Source of the DNA: Chlorobiota bacterium
Lineage (GTDB): Bacteria; Bacteroidota; Ignavibacteria; OLB7
Direction of reading: 5' to 3'
Length of the DNA: 64,000 bases
NCBI GenBank assembly: GCA_028287785.1
Contig: JAQBOZ010000022.1
Location: 1 to 64,000 of the forward strand
Shown: positions 1-64,000 of the stretch, piece after piece
Layout: each line of letters begins with the position of its first letter
Position numbering within the stretch: position 1 is the first letter of the stretch
The notes under the pieces: generated by a model
The model's database searches: none
What the model was told of the DNA's origin: nothing
Seen by the model: only the letters and a program-made list of their open reading frames with translations
Translations under genes and position numbers: made by a program

Positions 1-134
1 CTCGATTGGCGCATTGTCCCAGCAGTTGCCCCGGCGGCTCATGCTCGGGATCATCGACCAGTCGGCCAGCAGTTGCCGATAGTCTCCGGAGCCGCATCGC
101 GAAACTCTTGTGTGTAGATCTTCTGTGTTGCCAT
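1..134 (-). mobile_element. IS3-family transposase remnant, internally deleted, runs off the left edge
   Basis: On the minus strand an ATG at 134 opens a peptide beginning MATQKIYTQEFRDAA, which looks like the N-terminus of an IS3-family OrfA. Near position 97 the frame changes and the sequence reads GDYRQLLADWSMIPSM then SRRGNCWDNAPIE. That second stretch is the characteristic late part of the IS3 OrfB DDE integrase domain, and it continues past base 1. The start of orfA is therefore joined directly to the end of orfB, with the intervening roughly 1 kb missing. The fusion is out of frame, so no functional transposase is made. What I see is the two motifs and the frame break; the deletion is inferred from normal IS3 architecture. 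Confidence 0.75.
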
Positions 135-333
135 GACATACCTCCGCGGGAAAGATACTCCCGTTGATCGATGTCTACTATATCGGGGCACGTCCAGTCG
201 GGGATCGGGGGAAGGTTCGGCGATATTCATCTCACGGAACAATTCCTTTTTCTCGACCGAAGCGGCTCCGCGCTCGATCGCACTCTGGGACGACGTGGCT
301 GTATAACGCCGAACATCACGCGCGGACCAGGGC

Positions 334-1446
334 TCACCTGCCCCCTTCCATCTGCCGCCCTCCGGTCATCATGTCGATCAGACCTTGCGGAGTGTCAGCA
401 CCGAAACACATGATGAGGTTTGCCGCAGACTCAGCCGCCGCTGCCGCTCCACGGGGAAACATCTCCGCCTCATACGCGGCGATCGCCGCATCGATGTCGC
501 CGGGATGCGCGATGATCGCCTTCGCCAACTCGGCTCCATCGAGCATCGCGAGGTTTGCCCCCTCCCCCGCGAACGGCGACATCAGATGCGCGGCATCCCC
601 GATCAGCGTCACGCCAGAACGACGCTCCCAGCGGAACCCGACCGGCAGCGCGTAGATGGGGCGCGGCACAAGGTCGCCATCACCGTTCGTGATCAGTGCC
701 AGCAGGCGCTTGTCCCAACCGGCGTAATGCTCCAGCAGGGATTGTCGTGTAAGGTCGGTCTTGACCCAGTCCGCAGGGGTTTTCAGCGCGGCATAGACGC
801 AGAGTTCGCCATCGCTCTCGCGGTGGGCGATAAAGCCCTTCTCATCCGACAGCGCGAACATCAGCCCCTGACCGACAAGCCCGGCCAGATCAGGATGCCG
901 AACATCGGCGTCCAGGATACGCATCTCGACAAACGAGAGGCCGGAATACTCCGGCGCAACATCCGACAGCAACGGGCGCACTCTCGATCGCGCGCCATCC
1001 GCGCCGATGATGGTATCCCTGGTTATCGTCCTGCCATCGGCAAAGGTCACGGTATAGCCGCCGCCATCGGCTGGCCGCACATCAGCGACGCGCGAGTCCC
1101 AACGGACGGTTCCCCCGGGCAGAGAAGCAAGCAGCAGATCGCGTAAATCACCACGGTCCACCTCGGGGCGGAGGCCGTTGCCATCCTCCTCCATTCTGAC
1201 GGTGCCGGTCTTGTCGAGGATACGCATGGCATCACCCCCCTCCAGGGTGATGGCGCGGAACGCATCGTAGAGATCGGCGGCCCGCAGCGCAGCCTGGCCG
1301 GACTCCTCGTGCATATCGAGCATTCCCCCCTGGTGACGGGCAGTGGCCGAAGCATCGAGATCGTGGATTTCAACGTCGATGCCGTGCAGGTGGAGGATGC
1401 GGGCGAGCATAAGGCCGCCCAGACCGGCGCCGATAACGGTGATCAT
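334..1446 (-). CDS. FAD-dependent monooxygenase, TetX-like
   Basis: 370 residues, the normal length for single-component aromatic-hydroxylase-type flavoproteins. The N-terminal GAGLGG (residues 6-11) is the dinucleotide-binding GxGxxG loop. GADGARSRVR (148-157) is the conserved DG motif. GDAAHLMSPFAGEGANLA (283-300) is the second FAD-binding GD motif and closely resembles the TetX/PhzS-type version. The product should be a cytosolic NAD(P)H- and FAD-dependent hydroxylase. The family includes tetracycline-inactivating TetX, but similarity at this level does not prove tetracycline as substrate. The ATG at 1446 has an AAGGAA Shine-Dalgarno-like stretch about six bases upstream. The gene stands alone, separated from the cupin gene by 216 bases. 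Confidence 0.88.
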   Translation of the reverse strand: MITVIGAGLGGLMLARILHLHGIDVEIHDLDASATARHQGGMLDMHEESGQAALRAADLYDAFRAITLEGGDAMRILDKTGTVRMEEDGNGLRPEVDRGDLRDLLLASLPGGTVRWDSRVADVRPADGGGYTVTFADGRTITRDTIIGADGARSRVRPLLSDVAPEYSGLSFVEMRILDADVRHPDLAGLVGQGLMFALSDEKGFIAHRESDGELCVYAALKTPADWVKTDLTRQSLLEHYAGWDKRLLALITNGDGDLVPRPIYALPVGFRWERRSGVTLIGDAAHLMSPFAGEGANLAMLDGAELAKAIIAHPGDIDAAIAAYEAEMFPRGAAAAAESAANLIMCFGADTPQGLIDMMTGGRQMEGGR

Positions 1447-1662
1447 GAAGTTTCCTTTGGTATACGTATGCGGTTCGATGCCGATTAATGAAATTCACTG
1501 CTCTGGCAGAACGGAGCAACCAACTTATTTTATATCCCTTCCAACGATAAATCCATGCAGTGACGACCTCCACGTCATGGCCTTCTTTTGTCAGGTAAAC
1601 CTGGCACCACAGATAGATCACTCTTCCAGGATATTGGCATGCGCTCTTCGCCCAATGGAACG

Positions 1663-1998
1663 TTACCCAAGCGGGATATAATCATAGTCGCCGATCCCTT
1701 GCAGTATCAGAAATGTCGCTGATATCTCTCCGGCATTAACCACGCGGTGCGGTCGACCCGGCGGGACCGAATGGGTATCGCCAGAGCCGAGTCGAACCTC
1801 TTCGTCAGGTTCGCGCAGGAGGATTCCGATCTCCCCCTCGATCACATAAAACGTATCCTGAACGTTGCTGTGGCAATGCCAGGGGACCGACTGCGTTGGC
1901 GAGATTTGAAGCTCGCTGATGCGGAACCCAGGACGTTCGGCGTGGCGCGCCCGGCGCTCGACCTTGTAGAGATGACTGGCGTCACCGATTGATTCCAT
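1663..1998 (-). CDS. Small cupin-fold protein
   Basis: 111 residues forming one cupin beta-barrel. Cupin motif 1 is PWHCHSNVQDTFYVIEGEIG, giving His-x-His and a downstream Glu-Gly, although the usual Glu metal ligand is replaced by a QDTFYV segment. Motif 2 is the PPGRPHRVVNAG stretch with its single His. Proteins of this size bind a metal ion and act as isomerases, oxygenases or sugar-binding sensors; the substrate cannot be told here. The ATG is preceded by GGAGGAAGG, a very strong ribosome binding site almost touching the start. It lies in the same orientation as the monooxygenase downstream of it and could be co-transcribed, but the 216-base gap argues only weakly for that. Confidence 0.8.
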   Translation of the reverse strand: MESIGDASHLYKVERRARHAERPGFRISELQISPTQSVPWHCHSNVQDTFYVIEGEIGILLREPDEEVRLGSGDTHSVPPGRPHRVVNAGEISATFLILQGIGDYDYIPLG

Positions 1999-2136
1999 CC
2001 TTCCTCCGATGGGCTCTGCCCGATTGATGCTGGCTGATACGGTTTCGATTCATCGATATCTCTCTTAATCCCCCTTGCATTGAGTAATGGGGCTCGTTCA
2101 TAGACGGAGCGAGAATCCATTGGTTATCGCAGACTA

Positions 2137-2778
2137 TTACGTAACCCTGAGTATGATCTTGCTTCCATCAGGCAGACCGTGAGTCTTCCGCGCCAGAAAT
2201 CCATAGAAATGCATCGCTTTGACGGCATCCAATTGAAAGAGGTTATCAACCTCATACTTGCCTCCAAAGATAAACGGGATCTTCGGAACCAAGCGGTTTC
2301 CCGCACTCAGCTGCCCATGCTTGCGCTGCCACTCGACAGACAAAGTATAACCTGTTAGAATATTCCCTCTGCTGGGATCGAGAATTGCCCGCGCCCACTC
2401 CTCCAGACTGGATGCAATGACCTCAACCTCGGCGGTTTCGGGATTAAAGACGCCGATTCCCGACCTGGTCAGACAGAATTGTCCACCAAAAATGTCCGCG
2501 GCAAAGAAAAACAAATCGTCCGTTAATTCCCCATATTCCGCTCTCCATAATTCCGTTGAATTCCATGAGAGAAGACAATCGTTTGCTGCCCCCCCGGCGA
2601 GTGGGTAGACATGAAGAGCCTGGGACAGCGCATAGAAGCCATTCCTGATCAGCAACAATTCCGATAGAGAACGAAGGTGTAGGGAATGGAGACCCATTGA
2701 AATGCCGGGAAGGTCCGGCGCCCCCAGTGCCGGGGAAGCCATTGCACACAATTGTGATAATGCATCAACCGGCTTCAT
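2137..2778 (-). CDS. SMI1/KNR4 (SUKH)-like protein, candidate immunity protein
   Basis: 213 residues with no signal peptide. The central block, residues about 70-140, reads LLSWNSTELWRAEYGEL then FFFAADIFGGQFCL, a short turn, and FNPETAEVEVIASSLEEWA. This is the layout of SMI1/KNR4 (SUKH superfamily) proteins: a FGGQF-type strand-turn, a 'G..FNPETAEVE' strand pair and a 'SLEEW' helix. SUKH proteins are frequent immunity partners of polymorphic toxins. The gene sits 201 bases downstream of, and in the same orientation as, the DUF4157-peptidase gene, the usual toxin-then-immunity order. The family call rests on pattern, not a search. The immunity role is inference. Confidence 0.6.
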   Translation of the reverse strand: MKPVDALSQLCAMASPALGAPDLPGISMGLHSLHLRSLSELLLIRNGFYALSQALHVYPLAGGAANDCLLSWNSTELWRAEYGELTDDLFFFAADIFGGQFCLTRSGIGVFNPETAEVEVIASSLEEWARAILDPSRGNILTGYTLSVEWQRKHGQLSAGNRLVPKIPFIFGGKYEVDNLFQLDAVKAMHFYGFLARKTHGLPDGSKIILRVT

Positions 2779-2979
2779 TGCATTGCTCTTATGATGATCT
2801 GGGAAGTATCAGACAGCAGATATTCTCTGCACAGCGGACAAAATTATTCGGAATCGTTCCAACTTCCTCGCATAAGGCTGATCGCCCATCCAGGCCGATC
2901 TACTGGTTTCACGGCTTTTCACGTTTAGCGGATATAGTAAAGCACATCCTACCAAGCCCGTCACCCCCTGGCATCGGCA

Positions 2980-5577
2980 CTACAATCCCGGCCCGATATC
3001 GTTGACGAAATCGCTGAGGTTGAGGGCCTTGACTGCAACGTCCAGATCGGCAGGCACGGTCACGCCATCGGCCTTGGCCCGTGCCTTCATGTCCGCGATA
3101 AACGTATCGGCCACATCGGTCGAAAGCGTCACCTGCTTGTTGTAGCGCTGCCGCAGACCGATCGCGATCGGCGCGTACGAGTAGTGCCATGCCTCCTCGC
3201 TGTATCCCCCCTTCCGACCTGCCGTGTACGCCTGCACGAACCCCGCCTTCGCCGCGTTCTTCTGGAGCCAGAGCCCAAGGTCGAACAGAGGCCCCGGTGT
3301 CCCCTTTGCCGATGCCGCGGGCGCCCAGTCCGCGCTGGTCGCGGAATTGAAATCGACATCCGTTGCCCAGTGATGCCGCGATGTCCCCGGCAGCGACGAG
3401 AACTTCAGGATGATCGCCAGACGATTTGCCGAGGGCTCCGCAAGCCACTTCTTGGAATCAATCCCCTTCTTGCGATCCCCGCCGATGAAAAAGCTGGTCG
3501 GGAAGGATTCGGTATCGGGCGATCCCCGCAGGAATAACTTGTTGTAGACAAGCTGTGCCTGTGCCGATCCTCCCGTCGGGCCCGATACCCGCTCGGAATA
3601 GAGGCGCAGGCCGGAGATGATTTTGACTGTCACCGGCGGCGCGGGGGAAATGGCGTTCAGCTTTGCAACCGCGGTTTCAACACGGAGCCGGATGCGCTCG
3701 TAGATCTTGTCCGCCAGCGGCAGCCGCCCGGTCAGGAACGCAAGCCGATCGGCGGCGGTAAACGCATCGATATCGGCAAGAATATCCTCGTCCGCCTTGC
3801 CATCGAGCAGGGCGGGATCGGTCAGGAATGCCCGGACCGGCCGCAGGAAAGCCTCCTTCGAGCGCGTTCCGGTTGTGCCGAGCGAGCCGAACGACGGCGC
3901 CTCGATCGTGATCACCGGAACGTTTCCGCCATTCGCGGTTGGGCCGTAGACGCCAAGACTGGTGCCGCCGCCGACCTTGCCCGGCTTGTCCTTTGGATAG
4001 ATGGGGTTGAAGTTCGTGGCGGTGAGCTTGTTGTGCGGGCGATTGCTGTCGTCGGTGATCGTGCTCGCCATCCCGTGCGCCAGCTCGATGGCGGCGGGAT
4101 CGGTGTTGGGATCGGCGAACACACCGGCCTCCTTCGGATTGCTGATGGCGTGCGTGCTGAGGATGCGGTCGGGCTTGAACACCTTGATCAGATCGATAAC
4201 CCCCTGCACCTCCGGCTGAATCGGCGCGCCGGGCGTGTTGACGCAGTCCGTATCCTTCGGCGTTCCGCCGGTGGGGAAGTTCCGATTCAGATCCACCACC
4301 TGACGGTTGCAGCGGTTGCGCCAGAAATGCACGCCGCCAAGTTCATCGGCGATTGCGCCGGCATTGACCCGCGGAACCACGATCGTGTGAAAGAAGAGCG
4401 GCCGTGACCCCTTCGCGGGGGCGGAAAGCTCCGCGACCAGCGATTCCAGCACCTCCCAGCCCGGACGCTCGTCGCCGTGGAAACCGCCCAGAATAAGGGC
4501 GCGCTCCCTGGCCTTGGGGCGACCCGATGGAAAGAAACTGGCCCCGACAGGCAGGGTCTTGTCAACCGGCACGGCCGACGTATCGGCCGGGGGTACCGGC
4601 ATCGCGGGCTGCGCCTTGGGGGCAACCCCACCGGGGTAGTTGGCGGCAAAGGCGATCTCCCCCTGTTGAGGAGCAAGCGGTTGAGGTGCAGCCGGTGGCA
4701 GCGTACCTGTTCCCGGAGTCGCCCCCGTCCCCGCGGCGGGCGGGTTGGCGGCCTGGATGATGTCCTGATCGATCTTGCTCACATCCAGAGGCTTGCGCGC
4801 CATCGCCTGCCGCGATCGGCCGATGACGGACGCCACGCCGCCGGGACGCATCACCCGGTCGGCAACGTGGTCGGCCTCGCGCTCCGCGGAATCGGCAGGC
4901 CGGCTTACGGTGAGCGCCGTGGGGGCCAGCCACTTCCCCCCGCGCGACTGCTGGACCACATGCACAAGCTCGTGCGCCAGAAGCCTCCGCCCATCCGATG
5001 TTCCGGGAGTCCACTCTCCCGCGCCGAACACGATATCCGTGCCGACGGTATAGGCGCGGGCGCTCATCGCCCTTGCTGATGTGGCCGCGGCGTCATCGCT
5101 GTGGATACGGACACCGCTGAAATCATGGCCGAGGCGATCGCCGAAATCGGTCGCGATATCCGGTTCAAGCGATCGGCCGCCTGAACGGGTTCCGTTCTTC
5201 AACTCCTGGAAGGGCGCGCTCCCCTCCCTGCCATCGCCCACGCCTTCCCTCTCCTTCTGCCGGCACCGGGGGCAGACGCCGCCACATGCACAGGGAGGCT
5301 GATGCACAGGCGCGGAGGATTTCATCTGAAACCCCGCGGGAACCGCGGAACGCACAGGTATCCGGCTGAAATCGTAAGCGAACCGGGGCGATTGGCCGGC
5401 ACGCGCAGGCTGGTCGGGCACGCCGTTTTGCAACGGCGAAAATCCCGCGTCCGCGTCGTTCCCGGCGGAGCGTTGCGGTGCCTCGTGTTCTTCATCCGCC
5501 AGGGACTGACCATGCTGTACGAGCCTGGCCGATGTGGCCTCCGGCACAGGTTTCTGTTCCACCGCGATAGCACGCAT
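2980..5577 (-). CDS. DUF4157 (eCIS-associated) protein with M14-like and M15-like peptidase domains
   Basis: 865 residues, multi-domain. After a Pro/Gln-rich start there is a Cys cluster CACGGVCPRC (96-105). A DUF4157 domain follows: DFSGVRIHSDDAA near 152-164 and AHELVHVVQQ (201-210) with HELVH. DUF4157 marks effectors and accessory proteins of extracellular contractile injection systems. A Pro-rich linker (280-345) leads to a zinc carboxypeptidase (M14)-like domain with HGDE (His367, Glu370), DLNRNF (429-434), STH (His476) and TIE (Glu559). The C-terminus is VanY/DacY-like (M15): SRHHWATDVD (Ser733, His735, Asp742) and EAWH (Glu795, His798). The pair of peptidase folds suggests attack on peptidoglycan stem peptides. 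No signal peptide is seen, consistent with non-Sec delivery. A SUKH-like gene follows. Confidence 0.82.
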   Translation of the reverse strand: MRAIAVEQKPVPEATSARLVQHGQSLADEEHEAPQRSAGNDADAGFSPLQNGVPDQPARAGQSPRFAYDFSRIPVRSAVPAGFQMKSSAPVHQPPCACGGVCPRCRQKEREGVGDGREGSAPFQELKNGTRSGGRSLEPDIATDFGDRLGHDFSGVRIHSDDAAATSARAMSARAYTVGTDIVFGAGEWTPGTSDGRRLLAHELVHVVQQSRGGKWLAPTALTVSRPADSAEREADHVADRVMRPGGVASVIGRSRQAMARKPLDVSKIDQDIIQAANPPAAGTGATPGTGTLPPAAPQPLAPQQGEIAFAANYPGGVAPKAQPAMPVPPADTSAVPVDKTLPVGASFFPSGRPKARERALILGGFHGDERPGWEVLESLVAELSAPAKGSRPLFFHTIVVPRVNAGAIADELGGVHFWRNRCNRQVVDLNRNFPTGGTPKDTDCVNTPGAPIQPEVQGVIDLIKVFKPDRILSTHAISNPKEAGVFADPNTDPAAIELAHGMASTITDDSNRPHNKLTATNFNPIYPKDKPGKVGGGTSLGVYGPTANGGNVPVITIEAPSFGSLGTTGTRSKEAFLRPVRAFLTDPALLDGKADEDILADIDAFTAADRLAFLTGRLPLADKIYERIRLRVETAVAKLNAISPAPPVTVKIISGLRLYSERVSGPTGGSAQAQLVYNKLFLRGSPDTESFPTSFFIGGDRKKGIDSKKWLAEPSANRLAIILKFSSLPGTSRHHWATDVDFNSATSADWAPAASAKGTPGPLFDLGLWLQKNAAKAGFVQAYTAGRKGGYSEEAWHYSYAPIAIGLRQRYNKQVTLSTDVADTFIADMKARAKADGVTVPADLDVAVKALNLSDFVNDIGPGL

Positions 5578-5947
5578 AACCGACCTTCTCCCATTCGTTT
5601 CACACGATTATTCCAGCATTAATTATTCGGCATATCCCCCTCACCTTCCCGATCTCATATCCGGCGGCATATGATCCGGTCGGTCATGGTGTTCGGGTCG
5701 GGCGGGGAGCATGGTTATCCACGTGGGGAGCGACGGGCGAATAATTGATCATCACCAATTTATGTAATTATAGGCTCTCGCTCTCCACTCGCCAGCCAGC
5801 CGGCGTGAGATGAAAAAAGAGGCCGGATATAACGGCATTCCAACGGGATCGTATGTTTGCAGGCCGGCTGCTGCATCATGCAACGCTCCTTCGGGTAAAA
5901 GCATCATCATGCTTTCCGTCATCAACTTTCAGGCATTTGATTCTCCC
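5578..5947. other. Divergent intergenic region
   Basis: 370 bases between the divergently transcribed DUF4157-peptidase and LD-carboxypeptidase genes. The part at 5740-5775 is markedly AT-rich (including TTTATGTAATTATAGG) and is the best candidate for promoters. A longer in-frame extension of the downstream gene to 5810 exists but lacks similarity to the family and is read as leader. I see no RNA gene or repeat here. Confidence 0.4.
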
Positions 5948-6904
5948 ATGAACATTGCTTCACTGGTTCGCCCTCCGCGTCTCCGCAAGGGGGATCTTAT
6001 CGGCATTGTGGCGCCGGCATCACCTCAGCGGGATGATGAGCGGCTGCGCGCCGGGATCGGGTATTTCGAATCGCTCGGCTATCCGGTCCTCTGCGGCGAA
6101 AACCTCTGGCGCCGTCATGGCTATCTGGCCGGCACCGACGATGAGCGCGCCGCCGATCTCAACGCCATGATCCGCGATCCGCGCGTGCGGTTGATCATCG
6201 CCGGACGTGGCGGCTACGGCGTCACCCGCATACTGGACCGCATCGATTACAAGGCGCTCCGGCGCGACCCGAAGATCATCGTGGGGTTCAGCGATCTCAC
6301 CGCGCTCAACCTCGCGATCATGACGAAGTCGCGCATGGTCAGCTTCTCCGGCGCGATGCCGGGGGTCGATTTCTGGGATGCCGGCAATATCGATCCCTTC
6401 ACCGAGGATATCTTCTGGCGGGGGGTGACATCCATCAGGCCGCTTGGAAATATCGTGCAGATGGAGCCGGATCGTATCATCGGCATGTTTCCCGGAAAAA
6501 GCGAGGGGTGGCTGCTCGGCGGCAATCTCACGCTGCTCGCCAGCACCATTGGAACGCCGTACATGCCGAAGCCCGACGGGGCGATACTGCTTGTGGAGGA
6601 GATCGGCGAGGAGGCATACCGGGTAGACCGGCTGATGTGCCAGCTCTATAACGCGGGGATGCTCGGGAAGATCGCCGGCCTTGCGTTCGGCGCCTTCACC
6701 AACGCCAAACCGACGAGGGTTTCGGTTGACCCGCTTCCGATGGAGGATGTGCTGGAGGAGTATGTGGGGCGCGCCGGGGTTCCGGCGATTCAGGGGGTGC
6801 TCTTCGGCCATATCAAAACCAAGGTCACGCTTCCGCTCGGCGTGGGAGTCCGGATCGACGGGAAGCGGGGCGCCATGCGGGTGCTGGAGGCGGGGGTGTC
6901 GTAA
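5948..6904 (+). CDS. ldcA: LD-carboxypeptidase (muramoyltetrapeptide carboxypeptidase), peptidase family S66
   Basis: 318 residues from the ATG at 5948. This start puts the family's opening RLRKGDLIGIVAPASP near residue 11, as in known LdcA proteins; an upstream ATG at 5810 would add 46 unrelated residues. The enzyme removes the terminal D-alanine from murein tetrapeptides during cytoplasmic cell-wall recycling. The S66 triad is visible: Ser115 in GFSDLTAL, Glu217/218 in VEEIGEEAYRVDR, and His288 in FGHIKTK. The glycine-rich AGRGGYG (85-91) is also characteristic. A GC-rich hairpin follows 25 bases after the stop. It is monocistronic and diverges from the peptidase gene at 2980-5577. Confidence 0.93.
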   Translation: MNIASLVRPPRLRKGDLIGIVAPASPQRDDERLRAGIGYFESLGYPVLCGENLWRRHGYLAGTDDERAADLNAMIRDPRVRLIIAGRGGYGVTRILDRIDYKALRRDPKIIVGFSDLTALNLAIMTKSRMVSFSGAMPGVDFWDAGNIDPFTEDIFWRGVTSIRPLGNIVQMEPDRIIGMFPGKSEGWLLGGNLTLLASTIGTPYMPKPDGAILLVEEIGEEAYRVDRLMCQLYNAGMLGKIAGLAFGAFTNAKPTRVSVDPLPMEDVLEEYVGRAGVPAIQGVLFGHIKTKVTLPLGVGVRIDGKRGAMRVLEAGVS

Positions 6905-6928
6905 CGGGAACATGCCGGATATGGTAAC

Positions 6929-6973
6929 GGCCGCGCCGGATGACATCATCTCCGGCGCGGCCGCTCTCGTTTT
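6929..6973 (+). terminator. Rho-independent terminator after ldcA
   Basis: A 12-bp GC-rich stem (GGCCGCGCCGGA paired with TCCGGCGCGGCC) has a 10-base loop and is followed on the plus strand by CTCTCGTTTTCG. It lies between convergent genes and may also stop the minus-strand transcript of the next gene. Confidence 0.7.
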
Positions 6974-7005
6974 CGTGGCACTGCATCCCTCGGGATTGAT
7001 GCCGG

Positions 7006-8700
7006 CTAGGCCTTCATGCGCGCCCCTTCATCCTCCACCGTGAAGATCCACGCGGCGATCTTTCCGGCGGGAATCGTCTTGAACTCCTCCCAGTGATCGT
7101 GTGTGAAGTTCAGGCGGCTGGAGCTGTCATCGGCCGCTTCGGCTCCCCCGGTCTCCGCCTTGATCCTGGCGAAACGGTCCTGCCAGCGGCGGATGTTCTC
7201 CTCGCGAAGATCCACCCATCCGGCGGCGGCCCATGTATCGATCGCCGCGGCATCGGTCGGAATCTCCCACTCGCCACGGAACGGCGGGATCTTGATCGAT
7301 TCGCCGCGCAGCAATGTCCGACCATCGCCGAGGAGAATCGGAATGCCGATCGAGATGATGCGGCTGCGGAGATCGCGGTTGGCGCCGACCACGGCCTGGG
7401 CCGCCGCCGCTATCTGCGAGGCATCGCCGGCCATCACGCTCTCCACCGAACCGGCAACCAGGCCAAGGATATGCGCCTCGAACAGAAGCTTGGACAGGCG
7501 GGGCGGGCCGAGCATCTCGAACGCCACCGATGGTATCCCCGATTCCTCCTCCAGCCGCGCCAGCCGCTCCAGCGCGCGACCCCGGAGATAGCCTCCACGG
7601 TAGGTGGGGCCGTAGACCGCGCCATCGAGCGCGGCCACAACATCGTGGCCGGAGTTGCCCCCCTTCAGCTCGAAGACCACCGCCTCGGCGATCTCCTCGG
7701 GTGTGATCATCTCCATCTGTCCCAGCGATGAAATCGCCTCGAACTCCCCGCGCGAGAAGATGCCGTTCTCGCCGGTATCGATAAACGGCGCCTTCAGGTT
7801 TTCGCCCGTCGGCTCGGCGGCGTCCGGCTGCTTCAGGCTGAGCGTGCCGTCCAGCTTCACGCCACGCTCCGGCGGGCAATCGACCAGCGGGATCGGGCGC
7901 CCACGGCGGAGCACCTCGCCATGCTCGATCCGCTTCCAGGCGATCGTCGCGGTCGGCTTGATCTCCTTGATGATCGGGCCATCGGGGGTGCGCCCCATCA
8001 GGAACAGGAGCAGCGTCTGCGCGCCGGCGATCGAGCTTTTGCTGAGAAGGATGCGCGACGGGCGCTCCTCCGAGTGCGTATAGGGGATATTCAGCCCCAT
8101 CCCGCCGGAACCGGCCGTGCCGATCTTGATATACATCGCCGCGCCGCAATCCTTCAACCCCTTGTAGAGGATCTGGATATGCCTGATAAGCTGCGGCGTG
8201 TAGAGCGTCGAAAGGAGGCGTTCCATGCTCTCCTGCTCTCCCGCCCCCTTCTCGAACGCGCCGATCACGCTCCGGGCGCTGCTGTAGATATCCTGGTAGG
8301 CGATCGCCGTCGCGGTGTTGATGCAGTCGATCACGGCGTCCGGACGATGTTCGGCCAGAAGCTGGTAGAGCGCGGCATTATCGAGGATATCATCGGTAAG
8401 ATCATCCAGGATATCGTTGATCATCCGGCGGCGGGTAATCGGATCGGCCAGAAGCTGTTCGCGCGGGATAACGCGCTCATCGAACCGACCGAAGATATTT
8501 CCCCACCAGGGGATCAGGGTGATTGCGGCATCCGGCGGAATCTCCCGCTGGAGATGCGCCACCGCGTCGCGTGCCTCGGCCTCGTTGAGCGAGGTGATGA
8601 TGACGCGCGCCGGACGATCGGCGATCAGGCGACGGCAGACCGATGAGCCCACAAGGCCCCAGCCGCCAAGTACGAGAACTGTCTTACCAGATATATCCAT
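7006..8700 (-). CDS. Large NAD(P)-binding Rossmann-fold protein (SDR/epimerase-like)
   Basis: 564 residues from the ATG at 8700 (a TTG sits directly before it). The N-terminus reads ISGKTVLVLGGWGLVGSSVC, a strand followed by a GGxGxxG dinucleotide-binding loop as in extended SDR/NAD-dependent epimerases, and 'PDAVIDCINTATAIAY' near residue 125 fits the second half of such a fold. The remaining 350 residues, including IKIGTAGSGGMGLNIPYTHS and a long helical C-terminus, do not match an enzyme I can name. The protein is about twice the usual SDR length, so a fused second domain is likely. No signal peptide or membrane segment is visible. It is separated from ldcA by a terminator and is probably monocistronic. 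Confidence 0.65.
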   Translation of the reverse strand: MDISGKTVLVLGGWGLVGSSVCRRLIADRPARVIITSLNEAEARDAVAHLQREIPPDAAITLIPWWGNIFGRFDERVIPREQLLADPITRRRMINDILDDLTDDILDNAALYQLLAEHRPDAVIDCINTATAIAYQDIYSSARSVIGAFEKGAGEQESMERLLSTLYTPQLIRHIQILYKGLKDCGAAMYIKIGTAGSGGMGLNIPYTHSEERPSRILLSKSSIAGAQTLLLFLMGRTPDGPIIKEIKPTATIAWKRIEHGEVLRRGRPIPLVDCPPERGVKLDGTLSLKQPDAAEPTGENLKAPFIDTGENGIFSRGEFEAISSLGQMEMITPEEIAEAVVFELKGGNSGHDVVAALDGAVYGPTYRGGYLRGRALERLARLEEESGIPSVAFEMLGPPRLSKLLFEAHILGLVAGSVESVMAGDASQIAAAAQAVVGANRDLRSRIISIGIPILLGDGRTLLRGESIKIPPFRGEWEIPTDAAAIDTWAAAGWVDLREENIRRWQDRFARIKAETGGAEAADDSSSRLNFTHDHWEEFKTIPAGKIAAWIFTVEDEGARMKA

Positions 8701-9306
8701 CAATTTCGGAGGTAGCCCTGGAAGGAGCGCCAGGCACGATCCCCGCAGCCCGGAGATTGCTCTTCGGTGTTTGTCTGCCGGCGATATCGGCGCCCCTGCC
8801 GTGCGGAATGAGTAAGGCCGACCCGACGGGTGCGGTCGGTTCGGGAAAAGCGGATGAACTTAGCAAAATCCGCCGGGGCCACCAAGATCGGAAGGCCCCG
8901 CGCCGGATTGGTATCACCTCCCGTGCGATCGATATCGTAACAGAATCGCCCTCCGTACATTTATTGATCGCGGCATGTGAGAGATATCGAACACTCCGAT
9001 GTTTATTACTACGTCGGATATGGAGCTTTCCATTGGCGGGCCGTCGCCCGACCGATATCAGCTAAACGACGGCTTCCGAATATCCCTTCCGAATCGCGGC
9101 ATGTGGCCGCACCTCTCTGAAAGGAAAGGCTTTACCGACCCCGCTGGTTCTGCAACCATTAGTTTCAATTCCCGCGCAGCCGGACGGCACCGTAATTGCG
9201 CGGAAACATCGATTTGTGATGGCGCGTTTTTCCGGACGCGACATCATTGTTCAACTGACTGTATTAGGCATTTTGATGGCTCACTTTAACATACTGGAGA
9301 AACGCA
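8701..9306. other. Long intergenic region upstream of a T9SS cargo gene
   Basis: 606 bases between divergent genes without a convincing ORF. GC content drops toward 9,200-9,300, where TTTTGATGGCTCACTTTAAC precedes the ribosome binding site of the downstream gene, so its promoter is probably there. A small hairpin (CCGACC paired with GGTCGG) lies near 8818-8840. No RNA family was recognised. Confidence 0.35.
9294..9304 (+). promoter_or_regulatory. Ribosome binding site shared with the next cargo gene
   Basis: CTGGAGAAACG just before the ATG at 9307. The same 11 bases occur at 11531-11541 before the ATG at 11545, and GGAGAACG precedes the ATG at 13796. A GGAG Shine-Dalgarno at this spacing fixes the starts of all three genes. 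Confidence 0.6.
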
Positions 9307-11292
9307 ATGCGTAGTTTGGGTCTGTTTTCCACGAAATCCTCCCGGACGGGAGCCAGGCTGCTGAAAGGCATCCTCATCCCCGTACTGGTTGCAGGTCCGC
9401 TGATGGCCGGAGAGGCCGTTGCACAGGGGATAGTCTACAGGGGCGGCAACGCAACGGTTGCCAGAAATGGCGCGGCCAACGATCCGGGCCGCAGCACCGT
9501 GGTCAGCCCCGGCACCGCGCATCGCCAGAGCAAGTCAGGCGGCGTTCCGGTTCATCGTTCGCTTCAGGCCGATCCGGCGCAGTACCGCGTCATGGATTCG
9601 CTGATCAACGCATTTTCCTATTACACCGGCGACCAGGAGCCGCTTGTCTACGATGCCGCCTCCGGCATTCTTGCCACCATCAAGCGTGGCTCTGTCGATG
9701 CAGCATCGGACAAGCTCTTCCTCCGTACCTCGACCGACATGGGGATGACGTGGTCGGCCCCGGTGCAGCTGTACGACGGAGCCCAGGGGAATGCCCGCTA
9801 TCCAAGCCTTGTGATTCTCAAGTCGGCGACATCGGACCCCAAGGAAGTCAGCTACTTCTTCACGGCTCCGATGGTGGAGGGGGACCAGTTCGGCAAGTTC
9901 GTCTCGGGGCTGGTCGATCCCCAGAAGAACGTCCTGGCAACCGTTGTGACCGATGGCGTCAACGGCGAGACGTGGAGCACCGGATCGCGCAACCTGCTCA
10001 CCAACGACAACAAGATGCTGATGACCGTCGGTGAGCTTTCCGGCAACAACATCGGCGTCAGGATATTCGACCTCGAAAGCGCCACGATCACCAAGAAGAT
10101 CCCTACGCAGTGGGACGGCACGCATTTCTCCGACCCCGGCACCCCCACCAGCCGCACCGCGGTTTCCGTGGGCATCGGCCAGGACAACGCCGACGCCATC
10201 TACTACGGCATCCTCTCCCGCTTCCCGAGCGCCGATGATCTCCCGAGCGGAATCCAGCCGTACCTGGCGGTCTCCAGGTCGACCGACAAGGGAGCCACCT
10301 GGAGCGATTTCGATGTCATCCCGAGAAAGGTGATGGAGGACTACGCCTCCGCGAACGGCATGGTCCCCGCGAATGTGCGGTTCTTCTACAATGAGGCCCA
10401 GGATTTCGCCGTGACCGGCACCAACAGCTACAGCTTCCTGGCCGATCTCAACGATTACGACGGCACGACTGTCAATGCCAGCCATCTTGTCGAGGCATAT
10501 CACGACAACGATGGATGGCATATGCGCAAGGTGTCCGATATCACCGGCAGCACCCTGAAGGTGATAGCCGATGAGACCGATACCACCGGCGCAAGCCAGA
10601 TGGGAAATGAGGTACAGCTTGCGCGCACGGCCGACGGCTCCAAGCTGATCGCCAAATGGACCGATCTGGTCTCCTATGTCTTCAATGGCGATATCGATGC
10701 CGATGGCGTCAGCCCCGACACCCTTACGACAACCGATGTGTTCATGTCGGCCCGGAGCCTCGCCAAGGATACATGGAGCCCCAGCCTCAACGTCACGAAC
10801 AGCCCGATCTTCGACCGCGTCACCTGGATTCCGAGAACGCTTCCCAATGATCTCTCGAATATTCCGCTGCTGACGCTTCAGCGCGATATGGCCGATACGA
10901 CCTACGAGACGCCGAACGATTCGCTCTTCCTGGATCAGCGCGATGTCTTCCGCTCGCAGTGGGTCACGATGTCCAATGTCAATATCTCTCAGCTTGCCGG
11001 CGTCGCCGAGCCGGTCGTGACCAGCCGCTCCGGCATGAAGCTCGAATCGGTCTATCCGAACCCGGCCGTCGGCCAGGCAACGATCCGCTTCACGACCACA
11101 GCCTCGGCCGATGTGTCGGTCGGCCTCTGGAATGTGCTTGGCGAACAGGTGATGACGCTGGGCGGCGGACGGATGGAGCCGGGGAACCACTCGGTCACGT
11201 TCAACTCCACCCTGCTTCCGGCGGGCACGTATTACTACACGCTCCGCTCGAACGGCGAGACCCTTACCAGGGCGTTTACCGTCATCCGGTAA
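9307..11292 (+). CDS. Secreted Asp-box (BNR-type) protein with T9SS sorting domain
   Basis: 661 residues. A Sec signal peptide of about 40 residues (basic start, then ILIPVLVAGPLMAGEAVAQ) precedes the mature part. Asp-box repeats of the SxDxGxTW type are seen in STDMGMTWSAP (near residue 140) and STDKGATWSDF (near 322), pointing to a beta-propeller like sialidases and photosystem assembly factors. The last 80 residues form a T9SS type A sorting domain: SVYPNPAVGQATIRF, NVLGEQVMTL, LPAGTYYYTLRSNG and a C-terminal Arg. The protein should be exported and attached to or released from the cell surface. No catalytic residues of sialidases are evident. It opens a run of four cargo genes and is followed by its own terminator. 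Confidence 0.87.
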   Translation: MRSLGLFSTKSSRTGARLLKGILIPVLVAGPLMAGEAVAQGIVYRGGNATVARNGAANDPGRSTVVSPGTAHRQSKSGGVPVHRSLQADPAQYRVMDSLINAFSYYTGDQEPLVYDAASGILATIKRGSVDAASDKLFLRTSTDMGMTWSAPVQLYDGAQGNARYPSLVILKSATSDPKEVSYFFTAPMVEGDQFGKFVSGLVDPQKNVLATVVTDGVNGETWSTGSRNLLTNDNKMLMTVGELSGNNIGVRIFDLESATITKKIPTQWDGTHFSDPGTPTSRTAVSVGIGQDNADAIYYGILSRFPSADDLPSGIQPYLAVSRSTDKGATWSDFDVIPRKVMEDYASANGMVPANVRFFYNEAQDFAVTGTNSYSFLADLNDYDGTTVNASHLVEAYHDNDGWHMRKVSDITGSTLKVIADETDTTGASQMGNEVQLARTADGSKLIAKWTDLVSYVFNGDIDADGVSPDTLTTTDVFMSARSLAKDTWSPSLNVTNSPIFDRVTWIPRTLPNDLSNIPLLTLQRDMADTTYETPNDSLFLDQRDVFRSQWVTMSNVNISQLAGVAEPVVTSRSGMKLESVYPNPAVGQATIRFTTTASADVSVGLWNVLGEQVMTLGGGRMEPGNHSVTFNSTLLPAGTYYYTLRSNGETLTRAFTVIR

Positions 11293-11356
11293 GAATCAGG
11301 GCCCCTCTGCTCCCAATCGGTTATGATTGCGGGAGCAGGCCGAATGTCGATAGTGA

Positions 11357-11396
11357 AGGCCGGCCCCACACCCCGTGGGACCGGCCTCTGCATTTT
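11357..11396 (+). terminator. Terminator after the first T9SS cargo gene
   Basis: AGGCCGGCCCCAC pairs with GTGGGACCGGCCT around a tetrad loop, followed by CTGCATTTT. The stem is strong and the U-tract is short. Confidence 0.65.
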
Positions 11397-11530
11397 CGGG
11401 GCGTCGAGAATTATCAGGAGCCGACAGCACGTCGCGGTGAAGAGAGGCTTCGCAAGAAAACGATTGATCGTATGCCGATCTCGGAGTATTTTCACGAGAT
11501 TACCTTGAGGTTTTCATCTTTCATTCTTTT

Positions 11531-11541
11531 CTGGAGAAACG
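11531..11541 (+). promoter_or_regulatory. Ribosome binding site, same 11-mer as at 9294
   Basis: CTGGAGAAACG ending three bases before the ATG at 11545. It is identical to the element before the preceding cargo gene and preceded by a pyrimidine-rich AT stretch (TTTTCATCTTTCATTCTTTT) that probably holds the promoter. Confidence 0.6.
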
Positions 11542-11544
11542 ACA

Positions 11545-13491
11545 ATGAAGATTTCCCTACTACTGGGTACAGTGGTAGCGGCCGCCTATTGCGCCACCCC
11601 GCTGACGGCGCAGCAGCAGAGCGTGAGAATCGCTCCACCGCTACGAAACGGCGTCGCCCCGGAAACCGCGACCGCTTCCAAACCGCATTCCCCGGCTTCA
11701 CTTCCTCCCCCCCCGGCCCCGCTCAACCTCCGAAGTGGAGCAAAGCCAACCGGCCTCAATGGATTTTATGACTATCAGTCCAACGGCATGCTCCGCGGAC
11801 GTCTGAAGGCTGTGCTCAGCGGCACAACCGTGAACCTTTACACTGCCTGGATGCTGGCAACCGACGGCACCGATGAAACGACGGCCAGCGATAGCCGCCA
11901 CGTCGGGTTCGCGGCGTCCACCGATGGTGGCATTACGTGGAAAGCGAACAAGAATATCGCGGATGTCAGAACCGGCTTCCCGTATGTGGATGTTGGCGCC
12001 GATGGCACCCCGTACGTTGCCTGCCACGGCGTGCCGTCGTCGGGCAGCGGCATCGGCACGCTGATCTATGTCAGCTCGCCGACCGATCCCACAACCTTCT
12101 CCATCGCGAACGAGTTCCCGGTCGAGACGCCCAGCGGCCGCGCCGGCGACGACGGGGCGGGCGTGATCTGGCCCGCGTTCGTTGTAAGCCCGAAGGATGG
12201 CTCCAAAGGGGTGGTCGCGGCAACACTCAGCCCATTGACGAAGCCGACCGCCGAGAACGATGCGCCGCTGTATGTCAGCCATTTCGAGATCGGCGGCAAG
12301 CCGGCATGGGCGGAGCTGGCGGATAGCTCGGTTTCGGCAGCCAGCGGCGGTCGCAACCCGATGGTGGTTTCCGCCGGCGGGAAGATCGGCCTTGCCTACA
12401 GGCATCTGGGCGGACACGATGAGACCGGCATCTATTTCTCCGAGAGCATCGATGGCGGCGCCACCTGGAGCGCGCCGATCAAGGTCATGGGAGAGGATTA
12501 CAGCGACAAGACCTTCACCGCCGAGGATACGCTCAGCGTCGGCACCAATCTGGACATCTATTATAACGGCGAGACTCCGGTCATCGTCTGTGATGGAAGC
12601 TATGGACAGATCTCGAGCGGTGCGCCGTTCACGCATGAAGGGATCTACTACTGGAGCCCCTCCACCGGCGCGATGCGTATCACCGGCGCGGACTCCACGC
12701 GCGGCATCGGCGTCGTTACCGCGCCCGCCGTCAAGACCCAGCCGAACATGGGCTATGTCTCCTATCCGACCCTCTCGGTCGGCAACGATGGACAGCATAT
12801 CGTGGTCCTCTTCCAGGCCGCGGCCCAGTTCAACCAGACCGATGGGGCCGTCATGAGCGAGGATGGCTTCCACTACTTCCGCGTCTGGGGCGTCGGCTCG
12901 CCCGATGCCGGCAAGACCTGGGGCGATCCGTTCATCGTTCAGGATTTCGGCGGCGATGGCGACAGCGCCAGCATCGAATACCCGTCGGCGGAGAAGGGAG
13001 CGTTCATCGGTGGCAAGTATATCTTCCCGACCGTCTATCAGGCCCGCCGCTCTCCCGGCATGTATGCCTTTATCGTCGCTGATGTGGACGGAGCAACCGA
13101 TGGCGCGCAGCCGGCCGATCGCGGCCCGTTCAGCGAGTGCTTCCAGTACTATCAGCAGGTGACGGTGGATGCCGATCAGTTCAAGGCCGTTGGAGCCTCG
13201 GTCGACGATCACGCCAGCGAGTCGGCAACGATGAAGATCACCCGGAGCTATCCCAACCCGGCATCCTCCAGCGTCTCGGTGGACTACAAGCTGCCGACCA
13301 TCGGCTCGGTGACGCTCAAGGTGTACAACTCCCTGGGCGCCGATGTCCTCACGCCGGTGAACGGCGAGTCTGGCTACGCCGGCGTCCACAGCAGGAACAT
13401 CGATATCAGCATGCTTCCGGCCGGCGCCTACCGTCTGGTGCTGACGCAGAACGGCAGGAACACCTCGATCCCGCTGAACATCGTCCGCTGA
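11545..13491 (+). CDS. Secreted Asp-box protein with T9SS sorting domain (paralogue 1)
   Basis: 648 residues with a short signal peptide (MKISLLLGTVVAAAYCATPLTAQ, cleaved after about 23). Asp-box motifs STDGGITWKAN (near 130), SIDGGATWSAP (near 308) and SPDAGKTWGDP (near 453) mark a beta-propeller. The C-terminal T9SS type A domain starts at RSYPNPASSSVSVDY and ends LVLTQNGRNTSIPLNIVR. The next gene (13796-15751) is a clear paralogue, with the same segments in the same order (LNGFYDYQSNGM/LSGYYDYQANGM, GRAGDDGAGVIWPA/GRSGDDGAGVIWPA, ADRGP...CFQYYQ). It probably arose by tandem duplication. The ligand is unknown. Monocistronic by its terminator. Confidence 0.87.
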   Translation: MKISLLLGTVVAAAYCATPLTAQQQSVRIAPPLRNGVAPETATASKPHSPASLPPPPAPLNLRSGAKPTGLNGFYDYQSNGMLRGRLKAVLSGTTVNLYTAWMLATDGTDETTASDSRHVGFAASTDGGITWKANKNIADVRTGFPYVDVGADGTPYVACHGVPSSGSGIGTLIYVSSPTDPTTFSIANEFPVETPSGRAGDDGAGVIWPAFVVSPKDGSKGVVAATLSPLTKPTAENDAPLYVSHFEIGGKPAWAELADSSVSAASGGRNPMVVSAGGKIGLAYRHLGGHDETGIYFSESIDGGATWSAPIKVMGEDYSDKTFTAEDTLSVGTNLDIYYNGETPVIVCDGSYGQISSGAPFTHEGIYYWSPSTGAMRITGADSTRGIGVVTAPAVKTQPNMGYVSYPTLSVGNDGQHIVVLFQAAAQFNQTDGAVMSEDGFHYFRVWGVGSPDAGKTWGDPFIVQDFGGDGDSASIEYPSAEKGAFIGGKYIFPTVYQARRSPGMYAFIVADVDGATDGAQPADRGPFSECFQYYQQVTVDADQFKAVGASVDDHASESATMKITRSYPNPASSSVSVDYKLPTIGSVTLKVYNSLGADVLTPVNGESGYAGVHSRNIDISMLPAGAYRLVLTQNGRNTSIPLNIVR

Positions 13492-13531
13492 TTTCCGATC
13501 GATCACGACGGATTCCAATATCGCAGTTGCT

Positions 13532-13567
13532 CGTGGTCCGTGCTGAAAAGCGCGGACCACGTTTGTT
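13532..13567 (+). terminator. Terminator after paralogue 1
   Basis: CGTGGTCCGTGCT pairs with AGCGCGGACCACG around GAAA, followed by TTTGTTT. The rest of the 304-base gap to the next start holds a GGAGAACG ribosome binding site at 13784-13791 and no other feature that I see. Confidence 0.8.
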
Positions 13568-13795
13568 TCCGGGAACACCATTCTCACACTTCCGGAAATA
13601 GCTATTTCCGATAAGTAACAATCGGGGCGCTGGCGGGTAAATTTCATCATGCCGGTATCCGCCTTTTCCATTCCCGGGAATTGCGATGCCGTGTGTCAGC
13701 GCAATATCTCCCTCGCTATCGTCCGCCGGTGTCGGCGGCGCGCGATTCGGCTCCCCGCGTTTCAGGACTCAAATCAACCATTCGGAGAACGTTAT

Positions 13796-15751
13796 ATGAG
13801 ATATTCCCTACTATCGGGAATTGCGATTGCCGCCGCGCTCGCGGCTCCACCCCTTTCCGCCCAGCGGACCCCCGCCACCGTCGATCCCGCACGCGCGCCG
13901 ATGACCGCGCCGGAAACAGGCGGCGGAGATATCCCGGTCTCGTCGCATGTCATCCCCCCTCCCGCCACCCCGCTCAAGCTCCGCGATGGGGCGACCTTTA
14001 CCGGCCTCAGCGGATACTATGACTACCAGGCGAACGGCATGATGCACGGCCGGCTCGTGGTGCCGAAAAACGATCCCTCCAAGGTATACTCGGTCTACAT
14101 GCTTGCGACCGATCCCACGGACTCCGCCTCCATCGGCAAGTCGCGCAGGGTTGGCTACGGCTTCTCCACGGATGGCGGCGCCACATGGAAATCGACGCAG
14201 GAAATTCAGGCCGGCTTCCGGCTCGGCTTCCCCTACCTCGCGGTCGCGGCGAACGGAACGCCATATATCGCGACCCATGGAGACATCAAGAACGACGGCA
14301 CCCGCACCCTGATCTACACCGGCGTGGCCGGTGGGACCACGTTCACCCGAACCGGCACCTATGAGCGGACATCGGTGACCGGCCGGAGTGGCGATGATGG
14401 CGCCGGCGTGATCTGGCCCGCAATGGTCATCAGCCCGAAGGACCCCACCAAGCAGGTGGTGGTTGCCACGCTCAGCCCCAAGAAGAACGAGGAGGATGAT
14501 TATCTCCATCTCTCCACCGCCGATCTTGGACATGACGGCGCATGGGACGCCCTCAAGGAGCTCGAAACCGCGAAGTCGAGCGGCGGACGGAACATCATGG
14601 CGGTTTCCCCCGGCGGAAAGATCGGCCTGGCGTACTACCACCGCGATACGCTGACCAAACCCGGCATCTACTTCGTGGAGAGCGTCGATGGCGGCGCGAC
14701 CTGGGGAACGCCGGTGCTGGCGATGGATGCCAGGACGATGATCAACGACGGGGCCGACTCCATCATCGTCGGCACGACGCTCGACATGGTCTACAACGGC
14801 GAGGAGCCGCAGATTGTCACGAGCGGATCGACCGATCTCCTCTACGTGCAGCAGGGGCTCTTCTACTGGACGGCGAACGGCGGAATGAAGCAGATCGTGC
14901 TGAACGATTCCACGATCGGGCTCGGCCAGTTCACCGCGTTTGTCCCGAGCGATATCAACCTTCAGACGAAATCGCAGCCCAACTTCCCCTTCATCGGATA
15001 TCCCTCCCTCTCGGTGGGCGATGACGGACAGCATGTCGTCTGCGTCTTCCAGGCGGCCGCGCAGACAACCCGCGTGGGCGACAGCACCTATGGCGACGCG
15101 GTGATCAGCCCCGACGGCTTCAGCTACTTCCGTCTCTGGGCAATCGGCTCGCCCGATGGCGGCCAGACGTGGGGACAGCCGCGCATCATCCAGAACTTCG
15201 CCGGCTCCGGCACCGACAGCGCCAGCATAGAGTATCCGACCACCGCCGAAACGGGTCATGTCAGCAATCGGTCGTTCGAGCTCTCGCTCAGCTTTCAGGC
15301 TCGCCGCTTCCCCGGCATGTACGCCTTCGTGGTCGCCGATATCGACGCGGCAACCGATGGCGATCAGCCGGCCGATCGCGGCCCGATCAACCCATGCTTC
15401 CAGTACTTCCAGCGTCTTACCCTGGACCCCACGTTCTTCGGACAGTCGGCCTCGGTGGATAATGGAAATGCCGTGAAGTCCGGCCTGGGGATCTCCCTCA
15501 CGCGCAGCTTCCCGAACCCGGCATCGGGCGCGGTCACTGTTGACTACCGCCTCCCAACCTCCGGCGCGGTCTCGCTGAAGCTCTACAACTCGCTCGGCAG
15601 CCAGGTGCTTACCGCGGTCGATGGCGAGAACGGCTATGCCGGTGGCTATACCCGGAACATCGATGTAAGCACGCTTCCGGCGGGACATTACCGGATGGTG
15701 CTCGCGCAGAACGGCAACACGGTTTCGCAGCCGGTGAATATCGTTCGATGA
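13796..15751 (+). CDS. Secreted Asp-box protein with T9SS sorting domain (paralogue 2)
   Basis: 651 residues from the ATG at 13796, chosen because it gives a typical signal peptide (MRYSLLSGIAIAAALAAPPL, cut after SAQ) and has GGAGAACG upstream; the frame stays open to 13649 but that part is leader. Asp-boxes: STDGGATWKST, SVDGGATWGTP and SPDGGQTWGQP. The conserved GRSGDDGAGVIWPA and SSGGRNIMAVSPGGKIGLAY segments match the neighbouring paralogue. The T9SS type A domain begins at SFPNPASGAVTVDYRLP and ends QPVNIVR. It is a surface or extracellular beta-propeller protein, with binding rather than catalysis the safer guess. A textbook terminator follows 55 bases after the stop. Confidence 0.87.
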   Translation: MRYSLLSGIAIAAALAAPPLSAQRTPATVDPARAPMTAPETGGGDIPVSSHVIPPPATPLKLRDGATFTGLSGYYDYQANGMMHGRLVVPKNDPSKVYSVYMLATDPTDSASIGKSRRVGYGFSTDGGATWKSTQEIQAGFRLGFPYLAVAANGTPYIATHGDIKNDGTRTLIYTGVAGGTTFTRTGTYERTSVTGRSGDDGAGVIWPAMVISPKDPTKQVVVATLSPKKNEEDDYLHLSTADLGHDGAWDALKELETAKSSGGRNIMAVSPGGKIGLAYYHRDTLTKPGIYFVESVDGGATWGTPVLAMDARTMINDGADSIIVGTTLDMVYNGEEPQIVTSGSTDLLYVQQGLFYWTANGGMKQIVLNDSTIGLGQFTAFVPSDINLQTKSQPNFPFIGYPSLSVGDDGQHVVCVFQAAAQTTRVGDSTYGDAVISPDGFSYFRLWAIGSPDGGQTWGQPRIIQNFAGSGTDSASIEYPTTAETGHVSNRSFELSLSFQARRFPGMYAFVVADIDAATDGDQPADRGPINPCFQYFQRLTLDPTFFGQSASVDNGNAVKSGLGISLTRSFPNPASGAVTVDYRLPTSGAVSLKLYNSLGSQVLTAVDGENGYAGGYTRNIDVSTLPAGHYRMVLAQNGNTVSQPVNIVR

Positions 15752-15806
15752 CATAGTACGGTCAGATCCCGGAACATGCCGGGAGATTTCAACCGTATTG
15801 GGAGAA

Positions 15807-15835
15807 GGTCCGTGGGAAACCGCGGGCCTTTTTTA
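15807..15835 (+). terminator. Terminator after paralogue 2
   Basis: GGTCCGTGG pairs with CCGCGGGCC around GAAA, followed by TTTTTTATT. Farther down the same 457-base gap is a perfect 8-bp hairpin (GCGCCGCG and CGCGGCGC, 15886-15911) of unknown role. Confidence 0.85.
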
Positions 15836-16208
15836 TTGCTCTGTTCCCCCGCCCGGCCACGCCGATGGTATAATCGCACATGACTGCGCCGCGACGTTCA
15901 TTACGCGGCGCGATATCCCTGAGGAGCTTCCCGCCCCCTGACCCACATATTTCTGCGGTCACAGGCCGGGCCGATCTAACATTTTCGAGCGTACCGGGTT
16001 TCCTTGCCATTGGGGAATCACGCGTCACGAGCCGGCTGTTGTAACATTCCCGTGAGCAACGGGTTCCCGTAGCAGCAGCGAATCGGAGACAGTGATGCTC
16101 CCCCCTCTCAAAACGTCACCCCGTAACCGGACCGGCGCGATTATACGCCGGGAAGCCGGAGCCCACGAGCGGCTGGGACGGTTCATCGGACACCAAATCA
16201 TCTCTGCC

Positions 16209-18527
16209 ATGCACCATCACCATCACTACCAGCTTCCATCTCCCCGACTGGCACGGACCCTATCCGGATGCCTGACCCTGATCGCCCTCATGATCCTCGC
16301 GATGCCCGCCGCGGCACAGAATTTCGTCACGATCGATAACCAGTTCGTTACGGCAAGCATCTGCACGGATAAACCGGCGGCGGGGATGGGAGGCGGACGG
16401 TTCTATATTACGGCCAGCCCGGCCAACGGCCGCTACAATCTTCTGTACGCGACCACATCCAACGTCGTGTTCCGCGTCGTCGCAAATGGATATACCAGCT
16501 ACTTCAGCAGCACGGGGAACGGGGGAACCGGCGGACAGCCGTTGATCGAGGGAATACCAACTGACCATCCCACACCGGTGCCATACATCCCGTACACAAG
16601 CCTCACCGTTTCTCCAACCAAGGATACCGTGGAAACGACATGGAAGGCAGCGGGCTTTACGATTATCCAGCGCCTCTTTCTGGAGAAGCCGCGGACGCTG
16701 TACGACGTTGGTGGGGACGTGGTGATAGAGTTCGAATGGATGGCCGATTCATCAGCCGCGAACTCCGAGCTGGGGATCTTCATGATGCTCGATCTCTACA
16801 ACGGACAGGCCGCCGGCAGCGGCGGCTCCGCCGATTATACCTCGGTTGTCACCAGCCAGGGATATTTCCCGGTCGAACAGGGAGGAAAGCTCTTCACTCC
16901 GCCGTTCGATACCATCCCGGACTGGTATCACGCGGGGAACTTTCTCTTCCAGGCTCCGGTCAACACCATTCTTCCGATTCATCGCCTGAAGGGGACCACC
17001 CACGGCGGCCTTCCGGTGAATACGCCCGATATCTTCGCCATCGGCGACTGGATCAACTACCTTCGCTATTACTCCTGGGATATCAGCTCGGCTGATGTGA
17101 GCAAACCGTTTCACGACGGCGCCTCGGCGATGCGCTGGGGACATCTGACCGGATCGGGGAAGATCAGGACGGCATACGGAATGGATGATCGCACCGGCAA
17201 TAACCTCTACCACTGTCGCGATACGGCTGTGTTTATCGACATCAAGACCGAGCGGCTGGTGGAGCAGAGGGAGACGGACAGCGGCTATCTCGCCTCCAAA
17301 TTCAATGTCGATGTGTGGGTTGCCAACACCAACCCGACCGGCGTGACCGATATGACGGTGACGATGACGCAGCCGATCGGCGGAGCAAACGGAAAGAACC
17401 GACTGACGCTGGACCCGGCCACCCCCAGCCCGGTGGGACATTCATCGCTCCCGCCACGTGCCACCAGGCACTTTCAGTGGACCATCGACGTGGCGCCCGG
17501 CACGAACGATTCGCTGCTGGATATCCCGCTGGAGTTCAAATACCAGTACAACACCGGCAAGGCGCCGAGAGTGCTCAAGGTTCCCTGTTCGCCGATTATC
17601 ACGCTCCGGCAATATCCCGATACCACACAGGATCATCAGCCACCGGCGATCACACACGATATCGGGACGCCCTATCTCTTCCCCGTTGCCATCAACGACA
17701 GGCACCAGGGCTACATACACGATACCGGGCTCGATACGCTCAGGCTCACATCCAACAGCAACTTCCTGGTAACGCAGACCACGCCGGACGTGACCCGCTG
17801 CGATACCACGTTCAACCTCCATTCCATCTTCAAGGTGATCGACACCACAAAGCCAGCGCGCATTACCTTCTGCGTCTACGATTGCAGGGGGAACTCAACA
17901 TGCGATTCGGTGATCTACAAACCCGCCGCGAGCGATGTGATGCCCCCGATTATCTTCCACTCCTTGTCGGTGGGAACATCGATGACGGTCATCATCCGCG
18001 ATCGCCATCCCGGCTATCATGACGATTCCGGCCTGGACAGGATCGTGATGACGACGAATGTCAACAACAATGTCTTCGTCACGCCGCTCACCGCCTTCAC
18101 CCGCTGCGATACCACCGTCGATGTGAACGCCACGTTCACGGTGATCGATTCAACGAAAGCGGCGCGCGTGATCTTCTGCGCTTATGACTGCCAGGGGAAC
18201 GCCACATGCGATTCGCTCGTCTACAGGCCCGCCGTCGCCGGGGCACCGGCCGATGCGGCGATCGCGGGCATGGCCTTCACCCGCAGTTACCCCAATCCCG
18301 TCTCCGGCATCCTCACCATCGAGTATCGCCTCCAGGCCGCCGGCGATGTCTCCCTCCGGCTCTATAACACCGCCGGAGCCAGGATCATGGCGTTCGATGG
18401 TGGCTCCGAAAAGCCGGGCGTCTACTCCAGGGGCATCGACATGAGCGCACTCCCGGCCGGAGGATACCGCCTGACACTCACGCAGAACGGGATCACCGTC
18501 TCGCAACCGGTGACCGTGGTCCGCTGA
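16209..18527 (+). CDS. Large secreted protein with T9SS sorting domain and internal repeats
   Basis: 772 residues from the ATG at 16209. This start places the signal peptide (hydrophobic [16 protein letters not shown]) about 20 residues in; the ORF remains open to 16092. The N-terminus is unusual, Met followed by five His and a Tyr. After about residue 480 there are two related modules of about 95 residues, each with 'IxDRHxGYxxDxGLD', 'TRCDTT', 'VIDxTKxARxxFCxYDCxGNxTCDS' and Cys pairs that could form disulfides. The C-terminal 80 residues are a T9SS type A domain ([15 protein letters not shown] to QPVTVVR). The N-terminal half is beta-rich and not recognised. Fourth member of the cargo gene run. 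Confidence 0.82.
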
Positions 18528-18580
18528 TCATCCGGCAGCCGGATGACCGGGGATTTCAGGGAGATATCGAACTGATCGAA

Positions 18581-18612
18581 AGGGGCTCGTGGACTGCCAC
18601 GGGCCTCTTTCG
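18581..18612 (+). terminator. Terminator after the fourth T9SS cargo gene
   Basis: AGGGGCTCGTGG pairs with CCACGGGCCTCT around ACTG, running into TTTCGTT. It separates the cargo genes from the comM-like gene. Confidence 0.7.
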
Positions 18613-18802
18613 TTATGCGACTTCACCGCCATATCGAATACTTCATTCCGCGAAACTCTCCGCGCCAAATCCCTTGCGCGGCTCGATATTCTTGAGGACC
18701 TTTGGCGAATTCCCTCCCCCGGTTATCCGCCGGTCACGGGACACCGCGCCACCACTCCCGCTTCCGGCGCTCATCGAAGCTTCCACAACACAGGGCATCA
18801 CC

Positions 18803-20344
18803 ATGTTCTCTCAGGTCCGCTCCGCGAGCACCATCGGCGTCAACGCGCTGATCGTCGATATCGAAACGCACGTCGAAAACGGCATGTTCAACTTTGCGCT
18901 GGTCGGGCTGCCGGACAACGCCGTGCGCGAGAGCCGCGAGCGGGTCGGCGCCGCCATCAAGAACAGCGGGCTCGCCATGCCGATCCGGCGCTACACCGTA
19001 AACCTGGCCCCCGCCGATGTACGGAAGGAGGGCTCCGGGTTCGACCTGCCGATCGCGCTTGGAATTCTGGCCGCCACCGACCAGATCGCCGGCGAGCTGC
19101 TGCGCGGGACATTGATCGTGGGGGAGCTGGCGCTGGATGGGGCGCTCCGCCCGGTCCACGGCATCCTTCCGGTGGTCCTGGAAGCACGCGCCCACGGCCT
19201 GCGACGCATCCTTCTCCCCCGCGAGAACGCGGACGAGGCGGCGCTGGTCGATGGGATCGAGGTGATCCCGCTGGAATCCCTTCGCCAGACATCCGAGTTC
19301 CTGAACGCCGGGCTGACGATCGGCTCCCATCACGTGGACCGGGAAGTCCTCTTCCGCCACCGCGACGATACGGGCCTCGATCTCTCCGATGTGAAAGGGC
19401 AGGAGAATGTGAAACGGGCGTTCGAGGTTGCCGCCGCCGGTGGTCATAATGTGATCATGGTGGGGCCGCCCGGCGCCGGAAAGACGATGATCGCCAAGCG
19501 CATCCCCACGCTCCTCCCGCCGATGACGTTCGAGGAGGCGCTGGAAACCACCAAGATCCATTCGGTGGCCGGCATTCTCCCCGGGAGCACGCCCCTTGTG
19601 GCGTCGCGGCCGTTTCGAAGCCCGCATCATACCATCTCGGATGCCGCGCTGGTCGGCGGCGGGCTGGGTGTTGCGCGCCCCGGCGAGATATCGCTGGCGC
19701 ATCACGGAGTTCTCTTCCTCGATGAGCTTCCAGAGTTCGCGCGGAACGCGCTGGAGGTGCTCCGGCAGCCGCTGGAGGATAACCGCATCACCATCTCCCG
19801 CACAAAACTCAGCCTCACATTCCCCTGCAATTTCATGCTCGTCTCCAGCATGAACCCATGCCCGTGCGGCAACTTCGGCAACCCGAACACCGACTGCACC
19901 TGCTCCCCCCCGCAGATCCAGCGGTATATGTCGAAGATCTCCGGGCCGCTGCTGGACAGAATCGATATTCATGTGGAGGTGGCGGCGGTGAAGTACCGGG
20001 ACCTTGCCTCGAAACGGAGCGGTGAAAGCTCCGCCCAGGTGCGCCAGCGGGTGATTGCCGCGCGCGGCGTGCAGGCGGAGCGTTTCGGCCGGCGCGATGG
20101 AGTCTATAAGAACGCCGACATGGGCTCGCGCGATCTCCGCGATTTCTGCCAGCTCGACGCCCCCTGCCAGGATCTCCTCAAAATGGCGATGTCCAAACTC
20201 GGCCTCTCCGCCCGCGCGTACGACAAGATCCTCAAGGTCTCCCGGACCATCGCCGATCTTGCGGACGCGGAGGCAATCCGGCCGGAACATCTCTCCGAGG
20301 CAATCCAGTATCGGAGCCTGGACCGGCAGTTCTGGAACGTCTGA
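18803..20344 (+). CDS. comM: YifB/ComM-type Mg-chelatase-like AAA+ ATPase
   Basis: 513 residues from the ATG at 18803, matching the usual 500-510. The start gives the family opening [20 protein letters not shown]. The N-terminal ChlI-like domain includes [14 protein letters not shown] and the [17 protein letters not shown] stretch. The AAA+ core has Walker [17 protein letters not shown] (near residue 222) and Walker [14 protein letters not shown]4-type insertion, [18 protein letters not shown], follows, and the C-terminal Mg_chelatase-C helical region ends [10 protein letters not shown]. ComM is a hexameric helicase that promotes branch migration during natural transformation; many YifB proteins in other phyla are uncharacterised, so the role is by family. 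The gene appears monocistronic. Confidence 0.93.
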
Positions 20345-20448
20345 CCCGCCGCCCGCGTTTCTGGTATCACGATTGCGCCGGACTCCCGGCAGCCCACGCC
20401 ATCTCCCGATCGGAAGCATGGCCTTCGATACTTGAATCGCACAGACCT

Positions 20449-21516
20449 ATGAAACCGAATGACGACTCCGGCAGGCTCCCGACCGCGCAACGCCCGTTCC
20501 GGGTGCTGATCATCTCCGGCTCCAACCGCCGCCAGTACAATTGCCCCGGCGTTGATTCAAAGGCAAGAACGCTGATGCTCAGGATGGCGGAGCGGCTGCC
20601 GCAGGAATGGGAGATCGATTACGAGGATATCGGCAATGTCTATGGCCGCCCCCACATCGGAAGCTGCAACGCGTGTGTCTCCACATCGATGGCCCTCTGC
20701 GTCTGGCCCTGCAACTGCTATCAGAAGAATGATTCGCTGGAGCCGGATCTTATGTGGGATCTGGATCTCTACGCCCGTCTCGATCTGGCGGACGCGTGGG
20801 CGTTTATCGGCCCGGTCAACTGGTACGCCCCCACCAGCAACCTCAAGCTGATGTTCGATCGCCTTGTCTGCATGAACGGCGGCAACCCGCGCGAGGATCT
20901 TATCGAGCACAAGAACCCGGAGCTTGCAATGTCGCTCGAAGGCTCTCCAGAGTGGGACGAGCTGAGCCGGAATCATCTTGAGGGTCGCACCGCCGGCTTC
21001 TTCTGTTACGGCGATGGAGGCGGCGATGAGATCGCCCCCGACGGACGCCCGAAGCTCCTCCGCCACCCCGGTTATTTCAATCCCGGGGATGAGCCGTTCG
21101 ACGATATGCGCGACGCCTACGCGCCGCTGGTATGGCAGTGCAGGTTCAGCGGCATCGAGGTGCCTGACCAGTTGTGGAAGTACCGGGAGTTTGGAAACGG
21201 AAAACGCTACGCCGATAATCAGGCGGAGGATATGATCCGCCAGGACGATGTGATGGGAGATTTTGACGCCTGGGTGGAGAGTTTCGCCGTATTTGTGCGG
21301 GAAAAGGGGAAAGTGGAGCCGGGAACCTACCGCGCGTTCGGCCACGAGGCGCCGGGACATCTCTGGGCCGATACCAAACTGAAGTGGCGCGAGCTTCGCA
21401 TGGGCGCGGGGCTTCCGCCGGCCGGCTCATCCCCCGCCGAACAGCAGAAGCTGGAGCTGAACAACGACGCCACGTTCTCTCCGAAAATGAGCGAGGGGGA
21501 GAAGCTGAGGAAATAA
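20449..21516 (+). CDS. NAD(P)H-dependent FMN reductase/flavodoxin-fold protein
   Basis: 355 residues. FRVLIISGSNRRQYNCPG near residue 18 is the strand and phosphate-binding loop of the NADPH-dependent FMN reductase (flavodoxin-like) fold. 'IGSCNACVSTSMALCVWPCNC' (near residue 72) resembles the Cys-containing segment of iron-sulfur flavoprotein-like members, although the compact CxxCxxC spacing is not kept. GPVNWYAPTSNLKLMFDRL (near 125) is the family's conserved FMN-contact 'P.Y....S..lK.f.DR'. The C-terminal 150 residues are longer than in simple reductases. A cytosolic flavoenzyme is likely; the electron acceptor is unknown. It opens a run of five oxidoreductase-type genes on the plus strand. 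Confidence 0.78.
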   Translation: MKPNDDSGRLPTAQRPFRVLIISGSNRRQYNCPGVDSKARTLMLRMAERLPQEWEIDYEDIGNVYGRPHIGSCNACVSTSMALCVWPCNCYQKNDSLEPDLMWDLDLYARLDLADAWAFIGPVNWYAPTSNLKLMFDRLVCMNGGNPREDLIEHKNPELAMSLEGSPEWDELSRNHLEGRTAGFFCYGDGGGDEIAPDGRPKLLRHPGYFNPGDEPFDDMRDAYAPLVWQCRFSGIEVPDQLWKYREFGNGKRYADNQAEDMIRQDDVMGDFDAWVESFAVFVREKGKVEPGTYRAFGHEAPGHLWADTKLKWRELRMGAGLPPAGSSPAEQQKLELNNDATFSPKMSEGEKLRK

Positions 21517-21621
21517 CGGCGACGAAAAAGCCGGGCCATGGCACAGAGATCATACCACGATTCTCCCCCCAATGGCATATCGATTGAGCGCCGTGTATGA
21601 GACTCACGGATAATCATCGAT

Positions 21622-22650
21622 ATGAACAAAAACATCTCCTCGCTTCTTCTCGCCGCGGCCGGCGCCGGCGCGGTTATCGCCGCGCGAACCATCCTCCGCC
21701 GGGTCCGCCAGCTCGATCTTCAGGGAAAAACCGTCCTGGTCACCGGCGGCTCCCGTGGGCTGGGGCTGCTGCTGGCCCGCAAGCTGCTGGCCGAGGGGGC
21801 GAACGTCGCCATCTGCGCCCGCGATGCCGCCGAGCTTTCACGCGCGATTGTGGAGCTGGACAACCACAGGGATCTGTTCGCCGTGCGCTGCGATGTCACG
21901 GATCGCGAGGAAGTGGAGCGGATGATACGGATGGTCGATGACCACTTCGGGCAGATCGATGTCCTTATCAACAACGCCGGCGTGATCCAGGTGGGGCCGG
22001 TGGAGAACATGACCCACGACGATTTCCGCGAGGCGATGAACATCCATTTCTGGGGGCCGCTGAACACCACGCTGGCGGTGATGCCGGCGATGAAGCGCCG
22101 CGGCGAAGGGCGGATCGTCAACATCAGCTCGATCGGCGGGAAGGTCGCGGTTCCGCATCTCCTCCCCTACTGCGCCAGCAAGTTCGCGCTGGTGGGGCTC
22201 TCCGAGGGGCTCCGCGCGGAGCTGGCGAAGGACGGCATCATCGTCACCACGGTCTGCCCCGGCCTGATGCGGACCGGCAGCCATGTCAACGCGTTCATGA
22301 AGGGGGATCATCGCGCGGAGTTCACCTGGTTCTCCATCGCCGATTCACTTCCCATCATCTCGATGGCCGCCGATCGCGCCGCCGACCAGATCGTTGCCGC
22401 CCTGAAGGATGGCAGGGCGGAGCTGATCCTGACCGGGCCGGCGAAGGCGCTCGCCAGGGTTCATGGTCTCCACAGCGGAGCGATCGCCGACGTTCTCGGG
22501 GTTGTCAACATGCTCCTCCCCGCCCCCACCGCGGACCCCGATACACGCTGGACCGGCGCCGAGAGCGAGTCCGATCTCTCCCCATCGTTCCTTACCGAGA
22601 GCATCGATCAAGCGATGATTGAGAACAACGAAAGGGCCGTGGCGAGCTGA
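21622..22650 (+). CDS. Short-chain dehydrogenase/reductase with N-terminal membrane anchor
   Basis: 342 residues. The N-terminus (SSLLLAAAGAGAVIAARTIL) is hydrophobic and probably a membrane anchor. A classical SDR follows: TGGSRGLG (near 40) for cofactor, NNAG (near 119), catalytic Ser in NISSIGG and Tyr/Lys in YCASK (near 187-191), then PG near 213. About 80 residues follow the SDR core and have no recognised domain. It oxidises or reduces an unidentified alcohol or ketone with NAD(P). It starts 105 bases after the flavoprotein gene, and the ADH gene follows 138 bases later. Confidence 0.88.
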   Translation: MNKNISSLLLAAAGAGAVIAARTILRRVRQLDLQGKTVLVTGGSRGLGLLLARKLLAEGANVAICARDAAELSRAIVELDNHRDLFAVRCDVTDREEVERMIRMVDDHFGQIDVLINNAGVIQVGPVENMTHDDFREAMNIHFWGPLNTTLAVMPAMKRRGEGRIVNISSIGGKVAVPHLLPYCASKFALVGLSEGLRAELAKDGIIVTTVCPGLMRTGSHVNAFMKGDHRAEFTWFSIADSLPIISMAADRAADQIVAALKDGRAELILTGPAKALARVHGLHSGAIADVLGVVNMLLPAPTADPDTRWTGAESESDLSPSFLTESIDQAMIENNERAVAS

Positions 22651-22788
22651 TGGAAAAAAATTATCGGCGCTGTTGCCGGCCGCCCATCATGGAACGCACA
22701 GTCGATGTGGTCGGAACGGCGCCCGCGATTGTCAAGGATCAATTGCCAACAATCATACAATCCTTAACCGGACACAAGCAAAAACATC

Positions 22789-23958
22789 ATGAAGGCTTTA
22801 CGCTGGCACGGAACAACGGACGTAAGCATCGATACCGTCGCTGACCCGACGATTGTCAACGGCCACGACGCGATCATCAGGATCACGACCACCGCGATCT
22901 GCGGCTCCGATCTCCATATCTACAACGGCTACATTCCGACGATGGAGGATGGCGATATCCTGGGGCATGAATTCATGGGAGAGGTGATCGAAACGGGAAA
23001 GGACGTGTCGCGCGTCCGCAAGGGGGAACGCGTGGTGATCCCCTTCACCATCGCCTGCGGCACCTGTCACTTCTGCTCCAAAACCCTTACATCGCTCTGC
23101 GACAACTCCAACCCGAACGCGGAGATGGCCGCGAAGCTCTACGGCTACTCCGCCTCCGGGCTGTTCGGCTACTCCCACCTCTACGGCGGGTTCTCCGGCG
23201 GACAGGCGGAGTACGTCCGCGTCCCGTTTATCGACGTTGGCGCCTGCGTGATCCCCGAGGAGATTCCCGATGAGAAGGTTCTGTTCCTGAGCGATATCCT
23301 CCCCACCGGCTGGATGGCGGCGGAGAACTGCGACATCCAGCCCGGCGATATCGTCGCGGTGTGGGGATGCGGCCCGGTGGGACAGTTCGCGATCATGTCC
23401 GCGTTCCTTCAGGGAGCCGGGCGCGTGATCGCCATCGACAACATCCCCGCGCGGCTCCGGCTGGCAGAGACTCAGGGGGCGGAGACGCTGAACTTCGAGG
23501 AAGTGGATGATTTCTCCGATGCGCTCAAGTCGATGACCGGCGGCATGGGTCCGCATGCCTGCATCGACGCGGTCGGCATGGAGGCGCACGGCAACACGAT
23601 CGACAACGCGTACGACTGGGTGAAGCAGATCGTCCGCCTGGAGACCGATCGTCCGCACGTCCTCCGGCAGGTCATCTACAACTGCCGCAAGGGGGGGCAT
23701 GTTTCCCTGCCGGGCGTCTATGGCGGGTTTATCGACAAGTTCCCGATCGGCTCCGCCTTCGCCAAGGGGCTGACCCTCAAGATGGGGCAGACCAATGTGC
23801 ATCGCTATATGCGGCCGCTGCTGGACCGGATTCAGAAGGGAGAGTTCGATCCCTCCTTCGTGATAACCCACAGGGCCGCGCTTGAGGATGCTCCCACGAT
23901 GTACGATACGTTCAAGAACAACAAGGACGAGTGCATCAAGGTGGTGCTGAAACCGTGA
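22789..23958 (+). CDS. Zinc-dependent alcohol dehydrogenase (MDR family), formaldehyde-dehydrogenase-like
   Basis: 389 residues. Catalytic zinc ligands: Cys in ICGSDLH, and His-Glu in GHEFMGEV. The structural zinc lobe is [15 protein letters not shown]. The Rossmann loop is [11 protein letters not shown] (near residue 195). A long insert ([28 protein letters not shown]) after AVGMEA is typical of the glutathione-independent formaldehyde dehydrogenase-like/FdhA branch of medium-chain dehydrogenases. The substrate is not determined by sequence. A short REP-like repeat begins 9 bases after the stop, followed by a sugar-oxidoreductase gene. Confidence 0.92.
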
Positions 23959-23966
23959 TCGATGGC

Positions 23967-24020
23967 GTGCGCGGGGCATTGCCCCGCGCACCAGATATTG
24001 CGCCCCTCCAGGGCCTGGAA
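23967..24020 (+). repeat. REP-like repeat family 1, copy a
   Basis: GTGCGCGGGGC-ATT-GCCCCGCGCAC hairpin, then ATATTGCGCCCCTCCAGGGCCTGG. It starts 9 bases after the preceding stop codon, in the sense direction. It matches copies at 26526, 43126, 50016 (reverse), 60767 and 61976 (reverse). Confidence 0.85.
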
Positions 24021-24084
24021 AGGGGGGTGAGGTTGCTCGCCTCCTCCGGTATCATTGGAAAATTCTTACAAACGACACGATATC

Positions 24085-25218
24085 ATGGCGAAACGAGAAA
24101 CACGAAACGGAAGCCAGGGAAGGAAGATCCGCTATGCGGTGGTGGGGCTTGGCTGGATAGCACAGACGGCCATCCTCCCGGCATTCGAGCACGCGGAAAA
24201 GAACTCCAGGCTGACGGCGCTTGTCTCCGGCGATCCGACAAAACTGAGGAAGCTGGGGCGGAAGTACGATGTGGAGCATCTCTGCTCCTACGATCAGTAC
24301 GATGAGCTTCTGCGGAGCGGAGCGATCGATGCCGTCTATATCGCCCTGCCGAACTCCATGCACATGGACTACACAGTGCGCGCGGCCCGGGCGGGAGTCC
24401 ATGTCCTCTGCGAAAAACCGATGGCGGTTTCCGGGGAGGAATGCCTGACGATGATCGGCGCATGCGATGAGAACAAGGTAAAGCTGATGATCGCCTACCG
24501 GCTTCACTTCGATCCGGCGAACATGAAGGCGGCGGAGATCATCCGCGACGGAAAAATCGGCGAGGCCAGGGTCTTCTCCTCCCTCTTCTCGCAGCAGGTT
24601 CACAAGGGGAATATCAGGCTCAGCGATGAATGCGGCGGCGGCACGGTGCCGGACATGGGCATCTACTGCATCAACGCCGCGCGCTACCTCTTCGGCGCGG
24701 AGCCGACCGAGGTGACGGCGACCATCGCGCGGAACGATGAGAAGCGATTTGAGGAGATCGAGGAGATGGCGAGCGCGATTCTCCGCTTTCCGGGGGACCG
24801 CATCGCCATGTTCACATGCAGCTTCGGCGCCGCGCCGGTGGATCAGTATCAGATCGCCGGCACGAAAGGCGACCTGAGGATGGACCCGGCATACAGCTTC
24901 CAGAGGCCGCTGACGCTGACCAGGACCATCAACAACAAGAGCCGCGAGCAGAAATTTCCATTCGGCGATCAGTTCGCGCCGGAGATCCTCTATTTCTCCG
25001 ACTGCATCGCCGGCGACCGGAAGCCGGAGCCATCGGGACAGGAGGGGATGATGGATGTGCGGATCATCGAGGCGATTTATCAGTCGGCGCGGACGGGGGC
25101 CACGGTGGCAATCGCGGAACCGGAGCCGAAGCACGGCCCGACTCCGAAGATGGCGAGAACCGAGCCGCCTCCGGCGAAGCCACGGATGGTACACGCTACA
25201 TCCCCGTCGGGTGAATAG
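24085..25218 (+). CDS. Gfo/Idh/MocA family NAD(P)-dependent oxidoreductase
   Basis: 377 residues from the ATG at 24085 (an in-frame TTG at 24055 is less likely). The N-terminal Rossmann domain has VVGLGWIAQTAILPAF. The signature CEKPMA (near residue 110) contains the Lys of the family's EKP motif. The C-terminal half follows the alpha/beta fold of the family with GGGTVPDMGIYCINAARYLFG, carrying the conserved 'D.G.Y.I...R.lfG' pattern. Such enzymes oxidise or reduce sugars, such as glucose-fructose or xylose. The neighbouring PQQ-type sugar dehydrogenase suggests a link to sugar oxidation, which is inference. Confidence 0.92.
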   Translation: MAKRETRNGSQGRKIRYAVVGLGWIAQTAILPAFEHAEKNSRLTALVSGDPTKLRKLGRKYDVEHLCSYDQYDELLRSGAIDAVYIALPNSMHMDYTVRAARAGVHVLCEKPMAVSGEECLTMIGACDENKVKLMIAYRLHFDPANMKAAEIIRDGKIGEARVFSSLFSQQVHKGNIRLSDECGGGTVPDMGIYCINAARYLFGAEPTEVTATIARNDEKRFEEIEEMASAILRFPGDRIAMFTCSFGAAPVDQYQIAGTKGDLRMDPAYSFQRPLTLTRTINNKSREQKFPFGDQFAPEILYFSDCIAGDRKPEPSGQEGMMDVRIIEAIYQSARTGATVAIAEPEPKHGPTPKMARTEPPPAKPRMVHATSPSGE

Positions 25219-25263
25219 ATGTTCGCGGGCCGGCAAGTCACTCCAATCCGAATATCGATAACG

Positions 25264-26412
25264 ATGAAATCATATAGCCGATCCCTGTTCCTTCCCCTGC
25301 TCTCCCTCCTGCTCGGATGCTCAAAACCGCCCCCCGGCAAGGGACAGGGGGAGGTATCCGCCACCCCCGACAACGCCGTGCGGTTCAAGGTGGAGACGGT
25401 CGCCTCCGGCCTGGAAATCCCCTGGGCGATGGCATTTCTCCCTGATGGCAGGATGCTCGTGACCGAGCGGCCGGGGCGGATCAGGATCGTGGAGAACGGG
25501 ACGCTCCGCCCCGAGCCGATCGCGGTGATACGGGAAGTGGAGCAGGTCGGCGAAAGCGGCCTGATGGATCTGATACTCCATCCCGGCTTCGCGCGGAATG
25601 GGTTCATCTTCATCTCCTACGCCTACGGCGGCGATCAACAGCAGGTTCGCGTGGCGCGCTACCACTTCGATGGCAATACCCTGACGGAGCCGAAGACGCT
25701 GATCGAGGGGATTCCAGCGGCGAAAAATCACGCGGGATGCCGGCTCGGGTTCGGTCCCGACGGGAAGCTCTATATCACCACCGGCGACGCGACCAAAAAG
25801 GAACAGGCGCAGGATCTTGGAACGCTCGGCGGAAAAACCCTTCGCATCAACGACGATGGAACTGTTCCTTCCGATAATCCGTTTGTTGGTCAGGCGGGGG
25901 CGCGTCCGGAGATCTGGAGCTACGGCCACCGCAACTCGCAGGGGATCTGCTGGCAGCCGGAAACGGGGCTGATGTTCCAGTCGGAGCATGGGCCCTCCGG
26001 AAACGACGCGCCGGGTGGAGGGGATGAGGTGAACATCGTGGAGCGGGGAAAGAACTACGGCTGGCCGGTGGTTCATCACCGCGATTCGCGGCCGGACATG
26101 GTATCGCCGTTGCTGGAGTATACGCCGGCAATCGCCCCTGGAGGCGCGATGTTCTACACGGGAAATCTCTTCCCGGCATTCAAAAACAATCTCTTCTTCG
26201 CCGGCCTGGTGGGAGAATGCCTGATGCGCGTGGAGCTGAACGGTCGCACGGTGGTGAAGCAGGAGAAGCTCCTTCACGGCACCTACGGCCGCATCCGCGA
26301 TGTGATCACGGGGCCTGACGGCGCCATTTATTTCTGCACATCCAACCGCGACGGCAGGGGCTCCCCCGCCGCGAACGACGACAGGGTTCTGAAGCTGGTG
26401 CCTGAGAAATAA
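25264..26412 (+). CDS. Lipoprotein aldose/sorbosone dehydrogenase-like protein (PQQ-dependent sugar dehydrogenase family)
   Basis: 382 residues from the ATG at 25264, chosen because it gives a lipoprotein signal (LFLPLLSLLLGC with the lipobox Cys). It is therefore exported and lipid-anchored. The GSDH beta-propeller is evident: LEIPWAMAFLPDGRMLVTER, ESGLMDLILHPGFARNGFIF, FGPDGKLYITTGDA, WSYGHRNSQGICW and EHGPSGNDAPGGGDEVN then GKNYGWP. These are the landmarks of soluble PQQ glucose dehydrogenase/Asd (YliI) proteins, including the catalytic-type His in the 'KNHAGCRLGFG' strand. It probably oxidises aldoses in the periplasm. It follows the Gfo/Idh/MocA gene by 45 bases and may be co-transcribed. 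Confidence 0.9.
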   Translation: MKSYSRSLFLPLLSLLLGCSKPPPGKGQGEVSATPDNAVRFKVETVASGLEIPWAMAFLPDGRMLVTERPGRIRIVENGTLRPEPIAVIREVEQVGESGLMDLILHPGFARNGFIFISYAYGGDQQQVRVARYHFDGNTLTEPKTLIEGIPAAKNHAGCRLGFGPDGKLYITTGDATKKEQAQDLGTLGGKTLRINDDGTVPSDNPFVGQAGARPEIWSYGHRNSQGICWQPETGLMFQSEHGPSGNDAPGGGDEVNIVERGKNYGWPVVHHRDSRPDMVSPLLEYTPAIAPGGAMFYTGNLFPAFKNNLFFAGLVGECLMRVELNGRTVVKQEKLLHGTYGRIRDVITGPDGAIYFCTSNRDGRGSPAANDDRVLKLVPEK

Positions 26413-26452
26413 ACGCCCATATGCCCGAAGGGGCTTCCCTGAACGGGCCAGC

Positions 26453-26486
26453 AAAAAAAAGCCGGCCGTGGAATGATACGGCCGGC
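26453..26486 (-). terminator. Terminator, probably for the histidine kinase gene
   Basis: Reading the minus strand, GCCGGCCGT pairs with ACGGCCGGC around an 8-base loop and is followed by eight T residues. It lies about 160 bases after the kinase stop. The stem could also act on the plus-strand transcript ending at 26412, but the T-tract favours the minus strand. Confidence 0.75.
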
Positions 26487-26525
26487 GGCAGACAGATCAA
26501 TCGAACAGAATGGAGGAGCTATGGA

Positions 26526-26564
26526 GCCCCGCGCACAAGGAATTGCGCCCCTCCGGGGCTTGAG
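26526..26564 (+). repeat. REP-like repeat family 1, copy b (partial)
   Basis: Only the right arm of the first hairpin (GCCCCGCGCAC) and the GGAATTGCGCCCCTCCGGGG segment followed by CTTGAG are present. It lies about 110 bases after the sugar dehydrogenase stop, in the sense direction. Confidence 0.8.
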
Positions 26565-26645
26565 GAAGATGGAAGACAAGGCAGGACTTGCATTAAGCCC
26601 TAACGGGGCGTCATAGCTTGTCAATGGGGTATAACCCCATGTGCG

Positions 26646-28670
26646 CTAGTTGTTCCCCATTCTGCCGACCACATTCGCCACCACGGCCACCAGCTCGAAC
26701 GGTTCCGCCGGTTTCGCCACGTGCATCTGAAATCCGGTAAGGAGCACGCGACGGCGGTCCTCAGAACGCGCCAGCGCCGTCAGCGCGACGGCGGGAATCC
26801 TCCCCCCCTCGCTCTCCGGAAGGGAACGAATCTCGCGTATGAGATCGTATCCATCGCGGTCCGGCATGCCGATATCGCTTACAAGCACCGCCGGCCGGGT
26901 CTCCCGCACAAGCCTCAGCGCCTCGTCCACCGATGCGGCAGTGAACACCTCGGCCCCGGCCGATTCCAGCACGCGCCGCACAAGATCGCGCGCGTCCGGC
27001 TCATCGTCCACCACAAGCACGCTGATCCCCTTCAGCGACGGCAGTTCGTACTCGATCGGCGCCCCGGTTTCCACCTTCGGATGCTGGCGATCCCCGTCTT
27101 CATCCGAGTGGACCACGGCGAGCGGAAGGATCACCGTGAACGTGGCTCCCAGCCCGGTGCCGGGGCTGACCACCGTGACGGTGCCGCCGTGCATCTCCAC
27201 CAGGTTCTTGACGATCGACAGCCCAAGCCCAAGCCCGCCGTGCGCCCTCGTGGTGGAGGAATCCTCCTGCCTGAACCGCTCGAACACATGCGGCATGAAC
27301 GCCGGCGATATCCCCTGCCCCGTATCTCCCACGGTGATCTCGATATAGGAGTTCACCTTCTTCAACACCACCTGCACCTTCCCCCCGCGCGGGGTGAACT
27401 TGATGGCGTTGGAAAGAAGATTCCAGATGATCTGCTGGAGCCTGCTGGCGTCCCCCATGACCGGATCGGTGAACGGATCCAGCACCTTCTGCAACCTTAT
27501 TCCACGGGCATCCGCCGCCGGGCGGATCGTTTCCAGCGCCGCCTCCATCACCGGATGAAGATCGACACGGCGGACATCGAGACGGATCTTGCCTGATGTG
27601 ATGCGGCTCATATCCAGAAGATCCTCGATGATCTGCGTCTGAATGCGCGCATTCCGCTCGATCGTCTCCAGCCCCTGTTCCAGCGCCTCCGGCTCCAGCC
27701 CTTCGCTCCGGAGCAACTGCGACCAGCCGAGGATCGCGTTGAGGGGCGTGCGAAGCTCATGCGAAAGCGTGGCAAGGAATTCATCCTTCATCTGCCCCGC
27801 ATGCTCCGCCTGGCTGCGCGCGGCACGCTCCCGCTCCAGCAGCCTGAGTTTCTCCTCCTCCGCCATGATTCGATAATGGATGTCCACGCACGAGCCGATG
27901 TAGCCGGTGAACTCCCCGCCCCGGTCACGCAGCGGCATGCCGCTGTCCAGCATCCAGCGATACTCGCGGTCATGGCGGCAGAGCCGATACTCCAGGGTGA
28001 ATCCCCGGCGGGCGGCGAAGGATGTGGTGTAGATATCAAGACATCGCCGGTAATCATCGGGATGGACTCCCTCCGCCCATCCATCGCCGTACTCCTGTTC
28101 CATCGTCCGGCCGGTGAAATCGAGCCACGGTTTGTTGAACCAGGTGCGGAGCATATCGGTTCCGCTGATCCAGAGGAGCACGGGCGCCTGATCGGCCATA
28201 TGCCTGAACTGCTCTTCGCTGTCGCGCAGCGCATCCTCCGCGATATTCTTCTCCGTCTGCCGGGCCAGCACGCGATCGGAAATATCCGAGTACCATGCGG
28301 TGAGCCCCGCCGACGACGGATAGGCATACACCTCCACCCAGGTCCAGTCGCCATGAATGGTTCGCGCCTCGAACCTGACGGCGGTCTGCTCCGCCATCGC
28401 CCTGCGGAGTTCCCGCTCCTGCAGCGTGCCGGAAAGCGCCGGAAAGAGATCCCATATCACCTTCCCGATCAGATCCTCGCGACGCATGCCGGTATGAGCC
28501 TCGAATCGGGGGCTCACGTAGGTGTAGTGCCAGTCCGCGTCGAGCGCGAAGAACGGATCGGTCACCCGTTCCAGCATATCCACCGCCTGCGATTCCGGTA
28601 CCGCGGGGGATCGAGGCGTTTCCTGGCCGGCAGTCGAGCCCGGCCTGTCGTCGAGAATATCTTCAACCAT
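26646..28670 (-). CDS. Hybrid sensor histidine kinase: PAS-PAS-HisKA-HATPase-REC
   Basis: 674 residues from the ATG at 28670 (a TTG precedes it). Two PAS domains (about 35-135 and 155-275; the second carries the PAC-type WMLDSGMPLRDRGGEFTGYIG) sense an unknown signal in the cytoplasm, since there is no signal peptide or transmembrane helix. The HisKA H-box is TLSHELRTPLN (His304). The ATPase has N-box WNLLSNAIKFTP, G1 GDTGQGI, F-box FERFRQED and G2 GGLGLGLSI. The C-terminal receiver (551-670) has VLVVDDEPD, phospho-acceptor Asp599 in VSDIGMP, ALTA and KP. No DNA-binding domain and no adjacent response regulator are seen, so phosphate probably passes to an unlinked partner. Confidence 0.94.
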   Translation of the reverse strand: MVEDILDDRPGSTAGQETPRSPAVPESQAVDMLERVTDPFFALDADWHYTYVSPRFEAHTGMRREDLIGKVIWDLFPALSGTLQERELRRAMAEQTAVRFEARTIHGDWTWVEVYAYPSSAGLTAWYSDISDRVLARQTEKNIAEDALRDSEEQFRHMADQAPVLLWISGTDMLRTWFNKPWLDFTGRTMEQEYGDGWAEGVHPDDYRRCLDIYTTSFAARRGFTLEYRLCRHDREYRWMLDSGMPLRDRGGEFTGYIGSCVDIHYRIMAEEEKLRLLERERAARSQAEHAGQMKDEFLATLSHELRTPLNAILGWSQLLRSEGLEPEALEQGLETIERNARIQTQIIEDLLDMSRITSGKIRLDVRRVDLHPVMEAALETIRPAADARGIRLQKVLDPFTDPVMGDASRLQQIIWNLLSNAIKFTPRGGKVQVVLKKVNSYIEITVGDTGQGISPAFMPHVFERFRQEDSSTTRAHGGLGLGLSIVKNLVEMHGGTVTVVSPGTGLGATFTVILPLAVVHSDEDGDRQHPKVETGAPIEYELPSLKGISVLVVDDEPDARDLVRRVLESAGAEVFTAASVDEALRLVRETRPAVLVSDIGMPDRDGYDLIREIRSLPESEGGRIPAVALTALARSEDRRRVLLTGFQMHVAKPAEPFELVAVVANVVGRMGNN

Positions 28671-29365
28671 CAACAGTTCCTGGTTTCATTCTTTTCACGG
28701 ATCAGCATGAACCGGCCTGACGATTCACCAGCGAGAGGCATCCCCCCGTGCATGAGGTAATTGTATATCGATAGATCGAGGCGGCGGGAGGATGCCGTCT
28801 TTGCTGCGGGACCAGCGATCATGGTCGCCATGACGGGAAGCGATTTCCATCACGGAGAATCCGAATCCCGGCCGCCGGCCGAAGCTGACGACGGAAGGTT
28901 CGGGATATGACCATATCAACGGGTCGAATGCCTGATTCAATGGAATCATCGGAGATATTTCACATTCCACGCACACGATCCAGGCTGCAAACGAAGTGCG
29001 AACGGATCGGACAACGAGGAAAAATATTCCTGAAGCAACCGATATTGATCAACCACAATTATGCCGCTAACCTCTCCCACCGGGTTTCCGTCCGAATATC
29101 CCTGCCTGCCCCCTCTCCGCTCTCCATTGCAGGCCCGAACAGGCCAAAGCCGTGCCTGGCAAGCAAGCCACCTGATGAGCCCGCCCCTTTAGAACGGGAA
29201 CTTCGGAACTTCTCCTGAAATATCCTGCATGGCTTCCACTGATGCGCGGGCAAAAGCCGCAATGAGCGGCGGGACGGCGAATAAATTATTTTTATGGAAT
29301 TAATTGCTTGTCCGTTCTGTGGGAAAATGGTTATTTCGTGCCAGCGCAATTCAGCGCGACTCAAT
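28671..29365. other. Intergenic region, left part
   Basis: About 700 bases without a supportable gene. The right end (29275-29310, containing AATAAATTATTTTTATGG) is AT-rich and could hold a promoter for the structured leader that follows. Several open frames here are short and have no recognisable features. Confidence 0.3.
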
Positions 29366-29437
29366 TCAGGAGCACGTTAGATGTTAATCTCATTTATCCG
29401 AGTTATGAACTCGACCAATTCGCGGAGGCGCTCCTGA
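29366..29437 (+). promoter_or_regulatory. Possible leader mini-ORF with sequestered ribosome binding site
   Basis: A Shine-Dalgarno CAGGAG (29367-29372) lies 8 bases before an ATG at 29381 that opens an 18-codon ORF, MLISFIRVMNSTNSRRRS, ending at 29437. TCAGGAGC (29366-29373) is an exact reverse complement of GCTCCTGA (29430-29437), so the ribosome binding site can pair with the end of the mini-ORF. An inner CGAGTTATGAACTCG hairpin lies between them. Two terminators follow, then the ABC exporter genes. The base pairing is seen; an attenuator role is speculation. Confidence 0.35.
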
Positions 29438-29473
29438 CCTAGAGAGTTTATACGTTTCATACGATAGACGCCA

Positions 29474-29507
29474 GGCCGTGGACGCACTCCGATCCCACGG
29501 CTTTTTT
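29474..29507 (+). terminator. First tandem terminator upstream of the ABC exporter
   Basis: GCCGTGG (29475-29481) pairs with CCACGGC (29495-29501), with a 13-base loop, and runs into TTTTTT. It lies 37 bases after the mini-ORF stop. Confidence 0.75.
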
Positions 29508-29545
29508 CGTTGATGGACCTCCCGGTCCGTCCGAACTACCTCCGA

Positions 29546-29582
29546 AAAGCCGCGGGAAGCAATTCTCCAGCGGCTTTTTTCG
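29546..29582 (+). terminator. Second tandem terminator upstream of the ABC exporter
   Basis: AAGCCGC pairs with GCGGCTT, followed by TTTTCGTTTC. It lies about 100 bases before the exporter start codon. Two terminators in a row without a gene between them suggest either a small RNA or an attenuated leader. Confidence 0.7.
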
Positions 29583-29685
29583 TTTCAGCGAACGCCGCCG
29601 CCGGACCAATTCCCGACGAAACAATTTTCATTCACGCTACCATGCGGCGCCGCCCACGACGCTGGCGCCCGGGGAAAACAGCACC

Positions 29686-31434
29686 ATGAACGATCAATTG
29701 AAACGCTACGGGAGGCTTCTCGTCGCGTACCTGAAACCGCAACGTCGAAGAGCCCGGCTGCTCGCGATCGTCCTTCTGGGAAGCATCGTGCTGCAGCTTA
29801 TCAACCCACAGATTCTCCGCCATTTCATCGACTCGGTGATGAACGGCGGAACACTTGAAAGCCTTATCACCACGGCCATCCTCTTCCTGGTGGCCGGCCT
29901 GGCGAACAACGCGCTTTCGATTTACGCGACATATCTGGGATCGGATGTCGGCTGGACCGCCACAAACCTTCTTCGGAAGGATCTGGCGACGCACTGCCTG
30001 AGCCTAGACATGCCGTTCCACAACAACCGCACGCCGGGGGAGCTTATCGAGCGGATCGATGGCGATATCACGGCCATGTCCAATTTCTTCTCGCAGTTCG
30101 TGGTCAGGATTCTCGGCGGCGCGGTCCTCCTGACCGGTACGCTTATCCTCCTCTTCGCGGAGGACTGGCGCGTCGGGACGGTGCTGGCGCTCTTTGTGGT
30201 GATCACCTTTATCGTCCTCAACAGATTCCAGCAGGTCGCGATTCCCGCCACCACCGCCGAACGCGAGGCGGTGGCGGAGTTCTACGGCTTTCTGGAGGAA
30301 CGGCTGGCCGGCGTGGATGATATCCGCGCAAACGGCGCAGGCCCGTTCGTGATGCGCCGCCTCTACGAGATCGGCCGCCAGCTCTTTATCCTCGGCCGGA
30401 AGGCGCAGATGATGCGGACAATCCTCTGGGTGATCATCATCGGCTTCTTCTCGCTGGGGGAGGTCGCGGCGCTCGGCATGGGGGTCTATCTCTTCAAGGC
30501 CGGCGCAATCACGCTCGGCACGGTCTATCTCTTCTTCCAGTACACGGAGGTCCTCCAGGGGCCGCTCGAACAGATTTCGCTGGAGATCCAGGACTTGCAG
30601 AAGGCCGGCGCCAGCATCGCCCGCGTGGAGGAACTGCTCCGGGAGAAACGGACGATGGTCGATGGCGATGAGCTGCTGCCGGAGCATGGCGCCCTTTCGG
30701 TGACGTTCGATCATGTGATGTTCGGCTATGCCGATGGCGTGCCGGTGCTGAACGATCTATCGTTCGAGCTGAAACCGGATACGGTGCTTGGGCTGCTGGG
30801 ACGGACCGGCAGCGGGAAATCATCGCTCACGCGGCTTCTCTTCAGGCTCTACGATCCGCTGTCGGGATCGCTGAAGATCGGTGGCGTCGATACGCGCGCC
30901 GCCGATCCGCGACAGCTCCGGCGTCGCGTGGCGATGGTGACGCAGGAGGTGCAGTTGTTCCACGCCACGGTGAGGGACAACCTGACGTTTTTCGACACGA
31001 GCATCCCGGATGTGAAGATCATCCAGGTGATCAGGGATCTGGGGATGGACGGCTGGTACGAATCGCTGCCGAACGGGCTGGATTCCGAGCTGCGCGCCGG
31101 CGGCGGCGGGCTTTCCGCGGGCGAGGCGCAGTTGCTGGCGTTTACGCGGGTATTTCTGAAGGACCCCGGTCTGGTGATCCTCGATGAGCCGTCATCGCGC
31201 ATGGACATGGCAACCGAGGCGATGCTGGAGCGGGCGATGGCGAAGCTGATGAAGGGGCGCACGGTGATCATCATCGCCCACCGGCTTTCCACGGTGGCGC
31301 GCGCCGATGAGATCATGGTGCTGGAACATGGGCGCATCCGCGAGCATGGACGGCGGGAGACGCTGGAGCGGGATACATCCTCCCACTTCCATCACCTGCT
31401 GCAAACCGGACTTGAGAAGGAGATCATGTCATGA
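29686..31434 (+). CDS. ABC exporter half-transporter, subunit 1 (heterodimeric type)
   Basis: 582 residues: six predicted transmembrane helices in residues 20-290, then the nucleotide-binding domain. Walker A is GRTGSGKS (372-379), the Q-loop [10 protein letters not shown], the signature LSAGE (476-480, deviating from LSGGQ) and Walker B VILDEPSS (Asp500, catalytic Glu501), with the switch His in [16 protein letters not shown]. Such proteins pump lipids, drugs or peptides out of the cytoplasm. Its stop codon overlaps the start of subunit 2 by four bases (ATGA), so the two are translationally coupled. The non-canonical signature here and the altered Walker B in subunit 2 would meet at the same composite site in a heterodimer. 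Confidence 0.92.
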
Positions 31435-33191
31435 AAACATTGAGACTGGTCTGGCGGATCATCCGCTACAAGCCCGGAGCGTTCCTGGCGAACTGCATCA
31501 TATGGACGGTCTCCCTCTGCATTCCGCTGATGGTGGGGCTTCTTACCCGCGCCGTGTTCGATGATCTGAGCGGCCATGCAACGGTTGGCCTCAATGCCTG
31601 GACCGCGCTCGGCTTCCTGGTGCTGGTCACGATGACGCGCGTCGGCGTCTTCACCGGCGGCCGATGGGTGGCGATCTCCTACTGGTTCACGATCATGGCG
31701 CTCCTCAGGCGGAATCTGCTGGCGTGGATCGTCGAGGGGCCGGGATCGCGGACGCTCCCCGATTCGCCGGGGGAAACGGTCAACCGCTTCCGCGATGACG
31801 TGGAGGATGTGATGGAGTACATCGACAACTGGATCGATCTGGCCGGCTGCATCCTCTACACGACCATCGCGCTGACGATCCTCTTCAGGATCGATCCGAT
31901 GGTGACGTTTATCGTTCTCCTCCCGCTTGTCGGGATCGTGATCTTCACGCAGAAGATGGGGTCGCGCATCAGGAAATACCGTCGCGCGCGGCGGGAATCG
32001 ACCGGACGGGTAACGTCGTTCATCGGCGAGATATTCGGGTCGGTGCAGGCGGTGAAGATCGCCTCGGCGGAGCGCGAGGTGGTGGATCACTTCGCGTCGC
32101 TGAACGAGGCCAGGCGCGTGGCGGCGGTGAAGGATGGCCTGTTCAAGGATATCCAGGAGTCGGTCAACACGAGCATGGTGAACATCGGCATCGGGATCAT
32201 CCTGCTGCTGGCCGCCCGGCGGATGAGCAGCGGCGCGTTCTCGATCGGCGACTTCGCCATCTTCGTCCTCTACATTCAGCGTATCACCTTCCGGATGCTC
32301 TTCTTCGGGCAGATGCTGGCGCAGCACAAACGCGCAGGCGTATCGTTCGAGCGGATGCTGGAGCTGGTGGCCGGCGCGCCGGAGGAGACGCTGACGGCTG
32401 GGCACGATCTCTACTTCAGCGGCGCGTTCCCCGATGTCTCGCTGAACGGACGGCAGAGCATCGCGCCGCTGGCGAACCTGGAGGCGCGCGGCCTCGGCTA
32501 TACGCATCCCTCCACCGGGCGGGGAATCAGCGGGATCGATCTGCGGCTGGAACGGGGATCGTTCACGGTGATCACCGGCAGGATAGGCTCGGGGAAGACC
32601 ACGCTGCTGCGGACGCTGCTTGGGCTTCTGCCGGGGGAAAGCGGCGTGATCTACTGGAACGGCGAGCCGGTGGATGACCCGGCATCGTTCCTGATCCCGC
32701 CGCGCGCCGCCTATACCGCGCAGGTGCCGCGGCTCTTCAGCGACACGCTCCGGAACAACATTCTGCTGGGGCAGCCGGAACGCAACGGCGATCTCCGCAA
32801 CGCGCTCCGGCTGGCGGTGATGGACGCCGATATCGCCACGCTCGACGGCGGGCTTGAAACCATGGTCGGGCCGCGCGGCGTAAAGCTCTCCGGCGGCCAG
32901 GTTCAGCGGAGCGCGGCGGCACGCATGTTCGCCCGCGATGCCGAGCTGCTGGTGTTCGATGACCTCTCCAGCGCGCTGGACGTGGAAACAGAGCAGACGC
33001 TCTGGACACAGCTCTTCGCGCAACGCGAGGTGACGTGCCTGGTGGCATCGCACAGGCGCGCGGCACTCTACCGCGCCGATCAGATCATTCTGCTGAAAGA
33101 GGGAAGGATCGAGGCGGTTGGCGGTCTGGATGATCTTCTGGAAACGTCGGAGGAGATGCGGCGACTCTGGAACGGAGAGATCGAGGAATAA
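31431..33191 (+). CDS. ABC exporter half-transporter, subunit 2 (heterodimeric type)
   Basis: 586 residues, transmembrane part about 20-300. Walker A is GRIGSGKT (383-390), the Q-loop [10 protein letters not shown] and the signature LSGGQ (486-490, canonical). Walker B reads [12 protein letters not shown], where the catalytic Glu is replaced by Asp511, and the switch His is in [15 protein letters not shown]. The substitution is the hallmark of the 'degenerate' site half in heterodimeric exporters such as TM287/288 or LmrCD. The 4-base overlap with subunit 1 fixes the ATG at 31431. The substrate is unknown. A strong palindromic hairpin follows 19 bases after the stop. Confidence 0.92.
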
Positions 33192-33209
33192 ACGTGCGAT
33201 GCATTTGAC

Positions 33210-33248
33210 GGACGGACGTTCATCATTTATTCAGATGAACGTCCGTCC
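33210..33248 (+). repeat. Long hairpin after the exporter operon
   Basis: GGACGGACGTTCATC (33210-33224) is a perfect inverted repeat of GATGAACGTCCGTCC (33234-33248) with a 9-base AT-rich loop. It may stop transcription from both sides in this convergent gap, although no T-tract follows directly. It is followed by a short CTGT repeat (33280-33291). Confidence 0.7.
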
Positions 33249-33292
33249 ATGTATCTATTTGACTGTGCTGTTTATTTGTCTGTCTGTCTGTC

Positions 33293-33409
33293 GGGGGACG
33301 TTTCAAACGTCCCCCGCATTTGCGTTTGGCATTTGCGTTTGGGGACGTTTCAAACGTCCCCCGCATTTGCGTTTGGCATTTGCATTTGGGGACGTTTCAA
33401 ACGTCCCCC
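33293..33409. repeat. Three-copy palindrome array
   Basis: The palindrome GGGGACGTTTCAAACGTCCC occurs three times (33293-33315, 33341-33362, 33388-33409). The copies are separated by nearly identical 25-base spacers built from GCATTTGCGTTTG twice. Period is about 47 bases. The last copy overlaps the 3' end of the DUF1573-like gene on the minus strand. Because the spacers are the same, this is a tandem repeat of a hairpin unit and not a CRISPR array. Confidence 0.9.
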
Positions 33410-34122
33410 GACCACGCCAGCCGAAGATCGTATTCCGTCCTGCTGATGACATGCAGTCGCGTCGCCACGGCATGGCGTCCCGCTCCCGGCGCAAGATTCA
33501 CGTCGCCGATCAGGAGCATATCCTCATACGGCTTCAGCGTGATGGGCGCGGTCATATTGAACGCAATCTGGATCTGATCGGAGAAGATATTCTCGGGGGG
33601 GGCGATTGTGATCGGGTCCTGCCCGGTGTTGGTCACCTTTACCGTCCAGGTGCAGTGGTGCGTGACCGTATCGCACTCGATCTTCCGGTCGGTAAATTCA
33701 GCGTCGCGGTAGATATCGACTTCCACGGGGATCTGGATCTGCGGCCGCTCGGGATCGTTGGAGTTGACCCAGACGGTCATCAGCCGCCGTCCCGGATTTC
33801 CATCTTTCATGTCAAGCGCCACGGCAACGCGGGCCGTATCCCCCTTTTTCAGCGTCATCCTGTCCACCGTGCCGGTCATGCAGTCGCAGCTCGACTTGAA
33901 ATCGAGATCGCGCAGCGGCTCATCCCCGGCGTTTACCACCACCAGCGTATCGCGAAGCACTCCCGGCGTCGTCTTCCCGAAATCGATGGCATCCCGCGTC
34001 AGGAAGATGATCTTCGGTGGCCCTGTATCCCCCGGCGCGGCGGACACGAGGAATGATGCCGGCAGCGCGCAGAGAAGAGCGATGCGTGCATACCGGATAA
34101 CAGGCGCGGTTGATCGACTCAT
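33397..34122 (-). CDS. Secreted DUF1573-like protein
   Basis: 241 residues with a signal peptide (hydrophobic IALLCALPASFLVSAA). The mature region reads AIDFGKTTPGVLRDTLVVVNAGDEPL then SSCDCMTGTVDRMTLKKGDTARVAV. This is the pattern of DUF1573/ASPM-SPD-2-Hydin Ig-like domains ('F.fG.v..g......f.i.N.G..pL.i....sCgCt'). A second similar beta-domain fills the C-terminal half. Such domains are common in exported Bacteroidota proteins and probably bind other surface components. The last codons (SGDV) and stop lie within the third palindrome of the repeat array, so the C-terminus was probably altered when the array was inserted. It is the last gene of a short minus-strand run of secreted proteins. 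Confidence 0.75.
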   Translation of the reverse strand: MSRSTAPVIRYARIALLCALPASFLVSAAPGDTGPPKIIFLTRDAIDFGKTTPGVLRDTLVVVNAGDEPLRDLDFKSSCDCMTGTVDRMTLKKGDTARVAVALDMKDGNPGRRLMTVWVNSNDPERPQIQIPVEVDIYRDAEFTDRKIECDTVTHHCTWTVKVTNTGQDPITIAPPENIFSDQIQIAFNMTAPITLKPYEDMLLIGDVNLAPGAGRHAVATRLHVISRTEYDLRLAWSGDV

Positions 34123-34155
34123 GGGCTGATTGAACGTGTGATTATGATACCCCGT

Positions 34156-35595
34156 TCATCTTCTGACGACGAAGACGGCGGAGGATTCTCCGATCCGCGC
34201 AAGATATACTCCGTTCGGCAGCCGCGCCACGTCTATCGTGGTCCTGTCGTCGGAAACATTCCCGCTGTAGACCTGATGCCCGTACACGTCATCGATCTCG
34301 ATGCCCCCATGAAGCCCCGTCGATTCGATGGTCACGGTGGTGGACGCGGGGTTCGGGGAGATCCGAAGCGCCGACTGAGCCCGTTCCCCGGCAAGCGGCG
34401 GGGCCGACGCGACAGCGGAGCTCAACGGGATATCGGCGCGGACTTCCAGATATTTCCTCGTCCCGGGGATATCGATCTTCTCATGAATAGGCCCGTAGCC
34501 GGTGGCGGTGCCGTAGACATCGATCGACGACGACTCCCCCGCGTTGATCACAAGCGAATATTCGCCGGTGGCGGAATTGGTGGCCGCGCCGGAGATCACG
34601 CGACCGCTGGCGGAATCGACGAAGACGAGATCGGCGGGGATGCTGGCGCCGCTGGAGCGCTCGAACACGCGACCGGAGATCATCACGGTGGTGAGCGGCG
34701 GAGGGAGAAGCGCCATACAGATATCCAGGCGCATGTAGGCGGCATCGATCGTCCGCTCGGCGGAGAAATAGAGGATATCGCCGGAGGCCGGCAGCGTGAT
34801 AAATCGCTCATCCTTCGCAGTGTTGATCTTCCCCCCCAGATTTTCCGGCGTCCCCCACGATCCATCCTGGTTCCGCCTGGAGACGTAGAAATCGAGCCCC
34901 CCGAAGCCCCCCGGCCTGGCCGATGAAAAGTAGAGCGCCCCGCCCCCCGGCAGGATAAACGGGCTGTCCTCCCGATACGGGCTGTTGATCGTGGGGCCGA
35001 GGTTCCTCGGCGGCGACCATATCCCCGCGGCATCGCGGGTAGCGTAGTAGATATCGGCGTCGCCATCGCCGCCAATCGCTCCGGAGCGATTGGAGAGGAA
35101 GAAGATGGTCCGGCCATCGGAGGAGATCGATGGCTGGGAATCCCAGTAGATGGAGTTCAACTCCTTCAGGTCCCGCACCACGTTCCATGTGGTTCCGTCG
35201 AGACGCGCCTCGTAGATATCGCAGTCCCCCAGCCCGTCGGGACGGTTGCAGCCGGTGAAGTACATCGTCTGGCCGTCCGAGGAGATCGAAGCGACCCCTT
35301 CGTTGAGCTCGGTATTGATCGGGGGGCCGAGATTCACGGGAGGAGTAAAAACCGAGTCGAGGCGATTGGCTTTCGTCGTCACCCAGAAATCGTGCCCGCC
35401 GAAGCCCCCCGGCCGATTGGAGACGAAATAGAGCGTTCGCCCATCCCCCGTTACCGTCGGGGCGTACTCCAGGTCCGGGGTGTTGATGCCGAGGCGGATC
35501 ACCGTGGTATCCTGGGCATGGAGGCGCGCGGCGGAAATCGCCAGCAATATCCACGCGGAACAGAGAAGAAATCGATAAGAAATGAACGTGTTCAT
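34156..35595 (-). CDS. Secreted PD40 beta-propeller protein with T9SS sorting domain
   Basis: 479 residues with a signal peptide (LLCSAWILLAISAARLHAQ). Five or so WD40-like PD40 repeats follow: YAPTVTGDGRTLYFVSNRPGG, GVASISSDGQTMYFTGCN, SQPSISSDGRTIFFLSNRSG, DSPFILPGGGALYFSSARPGG and ERFITLPASGDILYFSAER. These are the 'P..spDG..lyF.S.R.GG' blades also found in TolB and OmpA-linked T9SS proteins. A carboxypeptidase-regulatory-like beta domain (ISGRVFERSSGASIPADLVFVD) follows. The C-terminal T9SS tail starts LRISPNPASTTVTIES and ends SSAVFVVRR. It should be surface-exposed. The gene upstream is a frameshifted paralogue. Confidence 0.88.
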   Translation of the reverse strand: MNTFISYRFLLCSAWILLAISAARLHAQDTTVIRLGINTPDLEYAPTVTGDGRTLYFVSNRPGGFGGHDFWVTTKANRLDSVFTPPVNLGPPINTELNEGVASISSDGQTMYFTGCNRPDGLGDCDIYEARLDGTTWNVVRDLKELNSIYWDSQPSISSDGRTIFFLSNRSGAIGGDGDADIYYATRDAAGIWSPPRNLGPTINSPYREDSPFILPGGGALYFSSARPGGFGGLDFYVSRRNQDGSWGTPENLGGKINTAKDERFITLPASGDILYFSAERTIDAAYMRLDICMALLPPPLTTVMISGRVFERSSGASIPADLVFVDSASGRVISGAATNSATGEYSLVINAGESSSIDVYGTATGYGPIHEKIDIPGTRKYLEVRADIPLSSAVASAPPLAGERAQSALRISPNPASTTVTIESTGLHGGIEIDDVYGHQVYSGNVSDDRTTIDVARLPNGVYLARIGESSAVFVVRR

Positions 35596-35642
35596 AACGT
35601 GCCTGATATTATAATCATATACCTATGTATCGGGGCATCCCT

Positions 35643-37084
35643 TTACTTTCTGACGACGAAGGCGGAGAGAACATCACCCACGCGCGCCAGATAAGCCCCG
35701 GCATCCAGCGCGGAAATGTCCAGCACTGCGTGGTCGGCGCTGAAATCGGCGAACGCCATCTCCTCGCCACGGCTGTTCTCGATCACCAGATGCTTCTTCC
35801 CGGATTCGTATTTCCCGGACGAACAATCCACGATCAGCGTGTGCGCCCCAGGGTTCGCAACCAGACGCACATCAGGCAGCAGGCCGCTCTCATCCTCGCT
35901 CCCCAGCGCGAAATCGGCGCGCGTGGCGGCCTGCGGCATCGACGGCGAAAGCGCCAGAGCGCGGCGGATCGGCCCGAAATCATCCACGGCGCCGTAGAGA
36001 ACGGCCGGCGTGGCATGATGGAGTTTCACATCGATTGAATATCCTCCCGCCGAATCGCTCACCGCGCCGCCGATCGCATGGCCGGTCACGGAGTCCACAG
36101 GATCAGCCCCGCGGGGAGGGCGCCGCCGGATGGACGATCGTACACCCGACCCGCGACATGCAGCGTAACGCCGGTCGGCGGAAGCAGCGCCATATAGAGC
36201 GCGATCTTCTGCCTGCCGCTGCCGGCGCGAGCCGAGGAGAAATAGATGACATCGGCGGATGGGGCCATCGTGATAAAGCGTTCGTCCTGCGACGAGTTAA
36301 GGGGGGCGCCGAGATTACGGGGCTCCCCCCAGCTTCCATCGGGATTCCGCCTGGAGACGTAGAAATCCAATCCCCCCATCCCTCCCCGCCGGTCGGAGGA
36401 GAAATAGAGGGAGCTGTCCGGCGCGATATACGGCGCGTCCTCCCTGGCCGGCGTGGTGATCGGCGGCGGCATCCGCTGGGGGTCGGCCCACGTCCCATCA
36501 TCCCGCCTGGTGGAGAAATAGATATCAGGGTCCTCGCCGCCGGTCAGCCCGCCCCGGTTGGAGGTGAAGTAGATGGTGTTGCCATCCGCCGAGATGCTCG
36601 GCTGCGCGTCCCAGTACAGCGTGTTCAACTCCATCACATTGCGCGCCGGCGACCACTCATCCCCATCAAGATGCGATTCGTAGATATCGCAGTCCCCCTT
36701 TCCATCAAGGCGGTTGCAGCCGGAGAAATAGATGGTCCTCCCGTCGCCGGTGATCGAGACGGCCCCTTCGCTCATGCGGGCGTTGATGTGGGAACCAAGG
36801 TTGAAGCAATGGGTAAAGACCGTATCGCGCGGGCTGGCTTTGGTCGCCCCCCAGAGATCGTGCGCTCCCATCCCTCCCCGCCGGTCGGAGACGAAATAGA
36901 GCGTGAGGCCATCGCCGGTAATGGAGGGAGCGTAGGTGTAGGCGGCAAGCGGATCGTTGATATTCTCCGCCAGCCTGATGATGACCGTATCCTGCGCGTG
37001 AAGCGCGCCGCACGCGGCAAGGCAGAATATCAGGATGGAGCGGGCGAGGAGCGGAGAAATTCGGCGCATCGGGGTCATGAGCAT
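35643..37084 (-). pseudogene. Frameshifted PD40/T9SS protein, paralogue of the neighbouring gene
   Basis: The frame starting at 37084 encodes a signal peptide and PD40 blades (YAPSITGDGLTLYFVSDRRGG, SQPSISADGNTIYFTSNRGG-like) and ends at 36086 as LPAGLILWTP. The continuation is in another frame from about 36098 to 35643 (VDSVTGHAIGGAVSDSAGGY, then a T9SS tail ending SAFVVRK). Aligning with the paralogue (ADLVFVDSASG) shows that one G is missing near 36097: CTG-ATC-CTG-TGG instead of CTG-ATC-CTG-GTG-GAC. Restoring it gives one reading frame of about 480 residues. Either a real inactivating mutation or a base-calling error; the sequence cannot say. Without the tail the product could not use the T9SS. 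Confidence 0.82.
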
Positions 37085-37209
37085 GGAGATTGAACCGGAT
37101 GGAGAAGCAAAAAGGATTGCGATCGAGACAGGAGAGAAAGATGCCCACCCACAACCGGGATCTCCGGCACATCGCGCGATTATCTGACGGATTGACGGCC
37201 ATGATCCTT

Positions 37210-37235
37210 ACGCCCCCCGGCAAGGCGCCGGGGAT
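37210..37235 (-). repeat. Hairpin after the radical SAM/ABC operon
   Basis: CCCCGGC and GCCGGGG pair around AAGGC, about 40 bases after the last gene of the seven-gene minus-strand operon. There is no T-tract, so a terminator role is uncertain. Confidence 0.35.
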
Positions 37236-37269
37236 ACTCCGGGCGCCGGCGCCCTTCCAGACATTCATC

Positions 37270-37923
37270 TCACCCGAAGCGATCGATCCCGAACGCATCA
37301 GCATCCACCGTCATGGTTCCCGGCTCCGGCCGGACACCGCAGAGCCAGGCCGTGAGGTTGTCGCAGAAATTATCGAGATGGGTGATCTGCCCCACTCCAT
37401 GCTCGACGATCGGATCGAGCGTGGTGGCGAGAAGCGTTCCCCCGTAACGGGTCGTCTGCCAGGTGATGATCTCCCCGTCGCCGTTGCGCTGAAGCACATC
37501 CGCCCCCTCCGGCACCCGCGTGTAGACGCCGTGCGTATGCCAGCAGGCATGGCGTGGAGCCAGCCCCTGAAAAAGAGGGTGCGCGTAATCGGTATCGGCC
37601 ACCGGCGGGTTGTTCGGCTCGGTCACCCACCACCAGTTGTTCACCGGACGGTCACTCCATTGCGCGTCGATCCATGCCGGAGAGCTGTCTCCTTCCACGA
37701 AGACCTTCCCTCCGGCGGCGAGAAATTCGTAGATGATATCCCGCCGCCGGGCAATCGCCTCATGGTTTGACTGGAATGGGATGGCAAGCGCGTCGAGAGA
37801 GGCTATCGACTCCCGCGTCAGATCGTGAATGTAGATCAGCCTGTAAAGCCCGCGATACTTCGGCGCGGTCGCAAATGCGTAGTGCGACCAGACGCCGTTA
37901 AAGAGTAGCCCGATTCCGCTCAT
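37270..37923 (-). CDS. ThuA/class I amidotransferase-like protein 2
   Basis: 217 residues, cytosolic. The order of strands and helices (RLIYIHDL, SLDALAIPFQSN, IIYEFLAAGGKVFVEGD, then ADTDYAHPLFQGL and TTRYGGTLLATTLDPIVEHG) is that of ThuA-like and glutamine amidotransferase-like flavodoxin folds. 'FLAAGGKVFVEGD' is where an amidotransferase would have its Gly-Cys-Gly nucleophile elbow, and no Cys is present, so hydrolysis by the usual route is unlikely. A Trp-rich NNWWWV and a CWHTHG follow. It overlaps the preceding gene by 26 bases and is the last gene of the operon. It is weakly similar in plan to that preceding gene, perhaps forming a heteromer. Function unknown. Confidence 0.6.
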   Translation of the reverse strand: MSGIGLLFNGVWSHYAFATAPKYRGLYRLIYIHDLTRESIASLDALAIPFQSNHEAIARRRDIIYEFLAAGGKVFVEGDSSPAWIDAQWSDRPVNNWWWVTEPNNPPVADTDYAHPLFQGLAPRHACWHTHGVYTRVPEGADVLQRNGDGEIITWQTTRYGGTLLATTLDPIVEHGVGQITHLDNFCDNLTAWLCGVRPEPGTMTVDADAFGIDRFG

Positions 37924-38536
37924 GATGCGCCCCCCTCCGTGCGATGTATCCGATGAGATTGTGATAGAGAAGACCAGGCCCTCCAGCCTCCCCGTCGTAA
38001 GAGCCGTCGCCGAGCGGCCCGCTCGCGGTGAGGATGATCGTGCCGGGCGTGGAGACCTCGTCGATGACGGCGATGGCCCGCCCCCAGGTATCGGCCAGCA
38101 GAACGTGGGCGGCGGGGTTGGGCTCGATATAGCCGCACGCCCACCAGCCGGAGATGCCGTGCGAGAAGATCAGCGTATCGATCTCCACCCCATCCATCAC
38201 GCCATGCCGGTCGGTCACGACGGCGTAGCGGACATCGCGGGTCGGCCTGCTGTTGTCCATGATCCAGCGGTTCCCCGGCACCCAGTTGGTAAACCAGCCA
38301 TCGAAGCACATCAGCGCGTGCCCGGCATCGAGAAATCGCGCGACCTTCTCCCTGACGCGGAGCATCGCGATATGATCGGAGCCGTTCGGGACGATGAGGA
38401 TATCGGCGCCGTCGAACACCGGATCGAACTCCGCGCCGATCCGCTCGAATCGGTATGCCACCGCATCGTTCGAGCGGAAGGAATGCTCCAGATAATGAAG
38501 CCCGTTATCGATTACCACGGCCCGCAGCATGGTCAT
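37898..38536 (-). CDS. ThuA/class I amidotransferase-like protein 1
   Basis: 212 residues without signal peptide. AVVIDNGLHYLEHSF, FDGADILIVPNGSDHIAM, then KVARFLDAGHALMCFDGWF follow the flavodoxin-like strand order of ThuA/PfpI/amidotransferase proteins. 'ADILIVPNG' corresponds to the strand before the oxyanion strand, and the 'LMCFDGW' segment has a Cys in the right neighbourhood but not in a GCxG elbow. The ATG at 38536 overlaps the radical SAM stop (ATGA), so translation is coupled. A carbohydrate-, lactam- or amide-processing role cannot be told. Position between a radical SAM enzyme and a sister protein points to a shared pathway. Confidence 0.6.
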   Translation of the reverse strand: MTMLRAVVIDNGLHYLEHSFRSNDAVAYRFERIGAEFDPVFDGADILIVPNGSDHIAMLRVREKVARFLDAGHALMCFDGWFTNWVPGNRWIMDNSRPTRDVRYAVVTDRHGVMDGVEIDTLIFSHGISGWWACGYIEPNPAAHVLLADTWGRAIAVIDEVSTPGTIILTASGPLGDGSYDGEAGGPGLLYHNLIGYIARRGAHHERNRATL

Positions 38537-39489
38537 TTCCCGGAAGGTTGAATCACCGGCAGGCCGAACTTCGGCCGCAGGGTGTCAATGTCATAATGCA
38601 GCTCGAAAAAGCGATCGCACCAGAGGCAGATATTCCCCTCCTCCGCCCCGCGCGCCATCGCCTCATCGCGGCTGATGCCGATCGATTCCCCCATCCCGTA
38701 GGGATCTCCCTGGTTGATCCTGCGGAATATCTCCGACCCGGCCACGCGCGCCAGCACATCGGCAACGCGCTGGCTCCGGGCATCGCCGAGAGGATATTTC
38801 GTGCCGGGGCAGCATGGGTTGATCTTCCAGAGCTGAATGGAGACCTCCTGCGCCAGCTCCGTGCCGCCCAGGAAACCACGGCCGCCGGAGGGTATCGCGC
38901 AGAAGTTATGGGTATGATCCTTCAGCCAGAGATCCTTCTCCATTGCCCGCCCGCGCGCCCAGTTGCCGCCGAGCCACATATCCTCGGTCGCCCCCCAGAA
39001 GCCGTAGCTGGCGGCATCGGGTTTCAGATAGTTCTCACGCTCGATCAGCGGATCGGTCTCATCGCCGGCCATGCCGCGCGAACGGAACAGCAGCGCCAGC
39101 TCATCGCGCCGCGATCCGGCCAGCTTGTGAAAGCGGTCGATGCTGGCGATATCGATCCGCGTGACGCCACGGCGAAGAAGCTCGTCCAGGATCGCGCCGC
39201 TGAGAAGATCGCCGTTGGTCTGGAGCATGATCTGCGCGCTCCCGCCGTATTTCCCGGCAAGCGCGTCCAGGATGGCGTAGAGCTTGGCGCGCTCCGCCAG
39301 CGGCTCGCCGCCGGAGAGGATGATCCGCCCGGCGCGCGCGGGAAGGTTCCCGACGACCCGAAGACAATCCTCCAGCGTCATCCGCTCGCCACGCGGGCCG
39401 GAGTCATTGTAGCAATGATCGCAGATATCGTTGCAGAGCTGGGTAAAGACCCAGTAGACCGATTCCACGGTGTCGAAATCATCATTCAT
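38533..39489 (-). CDS. Radical SAM enzyme with Cys-rich C-terminus
   Basis: 318 residues from the ATG at 39489; an ATG at 39510, overlapping the ATPase stop, would add seven. The [4Fe-4S] cluster motif is CNDICDHC (Cys19, 23, 26), the CxxxCxxC of radical SAM proteins. SGGEPL (about residue 62) is the SAM-binding GGE. The C-terminal part contains INPCCPGTKYPLGDARSQ and NICLWCDRFF, which may bind an auxiliary cluster as in SPASM/twitch domains. The enzyme would cleave SAM to make a 5'-deoxyadenosyl radical. Its position behind a complete importer suggests it modifies the imported compound. It is not a family with a function I can name. Confidence 0.85.
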   Translation of the reverse strand: MNDDFDTVESVYWVFTQLCNDICDHCYNDSGPRGERMTLEDCLRVVGNLPARAGRIILSGGEPLAERAKLYAILDALAGKYGGSAQIMLQTNGDLLSGAILDELLRRGVTRIDIASIDRFHKLAGSRRDELALLFRSRGMAGDETDPLIERENYLKPDAASYGFWGATEDMWLGGNWARGRAMEKDLWLKDHTHNFCAIPSGGRGFLGGTELAQEVSIQLWKINPCCPGTKYPLGDARSQRVADVLARVAGSEIFRRINQGDPYGMGESIGISRDEAMARGAEEGNICLWCDRFFELHYDIDTLRPKFGLPVIQPSGK

Positions 39490-39496
39490 GACCGCA

Positions 39497-40237
39497 TTAT
39501 TCCCGTTCATTGATCTGATCGCCGAGCGACCGCCAGAAATCCATCTCCCGCCGCGCGCCATACTCGGGATGAGCGATAAACTCGCTCTTGCTACTGAAGT
39601 GAAGCAGCCTCCCATCCCGCATATACGATATCCGGTCGCCGAGCAGGATCGCCTCCTTCAGATCGTGCGTGACAACAATGGAGGCGATGCCGTAATGCGC
39701 CGCCAGACGCTGAAACAGCCCCTGCATCGCGGCGCGGGTCTCGGCGTCCAGGTTGCTGAACGGCTCATCCAGCAGGAGCACCGATGGGTTGACGATCATC
39801 GCCCTGCCGAATGCTACCCGCTGCCGTTCGCCACCGGAGAGCTGGTGGGGCATCCTGCGCGCGTGCGTTGAAAGCTCCAGGCTCCCCAGCATCTCCTCCA
39901 CCCGTTCCCGAATGGTTGCTTCAGGAATCTTGCGGAGCCTGAGCCCGAAGGCGATGTTCTCGAAGATGTCGAGATGGGGAAACAGAAGCGCCTCCTGATA
40001 GATGTAGACGATATTGCGTCGCGCCACCGGCAGATCGTTGATGGCATTTTCCCGCAGCCGCAACTCCCCGCGATCGGGATCGACCAGCCCGGCAATGATC
40101 TTCAGCAGCGTCGTCTTGCCGCAGCCGGAACGGCCGAGAATCGCCAGCGTCTCCCGCTCGTCCACGGCCAGCCCGACATCGTTGAGAACCGGATGCCCGC
40201 CATAGGCCTTGTCGATATTCGATACCGTCAGCACCAT
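39497..40237 (-). CDS. ynjD: ABC importer ATP-binding protein (PotA/YnjD-like)
   Basis: 246 residues. Walker A is LGRSGCGKTTLL (near 36), the Q-loop IYQEALLFPH, the signature LSGGERQRVAFGRA, Walker B LLLDEPFSNLD and the switch His in VVTHDLKEA. The C-terminal RDGRLLHF is the strand after the switch, as in PotA/CysA/FbpC-type importer ATPases. It powers the two permeases encoded just upstream (13-base gap). The gene symbol follows the YnjB-like binding protein of this operon and is by analogy. Confidence 0.88.
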   Translation of the reverse strand: MVLTVSNIDKAYGGHPVLNDVGLAVDERETLAILGRSGCGKTTLLKIIAGLVDPDRGELRLRENAINDLPVARRNIVYIYQEALLFPHLDIFENIAFGLRLRKIPEATIRERVEEMLGSLELSTHARRMPHQLSGGERQRVAFGRAMIVNPSVLLLDEPFSNLDAETRAAMQGLFQRLAAHYGIASIVVTHDLKEAILLGDRISYMRDGRLLHFSSKSEFIAHPEYGARREMDFWRSLGDQINERE

Positions 40238-40250
40238 CGTCTGTCCGATC

Positions 40251-41036
40251 TTACATATATCGATAAAGAAATCGCCGGTTGGCCCAGAGCATGAGCACCG
40301 GCGGGATTATCAGCATCAGGCCGCTGAGCGCCGCGTACCGGATATTCGCCTCCCCGGCGTACATGAAGACGAGGAGCGGCAGGGTCTTCACCCGGCCGGA
40401 GCCGATCAGCAGCGTCAGGCCGTACTGGAACCAGGAAAGGAGAAACGTCTGCATAAGGCAGATCAGGAGCAGCCCGCGCGCGGCCGGCAGAAAGACCATC
40501 CGGTAGAGCTGCGGCCGGGACGCGCCGAGAAGCCGTGCCAGATCCTCCAGCGACCGCCGCTCGCGACTCCAGAAATTCGCAAAGAAGACCACCCCGAAGC
40601 CGAGGGCAAATGTCAGATGCGCGCACCCGACCCCGACCACGCTCCCGGCCAGGCCAAGCCGTATGTAGAGGATATGGATGCAGGCCCCCAGGATCACGGG
40701 GGACATCGCGAACGGCAGATACGCCAGGAACAGAAGCCGCCGCCTTCTCCCGCTGCGGGCGATATACCGGCTGGCGATAAAGCCGCCGAACGTGGCGACC
40801 AGCGCCACCGAGCCGGAGAGAAGCGTCGAGAGAAGAAGGCTCCATCCGAGCGAATCCCCCCCCAGCAGATCGATCCACGCGCCCAGGTTCATCCCCTCCG
40901 GCATCAGCCGCGGGAACATCCACCGGCCGGCGACCGAGAGGATGAGGAGATAGACGATCGGCAGGAGACAGATCGTTCCGACGATCCACGACATCGCTCC
41001 CCGGAATTTCCCGTTTCCGCGTTTACGCCTCATCAT
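40251..41036 (-). CDS. ABC importer permease 2 (YnjC-like half)
   Basis: 261 residues from the ATG at 41036, which overlaps the stop of permease 1 (ATGATGAGGCGTAA); the frame is open further but that part is the neighbour's coding region. Six predicted transmembrane helices: WIVGTICLLPIVYLLIL, LLLSTLLSGSVALVATFGGFIA and later segments. The EAA loop region, LEDLARLLGASRPQLYRMVFLPAARGLLL, has the EAA...G.........I..LP pattern that contacts the ATPase. It belongs to the binding-protein-dependent transport (BPD) membrane family. In E. coli YnjC the two permease halves are fused; here they are separate genes. Confidence 0.88.
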   Translation of the reverse strand: MMRRKRGNGKFRGAMSWIVGTICLLPIVYLLILSVAGRWMFPRLMPEGMNLGAWIDLLGGDSLGWSLLLSTLLSGSVALVATFGGFIASRYIARSGRRRRLLFLAYLPFAMSPVILGACIHILYIRLGLAGSVVGVGCAHLTFALGFGVVFFANFWSRERRSLEDLARLLGASRPQLYRMVFLPAARGLLLICLMQTFLLSWFQYGLTLLIGSGRVKTLPLLVFMYAGEANIRYAALSGLMLIIPPVLMLWANRRFLYRYM

Positions 41037-41886
41037 CCTTCCGCGCGCGACTGTAGGCAAGGGCAACCAGGGCAAGCGCAAGCGCCGTATAGAGGATCGC
41101 GCAGATAAAGGCCTCCGGCTTCTGCGCCAGATCGAAACGCGCATACTTCCGCATCGTCAGCACGGAGATCATCTGCGGCGTGCTGGGCCCAAGCAGCAGG
41201 GGGACTTCGTAGGCGCCGAGAACGCCGATGAACGTGAGGATGATCGTCGGGAAGGCACGGCGCAGCAGCAGGGGCACAACCACGCGCCGGAGCAGATCCA
41301 TCCTGCCGGCGCCGAGCGATTCGGCCAGCCCGCGCAGCTCCGGCAGCCGTTCGGCATCGTGAAGCTGCGCGAAGAGAATGGTGAAAAAGGGGACCGCCAC
41401 GAACATCTCGGCAAGGATGATACCGATTCCATACGGATCGTTGACAAGCCCCGGAAACCCCGAGGGATCGCTGATGATGCCGAGCGCCGCCGTTATCCGC
41501 GCAAGCAGCCCCGCGCCGGAGAGAATCTGAAAGAAGAGGAAGGCAAGCACGGTTCCGGGGAGCGCGATCGGCAGGTAGATCGTGTAGCCGAGACCGCCGG
41601 AGCGGAGCGAACGCCGCAGAGCAAGGGAAAGCCCGAGCGCCACGGCAACCGAGAACATCACCACCGCCAGCGCCACGCCGATGCTCATCGCGAAGGAGCG
41701 GACGATCTCGAAATCCTCCCCGAGCCGGCTCCAGTGACCCAGCGTAAAGCCCTCCCCCAGCAGCCCGGCCAGCCCCAGACTGTAGGCCACGGCGTAGAGA
41801 ATGCTCGCGCCGATCGGCAGCAGGGCAACCGCGACAAAGAGGAGAAACCCGGCGCGCTCGATGCCGCCGTTATTTCTCGATGACAT
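41023..41886 (-). CDS. ABC importer permease 1 (YnjC-like half)
   Basis: 287 residues from the ATG at 41886 (overlapping the binding-protein stop); an ATG at 41901 is possible. Six helices are predicted, starting GFLLFVAVALLPIGASILYAVAY. The EAA loop is ELRGLAESLGAGRMDLLRRVVVPLL, the usual 'EAA..lGA....l..vv.P' motif. It forms the membrane pore together with permease 2. Overlaps with both neighbours indicate translational coupling. Confidence 0.88.
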   Translation of the reverse strand: MSSRNNGGIERAGFLLFVAVALLPIGASILYAVAYSLGLAGLLGEGFTLGHWSRLGEDFEIVRSFAMSIGVALAVVMFSVAVALGLSLALRRSLRSGGLGYTIYLPIALPGTVLAFLFFQILSGAGLLARITAALGIISDPSGFPGLVNDPYGIGIILAEMFVAVPFFTILFAQLHDAERLPELRGLAESLGAGRMDLLRRVVVPLLLRRAFPTIILTFIGVLGAYEVPLLLGPSTPQMISVLTMRKYARFDLAQKPEAFICAILYTALALALVALAYSRARKDDEA

Positions 41887-43105
41887 TCTTCCTGAAATCA
41901 TCGGAGAGCCTGATCATATATTCGGGGGCAAGCTCCATCAGAGCCTTCGATTGAATGGCCGAACGCGGCGGAGCGTAGCGGCGACCCGGCAGCGCCGCGA
42001 ACCGCCCCCGCCATTCCTCCGGCAGCTTCGCCATGTCCAGCACGGTTCCATCCCCCCATACGTTGGGGTCCAGCTTTCGAAGCTGCGCCTCCGGCGATAT
42101 AAGGAAATTCGCCACCACCATCGCCCCGTCCGGGTGCGCGGAGTGCCTTGCTATCCCCATGAAGTGGCTGTTCTGGATGGTGCCGCTGTCCAGAACGTAG
42201 GCGCGGGCGGTCCCGGAGAAGAGCCCCTGAAGGATCTTGTTGTCCACCTCGCCGTCGTTGTTGCTCATCGAAAAATCGATCTCCCCACCGGCGAACATCT
42301 GATGGAGTTGCGCCACCTCCGCCGGGAAGGAGCGACCCTGTTTCCAGAAATAGGGCTTGATCCGGTTGAGATACTCCCAGAGCATCGCCGAATATCTGCG
42401 ATAGAGATCCTCGTTGAACTTCCCGGCCAGCGTCCGCTCCCCCCCCGCCAGATCGATCAACAGGCATTTCAGGAATGTCATGCCGGTGAAGGAGTTGTCG
42501 AACGTGAATTTCCCAGGGTGCGACCGCACATACTTCTCCAGCGCGACCATCGTTCCGGGAGGGTCCGGGACGCGGTTGGTATCGTAGATGATCGCAAGCT
42601 GGACATTCCCCCAGGGGCTCTCGTAGCCATCCACCGGCTGCTGAAAATCGGTGTTGATAAATCGGTTGCCGAAGTCCACGTACCGCGCGTTCGGGAGGCG
42701 ATCGACGAACGGGCCGTAGAGCGCCTTGATCTGCCGCAACTGGTAGAATGTCTCCCCGTTGATCCACATCATATCGTAGGCGCTTGGCCCATCCCCCGCC
42801 TCCATCTCGGTCATGAGCGTGGAGACGAGATTGTTCCCCTGCCCGCCCACGATGTTCAACGCGATGCCGTATCGCTCCTTCAGCGCCGGGATCACATAGC
42901 TCTTCATGTAGGCGTTGATATAGGGATCGCCCTGCCACATCGAAAGGGTCACGGTCTGGCCGCGGGCCCTCCTCTCGGTCTCCTCCCACGATGTGCCGCC
43001 GCGGGCGGCACTCTCCCTGTTGCCGGCATCACCTCCACCGCCGCATCCGGCAAGGGAGACAAGCATGATGATGAGAAGCCATGCGTTTCGATATCGTGCC
43101 ATCAT
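41870..43105 (-). CDS. ynjB: YnjB-like ABC transporter substrate-binding lipoprotein
   Basis: 411 residues from the ATG at 43105 (a second ATG at 43102); the open frame extends to 43192 but that part is a repeat element. The signal has a lipobox, LLIIMLVSLAGC. The mature protein shows the COG4134/YnjB pattern as I remember it: DMMWINGETFYQLRQ, GPFVDRLPNARYVDF, VDGYESPWGNVQLAIIYDT, HPGKFTF and GMTFLKCLL. E. coli YnjB is an uncharacterised binding protein suspected in thiamine-related uptake; that guess does not decide the ligand here. It binds substrate in the periplasm and delivers it to the two permeases. First gene of the seven-gene operon. Confidence 0.8.
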   Translation of the reverse strand: MMARYRNAWLLIIMLVSLAGCGGGGDAGNRESAARGGTSWEETERRARGQTVTLSMWQGDPYINAYMKSYVIPALKERYGIALNIVGGQGNNLVSTLMTEMEAGDGPSAYDMMWINGETFYQLRQIKALYGPFVDRLPNARYVDFGNRFINTDFQQPVDGYESPWGNVQLAIIYDTNRVPDPPGTMVALEKYVRSHPGKFTFDNSFTGMTFLKCLLIDLAGGERTLAGKFNEDLYRRYSAMLWEYLNRIKPYFWKQGRSFPAEVAQLHQMFAGGEIDFSMSNNDGEVDNKILQGLFSGTARAYVLDSGTIQNSHFMGIARHSAHPDGAMVVANFLISPEAQLRKLDPNVWGDGTVLDMAKLPEEWRGRFAALPGRRYAPPRSAIQSKALMELAPEYMIRLSDDFRKNVIEK

Positions 43106-43125
43106 TCCCTCATTGCTGAAAATCC

Positions 43126-43177
43126 GCGCGGGGCATCGCCCCGCGCAGCAGGAATTGCGCCCCTCCGGGGCTTGAGA
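43126..43177 (+). repeat. REP-like repeat family 1, copy c
   Basis: GCGCGGGGC-ATC-GCCCCGCGC hairpin, then AGGAATTGCGCCCCTCCGGG and GCTTGAG. It lies in the gap between the TonB receptor and the binding-protein gene, in antisense orientation to both. It accounts for the false N-terminal extension of the binding protein. Confidence 0.85.
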
Positions 43178-43226
43178 ACGGTTTTCCGCCAACGTTGCAG
43201 ATGGCGTTGTTCAAACAGCCTGTCGG

Positions 43227-46200
43227 CTAAAACTGATACCGTGCTCCAAACTGGAACTGCCGTGGCGCGCCGCTGCTCCGCTGGACGATCGGCGCCCCCT
43301 CCGGCCCCACCTGGATCTGATTGCTCTGCGTGGCGTTGTTGGTGTAGCCGCTCAGGTTCACCACGTTGAAGACATTGAAGATATCGGCGCGCAGCTCGAT
43401 GGAACTTCCCTCGCCGAGATGGATGGCGTACTGCGCGCCGAAATCGAAATCCTTCGACCAGGGGAGCCTGTCGCTGTTGCGCGTGACGCCGGGATAGCGA
43501 TCGATATTCCCCACATAGCCATCGCCGTAGGAAGTGCCGTCACCATTCAGATCGGTGGTGCCGTGGAACCCGACGGAATCGCGCGTGCCGAACTTCGTGG
43601 CATCGGCAACGCGGTTGATCGGCTGGCCGCTCTGCACAAGCGCCGCGAAGCTGATCGTCAGATCGCGAATCGGATAGTAGTAGAACACCGCGCTGATGAC
43701 ATGCGTCCGGTCGTTCACCGACGGCCCCCACTCCAGCCCGTAATTGTTGGCGTCGGCCGCCTTGAAGTTGATATCCTCCGTGTTGTTGTAGGAGCGCGCG
43801 AGCGTATACGAGACCCGGTAGCCGAACGGAGAATCCCCCTTCTCCCTGACGATGTTGATCGAAGCCGCCGAGTACGATGCCTTCCCGGCGGACTCCGTCA
43901 CAACGATGCTCCTGGCGCCGCCCGTCACCACCGCCACCGGACGGGTGGCATCGGCCTGCGCCTGCGTGCGGACCACGACGTTCGCCGGATCGACCTGATA
44001 GGGAGCCGGCGCGTTGAGGTCGCGAAGACGGAAGAGATCGCGCGATTCGGTGTGGATCAGATCGACATAGAAGAGCGTGTTGTCATCCACCTGATACTGA
44101 TAGCCGAGCGAGAACTGGTGGGTGTAGGGGTTCTGATACCCCTCGGGATTGAGGATGCGCCGTTCTCCGCTGCTGGCGGCCTGGCGCTGCTCCTGAAGCG
44201 TGGAGGAGACCGGCCCCTGGAGATACGTCACCCCCGTGGAGAGATCGGCGGTGACGTTGCCATCGAACACCACCTTGTCGATATCGGTGTTCGCCGGCAG
44301 AATCCCCTTGTCGACAAGCGCCCGTATCTGCTGGCGATAGCCGGCCGATGTGGAGTTCTGCTGGAGCGCGTCGCTGTAGATGGCGTAGAGGATCTTGTCG
44401 TAGAATATCCCGTAGCCGCCGCGGATCACGCTCCGCTCGTCCAGCTTGTAGTTGAAGCCGACGCGCGGGGCGATATTGTCGAGATCCCCCCTGTCGCCCC
44501 CTCCCACGCTGAGATTATCATAGTCATACCGAAGCCCCAGCGTAAGATTGAGATCGCTGCTCAGCGAGAAGCGATCCTCCGCGTAGAGGCTGATCACATT
44601 CTGCCGCTTGCCGAACGATGCGGGGCGCAGTTCCACGCTGTAGGCAAGGACGCGCGCATCGTTCGGGATATCGTGGATGTCGAGCGCGGACCCACGGTGG
44701 AGCGCAGCAATCGCGCGCTCCTGATCGCCGGTCAACTGCACCGTGTAATTCCCGTTCGGATTGCCGCCGCCGCTGAGCGCGAAATCGGCCGAGAGAAGCT
44801 CCGCGCCGAACTTCAGACGGTGATTGTCGAGATTGAAGGTGAACTTCTGCTGAAGGTCGATCGTGTTCTCCACATCGTCGAACACATAGCCGGGATGGCC
44901 GAGCGTGGCGAGCGGGAGAGCGGCGGAGTCCAGCAGATACACCTGCGGGCTTGCGTTGTCCAACGGCCGCGCGTAGTTCCAGCGAAAACGGCTGTACTGG
45001 ATGTTCCCCTCATAGGTGAATTTCTCGCCGGTATAAATATTCTGCGACGCCACCAGCAGCGAGTTCCGGTCCTGCGTGTTCGCCGCCGATGGGAAGGTGC
45101 TGCCCCCCTCCAGGCCTCCCCCCTGCCGCTCGATATTCACCAGCCCAAGATCTGCGCGGAGCGATGAAACGAAACTGTTGTTCCAGAACTGGGTGAGCTT
45201 GAGCGACCCGAGCGAGAAGCTGTTCTTTCCCCGCACCGTCTCGTTGATGCCGAGCTGCGGCACGTTCAGGAGATTATCCTTTGTGTCAAATGTCTGCTCG
45301 AGATTCGCGTAGAAGAATGTTTTGTCGTGAACGATAGCCCCTCCCAGCGCGGCGCCGAACTGGTGGCGCATAAACCCATCCTTCACCTGATTTCCCGAAA
45401 GATCGTGCTGCGCGTAGGGGCTGGACGCGTCGATCACGCTGCCGGGGCGGGTCAGATAGAACACCTCGCCGGTCAGCGTGTTGCTCCCCGATCTGGTGGT
45501 GATATTGAAGATGCCGTTGCCGGTCCTGCCGAACTCCGCCGAATAATTGTTGGTCAGCACGGAGATGGTCTGCGTGAACCCCACCGGCATCGGGAACTTC
45601 TCACCCCCCAGAAAATTTTCGTTGTTGTCCATCCCGTCGATCAGATAGCTGGCGTACAGGCCGTTGACGCCGTTGATGCTGACATTCGGGGCCTCGCTGA
45701 AAAAGCCGGTGGCCTTTGTCACGTTCGGCAGGCGGTAGAGCGCTCGCGTGATATCGCGCCCCTCCACCGGAAGGTCCTCCACCTGACGGCGGCTGATGGT
45801 GGAGGATACCTCGGCGTTGATGGTGTTGAGGCCCGCCTCCCCCTTCCCGCCGATGACCGTCACGCCCGAGAACTGGACGCTCTTGATGGGGACCAGCAAA
45901 AGACTGACGCTCCGGTCGGTCCCGGAACGAAGGGTGATCCCCCCAAGCTCTCCCTGATTGAACCGGTCATCCGCCGCCGTGCTCACCCTGTAGATCCCGG
46001 ATGTGGTAAGCCCCTCGAAGCGCGCCTTCCCCTGCTCATTGCTTTTCCGCGTGGCGCCGTAGCCGATGCCCGTGTTCTCCAGCCGCACATCCATGCCGGC
46101 AACCGGCGTTCCGGTCGATGCGTCGATGACCGAAACCTCGATGCTCTGCGCGTGAGTGGCGATGCCGCCGATGACCACGATGGCCGATGCGATAAGGAAT

Positions 46201-46280
46201 GACCGGATGCCCAGCGTTCCGCGCATGGCGCGCCGCGCGGCGCCGGACAACGCCGGAGAATATTCTGTATGATCCTTCAT
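43227..46280 (-). CDS. TonB-dependent receptor with N-terminal carboxypeptidase-regulatory-like domain
   Basis: 1017 residues from the ATG at 46280; the frame runs further up but has no family features there. After a signal peptide (FLIASAIVVIGGIATHAQ) comes a CarboxypepD_reg-like domain (SIEVSVIDASTGTPVAGMDVRL to GIYRVSTAAD). The plug domain follows (SRRQVEDLPVEGRDITRALYRLPNV to SINGVNGLYASYLIDGMDN), then a beta-barrel ending in an aromatic residue (PRQFQFGARYQF). This is a SusC/RagA-like or Oar-like outer-membrane receptor; GRTGNGIFNITTRSGSN is typical of Oar-like proteins. No canonical TonB box could be placed. Lying 121 bases before the binding-protein start and on the same strand, it may deliver the ABC importer's substrate across the outer membrane. 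Confidence 0.9.
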   Translation of the reverse strand: MKDHTEYSPALSGAARRAMRGTLGIRSFLIASAIVVIGGIATHAQSIEVSVIDASTGTPVAGMDVRLENTGIGYGATRKSNEQGKARFEGLTTSGIYRVSTAADDRFNQGELGGITLRSGTDRSVSLLLVPIKSVQFSGVTVIGGKGEAGLNTINAEVSSTISRRQVEDLPVEGRDITRALYRLPNVTKATGFFSEAPNVSINGVNGLYASYLIDGMDNNENFLGGEKFPMPVGFTQTISVLTNNYSAEFGRTGNGIFNITTRSGSNTLTGEVFYLTRPGSVIDASSPYAQHDLSGNQVKDGFMRHQFGAALGGAIVHDKTFFYANLEQTFDTKDNLLNVPQLGINETVRGKNSFSLGSLKLTQFWNNSFVSSLRADLGLVNIERQGGGLEGGSTFPSAANTQDRNSLLVASQNIYTGEKFTYEGNIQYSRFRWNYARPLDNASPQVYLLDSAALPLATLGHPGYVFDDVENTIDLQQKFTFNLDNHRLKFGAELLSADFALSGGGNPNGNYTVQLTGDQERAIAALHRGSALDIHDIPNDARVLAYSVELRPASFGKRQNVISLYAEDRFSLSSDLNLTLGLRYDYDNLSVGGGDRGDLDNIAPRVGFNYKLDERSVIRGGYGIFYDKILYAIYSDALQQNSTSAGYRQQIRALVDKGILPANTDIDKVVFDGNVTADLSTGVTYLQGPVSSTLQEQRQAASSGERRILNPEGYQNPYTHQFSLGYQYQVDDNTLFYVDLIHTESRDLFRLRDLNAPAPYQVDPANVVVRTQAQADATRPVAVVTGGARSIVVTESAGKASYSAASINIVREKGDSPFGYRVSYTLARSYNNTEDINFKAADANNYGLEWGPSVNDRTHVISAVFYYYPIRDLTISFAALVQSGQPINRVADATKFGTRDSVGFHGTTDLNGDGTSYGDGYVGNIDRYPGVTRNSDRLPWSKDFDFGAQYAIHLGEGSSIELRADIFNVFNVVNLSGYTNNATQSNQIQVGPEGAPIVQRSSGAPRQFQFGARYQF

Positions 46281-46457
46281 CTGCTGACTCTTGTTTGAAA
46301 ATGGCTGTCCGCCAGGCGGCGAACCGGATGGAGTTCGATAACGAATGTTGTCCGGTGATGGGAGCCGGCACGCGGACGCGCGGGCACGCTGGACGCTCAC
46401 CCCACCAGGGGTTGAGCGCGACCGCGCCGCGAAAAAGCATCCGCCGGGTTGTGAGTA

Positions 46458-47168
46458 TCAGATGAGAGGTGGAGCGGTGAGAAAGATTCGGGTCAGCGCC
46501 TTTCTCCGCGATGCATGCACAGGCGGCGATGACGGAAGCGCGCGCGACGAGCCATCGGCATGGCCGCCGAAGAGGAGACAGAGCGCGCGATGGGCCCGAA
46601 GATCATTCCATGAATCGAAATCGGGGCGGACCACCACAAGCCTGTCGGCGCCGGGCATCTCCAGAAGCGACGCGAAGAGCCGTGGTGTACACCAGGGAAG
46701 GCGCAGGAAGGAGGGGATATCGAGGGCTTCGGCGCGCGCGGCGATCAGAAAGGCGCCGCCATCGCTGGCGGGGGCCGCAACCACCCCGGCCCCGGCCCGC
46801 AGCCGATCGAATGCCGACAGGATATCCTGCGGCGTGATGGTGGGGCAGTCGTTGCCGATGACGACGATATCGCCATAGCCGAGCGCCGCGGTATCGGTGA
46901 TGGCATTGGCGATCCGCTCGCCGAAACCGAAGCCGTGCTGCGGCAGAAAATGCGCCGCGCCATCGGGAGTGCTTCCGCCAACCACCACCAGATCGGTATC
47001 GCCACCGAACAGCCCACGCAGACGGGCCACGATGCGACGATTGAGCGCGGCATATCCTTCGGCACGATATCGCCTCGGAAGCGGCTTTACCAGCGCTTCG
47101 CTCCGCTCATTACGCACGAAGAGAACCACCGCGCGCCGCGGCTGTATGGAGGTTGATGTGTAGATCAC
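46458..47168 (-). CDS. DUF2064 / TIGR04282-type transferase
   Basis: 236 residues from a GTG at 47168; the frame can also start at a TTG at 47204, and no ATG is available. RAVVLFVRNERSEALVKPLP opens the nucleotide-sugar-transferase-like fold. PQHGFGFGERIANAITDTAALGYGDIVVIGNDCPTIT holds the family's 'GdlGeRm' and 'iG.DcP.l' motifs, the latter probably binding metal and nucleotide. Proteins of this kind are catalogued as 'rSAM/selenodomain-associated transferase 1' and often lie near radical SAM genes. Here one is on the same strand about 7 kb upstream of the radical SAM gene, with the TonB receptor between. The exact reaction is unknown. Confidence 0.75.
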   Translation of the reverse strand: MIYTSTSIQPRRAVVLFVRNERSEALVKPLPRRYRAEGYAALNRRIVARLRGLFGGDTDLVVVGGSTPDGAAHFLPQHGFGFGERIANAITDTAALGYGDIVVIGNDCPTITPQDILSAFDRLRAGAGVVAAPASDGGAFLIAARAEALDIPSFLRLPWCTPRLFASLLEMPGADRLVVVRPDFDSWNDLRAHRALCLLFGGHADGSSRALPSSPPVHASRRKALTRIFLTAPPLI

Positions 47169-47243
47169 ATGGGTTGCACTCTGTGGGAGATGGCGAATAT
47201 ACAATCTTTGTTCACATCTGGAATTCCGGCCATCCCTTCGGCG

Positions 47244-47482
47244 GTGACTCAGGTTGAATCCAGCCCGCGCGCGCCCGAACGATCATCGATCCCTTCTTCA
47301 TTCTTCAAGCTCCGTCAGGAGCGCGCCGGTTGTAGCAATGACACTCCCATTTTCCGCGCAAGCTCCATCGGAGCGAACCATTCCGCCGGCCTGCGAGGAT
47401 GGTTCGCTCCGATGGAGCTTGGAATCAAGGAAGGCGTGGCGATGCTACAGCCGGTACGCCCCGATGGGGCTGTCAAGGCAGA
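47244..47482. repeat. Repeat family 2, double inverted unit upstream of prfC
   Basis: A unit beginning GTGACTCAGGTTGAATCCA and ending CAAGCTCCATCGGAGCGAAC (47244-47381) is followed, after 17 bases, by an inverted partner. The arms CAAGCTCCATCGGAGCGAAC+CAT (47359-47381) and its perfect reverse complement (47399-47421) make a 23-bp stem. The outer parts also match in inverted form (CCGGTTGTAGCA and TGCTACAGCCGG). It contains small internal GCTCC/GGAGC hairpins. A second copy lies at 50858-51001 in reverse. Confidence 0.85.
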
Positions 47483-47618
47483 TGCCGGATATGACACTGA
47501 GCATCATCCACAGCATCCCAAACTGAACCACCTCCAAAACATTCATTTACCCCGCACATTCCCCCGGCTCCCCTATCTTTGCTGACTTGTGTCTCATGCT
47601 CAGATATTTCTTCGTCGT

Positions 47619-49217
47619 ATGGATTCCGAACTTCAACACCAGATAGCCCGCCGCCGGACCTTCGCGATCATCTCGCACCCGGATGCCGGAAAGACCACGC
47701 TCACCGAAAAACTCCTCCTGTACGGCGGAGCGCTCCGGCTGGCCGGTTCCGTCACCGCGCGCCGCAACCAGCGCCGCGCCACGTCCGACTGGATGGAGCT
47801 GGAACAGCAGCGCGGCATCTCCGTGACCTCCACGGTGCTCCAGTTCGAGTTTCTCGATCATACGATCAACCTGCTGGATACGCCGGGGCACGAGGATTTC
47901 TCCGAGGATACCTACCGGACGCTCACCGCCGCCGACAGCGCGGTGATGCTGATCGACTCGGCGAAGGGAATCGAGCCGCAGACCCGCAAGCTCTTCGAGG
48001 TCTGCCGCCTCCGCCGCATCCCGATCTTCACCTTCATCAACAAGATGGACCGCCCCGGCCGCGAGCCGATCGATCTGATCGACGAGCTGGAAAGCGAGTT
48101 CGGCATCGCCCCCTATCCGGTGAACTGGCCGATCGGCACCGGCATGTACTTCTCCGGCGTCTACGACCGGCTGCTGCATCAGGCGCATCTCTACCAGCGA
48201 ACCGAGCATGGCGCCTACCGCGCGCCGGTGGAGCTGACCGACCTGAATGACCCGAAGCTGGAGGCGCTGATAGGCCAGCGCGAGCTGAAATCGCTTCGCG
48301 ATGATCTGGAGCTGCTGGAAGGGGCAGGCGTGGAGTTCGATCACGACAGATTTCTCACCGGCGAGATCTCCCCGACGTTCTTCGGCAGCGCCGTCAACAA
48401 CTTCGGCGTCGATCTCTTCCTCAGCCGCTTCGTCAACTACGCTCCCCCCCCCGGCCCGCACAACACCGACAAGGGGGAACTGCCGGCCGATGATGAGACG
48501 TTTACCGGCTTCGTCTTCAAGATTCAGGCGAACATGGACCGTCAGCACCGGGACCGCGTGGCGTTTCTCCGCGTCTGCTCCGGCCGGTTCGAAAAGGATA
48601 TGGCCGTCACCAACATCCGGAGCGGCAAGCAGGTGCGGCTGAGCCGTCCGCACAAGATGTTCGCGCAGGAGCGGGAGACGGTGGAGGAGGCCTACCCCGG
48701 CGATATCATCGGGCTGATGAACCCCGGCGTCTTCGCCATCGGCGATACGGTGACGGCCGGCAGGAAGATCGTGTTCGACCCCATCCCCCACTTCTCGCCC
48801 GAGCGTTTCGCGTCGGTGCGGACGGGATCGCCGGCGAAACGGAAATCGCTCAACAAGGGGCTGGATCAGCTTCGCGAGGAGGGAGCCATCCAGGTGATGT
48901 GGTCCCCCAACAGCACCGATCCGATTCTCGCGGCGGTCGGCCAGCTCCAGTTCGACGTGGTGAAATTCCGCCTGGAATCGGAGTACAATGTGGATGTTAT
49001 CCTTGCGCCGCTCCCCTACGTTGCCGCGCGCTGGCTTACCGGCGCGCCGGAGGATCTGGAGACTGTGGTCCTCTACAGCGGCACGCAGGTGGTGAAGGAC
49101 AGCGACGGGCATCCGGTGATGCTCTTCCAGAGCGAATGGCATATCAACGCCGCGATGGAGAAGAACAAGAAGCTGACGTTCAGCCCCGTGGCGCGCGGCG
49201 AGGCGATCATGGTCTGA
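47619..49217 (+). CDS. prfC: Peptide chain release factor 3
   Basis: 532 residues from the ATG at 47619, close to the usual 529. RF3 is a translational GTPase that recycles RF1/RF2 from the ribosome after termination. The start choice puts HQIARRRTFAIISHPDAGKT at the N-terminus, as in known PrfC. G1 is SHPDAGKTTLTEKLL, the switch region RATSDWMELEQQRGISVTS, G3 DTPGHEDFSEDTYRTL and G4 NKMDRPGRE. The RF3-specific C-terminal domain starts with LRVCSGRFEKDMAV and includes QLQFDVVKFRLESEYNVD. No operon partner is evident; the LOG-family gene follows 50 bases later on the same strand and may be co-transcribed. Confidence 0.96.
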   Translation: MDSELQHQIARRRTFAIISHPDAGKTTLTEKLLLYGGALRLAGSVTARRNQRRATSDWMELEQQRGISVTSTVLQFEFLDHTINLLDTPGHEDFSEDTYRTLTAADSAVMLIDSAKGIEPQTRKLFEVCRLRRIPIFTFINKMDRPGREPIDLIDELESEFGIAPYPVNWPIGTGMYFSGVYDRLLHQAHLYQRTEHGAYRAPVELTDLNDPKLEALIGQRELKSLRDDLELLEGAGVEFDHDRFLTGEISPTFFGSAVNNFGVDLFLSRFVNYAPPPGPHNTDKGELPADDETFTGFVFKIQANMDRQHRDRVAFLRVCSGRFEKDMAVTNIRSGKQVRLSRPHKMFAQERETVEEAYPGDIIGLMNPGVFAIGDTVTAGRKIVFDPIPHFSPERFASVRTGSPAKRKSLNKGLDQLREEGAIQVMWSPNSTDPILAAVGQLQFDVVKFRLESEYNVDVILAPLPYVAARWLTGAPEDLETVVLYSGTQVVKDSDGHPVMLFQSEWHINAAMEKNKKLTFSPVARGEAIMV

Positions 49218-49267
49218 TGATCCCTCCGGCGCCGGGATATTTCCAATAACGTTCGGGCACCCGTACC

Positions 49268-49849
49268 ATGAAACGCATCTGTCTTTTCTGCGGATCGAGC
49301 AGCGGTCGCGACCCGGCCTGTCTGGAAGGGGCGCGAAGCATGGCGCGCGCGATCGTCGGGCGCGGGATGGGAATTGTCTACGGCGGCGGAAATGTCGGGA
49401 TGATGGGGGCCGCGGCCGACGCGGCGCTCGATGCCGGAGGCGAGGTGATCGGCGTGATACCGGAATCGCTGCTGGCGCTGGAAGTCGGGCACGCGGGGCT
49501 TACGGAACTGCGCGTGGTTGCAACCATGCACGAGCGAAAGAGGATGATGGCCGATCTCTCCGGCGCGTTTATCGCAATGCCGGGCGGGTTCGGAACGATG
49601 GAGGAATTATTTGAGGTGCTGACCTGGGCGCAGCTTGGCATCCACGGAAAGCCGTGCGCGCTGCTGAATATCGCGGGATATTACGACCGGCTGATAGCCC
49701 TCTGCGATTCCTTCGTGGAGGAAGGGTTCTCAAAACCTGAACACCGCGCCCTGCTGATGACGGAGACCGACCCTGAAACGCTGCTTGACCGTATCGCCGC
49801 GTATACCCCGCCGCCGCTGGCTCGCTGGATCACCGACGACGAGACATAA
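49268..49849 (+). CDS. LOG-family protein (cytokinin riboside 5'-monophosphate phosphoribohydrolase-like)
   Basis: 193 residues, the standard length. The motifs FCGSSSGRDPACLEGAR (N-terminus), GIVYGGGNVGMMGAAAD and PGGFGTMEELFEVLTWAQ identify the LOG (TIGR00730) Rossmann-like family; the last is its PGGxGTxxE signature with catalytic Arg/Glu nearby (HERKRMM). Known members hydrolyse nucleoside 5'-monophosphates to base and ribose 5-phosphate. In bacteria they are often nucleotide-salvage enzymes. It acts in the cytosol. It follows prfC by 50 bases. Confidence 0.93.
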   Translation: MKRICLFCGSSSGRDPACLEGARSMARAIVGRGMGIVYGGGNVGMMGAAADAALDAGGEVIGVIPESLLALEVGHAGLTELRVVATMHERKRMMADLSGAFIAMPGGFGTMEELFEVLTWAQLGIHGKPCALLNIAGYYDRLIALCDSFVEEGFSKPEHRALLMTETDPETLLDRIAAYTPPPLARWITDDET

Positions 49850-49866
49850 AGAGCGTCGGGCTGGTG

Positions 49867-49970
49867 AACAACGTCATCTACGGCGTTGGCCTTCACCATC
49901 GCTCGCTGCGGGCATCCCAAAGGACGCCTCAGTCGCTCAGGTTCCGCCGCCCTGCATCTGATCGTTATTG
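49867..49970 (-). repeat. Repeat family 3, copy i
   Basis: Read on the minus strand: TAACGATCAGATGCAGGGCG, then GACTGAGGCGTCCTTTGGGA and AAGGCCAACGCCGTAGATGA. The same ordered blocks occur at 56842-56950 and 60862-60975 on the plus strand. Confidence 0.75.
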
Positions 49971-50015
49971 AAGGGATTCGGGACAATCCCAGACAACGTC
50001 ATCCACGGCAATCTT

Positions 50016-50068
50016 CTCAAGCCCCGGAGGGGCGCAATAGCTGGTGCGCGGGGCAACACCCCGCGCAC
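50016..50068 (-). repeat. REP-like repeat family 1, copy d
   Basis: Reverse orientation. GTGCGCGGGG-TGTTG-CCCCGCGCAC hairpin followed by the GCGCCCCTCCGGGGCTTGAG block. It starts 6 bases after the stop of msrA, sense to that gene. Confidence 0.85.
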
Positions 50069-50073
50069 GCTAT

Positions 50074-50640
50074 TTATTTCTTCAACCGATCGAAATGCGC
50101 CTTGCGGAGTTTTGAGAGCTTCGGCGCGATAACCGCCTGGCAATATCCCTGTCCGGAATTACGGCGATAATATTCGCGGTGATATTCCTCGGCCGGATAG
50201 AAATGATCCAGCGGAACCACCTGCGTCACGATGTTCCCACCCCAGATCCCGCGTCCATCCAGATCGGCGATAACCTCCCTGGCAACCCGCTCCTGCTCCG
50301 GCGACTCGAAGAAGATCGCCGAGCGATACTGCGTGCCGATGTCGGCTCCCTGTCGGTTGAGCGTCGTGGGATCGTGAATCGTGAAAAAGACATCGAGCAG
50401 ATCGCGCGCGCCGATAACCGCGGGATCGAACTCCACGCGCACAACTTCAGCGTGGCCGGTGGTGCCGGTGCAGACGGCCTCATACGTCGGGTTCGGTCGC
50501 TCCCCCCCCGCATAACCGGACTCCACACTCACCACGCCCCGAAGCTGCTCGAACGCCGCCTCCAGACACCAGAAGCAACCGCCTCCAAGCGTGATGGATT
50601 CATGTGCACTATCACCGTTCATGGAATTATCGTTATCCAT
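50074..50640 (-). CDS. msrA: Peptide-methionine (S)-S-oxide reductase
   Basis: 188 residues. The catalytic Cys is in GGGCFWCLEAAFEQLRGV (first Cys of the family's GCFWC). Other landmarks are SGYAGG, TGHAEVVRVEFDP, DPTTLNRQGADIGTQYRS and the C-terminal NSGQGYCQAVIAPKL, holding a resolving Cys. The enzyme reduces methionine-S-sulfoxide in proteins and free Met, protecting against oxidative damage. Cytosolic, no signal peptide. It is followed by a REP-like hairpin that may help end or stabilise the transcript. It stands alone on the minus strand. Confidence 0.95.
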   Translation of the reverse strand: MDNDNSMNGDSAHESITLGGGCFWCLEAAFEQLRGVVSVESGYAGGERPNPTYEAVCTGTTGHAEVVRVEFDPAVIGARDLLDVFFTIHDPTTLNRQGADIGTQYRSAIFFESPEQERVAREVIADLDGRGIWGGNIVTQVVPLDHFYPAEEYHREYYRRNSGQGYCQAVIAPKLSKLRKAHFDRLKK

Positions 50641-50857
50641 TGGTAGATTTTATTTGACGATTATTTTCCGACGCCGACGCCCCACATTGCGGGACATCTC
50701 GGGCGCCGAAGCAGAGTATCACAACATAGGGAGGTTGATGCTCGCGGCCAAGCATGGAGAGTAATCGGTAGTGGCTCAGGTTGGGATACGGTTCATGCTG
50801 TTCGGACTCATGGAGGGAATTCGACATCTCTCCTTCCCATTTGGCACGGATGCGGGG

Positions 50858-51001
50858 ATGGTACGCTCCGATGGAGCTTGAGCGGGAGATGGGAGCATCG
50901 TTGCTACAACCGGCGCGCTCCTCTGGAGCTTGAAGAGTGAAGAAGGGATCGCCGATCGATGATTGTTCAGCAGATGGAAGCGTGGATTCAACCTGAGTCA
51001 C
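50858..51001 (-). repeat. Repeat family 2, inverted copy
   Basis: On the minus strand it reads GTGACTCAGGTTGAATCCAC, then ATCCCTTCTTCACTCTTCAA, GGAGCGCGCCGGTTGTAGCA and CAAGCTCCATCGGAGCGTAC, matching 47244-47381 along most of its length. The two copies are inverted about the prfC-LOG-msrA block. The stretch also holds short GCTCC/GGAGC hairpins. Confidence 0.85.
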
Positions 51002-51461
51002 TACCGAGTAATCGGTAGTGGCTCTGGGATGCAGCCTCTGGTCCACGGCGCTTATCCCTGGCAGCGCTCCCTCTCCTTCCGCCACCGATGATCCGCAACA
51101 GATAATCCCCGTCGCAGCCGTAGTAGAATGTCAGGTATCCCCCTTTTCTGTCCGTTCGCAGCGACGCGATCGGCGACTCACGGCGCGCTGAATCGAGCCG
51201 GTAGGCCCGGATGACCTATCGGCCGTCGCTGCTGGTGATCTGATCGACGAAGAATACGCCCGTTGAATCTTCCGTCATTGTCACGTCCGAGAAGAGATCG
51301 TTCTTTTCAGTGGATGCAGATACACGCAGGTTAAGCGCGCCATCGCAGAGCTGCGCATGAAGAGCGGCACCCGGCCAGACGGTGACTGCCAGCAACAATG
51401 CGACGGCGATGGCCGCGATGCGCCGTTCCGGCGCGGATTGATATAGGGGGAGATGTTTCAT
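50995..51461 (-). pseudogene. Small secreted protein gene interrupted by an amber codon
   Basis: The ATG at 51461 opens MKHLPLYQSAPERRIAAIAV, a signal peptide cut near ALHAQ, then a short mature region ending ITSSDGR at TAG (51218-51216). Past the TAG the same frame stays open and reads like protein: VIRAYRLDSARRESPIASLR, then GGYLTFYYGCDGDYLLRIIG, up to a stop inside the repeat near 50995. A TAC/TAT-to-TAG change would explain it. The far end is in repeat sequence, so the original C-terminus is unclear. Function unknown. An intact 81-residue product is also possible. Confidence 0.4.
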
Positions 51462-51542
51462 TGAGGACTGATTCTCGCGGATAAACGGAGACAGCGCACA
51501 TTATACCTGAAGGTAACTGGTTTGCCATATCTCAACCCCTCC

Positions 51543-51585
51543 AAAAAAATCCCCGGATCAGGCTGCATGAGCGCGATCCGGGGAT
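51543..51585 (-). terminator. Terminator after kimA
   Basis: On the minus strand ATCCCCGGATC pairs with GATCCGGGGAT around 15 bases and runs into TTTTTTT. It lies 28 bases after the kimA stop. Confidence 0.88.
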
Positions 51586-51612
51586 ATAAAACGATATCAG
51601 ACCGGCGGGGTA

Positions 51613-53616
51613 TTATTTCCGGAGATGATGCGGCACCGATGTCACCACGATATGCCGCTCGAAGAGCAGACGCCCCTTCAGCATCAGCGCGGTCTGGTTG
51701 TGCAGCAGTTGCTGCCACCAGAGCCGGGTGACAAACTCCGGCAGAACGATCGTCGTGATTGAATCCTCGTGATGCTCCGCCTCGCTCTTGATATAATTCA
51801 GGAGCGGCTCGGTAATCGAACGGTAGGGGGATTCCACCACCTTCAGCGGAATTCCCATCCCCCACGCCTCCCACTGCTTCAGCAGCTCCGCGGTATGCGC
51901 CGGGTTCACGTCGATATAGAGCGCGGAAACCTGCGTTCCCTCGCCGCAGATCGATCTGGCGTAGCGGAGCGCCGGGAGCACGCCGCGATGAACGCCGGAG
52001 ATCGGGACGATTACCCGGTGGTTCAGCTCGCGAAGCTGCCGGACGCCATCCAGCGAAAGCTGCGCGGCCACCAGCCGGTAATGCTTGTTGATGGTGCGGA
52101 ACATCAGCACCACCAGGCCGATCACCAGCACCACCGCCCACGCGCCGTGCGTGAACTTGGTGATGGCGATCACGATCAGCACCACCAGCGTCACCAGCGC
52201 GCCAAGGCCGTTGATGATCATCGAGAGAATCCAGTTGCCGCCGCGATCGCGGTCCAGCGCCGCAATCCGCTCCGACCTGTGCGATGCCTGCCCCGGATCG
52301 TCGGCCACGCTGGTGCGCTGCCGCGCCTCCTCCTCGATAATTCTCTTCTTGGCCTCCCCTTCCTTCCGCTCGCGATACCAGTGGACGACCATGCCGGCCT
52401 GCGAGAGGGTGAACGAGAGAAAGACGCCGAGCGCGTAGAGCGGGAGCATGGATTGCTCGCGACCGCCGAAGATCACCACCAGCACGCCGGCCAGCAGCGC
52501 CAGGACGATAATGCCGTTGGAGAAGACAAAGCGATCGCCCCGGTTGGCGAGCTGGCGCGGAAGAAACCGATCGGCGGCGATCAGGCTTGTCAGGCGCGGA
52601 AAATCCGCGAACGACGTGTTGGCGGCCAGCACCAGGATCGCGGCGGTGGAGGCCTGAATCAGATAGTAGACCACGCCGGTGCCGAACGTGTGGCGGGCCA
52701 TCGACGAGACCAGCGTTTCGGATTCACCGGCCGGATGCGCGTTCAGATAGTATGCGAGAAATCCAGTGCCGAGGATCAGCGTGGTCATGATCACCGCCAT
52801 CCATGTAAGCGTCACCGATGCATTCCTGGACTCCAACGGCTGGAATGCCGGAACGCCGTTGGAGATGGCCTCCACGCCGGTGAGCGCCGTGCATCCGGCG
52901 GCGAACGAGCGCATCAGCAGCCAGAGGAGCGCGCCGCCGGTGAGCATGCCGTTGTTCAGCACCTCCTTCGCGCCATCGAAATGGAGCTTGTCGGGGGGTG
53001 GCGTCGGCATCACCGCGCCGGTAGCTTGAAGGTGGATAAACCCGCCCACCACCAGGATCAGCATCGACGCGATAAAGAGATAGGTCGGGCCGGCGAAGAT
53101 CGCCCCCGCCTCCTTTACGCCGCGAAGGTTGATCCAGGCGATCACCATGATCATAAACAGACAGAGCGCCACGCGATGTTCCCCGAGGAACTCGAATCGA
53201 GTCCCCTGCGTGGCGGAGAGCACTGCCGCAATACCGGCCGAGATCGACACGGCGACCGTAAGGATATAATCCACAAGCAGCGAGGCGCCGGCGATAAGCC
53301 CCGGAAGCGTCCCCAGATTATCCTTCGCCACGATATAGGCCCCTCCTCCCGAGGGATATGCGTGGATGGTCTGCCGATAGGAGAGCGTGAGAATTGCCAG
53401 AAGGACCGCGATGCCGATAACGATCGGGATCAGATATCCGATTGCGAGCGTGCCGGCGGCCAGAAGAACCAGGAGAATTGCTTCGGTGGAGTACGCCACC
53501 GAGGAGAGAGCGTCGGAGGAGAAAACAGCGAGCGCCGTCTTCTTGTCCAGACGCTCGTGGTGCGCCATTGCCGTCGATAAGGGATCGCCGACGAGTAAAC
53601 GCTTGAGCGGTTTCAT
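51613..53616 (-). CDS. kimA: KimA (YdaO)-type potassium importer
   Basis: 667 residues from the ATG at 53616, which gives the KimA opening MKPLKRLLVGDPLSTAMAHH; the upstream extension is unrelated. Twelve transmembrane helices (APC superfamily) lead to a cytoplasmic C-terminal domain. Landmarks matching B. subtilis KimA as I know it: KTALAVFSSDALSSVAYSTE, LSYRQTIHAYPSGGGAYIV, NLGTLPGLIAGASLLVDYIL, CTALTGVEAISNGVPAF and a C-terminus ending VTSVPHHLRK. KimA is a K+/H+ symporter controlled by c-di-AMP in Firmicutes. It brings in potassium across the inner membrane. Regulation here is unknown. Confidence 0.93.
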   Translation of the reverse strand: MKPLKRLLVGDPLSTAMAHHERLDKKTALAVFSSDALSSVAYSTEAILLVLLAAGTLAIGYLIPIVIGIAVLLAILTLSYRQTIHAYPSGGGAYIVAKDNLGTLPGLIAGASLLVDYILTVAVSISAGIAAVLSATQGTRFEFLGEHRVALCLFMIMVIAWINLRGVKEAGAIFAGPTYLFIASMLILVVGGFIHLQATGAVMPTPPPDKLHFDGAKEVLNNGMLTGGALLWLLMRSFAAGCTALTGVEAISNGVPAFQPLESRNASVTLTWMAVIMTTLILGTGFLAYYLNAHPAGESETLVSSMARHTFGTGVVYYLIQASTAAILVLAANTSFADFPRLTSLIAADRFLPRQLANRGDRFVFSNGIIVLALLAGVLVVIFGGREQSMLPLYALGVFLSFTLSQAGMVVHWYRERKEGEAKKRIIEEEARQRTSVADDPGQASHRSERIAALDRDRGGNWILSMIINGLGALVTLVVLIVIAITKFTHGAWAVVLVIGLVVLMFRTINKHYRLVAAQLSLDGVRQLRELNHRVIVPISGVHRGVLPALRYARSICGEGTQVSALYIDVNPAHTAELLKQWEAWGMGIPLKVVESPYRSITEPLLNYIKSEAEHHEDSITTIVLPEFVTRLWWQQLLHNQTALMLKGRLLFERHIVVTSVPHHLRK

Positions 53617-53960
53617 TGTAGATATTTGTTGATTGCAGCACGAAGGCAAACGGATCAGAAGGGCGCGTGGCACGCACGCACCCGCTGATTCCAACCTCCG
53701 CAGCGCGGCGATCTACGAGGATGCAATCGACAGGTTCCGGGGATGGAACGGGATCGTGGCAGCCGTGATGCCGGGACTAGCATTGCAACATAGCTAATCC
53801 CCGGATCATGCAACTGTGATATACGGTTAGGATGTTTTCATAAATATCAGGTGCCGGACGCGACTATCAGGCATCACGCAATTGATGCGGGAGCACGGGG
53901 ATGGCCGGGCTGATGCCGAAACCACCAACGCGGGAGAACGTCACGAGAGCCCCATGCCAA
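53617..53960. other. Leader/intergenic region between kimA and a T9SS gene
   Basis: 344 bases. A hairpin (CCGGGACTAGC and GCTAATCCCCGG, about 53773-53806) and a small GCATCA/TGATGC stem near 53870 are visible, neither with a T-tract. I looked for a c-di-AMP (ydaO) riboswitch upstream of kimA and could not recognise its core. AT-rich sequence lies at 53818-53850. Confidence 0.35.
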
Positions 53961-56657
53961 TCAGTGCATCACCAGAAATCGGACGGCGCGGGAACCGTCA
54001 TTCACGCGCGCGAAATAAACGCCGTTCGGCAATGCACCGGTCTCCACCGTCAGAACATCCCGGCCGGCATCGAGGCCGCGCTTTATCACGATTGCTCCAT
54101 ACAGATCGCAGATGACGAGCTCCCGATGAGCTGCTCCCCTGCCGTTCAATCGCATCGACATGATCGATCCAACCGGCTCCGGAACTATCGACATGATCCC
54201 TCCGCTGCCGGCGCCGGCGTTTTCCAGCGCCGTACCGCTCGGCAGGCTCGCCGTGCTTACCCGTACCACCTGCCCGTAAATATCCGCGATACCATTGCGA
54301 TAATCCTCCCAGGCGACGTAGAGGGAATCGCCACGAAATGCGGCCACCGGGTGGGCGGTGCTGTCGTGGTGGTTGCTTACCGGAATATTCTGCTGGAGGG
54401 AACTCAGATTCTTATCGAAGACCATCATCATCGTCCCCTTCTTCCCGCCATACAGCACAACGATTCCGGAATCGGCCGGATTCTGCACGATATGGAGATC
54501 GCGTCCCCCGACGACGATCGGTATCGACCGGGAAAGGCCAACGACATGTCCAAGCGTATCGAATATCGCCGCCTCCAGATTTCCCCATCTGATATAACAG
54601 CGAATAAACCTGGTTCCGAATACCCGCGCATAGACCGGATTATAATCGGGATACCAGAAAAAGACGCTATCGATCGTCGTGCCGCGAACGCTAAGAAGAC
54701 CATCCGCCTCCACGGCGAGAAAATCGTTGGTGGTCAGGGGAAGAACGGTCAGATACACCTCCGGGTTCATCCGGGTGCTGTCCACTCTCCATGCGGTTGC
54801 CCCGTTGGAATCAATCGCAAGGGCGCGGACGCCGACACACCAGCCGTTTGCCGTAACCCTGGCGCTGCCGATAACCGTCTGATTATTATCCGGGTTTCTG
54901 AAGACGGAAATTATACTCAGGCGTCGCAAGGGATCGGTCGCGAAAATGGATTCCCCCTGTTTCCATCCTTCCGCGGTGGCGGTATAGATCGCGCATTTCT
55001 GCCTGGCAACCTTGTCCGTATCGGTCCATGCGGTATGGGAACTCAGCATGAATTGATTGTTTCCACGCCACGATGCGTACGATACATTCCTCCCGCTCCC
55101 GGCCGGGGGAGTGGTGAGATATCCATCGATGCTCATTCCATCGATTGAATCCACCGCCGGGATTTCGCGACGATTCCAGATCCCCAGCCATGCCGTTGAA
55201 TCGAACCCGAACGAAAGCCAGTTCATCAGCATCGTCCCGCGATAGTTCATGACCGCCGGATATAATTGCGGGACATTGATGGGGAGGATCGCCGCGGGCG
55301 CCGCGCACGTTATCACACTTCCGCGTATGGTAATTCGGACGCGGCTATCGCTTGCGCTTGTAATTCTAACGACGGGGATTTGATCGTATCCGCAATCGTG
55401 CGGCAGCAGTGAATCCGCAAGCGGTGCGCTCCCATAATCTCTCACAATAATCCGCTCCGGGGTAATGATATAGGGAAGGATGGTATCCAGATTCCTAGAG
55501 ATATCTCCGCCGTGGCAATATCCCATGTACCAGCCAATGAAATGCGGAAGGATCTTATAACTATTATCGCATCCACGAATAAAGGTCGCCCCGGTGCCCT
55601 GAATGCCGAACTGATAACATCCCGACGGCGTATACAGAACGAGAATCGTGGCGACATGCAGCGGATTGCCGAACTCACCCGGCGATTGCTCGACCACCCT
55701 GTTAATCGGATCGTCCAGCAGTGTGGAGGGAGGATGGTAATCGGGAACGCCGTTGACGACATACGTTATCTGAATGCGCCCGGCCGTATCTCGTGCCACC
55801 GTCTCCGTCTGGGAAATAGCGCCGCTCTCCAGTTTGACCCGGAATATCCGGCTGGGAATGCTGTCCAGAATTGTCCGATATTCCCGGACCGTGTCATTCC
55901 TTATCGTCACCACATCGCCATCATCCCCCAGATAATATGGAAGCGCAAGTTTTGCAGCGGCGGCGCCGAGCGGAATATTCTTCCCGTCACCATCCAGCAC
56001 AATCGGCGGCAGATTTCCCTGGCCCAGAATAATAAGCCCCGGAAGCCGCGTGGGATATTGAAACGCTCCCAGATATCCGTTCGCATACGTGAGCTCACCT
56101 TCGAGAGGCACTCCTTCCCGGTCGATTCGGCGGGCATGGATGGAGCTGTCGCCGCGATCATTCCACATCAACCTATACCCACCGCCGGTTGGAACGGGAA
56201 AGATGTTCCCGGCCAGCGAACCGTTCCAGAGGAGGCTCTCGGCGCCGACACTCCCTGCCGTGTCCACTGTCAGCACATATGCCCCACCCCGCCGATCGTT
56301 CCAGCAGACCAGAAAGCGATCCGCCAGCGACACCACCTGAACATATCCGAACGGCCGCGCATCGGGCGATGTCACGATCCTCGGCTGGCCGAGTTGAGCC
56401 GTATCCCGCAGCAGCTGCATGTACAGCGTGTTCACAACAGTGCCGGCGGCATCGAGACGAGTGCTCCCCCAGACCGCCAGCCGGACAGAATCGACCTGCC
56501 CGACCGATTGAATCCTGGCATCGTCGGGAATCGCCACCTGGAGCGGATCGGTGGACAGCCTGATATCCTCCTGTGCCACCGTGACGGCAGAGACCGCGGG
56601 AAGAAGAAGGAATGCGAGAAGAGCAAGTCGCCTGAGGGTTCGATTGCTGAGGATCAT
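53961..56657 (-). CDS. Large secreted protein with T9SS sorting domain
   Basis: 898 residues from the ATG at 56657, which precedes the signal peptide (RRLALLAFLLLPAVSAVTVAQ) by a short basic start; ATGs at 56684 and 56723 are possible. The mature region has several beta-propeller-like segments such as RFLVCWNDRRGGAYVLTVD, GYRLMWNDRGDSSIHARRID and DSLYVAWEDYRNGIADIYGQ. These 'W.D.R.G....Y' repeats resemble the blades of bacterial FG-GAP/Kelch-type or BNR-like proteins and differ from the Asp-box of the 9-16 kb set. The C-terminus (IVPEPVGSIMSMRLNG to ARVNDGSRAVRFLVMH) is a T9SS type A-like sorting domain. Secreted, function unknown. Confidence 0.82.
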   Translation of the reverse strand: MILSNRTLRRLALLAFLLLPAVSAVTVAQEDIRLSTDPLQVAIPDDARIQSVGQVDSVRLAVWGSTRLDAAGTVVNTLYMQLLRDTAQLGQPRIVTSPDARPFGYVQVVSLADRFLVCWNDRRGGAYVLTVDTAGSVGAESLLWNGSLAGNIFPVPTGGGYRLMWNDRGDSSIHARRIDREGVPLEGELTYANGYLGAFQYPTRLPGLIILGQGNLPPIVLDGDGKNIPLGAAAAKLALPYYLGDDGDVVTIRNDTVREYRTILDSIPSRIFRVKLESGAISQTETVARDTAGRIQITYVVNGVPDYHPPSTLLDDPINRVVEQSPGEFGNPLHVATILVLYTPSGCYQFGIQGTGATFIRGCDNSYKILPHFIGWYMGYCHGGDISRNLDTILPYIITPERIIVRDYGSAPLADSLLPHDCGYDQIPVVRITSASDSRVRITIRGSVITCAAPAAILPINVPQLYPAVMNYRGTMLMNWLSFGFDSTAWLGIWNRREIPAVDSIDGMSIDGYLTTPPAGSGRNVSYASWRGNNQFMLSSHTAWTDTDKVARQKCAIYTATAEGWKQGESIFATDPLRRLSIISVFRNPDNNQTVIGSARVTANGWCVGVRALAIDSNGATAWRVDSTRMNPEVYLTVLPLTTNDFLAVEADGLLSVRGTTIDSVFFWYPDYNPVYARVFGTRFIRCYIRWGNLEAAIFDTLGHVVGLSRSIPIVVGGRDLHIVQNPADSGIVVLYGGKKGTMMMVFDKNLSSLQQNIPVSNHHDSTAHPVAAFRGDSLYVAWEDYRNGIADIYGQVVRVSTASLPSGTALENAGAGSGGIMSIVPEPVGSIMSMRLNGRGAAHRELVICDLYGAIVIKRGLDAGRDVLTVETGALPNGVYFARVNDGSRAVRFLVMH

Positions 56658-56841
56658 GAGCAGCTCGATAAGATCGATAATCATCGCGGAAACGGCTTCA
56701 CGCAATGCGACAGGACAGGTCACCGGACACGAACACCGCTACAGGAGGAAAGGTTAGCCGCGGAGCCGTACCGCAGCAGGGGAAAGACAAGGATGGTGGT
56801 GGACAACGCAGCGGGCGACATTGTTCAGCGTAGTTCAAGAC

Positions 56842-56950
56842 CGCAGACCGTTCAACAACGATCGGATGCAAGGCGGCCGAACGCGAGCAACTGAGGCGTC
56901 CTCCCGGACGCCGTAATGAGCGCACGTGAAAGCCAACGCCGCGGATGACG
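56842..56950 (+). repeat. Repeat family 3, copy ii
   Basis: GCAGACCGTTCAACAACGAT, CGGATGCAAGGCGGCCGA, CTGAGGCGTCCTCCCGGACG and AAAGCCAACGCCGCGGATGA in order. It lies between two minus-strand genes. Confidence 0.75.
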
Positions 56951-56965
56951 TCCTTCAGCAGTCCG

Positions 56966-58942
56966 CTATCCGCCGACGTGAACGGCGGGCCGGCGGTCCG
57001 GGTCGGGCTCCGCAAGCCGCAGAACCTCGTGCGTGACGGGGGCGGTATCTCCCTCGCCGAGGATCACGAAGTTGATCAGATATTTGAACGGATTTCCCTC
57101 GGTCCAGCCAAAGTACGCGTGAGGAATTTTTCCGGTGGCGTCGCGCAGATGCAGCAGCAGCGCGGCGATGGCATTGGGAACAGCCGGGCTCCGGGCGCTG
57201 AGGATTGAGTACGTTCCGACCCGTTTTCCCACCACATTCAACTCGCCGCCGAACTCCGAGGCATCCCCCGGAAGCACTTCGAAGAAGACGATCGGATCGT
57301 TCTTCGGGATATGGTTGTCGGCGCGCTGCTCCCGCTCCTTCTGCTCATACTCCGCCACATCCCCCGCGTCATGCCGGTTCGCCACGATATGGATATCGCA
57401 ATCCCCAAGCTCGTCGATAATCTCCTGCGCCAGCGGGTCCAGCACCACATCGTGAACGCGAAGCTCCGTGGAGCGCTGCACGCGCGAGATCAGCGATGTA
57501 AGGATAATGGCGCCGATAAAGAACGCCGCGATCTTGATTCCCTCCGGCCGCTCGATGATGTTCGCCACGGTCGTGTAGCCGAAGACCAGCGCTATCAGGA
57601 GCATCCCCCAGCGCGAGGTCAGCCCCTTCTTCCACGCGGCCAGCGTCACGGCCACCGCGGCGGAGCTCATCAGCACCAGCACGCCGGTGGCATAGGCGCC
57701 CCCCTGCGATTCCACATCGGCCTTGAAGATGATGGTGACGGCGAAGGCGATCGCCGTGAAGACCAGCACCAGCGGTCGCGTCGCGGCGGCCCAGTTGGGG
57801 GCCATGCCGTAGCGCGGCAGATAGCGCGGCACAATGTTCAGCAGCCCGGCCATCGCCGATGCCCCGGCAAACCAGAGAATGGAGATGGTGCTGATATCAT
57901 AGACGGTGCCGAACCCGTCGCCGAGAAACTGATGCGCCAGATACGCCAGCGCGCGACCGCTTGCCGCCCCCCCCTGCTGGAACGCGGCGGCGGGGATCAG
58001 GAGCGTGGTGACGAAACTGCTGCTGATAAGAAGCACGCTCATGATGATCGCCGCGTTGGCTATCAGCTTGCGCGTGTTCTTTATCCGACCTTCCAGATGC
58101 GTCTGGCTTTTCGCGCTCCCCTTCACCAGCGGCATCACCGCCACCCCCGTCTCGAACCCGGAGAGGCCAAGCGCCAGCTTCGGAAAAAGAAGGAGCGCCA
58201 GGCCGATCATCGCGAAGACATTGCCGTGGCTTTCGAACAGCCCCCGCTTCCAGTTTACCAGCAGCTCCGGCGCGGCCGCCACATGCGCTATCCCCACGCA
58301 GAGCACCACGGTGTTCAGCAGCAGGTAGAGCACCACCAGCACCACGGCGATGCCGATCGCCTCCTTGAACCCCTTGATGAAAATCGCGGCGAGAAGCGTG
58401 ACGAAGAGAAGCGTGAGGATGATGGGATGATCGATCGACGGCGGCACGAACGGATTTTCGATCACGTGCGCCGTGGCATCGGCGGCCGAAAGAGTGATCG
58501 TGATGATAAAGTCGGTGGCAACGAACCCAAGCAGGCAGAGCACCAGCAGCTTCCCCTTCCATTTCGGCAGCAGCCGCTCCAGCATCGCTATCGATCCCTC
58601 CCCGTGCGGGCTCGCGGCCGCAACGCGACGGTATATCGGCAGCGCGCCGAAGAGCGTCACCAGCACCAGCACGATCGTGGCGATCGGCGACAGCGCGCCG
58701 GCCGCCAGAAACGCGATGCCGGGCTGATATCCCAGCGTCGAGAAATAATCGACGCCGGTGAGACACATCACCTTGTACCAGGCCTGTTGATGGTGATGCT
58801 CCGACTCGCTGGCATGCGGGCCTCCCGGCTCATCGAGATGCCCCTTGAACAGCCAGCGATGCCATTTGCCCATCGGCTTCGGCTGGGTGGCACGCAAACC
58901 GTTCATGGGGGGATGTTCAACAGATTTCCCTGTCGTTGCCAT
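56966..58942 (-). CDS. APC-superfamily permease with cytoplasmic C-terminal domain
   Basis: 658 residues from the ATG at 58942, which gives [16 protein letters not shown]; the upstream extension to 59041 is poor. A 60-residue cytosolic start with His-rich [13 protein letters not shown] leads to about twelve helices. [20 protein letters not shown] and [20 protein letters not shown] are characteristic of the APC family, and [15 protein letters not shown] gives the later conserved 'G.E' segment. The C-terminal 150 residues ([16 protein letters not shown] to PAVHVGG) are a soluble alpha/beta domain of unknown role. Amino acids or K+ are possible substrates; the sequence does not decide. It is a distinct relative of kimA rather than a duplicate. 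Confidence 0.83.
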
Positions 58943-59193
58943 AGTCCTTGCTTGATTGCCGTTGAAACCATCTCCCGCCGTCGATGCGGAAGAAACCGCG
59001 CCACGCCGCACCGGAATAGTGAACGCGCGCATTGCCATCACCTTGCAGAAAGGCCGGGCGAATATAGCAGCCTTCCGGTCAAAGCATATGCCACGGTGGG
59101 AAATTGCCGCAGCGCCGTGGGCCCGTGAAGATCATATCCGGCGGCTCAGCGAACGGGGCAAGCCAGTCAATTTTCAACCGGGATGCCGGGATA

Positions 59194-60654
59194 TCAGACG
59201 GCCCCGAGCGCGGCATACAGCTCGGCATAGCGACCAACCTGCGCCTCCCACGAGTAGTTGCGCGCCATCGCGTTCAGCATCAGCCTGTGCCAGCCGTTCC
59301 GATCGTAGTACGTCGCCAGCGCCGTCTCGATCCCCCAGCGGAGCCCCTCCGGCGTATAGTGCTCGAAGACGAAGCCGGTCCCCTCCCCCGTATCGGGATC
59401 GAACGACTGCACCGTATCGGCAAGGCCGCCGGTTTTCCGGACCACCGGAATTGTCCCATAGCGCAGGCTGTAGATCTGGTTCAACCCGCATGGCTCGTAC
59501 TGCGAGGGCATCAGAAAAATATCGCTCCCCGCCTCGATCATATGGGAAAGCCTTGTCTGGAAGCCGCGATAGAAGCATGCCTTGTGGCGGAACTGCTGGT
59601 GGATTGAATTGAAGAACGATTCATATTTTTCCTCGCCGCTTCCCAGCACCACCAGCCGGAAATCGTGCGCTGAAAGGAGCGAAGGGAGGATATCGAAAAA
59701 AAGATCGATCCCCTTCTGCGCCGTAAGGCGCGTCACCATGCCGAGCACCGGAACGCCGGGCGAATAGGAGAGATCGAGACTGGCGAGGAGCGACTGTTTA
59801 TTCTTCTCTTTTCCGGAAAGATCGCTCGCGGAATAATCGTACTGAATAAGCCGGTCGTGCTCGGGGCTCCACTCATTATAATCCACGCCATTGACGATGC
59901 CGATCAGGGAATTACGTCGCCTCCGCAGCAGCGATTCCAGGCCGGCGCCATATTCCTCCGTCTGTATCTCCTGCGCGTAGGTATTGCTTACCGTGGTGAT
60001 GACATCGGCATAGGTAATCCCGGTTTTCAGAAAATTGACGACGCCGGTATTCAGATCGCTCTGGTTGAACATCAACACGTGATCGGCAAGGCCGATCGAT
60101 GGGACGATATCCGATCCGAACACACCCTGGTAGGCGATATTATGGATGGTGAGGACTGTCTTGGTGTCGTGGAATATTTGATCCCAGTGATACACCGACC
60201 GCAGGTAGAGCGGGATCAACCCGGTCTGCCAGTCGTTGCAATGGATAACCGAAGGGCTCCAGCCCATGCGCTGGCAGCATTCCAGGGCGGCGCGACTGAG
60301 GAGCGCGTAGCGGAGATATTCGTCGACATCGCTGGTGTAGATCGATCCCCGGTGGTAGAGCCTGGGGCAATCGATAAAATAGACATCGACATTCGAATGC
60401 GGAATGCGTGAGGTGATCACCGTAAATGATATCGATTCATCTCCCAACCAGATATTGATGTCCTTCAGAAAATCGACGACATAAAAATTCTGGCTGGATG
60501 TATCGATGCTATCATACAGAGGAGTAAAAACACGCACCTCGAATCCCTCGGCGGAGAGATATTTCGGCAGCGCGCCGGCGACATCGGCCAGCCCTCCGGT
60601 TTTCGAGAACGGAGCAACCTCCGAGGAAACGAAGCAGACTGTGCGACCAGACAT
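59194..60654 (-). CDS. glgA: Glycogen synthase (starch synthase, GT5)
   Basis: 486 residues from the ATG at 60654, matching the usual 475-490; an upstream frame to 60708 adds 18 unrelated residues. The enzyme adds glucose from ADP-glucose to alpha-1,4-glucan. SSEVAPFSKTGGLADVAGAL holds the KTGGL (KxGGL) substrate-binding motif. LTIHNIAYQGVFG and INGVDYNEWSPEHD-like GT5 signatures are present. PSQYEPCGLNQIYSLRYG has the GT-B E-x7-E pair, and PVVRKTGGLADTV the second KTGGL. Cytosolic. No glg partner genes are in the window; the gene is monocistronic here. Confidence 0.96.
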   Translation of the reverse strand: MSGRTVCFVSSEVAPFSKTGGLADVAGALPKYLSAEGFEVRVFTPLYDSIDTSSQNFYVVDFLKDINIWLGDESISFTVITSRIPHSNVDVYFIDCPRLYHRGSIYTSDVDEYLRYALLSRAALECCQRMGWSPSVIHCNDWQTGLIPLYLRSVYHWDQIFHDTKTVLTIHNIAYQGVFGSDIVPSIGLADHVLMFNQSDLNTGVVNFLKTGITYADVITTVSNTYAQEIQTEEYGAGLESLLRRRRNSLIGIVNGVDYNEWSPEHDRLIQYDYSASDLSGKEKNKQSLLASLDLSYSPGVPVLGMVTRLTAQKGIDLFFDILPSLLSAHDFRLVVLGSGEEKYESFFNSIHQQFRHKACFYRGFQTRLSHMIEAGSDIFLMPSQYEPCGLNQIYSLRYGTIPVVRKTGGLADTVQSFDPDTGEGTGFVFEHYTPEGLRWGIETALATYYDRNGWHRLMLNAMARNYSWEAQVGRYAELYAALGAV

Positions 60655-60766
60655 GTGCTGTACGATTCTGGAATGAATTGATATTTCCTGACGGAGCCGG
60701 CGCTTCACGATATGGCGAAGCCAAGGGCCGCCAAGTATACGACTTTTGGGGGTTCGATGAGGGATG

Positions 60767-60819
60767 GTGCGCGGGGCGATGCCCCGCGCACCAGGAATTG
60801 CGCCCCTCCGGGGCTTGAG
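60767..60819 (+). repeat. REP-like repeat family 1, copy e
   Basis: GTGCGCGGGGC-GAT-GCCCCGCGCAC hairpin and AGGAATTGCGCCCCTCCGGG with GCTTGAG. No gene lies directly before it on the plus strand. Confidence 0.85.
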
Positions 60820-60861
60820 AGAGTTCTTACGTCAACGTGGTGGATGATGGCGTTCGATTGC

Positions 60862-60975
60862 CCGGGACGCAGACCCTTCAGCAACGATCTGATGCAGGGC
60901 GGCTGAGGCCGGGCGAATGAGGCGTCCTCACGGACGCCGCAATGAGCGAACGGTGATAGCCAACGCGGCGACCAC
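60862..60975 (+). repeat. Repeat family 3, copy iii
   Basis: CAGACCCTTCAGCAACGATC, TGATGCAGGGCGGCTGAGG, ATGAGGCGTCCTCACGGACG and TAGCCAACGCGGCGACCACG. It lies 43 bases after family 1 copy e. Confidence 0.78.
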
Positions 60976-61862
60976 GCCGGCCCAATCCGTCGAATCATTC
61001 ATCCGATATATGCTCCATGAATTGGAAACAGCGATATCGCACGAATATTCCCGCGATACATTCCGCGCCGGTTCCCGCACCACGCGAAAAAAATGTTCGC
61101 GCAACACGGATGTGCTCGCGAACGTTGTAAACGAACAGCGCTATTTCGTCGTCGAGGCAGTGGGATACGATATAGAAAAGGAATGTTGCGCGAATACGCG
61201 AGCGATGATCATCGCAAAACATGGATAACCATACGATAATATCGATGGGAGCGAAATGGGATGATGGCGGCATGGGCGGCGACGCGAACGAGAGTGGCGG
61301 GAGCCGCCTCGTTATCTCTGATTTTTTCGAGTATTCCGTCGGCTGGACGCGGACAGAATGGGGATCCCCGTTATATCATCAACTCAGGCATCGACACATC
61401 GTTCGTAATTCCGAGGAAGCATGCTTCCCCATATTCTTCTTTTATGCCGTCCAATACGCTACGCAAAGCCATGCGATAAGGCCGGTAATAAGCGAGACGC
61501 AAAATGAGTTTCTCATGATACTACTCCTGAAGATGATTCACCGCGCGGGAAGGGTTTCGTTGGGCCGCTCTCCGCCACATTCACAATGACAATCGTTGTT
61601 CAAAAAACGTGACCCTCTTCTCCAGTTCCGCCGCTTCGTTTACCCGTTCTTGTACAAATAACACTTCAGACCCTCTTAGTGTTACACACATCAGTAACAA
61701 CACCGGATAATATTCAATTTCTCAGGCGGCGGTCATATCCGCCGGAAACGTCTCGATGATCCATAGCCGGCAAATTCGCGCCGTTTCACCCCGCTTCCGA
61801 GTGCTGGGATTCGCGATGTTGCAAAAGGTTAAATCGTCGAACGGCGGTTTTGCGAGACGGGC
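60976..61862. other. Intergenic region with an isolated palindrome
   Basis: About 890 bases. Open frames at 60917-61228 and 61221-61589 have no recognisable features and are treated as non-coding. The notable element is AATGTTCGCG (61092-61101) and CGCGAACGTT (61117-61126), a 10-bp imperfect inverted repeat with a 15-base loop; AT-rich sequence at 61600-61720 may hold promoters. Nothing else was identified. Confidence 0.35.
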
Positions 61863-61901
61863 AAAAAAAATAGTGCCCCTCGAAGACCGGGAGGCACTAT
61901 T
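61863..61901 (-). terminator. Terminator after the Ig-repeat T9SS gene
   Basis: On the minus strand AATAGTGCCTCCC pairs with GAGGGGCACTA(TT) around a GGTCTTC loop and runs into TTTTTTTTGC. The gene it serves ends at 62037; family 1 copy f lies between them. Confidence 0.88.
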
Positions 61902-61975
61902 GAGATTGCGATATGTCGCGCGGCCCCGGCAGGCTGTTGAAGAACACAATCCGCGACGTTGGCGGAAGCCCCCCT

Positions 61976-62028
61976 CTCAAGCTCCAGCGGAGCGCAATTC
62001 CCAGTGCGCGGGGCTTTGCCCCGCGCAC
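61976..62028 (-). repeat. REP-like repeat family 1, copy f
   Basis: Reverse orientation. GTGCGCGGGGC-AAA-GCCCCGCGCAC hairpin followed by the GGGAATTGCGCTCCGCTGG block (a variant). It starts 9 bases after the stop of the Ig-repeat gene, in the sense direction. Confidence 0.85.
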
Positions 62029-62036
62029 ATCCGTCG

Positions 62037-64000
62037 CTACCGGGTCATCACCAGCGAGAGGGTGCTTACCGTCCCTCCCGCGCTGACCACCACCTGATAG
62101 GCTCCGCTCGGCACCCGGACGCCGTTCTCCCCTTTCCCATCCCAGTGGAAGGTGTTGGGTCCGGCGGCGGCGTGCGCCCTGGAGAAGCGGCGGACCACCG
62201 ACCCGCGCTCATCCACCACCAGCACATCGACCTGCGATGTTCTGACGAGGTTCACGCTGATGGTCGCCTGTTCGCTGGTCGGGTTTGGAACCACGTTCGT
62301 GCTGAAGATCGCGGACGCGGCATCCCGCGGGGCGGAAACCGTTCCGGGGGTGGTGCCGTTCAACGATATCTGGATCGAATCCCCCTGCGCGTTCTTGATC
62401 ACCAGCATTCCGCTGGCGCTTCCCGGCGCGGTCGGTGAATACCGGACCGAGATCGTGAGGCAGGAATCAGGGGCCATGTTCAGCGGGGTGATGACCGCCG
62501 GAACAAGGCTGAACTGCGGATCGCCCTGGAGTGTGACCACCGAGATCGTCTCGGCCGCCGTGGACGTGTTGCAGATCTGGATGACGGTATCGCGCGCCGA
62601 GCCGACAGCCGTCGGGCTGAACGTTACGGCCGGCGTGGTTGTCGTGATGCCGAAGAGCGATCCGGTTCCCTGCAACGTGAGTGAAGGGTTATCCTTCGCG
62701 TTGCTGGTAAAATCGATCTGGGCAGCCCGCAAACCCGTGGTTGCCGGGGTAAACCGGAGCTTGATGGCGCGGTTGCCATTTGGCGGAATGTTGAACGGAG
62801 CGCCGCCGGAGATGATGGCGAACTCCGAAGCGGCCGCGCCGCTGATGGTCATGGCCGTCACTTTCAGCGTGTCATCCCCCGCGTTGCGAATCAGCCCGTC
62901 GAAGTTCTGCTCAACCGGCGAACCAACATGCACGCCGTGGAAATCGACCGGCGATATCGTAAAGACCAGCGCGGGCCCGGAGCCGGGGGCGTTCACCGTA
63001 AGGCGGGCAGGGGCGCTGGTATCCGCGCCGCAGCTATTCCTGACCACCACATCATAATCACCGAAATCAGTGGCCTTGACGCTCTTGAGCGCCAGCGACG
63101 CGCTGGTTGCGCCCGTGATATTGACGGTGCTCTTCCGCCACTGATACTGAAGATCGGGGCCGGTGGCCGTCACCGAGAAGGTGACATCGGTCCCCACAAG
63201 GGCCGTCTGCTTTATCGGCGCGACGGTGATATGCGGAAGCGGGTTGATCGTCACGGTCACCGGCGTGCTGGTGACGCTGGGCTGGCACGAGCCGCTGATC
63301 ACGACATCGTACGTCCCCGCATTCCCCGGCCCGGCCGATGCCACATCGTAAGCCGCGTTCGTGGCCCCCGAAATCGCCAGGTTGTTCTTCCGCCACTGAT
63401 AGGCAAGCCCCACTCCCGTTGCCGTCACCGTCAGATGCAGCGGCTTTCCCTCGCAGATCGTCTGCGCGGTCGGCTGGGCAGTGATGGTCGGCGCGCCCTT
63501 TACGACGAGCGTCGCCGCCAGGCTGGTTGCCGGAGGATTGCACGTTCCGGTGATCGTCACGCTATACTGTCCGGCATCGCCCGGAGCTGCAGCCGGAATG
63601 CTGAGTGCCGCACTGGTCGCGCCCGACACCTGGGTCCCACTCTTGAACCACTGGTAGGTGAGCGAGGTTCCGGTGGCCGTCACCGACATCGTGACAGGCT
63701 CTCCCTGGCAGACCGCCTGGGTAACGGGATGCACGGAAATCACCGGCGGGCTGTTGACCGTAAGCGATGCCGTGTTGCTGGTAACGCTGCCGCAACCGTT
63801 GGTGACCACCACATCGTAGGTGGTGGCGTCCGCCACCGTGGCGGCGCTGATGTTGAGCGTCGCGCCGGTCGCGCCGGTGATGTTCGTCCCCCCCTTCCGC
63901 CACTGATAGGTCGATCCCGGACCGTTGACAGCCACCGTAAAGCTGGCGGCACCGCCAAGGCATACGGTCTGCGGCGTCGGCTGCGTCTGAATGGTCGGGG
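62037..64000 (-). CDS. 3' part of a giant Ig-repeat protein with T9SS-type C-terminus (5' end beyond the window)
   Basis: 654 codons are present and the frame stays open to base 64000, where the text PTIQTQPTPQTVCLGGAASF shows another repeat starting. At least four Ig-like repeats of about 85 residues follow the pattern 'P.I...P....VC.G....V.......YQW.K.G....GAT...L.I......D.G.Y.V.....C', each with a Cys pair, as in PKD/Ig-like arrays. Then come two ASH/HYDIN-like domains (choice-of-anchor D: DFHGVHVGSPVEQNFDGLIRN and VTFSPTAVGSARDTVIQICN) and a C-terminal FlgD-like/T9SS tail (VVPNPTSEQATISVNL to STLSLVMTR). A surface-exposed adhesin-type protein is likely. Confidence 0.88.
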   Translation of the reverse strand, partial: PTIQTQPTPQTVCLGGAASFTVAVNGPGSTYQWRKGGTNITGATGATLNISAATVADATTYDVVVTNGCGSVTSNTASLTVNSPPVISVHPVTQAVCQGEPVTMSVTATGTSLTYQWFKSGTQVSGATSAALSIPAAAPGDAGQYSVTITGTCNPPATSLAATLVVKGAPTITAQPTAQTICEGKPLHLTVTATGVGLAYQWRKNNLAISGATNAAYDVASAGPGNAGTYDVVISGSCQPSVTSTPVTVTINPLPHITVAPIKQTALVGTDVTFSVTATGPDLQYQWRKSTVNITGATSASLALKSVKATDFGDYDVVVRNSCGADTSAPARLTVNAPGSGPALVFTISPVDFHGVHVGSPVEQNFDGLIRNAGDDTLKVTAMTISGAAASEFAIISGGAPFNIPPNGNRAIKLRFTPATTGLRAAQIDFTSNAKDNPSLTLQGTGSLFGITTTTPAVTFSPTAVGSARDTVIQICNTSTAAETISVVTLQGDPQFSLVPAVITPLNMAPDSCLTISVRYSPTAPGSASGMLVIKNAQGDSIQISLNGTTPGTVSAPRDAASAIFSTNVVPNPTSEQATISVNLVRTSQVDVLVVDERGSVVRRFSRAHAAAGPNTFHWDGKGENGVRVPSGAYQVVVSAGGTVSTLSLVMTR

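Follow-up and report, generated by a model that had tools for sequence, protein, structure and literature searches.

A YnjB-type importer, TonB-dependent receptor and radical SAM gene block of Bacteroidota and its possible role in uptake and processing of 5′-modified ribosides

YnjBCD of Escherichia coli, for which we know of no proven substrate, consists of the same set of solute-binding protein (SBP), two permeases and ATPase as the block analysed here, whereas the importer of our block is coupled to a TonB-dependent receptor, a DUF2064 protein and either a radical SAM enzyme or nucleosidase/kinase-type enzymes. BtrN, a characterised twitch-type sugar-alcohol dehydrogenase, is related in sequence to the radical SAM enzyme of the block over the radical SAM core only; what recalls sugar-acting twitch/SPASM enzymes of this kind is one C-terminal set of extra cysteines. 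The ThuA family (trehalose utilisation) has in common with two further proteins of the block its fold, as judged from models, though neither protein has a Pfam ThuA match. As for MTA/MTR salvage (MTAP and MTR kinase), related enzymes stand in the place of the radical SAM enzyme in sister modules, except that they score far below the equivalog cut-offs, and the module of the window has no such enzymes. Among the organic arsenic compounds found in algae, arsenosugars are major ones, and the arsenosugar type considered here, a 5-deoxy-5-dimethylarsinoyl riboside, is the arsenic analogue of methylthioadenosine. To our knowledge, no bacterial genes for the uptake or breakdown of arsenosugars have been established. 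The word 'arsenosugar' in the names of TIGR04282 and TIGR04169 itself goes back to annotation by association, which speaks against leaning on it for an arsenosugar reading. PMC12159101, citing Cheng et al. 2021 on ArsS, states that arsenic is adenosylated by a radical SAM enzyme when oxo-arsenosugars are made. The ArsS gene cluster (TIGR04167, TIGR04169, TIGR04282, TIGR04283 and AsSugarArsM) has in common with our module the DUF2064 subfamily with the C-terminal tail described below and adjoins our module in two close relatives (L023 and L024); it differs in that the radical SAM enzyme of the window is not ArsS and in that the module has an importer and a receptor and no ArsM.

The window (the whole stretch analysed, 64,000 nucleotides of contig JAQBOZ010000022.1) belongs to a genome of 4.75 Mb. 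From position 47204 on the minus strand, the gene order is DUF2064, TonB receptor, SBP, permease, permease, ATPase, radical SAM, ThuA1 and ThuA2 (Table 1). The preliminary description had listed a closely packed operon from SBP to ThuA2 with the receptor upstream, and all these genes are present where it placed them; with refined starts, each gene in the run from SBP to ThuA2 either shares 4-32 bases with its neighbour or is 13 bases away from it. The block, however, begins one gene earlier, since the DUF2064 gene outside the range first noted is its first gene and is better conserved there than the ThuA pair. With the starts chosen, the gaps are 177 bases between DUF2064 and the receptor and 121 bases between the receptor and SBP. 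The likely start of permC is 41036 (longest ORF from 41144) and that of the radical SAM gene 39510 or 39489 (longest ORF from 39615). In the open-access literature we found no account of a system with these genes, as had been supposed, and nothing relevant there on YnjBCD with a radical SAM enzyme, on DUF2064, or on arsenosugars in connection with TonB or ABC transport.

Table 1. Features of the block in window coordinates, with scores in bits against the model cut-off
Feature	Position	Strand	Evidence and remarks
DUF2064 protein (GT-A / CofC-like transferase fold family, TIGR04282-related)	46458..47204	-	PF09837 60.9 vs 25.8; TTG start codon uncertain
DUF2064 C-terminal tail motif, TAPP here, two residues before the C-terminus	46467..46478	-	R[GA]PP in most relatives
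TonB-dependent receptor (CarboxypepD_reg, Plug, OMP_b-brl_4 barrel)	43227..46280	-	PF25183, PF07715 and PF00593 above cut-off
YnjB-like solute-binding lipoprotein (SBP)	41870..43105	-	NF008633, PF13416; lipobox LAGC
ABC permease 1 (permB)	41023..41901	-	PF00528 35.7 vs 26.4; 32-base overlap with SBP
ABC permease 2 (permC)	40251..41036	-	PF00528 26.2 vs 26.4; 14-base overlap with permB
ABC ATPase	39497..40237	-	PF00005 120.9 vs 25
Radical SAM enzyme, CxxxCxxC and C-terminal twitch/SPASM-like cysteines (C, CC, CxxC)	38533..39510	-	PF04055 48.5 vs 29.5
ThuA1, predicted ThuA/GATase1-like fold, accessory	37898..38536	-	AF2 model pLDDT 88.7
ThuA2, predicted ThuA/GATase1-like fold, accessory, invariant WHxHG	37270..37923	-	AF2 model pLDDT 91.1

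The SBP is a member of the YnjB subfamily (NF008633, 393.8 bits against a cut-off of 203; PF13416, 70.6 against 27) and has the lipobox ascribed to it, so that the earlier assignment of a YnjBCD-like importer holds for this protein; the permeases and the ATPase match general families only (PF00528 and PF00005), the models of PotA, WtpC, PhnV and ModB staying below cut-off. Of the two permeases, permB lies above the PF00528 cut-off and permC just below it, the latter also with a PhnV-like NCBIfam match of 50 bits. The receptor was correctly recognised as TonB-dependent, with plug and barrel domains (PF07715, 34.6 against 23.9; PF00593, 39.4 against 27) and PF25183 (216 against 30) above cut-off. 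Searches of the PDB with the SBP and receptor sequences gave no match at the limits used. Membership of the SBP in the YnjB subfamily would also suit an uptake of thiamine or a pyrimidine precursor, the lead that YnjBCD had given, but no THI box or other Rfam riboswitch was found at 34-50 kb of the window, no thiamine gene is among the conserved neighbours within 10 kb on either side in the best 80 of at least 241 loci, and YnjBCD itself is without a substrate that we know to be proven. Sister modules point to 5′-modified nucleosides instead; the suggested thiamine or cobalamin link thus finds no support, and we consider thiamine uptake hardly credible.

The CxxxCxxC cluster reported for the radical SAM enzyme is present and invariant in an alignment of seven relatives (C19/C23/C26 in the numbering of its first row), as are C197, C226/C227 and C288/C291. 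These extra C-terminal cysteines form a twitch/SPASM-like pattern; no SPASM model reached its cut-off. In a profile search the enzyme attains no curated family cut-off that would make it a well-characterised enzyme, its best NCBIfam score being 39.7 bits for NirJ2 against a cut-off of 500, and as this is its best score for any NCBIfam family it is far from the more than 300 bits that define ArsS (TIGR04167). Its PDB relatives by profile include BtrN (E 1.2e-6) and the peptide enzyme YydG, in both cases over the radical SAM core domain only.

When 84,980 species genomes were scanned, relatives of the radical SAM enzyme turned up at 241 or more loci, the best 80 of which were read with ORFs called mechanically. 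Among these 80, the ATPase is found in 73, permC in 70, SBP and permB in 69 each, the receptor in 63, DUF2064 in 52, ThuA2 in 29 (one a 33-residue remnant) and ThuA1 in 28; these counts are lower bounds because contig ends cut several loci, and kinship is taken into account by trees only. The gene set therefore recurs as a unit in many genomes, which supports the preliminary description on this point. The hosts are mostly Bacteroidota, with Kapaibacteriota and Acidobacteriota (Acanthopleuribacter, Sulfidibacter) in addition, and named cultured hosts of this bounded gene set include Hymenobacter, Pontibacter, Fibrisoma and Phaeodactylibacter. Single MAGs that carry the labels Armatimonadetes, Thalassovita or Gammaproteobacteria fall amid other hosts in the radical SAM tree and may be binning errors. 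In a sample of 296 genomes of the phylum the enzyme was matched in 7, one of these matches (G239) being distant. No relative is encoded in any of 33 viral candidate stretches, so a phage origin is rejected, and there was no plasmid match.

On surveying the surroundings, we found no further conserved neighbour within 10 kb in most of the 80 loci, so the block is self-contained. An unnamed protein of about 120 residues follows the radical SAM gene in 8 of these best 80 loci. The neighbourhood also bears on a metallophore loop, whereby the radical SAM and DUF2064 proteins would make or change a chelator that the receptor and an ABC importer of Fe/thiamine/polyamine type retrieve. A TonB receptor beside an SBP of the iron/thiamine/phosphonate-like superfamily fits such a loop, but no exporter, assembly enzymes or conserved regulator occur within 10 kb on either side in the best 80 of at least 241 loci, and the replacement by nucleosidase and kinase described below would have no explanation, so we regard it as very improbable. 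Seven genomes with the radical SAM enzyme lack the SBP, and since six of them have the receptor and/or DUF2064, locally or elsewhere, DUF2064, receptor and radical SAM enzyme constitute the core, to which the ABC set is a usual and the ThuA pair an optional addition. An importer of its own in the inner membrane is accordingly dispensable in some genomes, a point against the uptake reading given below. In two radical SAM loci (L033 and L063) the SBP-permease-receptor half is present elsewhere in the assembly. Of the neighbours whose conservation the preliminary description proposed to check, the TonB receptor is kept in 63 of the best 80 of at least 241 loci, but the ThuA pair is accessory with only 28.

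Wherever they are present, ThuA1 and ThuA2 travel together as the pair that had been proposed (28 of these best 80 loci), in four positions. The pair lies behind the radical SAM gene in L022-L024, L055, L061 and L076, separates permease from ATPase in Hymenobacter and Fibrisoma, stands between receptor and SBP in L077, L090 and L091, and in L104 separates SBP from permease. Presence of the pair on the radical SAM tree requires 12 changes, at least 8 of them forced. One locus (L089) retains the 33-residue ThuA2 remnant while close relatives have the intact pair. ThuA2 occurs in 2 genomes of the 296 from the phylum, and these two also have the radical SAM enzyme; of 27 module genomes without a local copy, none has ThuA2 elsewhere, the same query having matched in the phylum search. 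Neither protein matches a Pfam or NCBIfam model; PF06283 was approached by 3 of 18 ThuA1 relatives at E values of 0.063 or above and by no ThuA2 relative. Confident AlphaFold models built from 18-row alignments nevertheless predict a ThuA/GATase1-like fold for both, the closest structures being 2gk3 (Z 14.8) and the ThuA-like 1t0b (Z 14.7) for ThuA1, and 3rht (Z 14.3) and 1t0b (Z 13.1) for ThuA2. The term 'ThuA-like' is thus borne out for the modelled fold but not for family membership. The two are distant homologues of one another; where ThuA1 has an invariant WWxCG, the matching place of the ThuA2 alignment has an invariant WHxHG. The GCxG nucleophile elbow, said to be missing, is in neither alignment, the aligned place being CFDG in ThuA1 and VEGD in ThuA2. 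By sequence, neither would count as a class I glutamine amidotransferase, and binding or lyase/isomerase-type chemistry seems more plausible for the pair than amidotransfer.

The DUF2064 protein scores 61.8 bits for TIGR04282 against a cut-off of 134 (module relatives 54-106) and by profile matches 3cgx, a putative nucleotide-diphospho-sugar transferase, at E 2.5e-33. In the module, these proteins end in a variable stretch, then R(G/A)PP, then one to seven residues. Of 53 such proteins, 40 have R[GA]PP within their last 20 residues, and 45 do if the pattern is relaxed, against 0 and 3 of 1040 other ORFs; among the exceptions, L023 and L024 have PAPP, and in L064 and L077 the tail lies in another reading frame. 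Deep relatives (L019, L020) have KAPP, and ArsS-linked and some other DUF2064 relatives have KGSP or RGSP. The tail is a protein-level feature because codon third positions vary, which rules out an RNA- or DNA-level cause. Such enrichment, persistence of the tail in module variants without ABC genes and as KAPP in the deep relatives, and the twitch/SPASM-like cysteines of the radical SAM enzyme would all suit a modification of peptide or protein, in which DUF2064 would be a fused scaffold or precursor whose tail this enzyme alters, and the product would be handled by the transporter. But the tail is also found in modules and ArsS clusters without the block's radical SAM enzyme and is therefore not tied to it, the block has no protease or exporter, and no stand-alone R(G/A)PP peptide was found, so that a separate RiPP precursor is rejected and tail modification as a whole looks very unlikely. 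A quick tree search, in which some branches are long, places the tailed DUF2064 proteins in a single clade (support 100) apart from canonical TIGR04282, with the ArsS-linked ones in two places inside it, one group falling with the protein of the window.

A profile of the module DUF2064 proteins retrieved full-length relatives from genomes that lack the radical SAM enzyme, and the surroundings of these relatives make up the sister modules. In type B, DUF2064 and the importer are accompanied by a nucleoside hydrolase and mostly an MTRK-like kinase (G162, G158, G064, G182), or, without ABC genes, DUF2064 and receptor by kinase and hydrolase (G154, G142). Type C combines DUF2064 and receptor with an MTAP-like phosphorylase and mostly an MTRK-like kinase, with ABC genes in G274 and in G013 and G131 (split over two loci), and without them in G195, G199 and G147. 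DUF2064 beside ArsS constitutes type D, and G030 and G085 have ABC genes with an MTAP-like enzyme. Five DUF2064-receptor loci without ABC genes carry nucleosidase/kinase-type enzymes too. On dividing the 16 SBP-bearing genomes of the phylum sample, six have a radical SAM enzyme (five of the same family, G239 divergent) and ten do not. None of the six has a nucleosidase or kinase in the module, as against an MTAP-like phosphorylase or nucleoside hydrolase downstream of the ATPase in 9 of the ten, 6 with an MTRK-like kinase in addition (2x2 exact test by hand, about 9e-4, uncorrected for kinship). Across the 87 loci or windows that contain the radical SAM enzyme, a nucleoside hydrolase occurs in none, the single phosphorylase match is weak (L026, 26%, about 6 kb away), and an MTRK-like gene is present only in L101, so radical SAM enzyme and kinase are not strictly alternatives. 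The sister enzymes score 97-107 against 275 for MTAP, 88-120 against 275 for MTRK and 82-87 against 382 for Rih, and therefore look like relatives with another substrate. Taken together, the radical SAM enzyme appears to replace enzymes for 5′-modified nucleosides, an unusual interchange behind one importer that is testable even if arsenic is wrong.

Since one importer and receptor precede either nucleosidase and kinase or the radical SAM enzyme, the substrates would be 5′-modified ribosides, and we give about an even chance to the block being an uptake-and-processing operon for such a riboside or nucleoside, our best guess being an arsenosugar-like compound, as the sister modules carry nucleoside enzymes and the DUF2064 subfamily is common to ArsS clusters. 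From family knowledge, the compound would cross the outer membrane by way of the receptor and reach the cytoplasm by way of the YnjBCD-like importer. The radical SAM enzyme may then carry out the opening step through a radical reaction at the sugar, perhaps a BtrN-like dehydrogenation, as nucleosidase and MTR-kinase-like kinase would in sister modules. The DUF2064 transferase could act on the same compound family in uptake modules and in ArsS biosynthesis clusters, and the optional ThuA pair probably acts on a keto-sugar or related intermediate; its substrate would be the product of the radical SAM enzyme.

The arsenic identity of the substrate is suggested by the DUF2064 subfamily shared with ArsS clusters and by ArsS adjacency. 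On a further contig of the same genome (C19), ArsS (414.8 against 300) is accompanied by a TIGR04169-like gene and by a tailed DUF2064 that shares 49% identity with that of the window, and a tailed DUF2064 stands beside ArsS in seven sampled loci. Also, in the close relatives L023 and L024, a TIGR04169 protein (154.9 against 120 in L024) directly follows ThuA2; the order in L023 is ThuA2, TIGR04169 protein, M19 peptidase and ArsS (418.6 against 300), and L024 has ArsS behind ThuA2 as well. ArsS occurs in 15 of 44 genomes with the radical SAM enzyme and is no commoner there than in the sample of the phylum, where 121 of 296 genomes have it, so arsenic is proposed conditionally, and classical ArsM was seen in 4 of 24 module genomes at a limit blind to the divergent AsSugarArsM type. 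A general link to arsenic methylation is rejected on these two counts. They also favour a salvage of arsenic-free 5′-modified nucleosides (methylthioadenosine, 5′-deoxyadenosine) for sulfur, purine or carbon, the ArsS link then being one of shared 5′-ribose chemistry, as do the MTAP-, MTRK- and nucleoside-hydrolase-like enzymes in the slot of sister modules. Such salvage seems unlikely, though well within consideration, as the sister enzymes lie far below the MTAP and MTRK cut-offs, and it does not explain the tailed DUF2064 beside ArsS in the seven loci or ArsS behind ThuA2 in L023 and L024. To return to arsenosugars, the arm for uptake may occur in genomes without the one for biosynthesis, and we put forward, tentatively and with more doubt than confidence, that the operon would be the uptake-and-breakdown arm of Bacteroidota arsenosugar metabolism, with the first dedicated importer, a new radical SAM enzyme that opens the riboside where sister modules use a nucleosidase and a kinase, help from the ThuA pair and an R(G/A)PP-tailed transferase in common with the ArsS biosynthetic arm. 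If true, this would give a function to YnjB-type importers, a DUF2064 subfamily and an unassigned radical SAM family. In favour of the arsenosugar link, ArsM-like methyltransferases, though below cut-off, follow ThuA2 in two loci (L063 and L076), and that AsSugarArsM is found within ArsS clusters of the phylum too.

A second cluster of biosynthesis type is present in the window's own genome, on contig C19, where the arsenosugar radical SAM enzyme ArsS is grouped with a TIGR04169-like gene and a tailed paralogue of DUF2064. At locus L019 an additional radical SAM protein (519 aa), TrsS/Tes-like with a score below the cut-off, adjoins the module radical SAM and DUF2064 and is accompanied by a TIGR04283 glycosyltransferase. 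The radical SAM of locus L021 is divergent (33% identical) and has its own SBP-permease-ATPase set, next to a porin O/P protein and thioredoxin-like and bicarbonate-transporter-like genes; together they are perhaps an older sister system.

Coordinates of features in the window and related loci
Feature	Location	Position
ArsS cluster	C19 (= L170)	66946-69189 (= 6938-9187)
Additional radical SAM	L019	2128-3687
First PD40 beta-propeller protein	window, 3′ of ThuA2	34156-35595
Second PD40 beta-propeller protein	window, 3′ of ThuA2	36086-37084
CxLC protein	L052	10967-11350
160-aa protein	L210	12513-12995
160-aa protein	L212	12028-12510
ThuA2 remnant	L089	~6137

Directly after the radical SAM, 8 loci (L052, L054, L056-L059, L083 and L094) encode a protein of ~120 aa in which a CxLC motif is conserved (YNADSG...YPCxLCxITHG); its L056 copy matched nothing in Pfam or NCBIfam. 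In 2 sister modules a 160-aa protein lies between the ATPase and the MTAP-like phosphorylase; its L210 copy gave no Pfam match. Of the two PD40 proteins, the first carries a sorting tail for type IX secretion; in relatives neither belongs to the module. At L089 ThuA2 is reduced to a 33-residue remnant 5′ of the SBP, and as the pair is intact in its close relatives L090 and L091, this is a recent loss.
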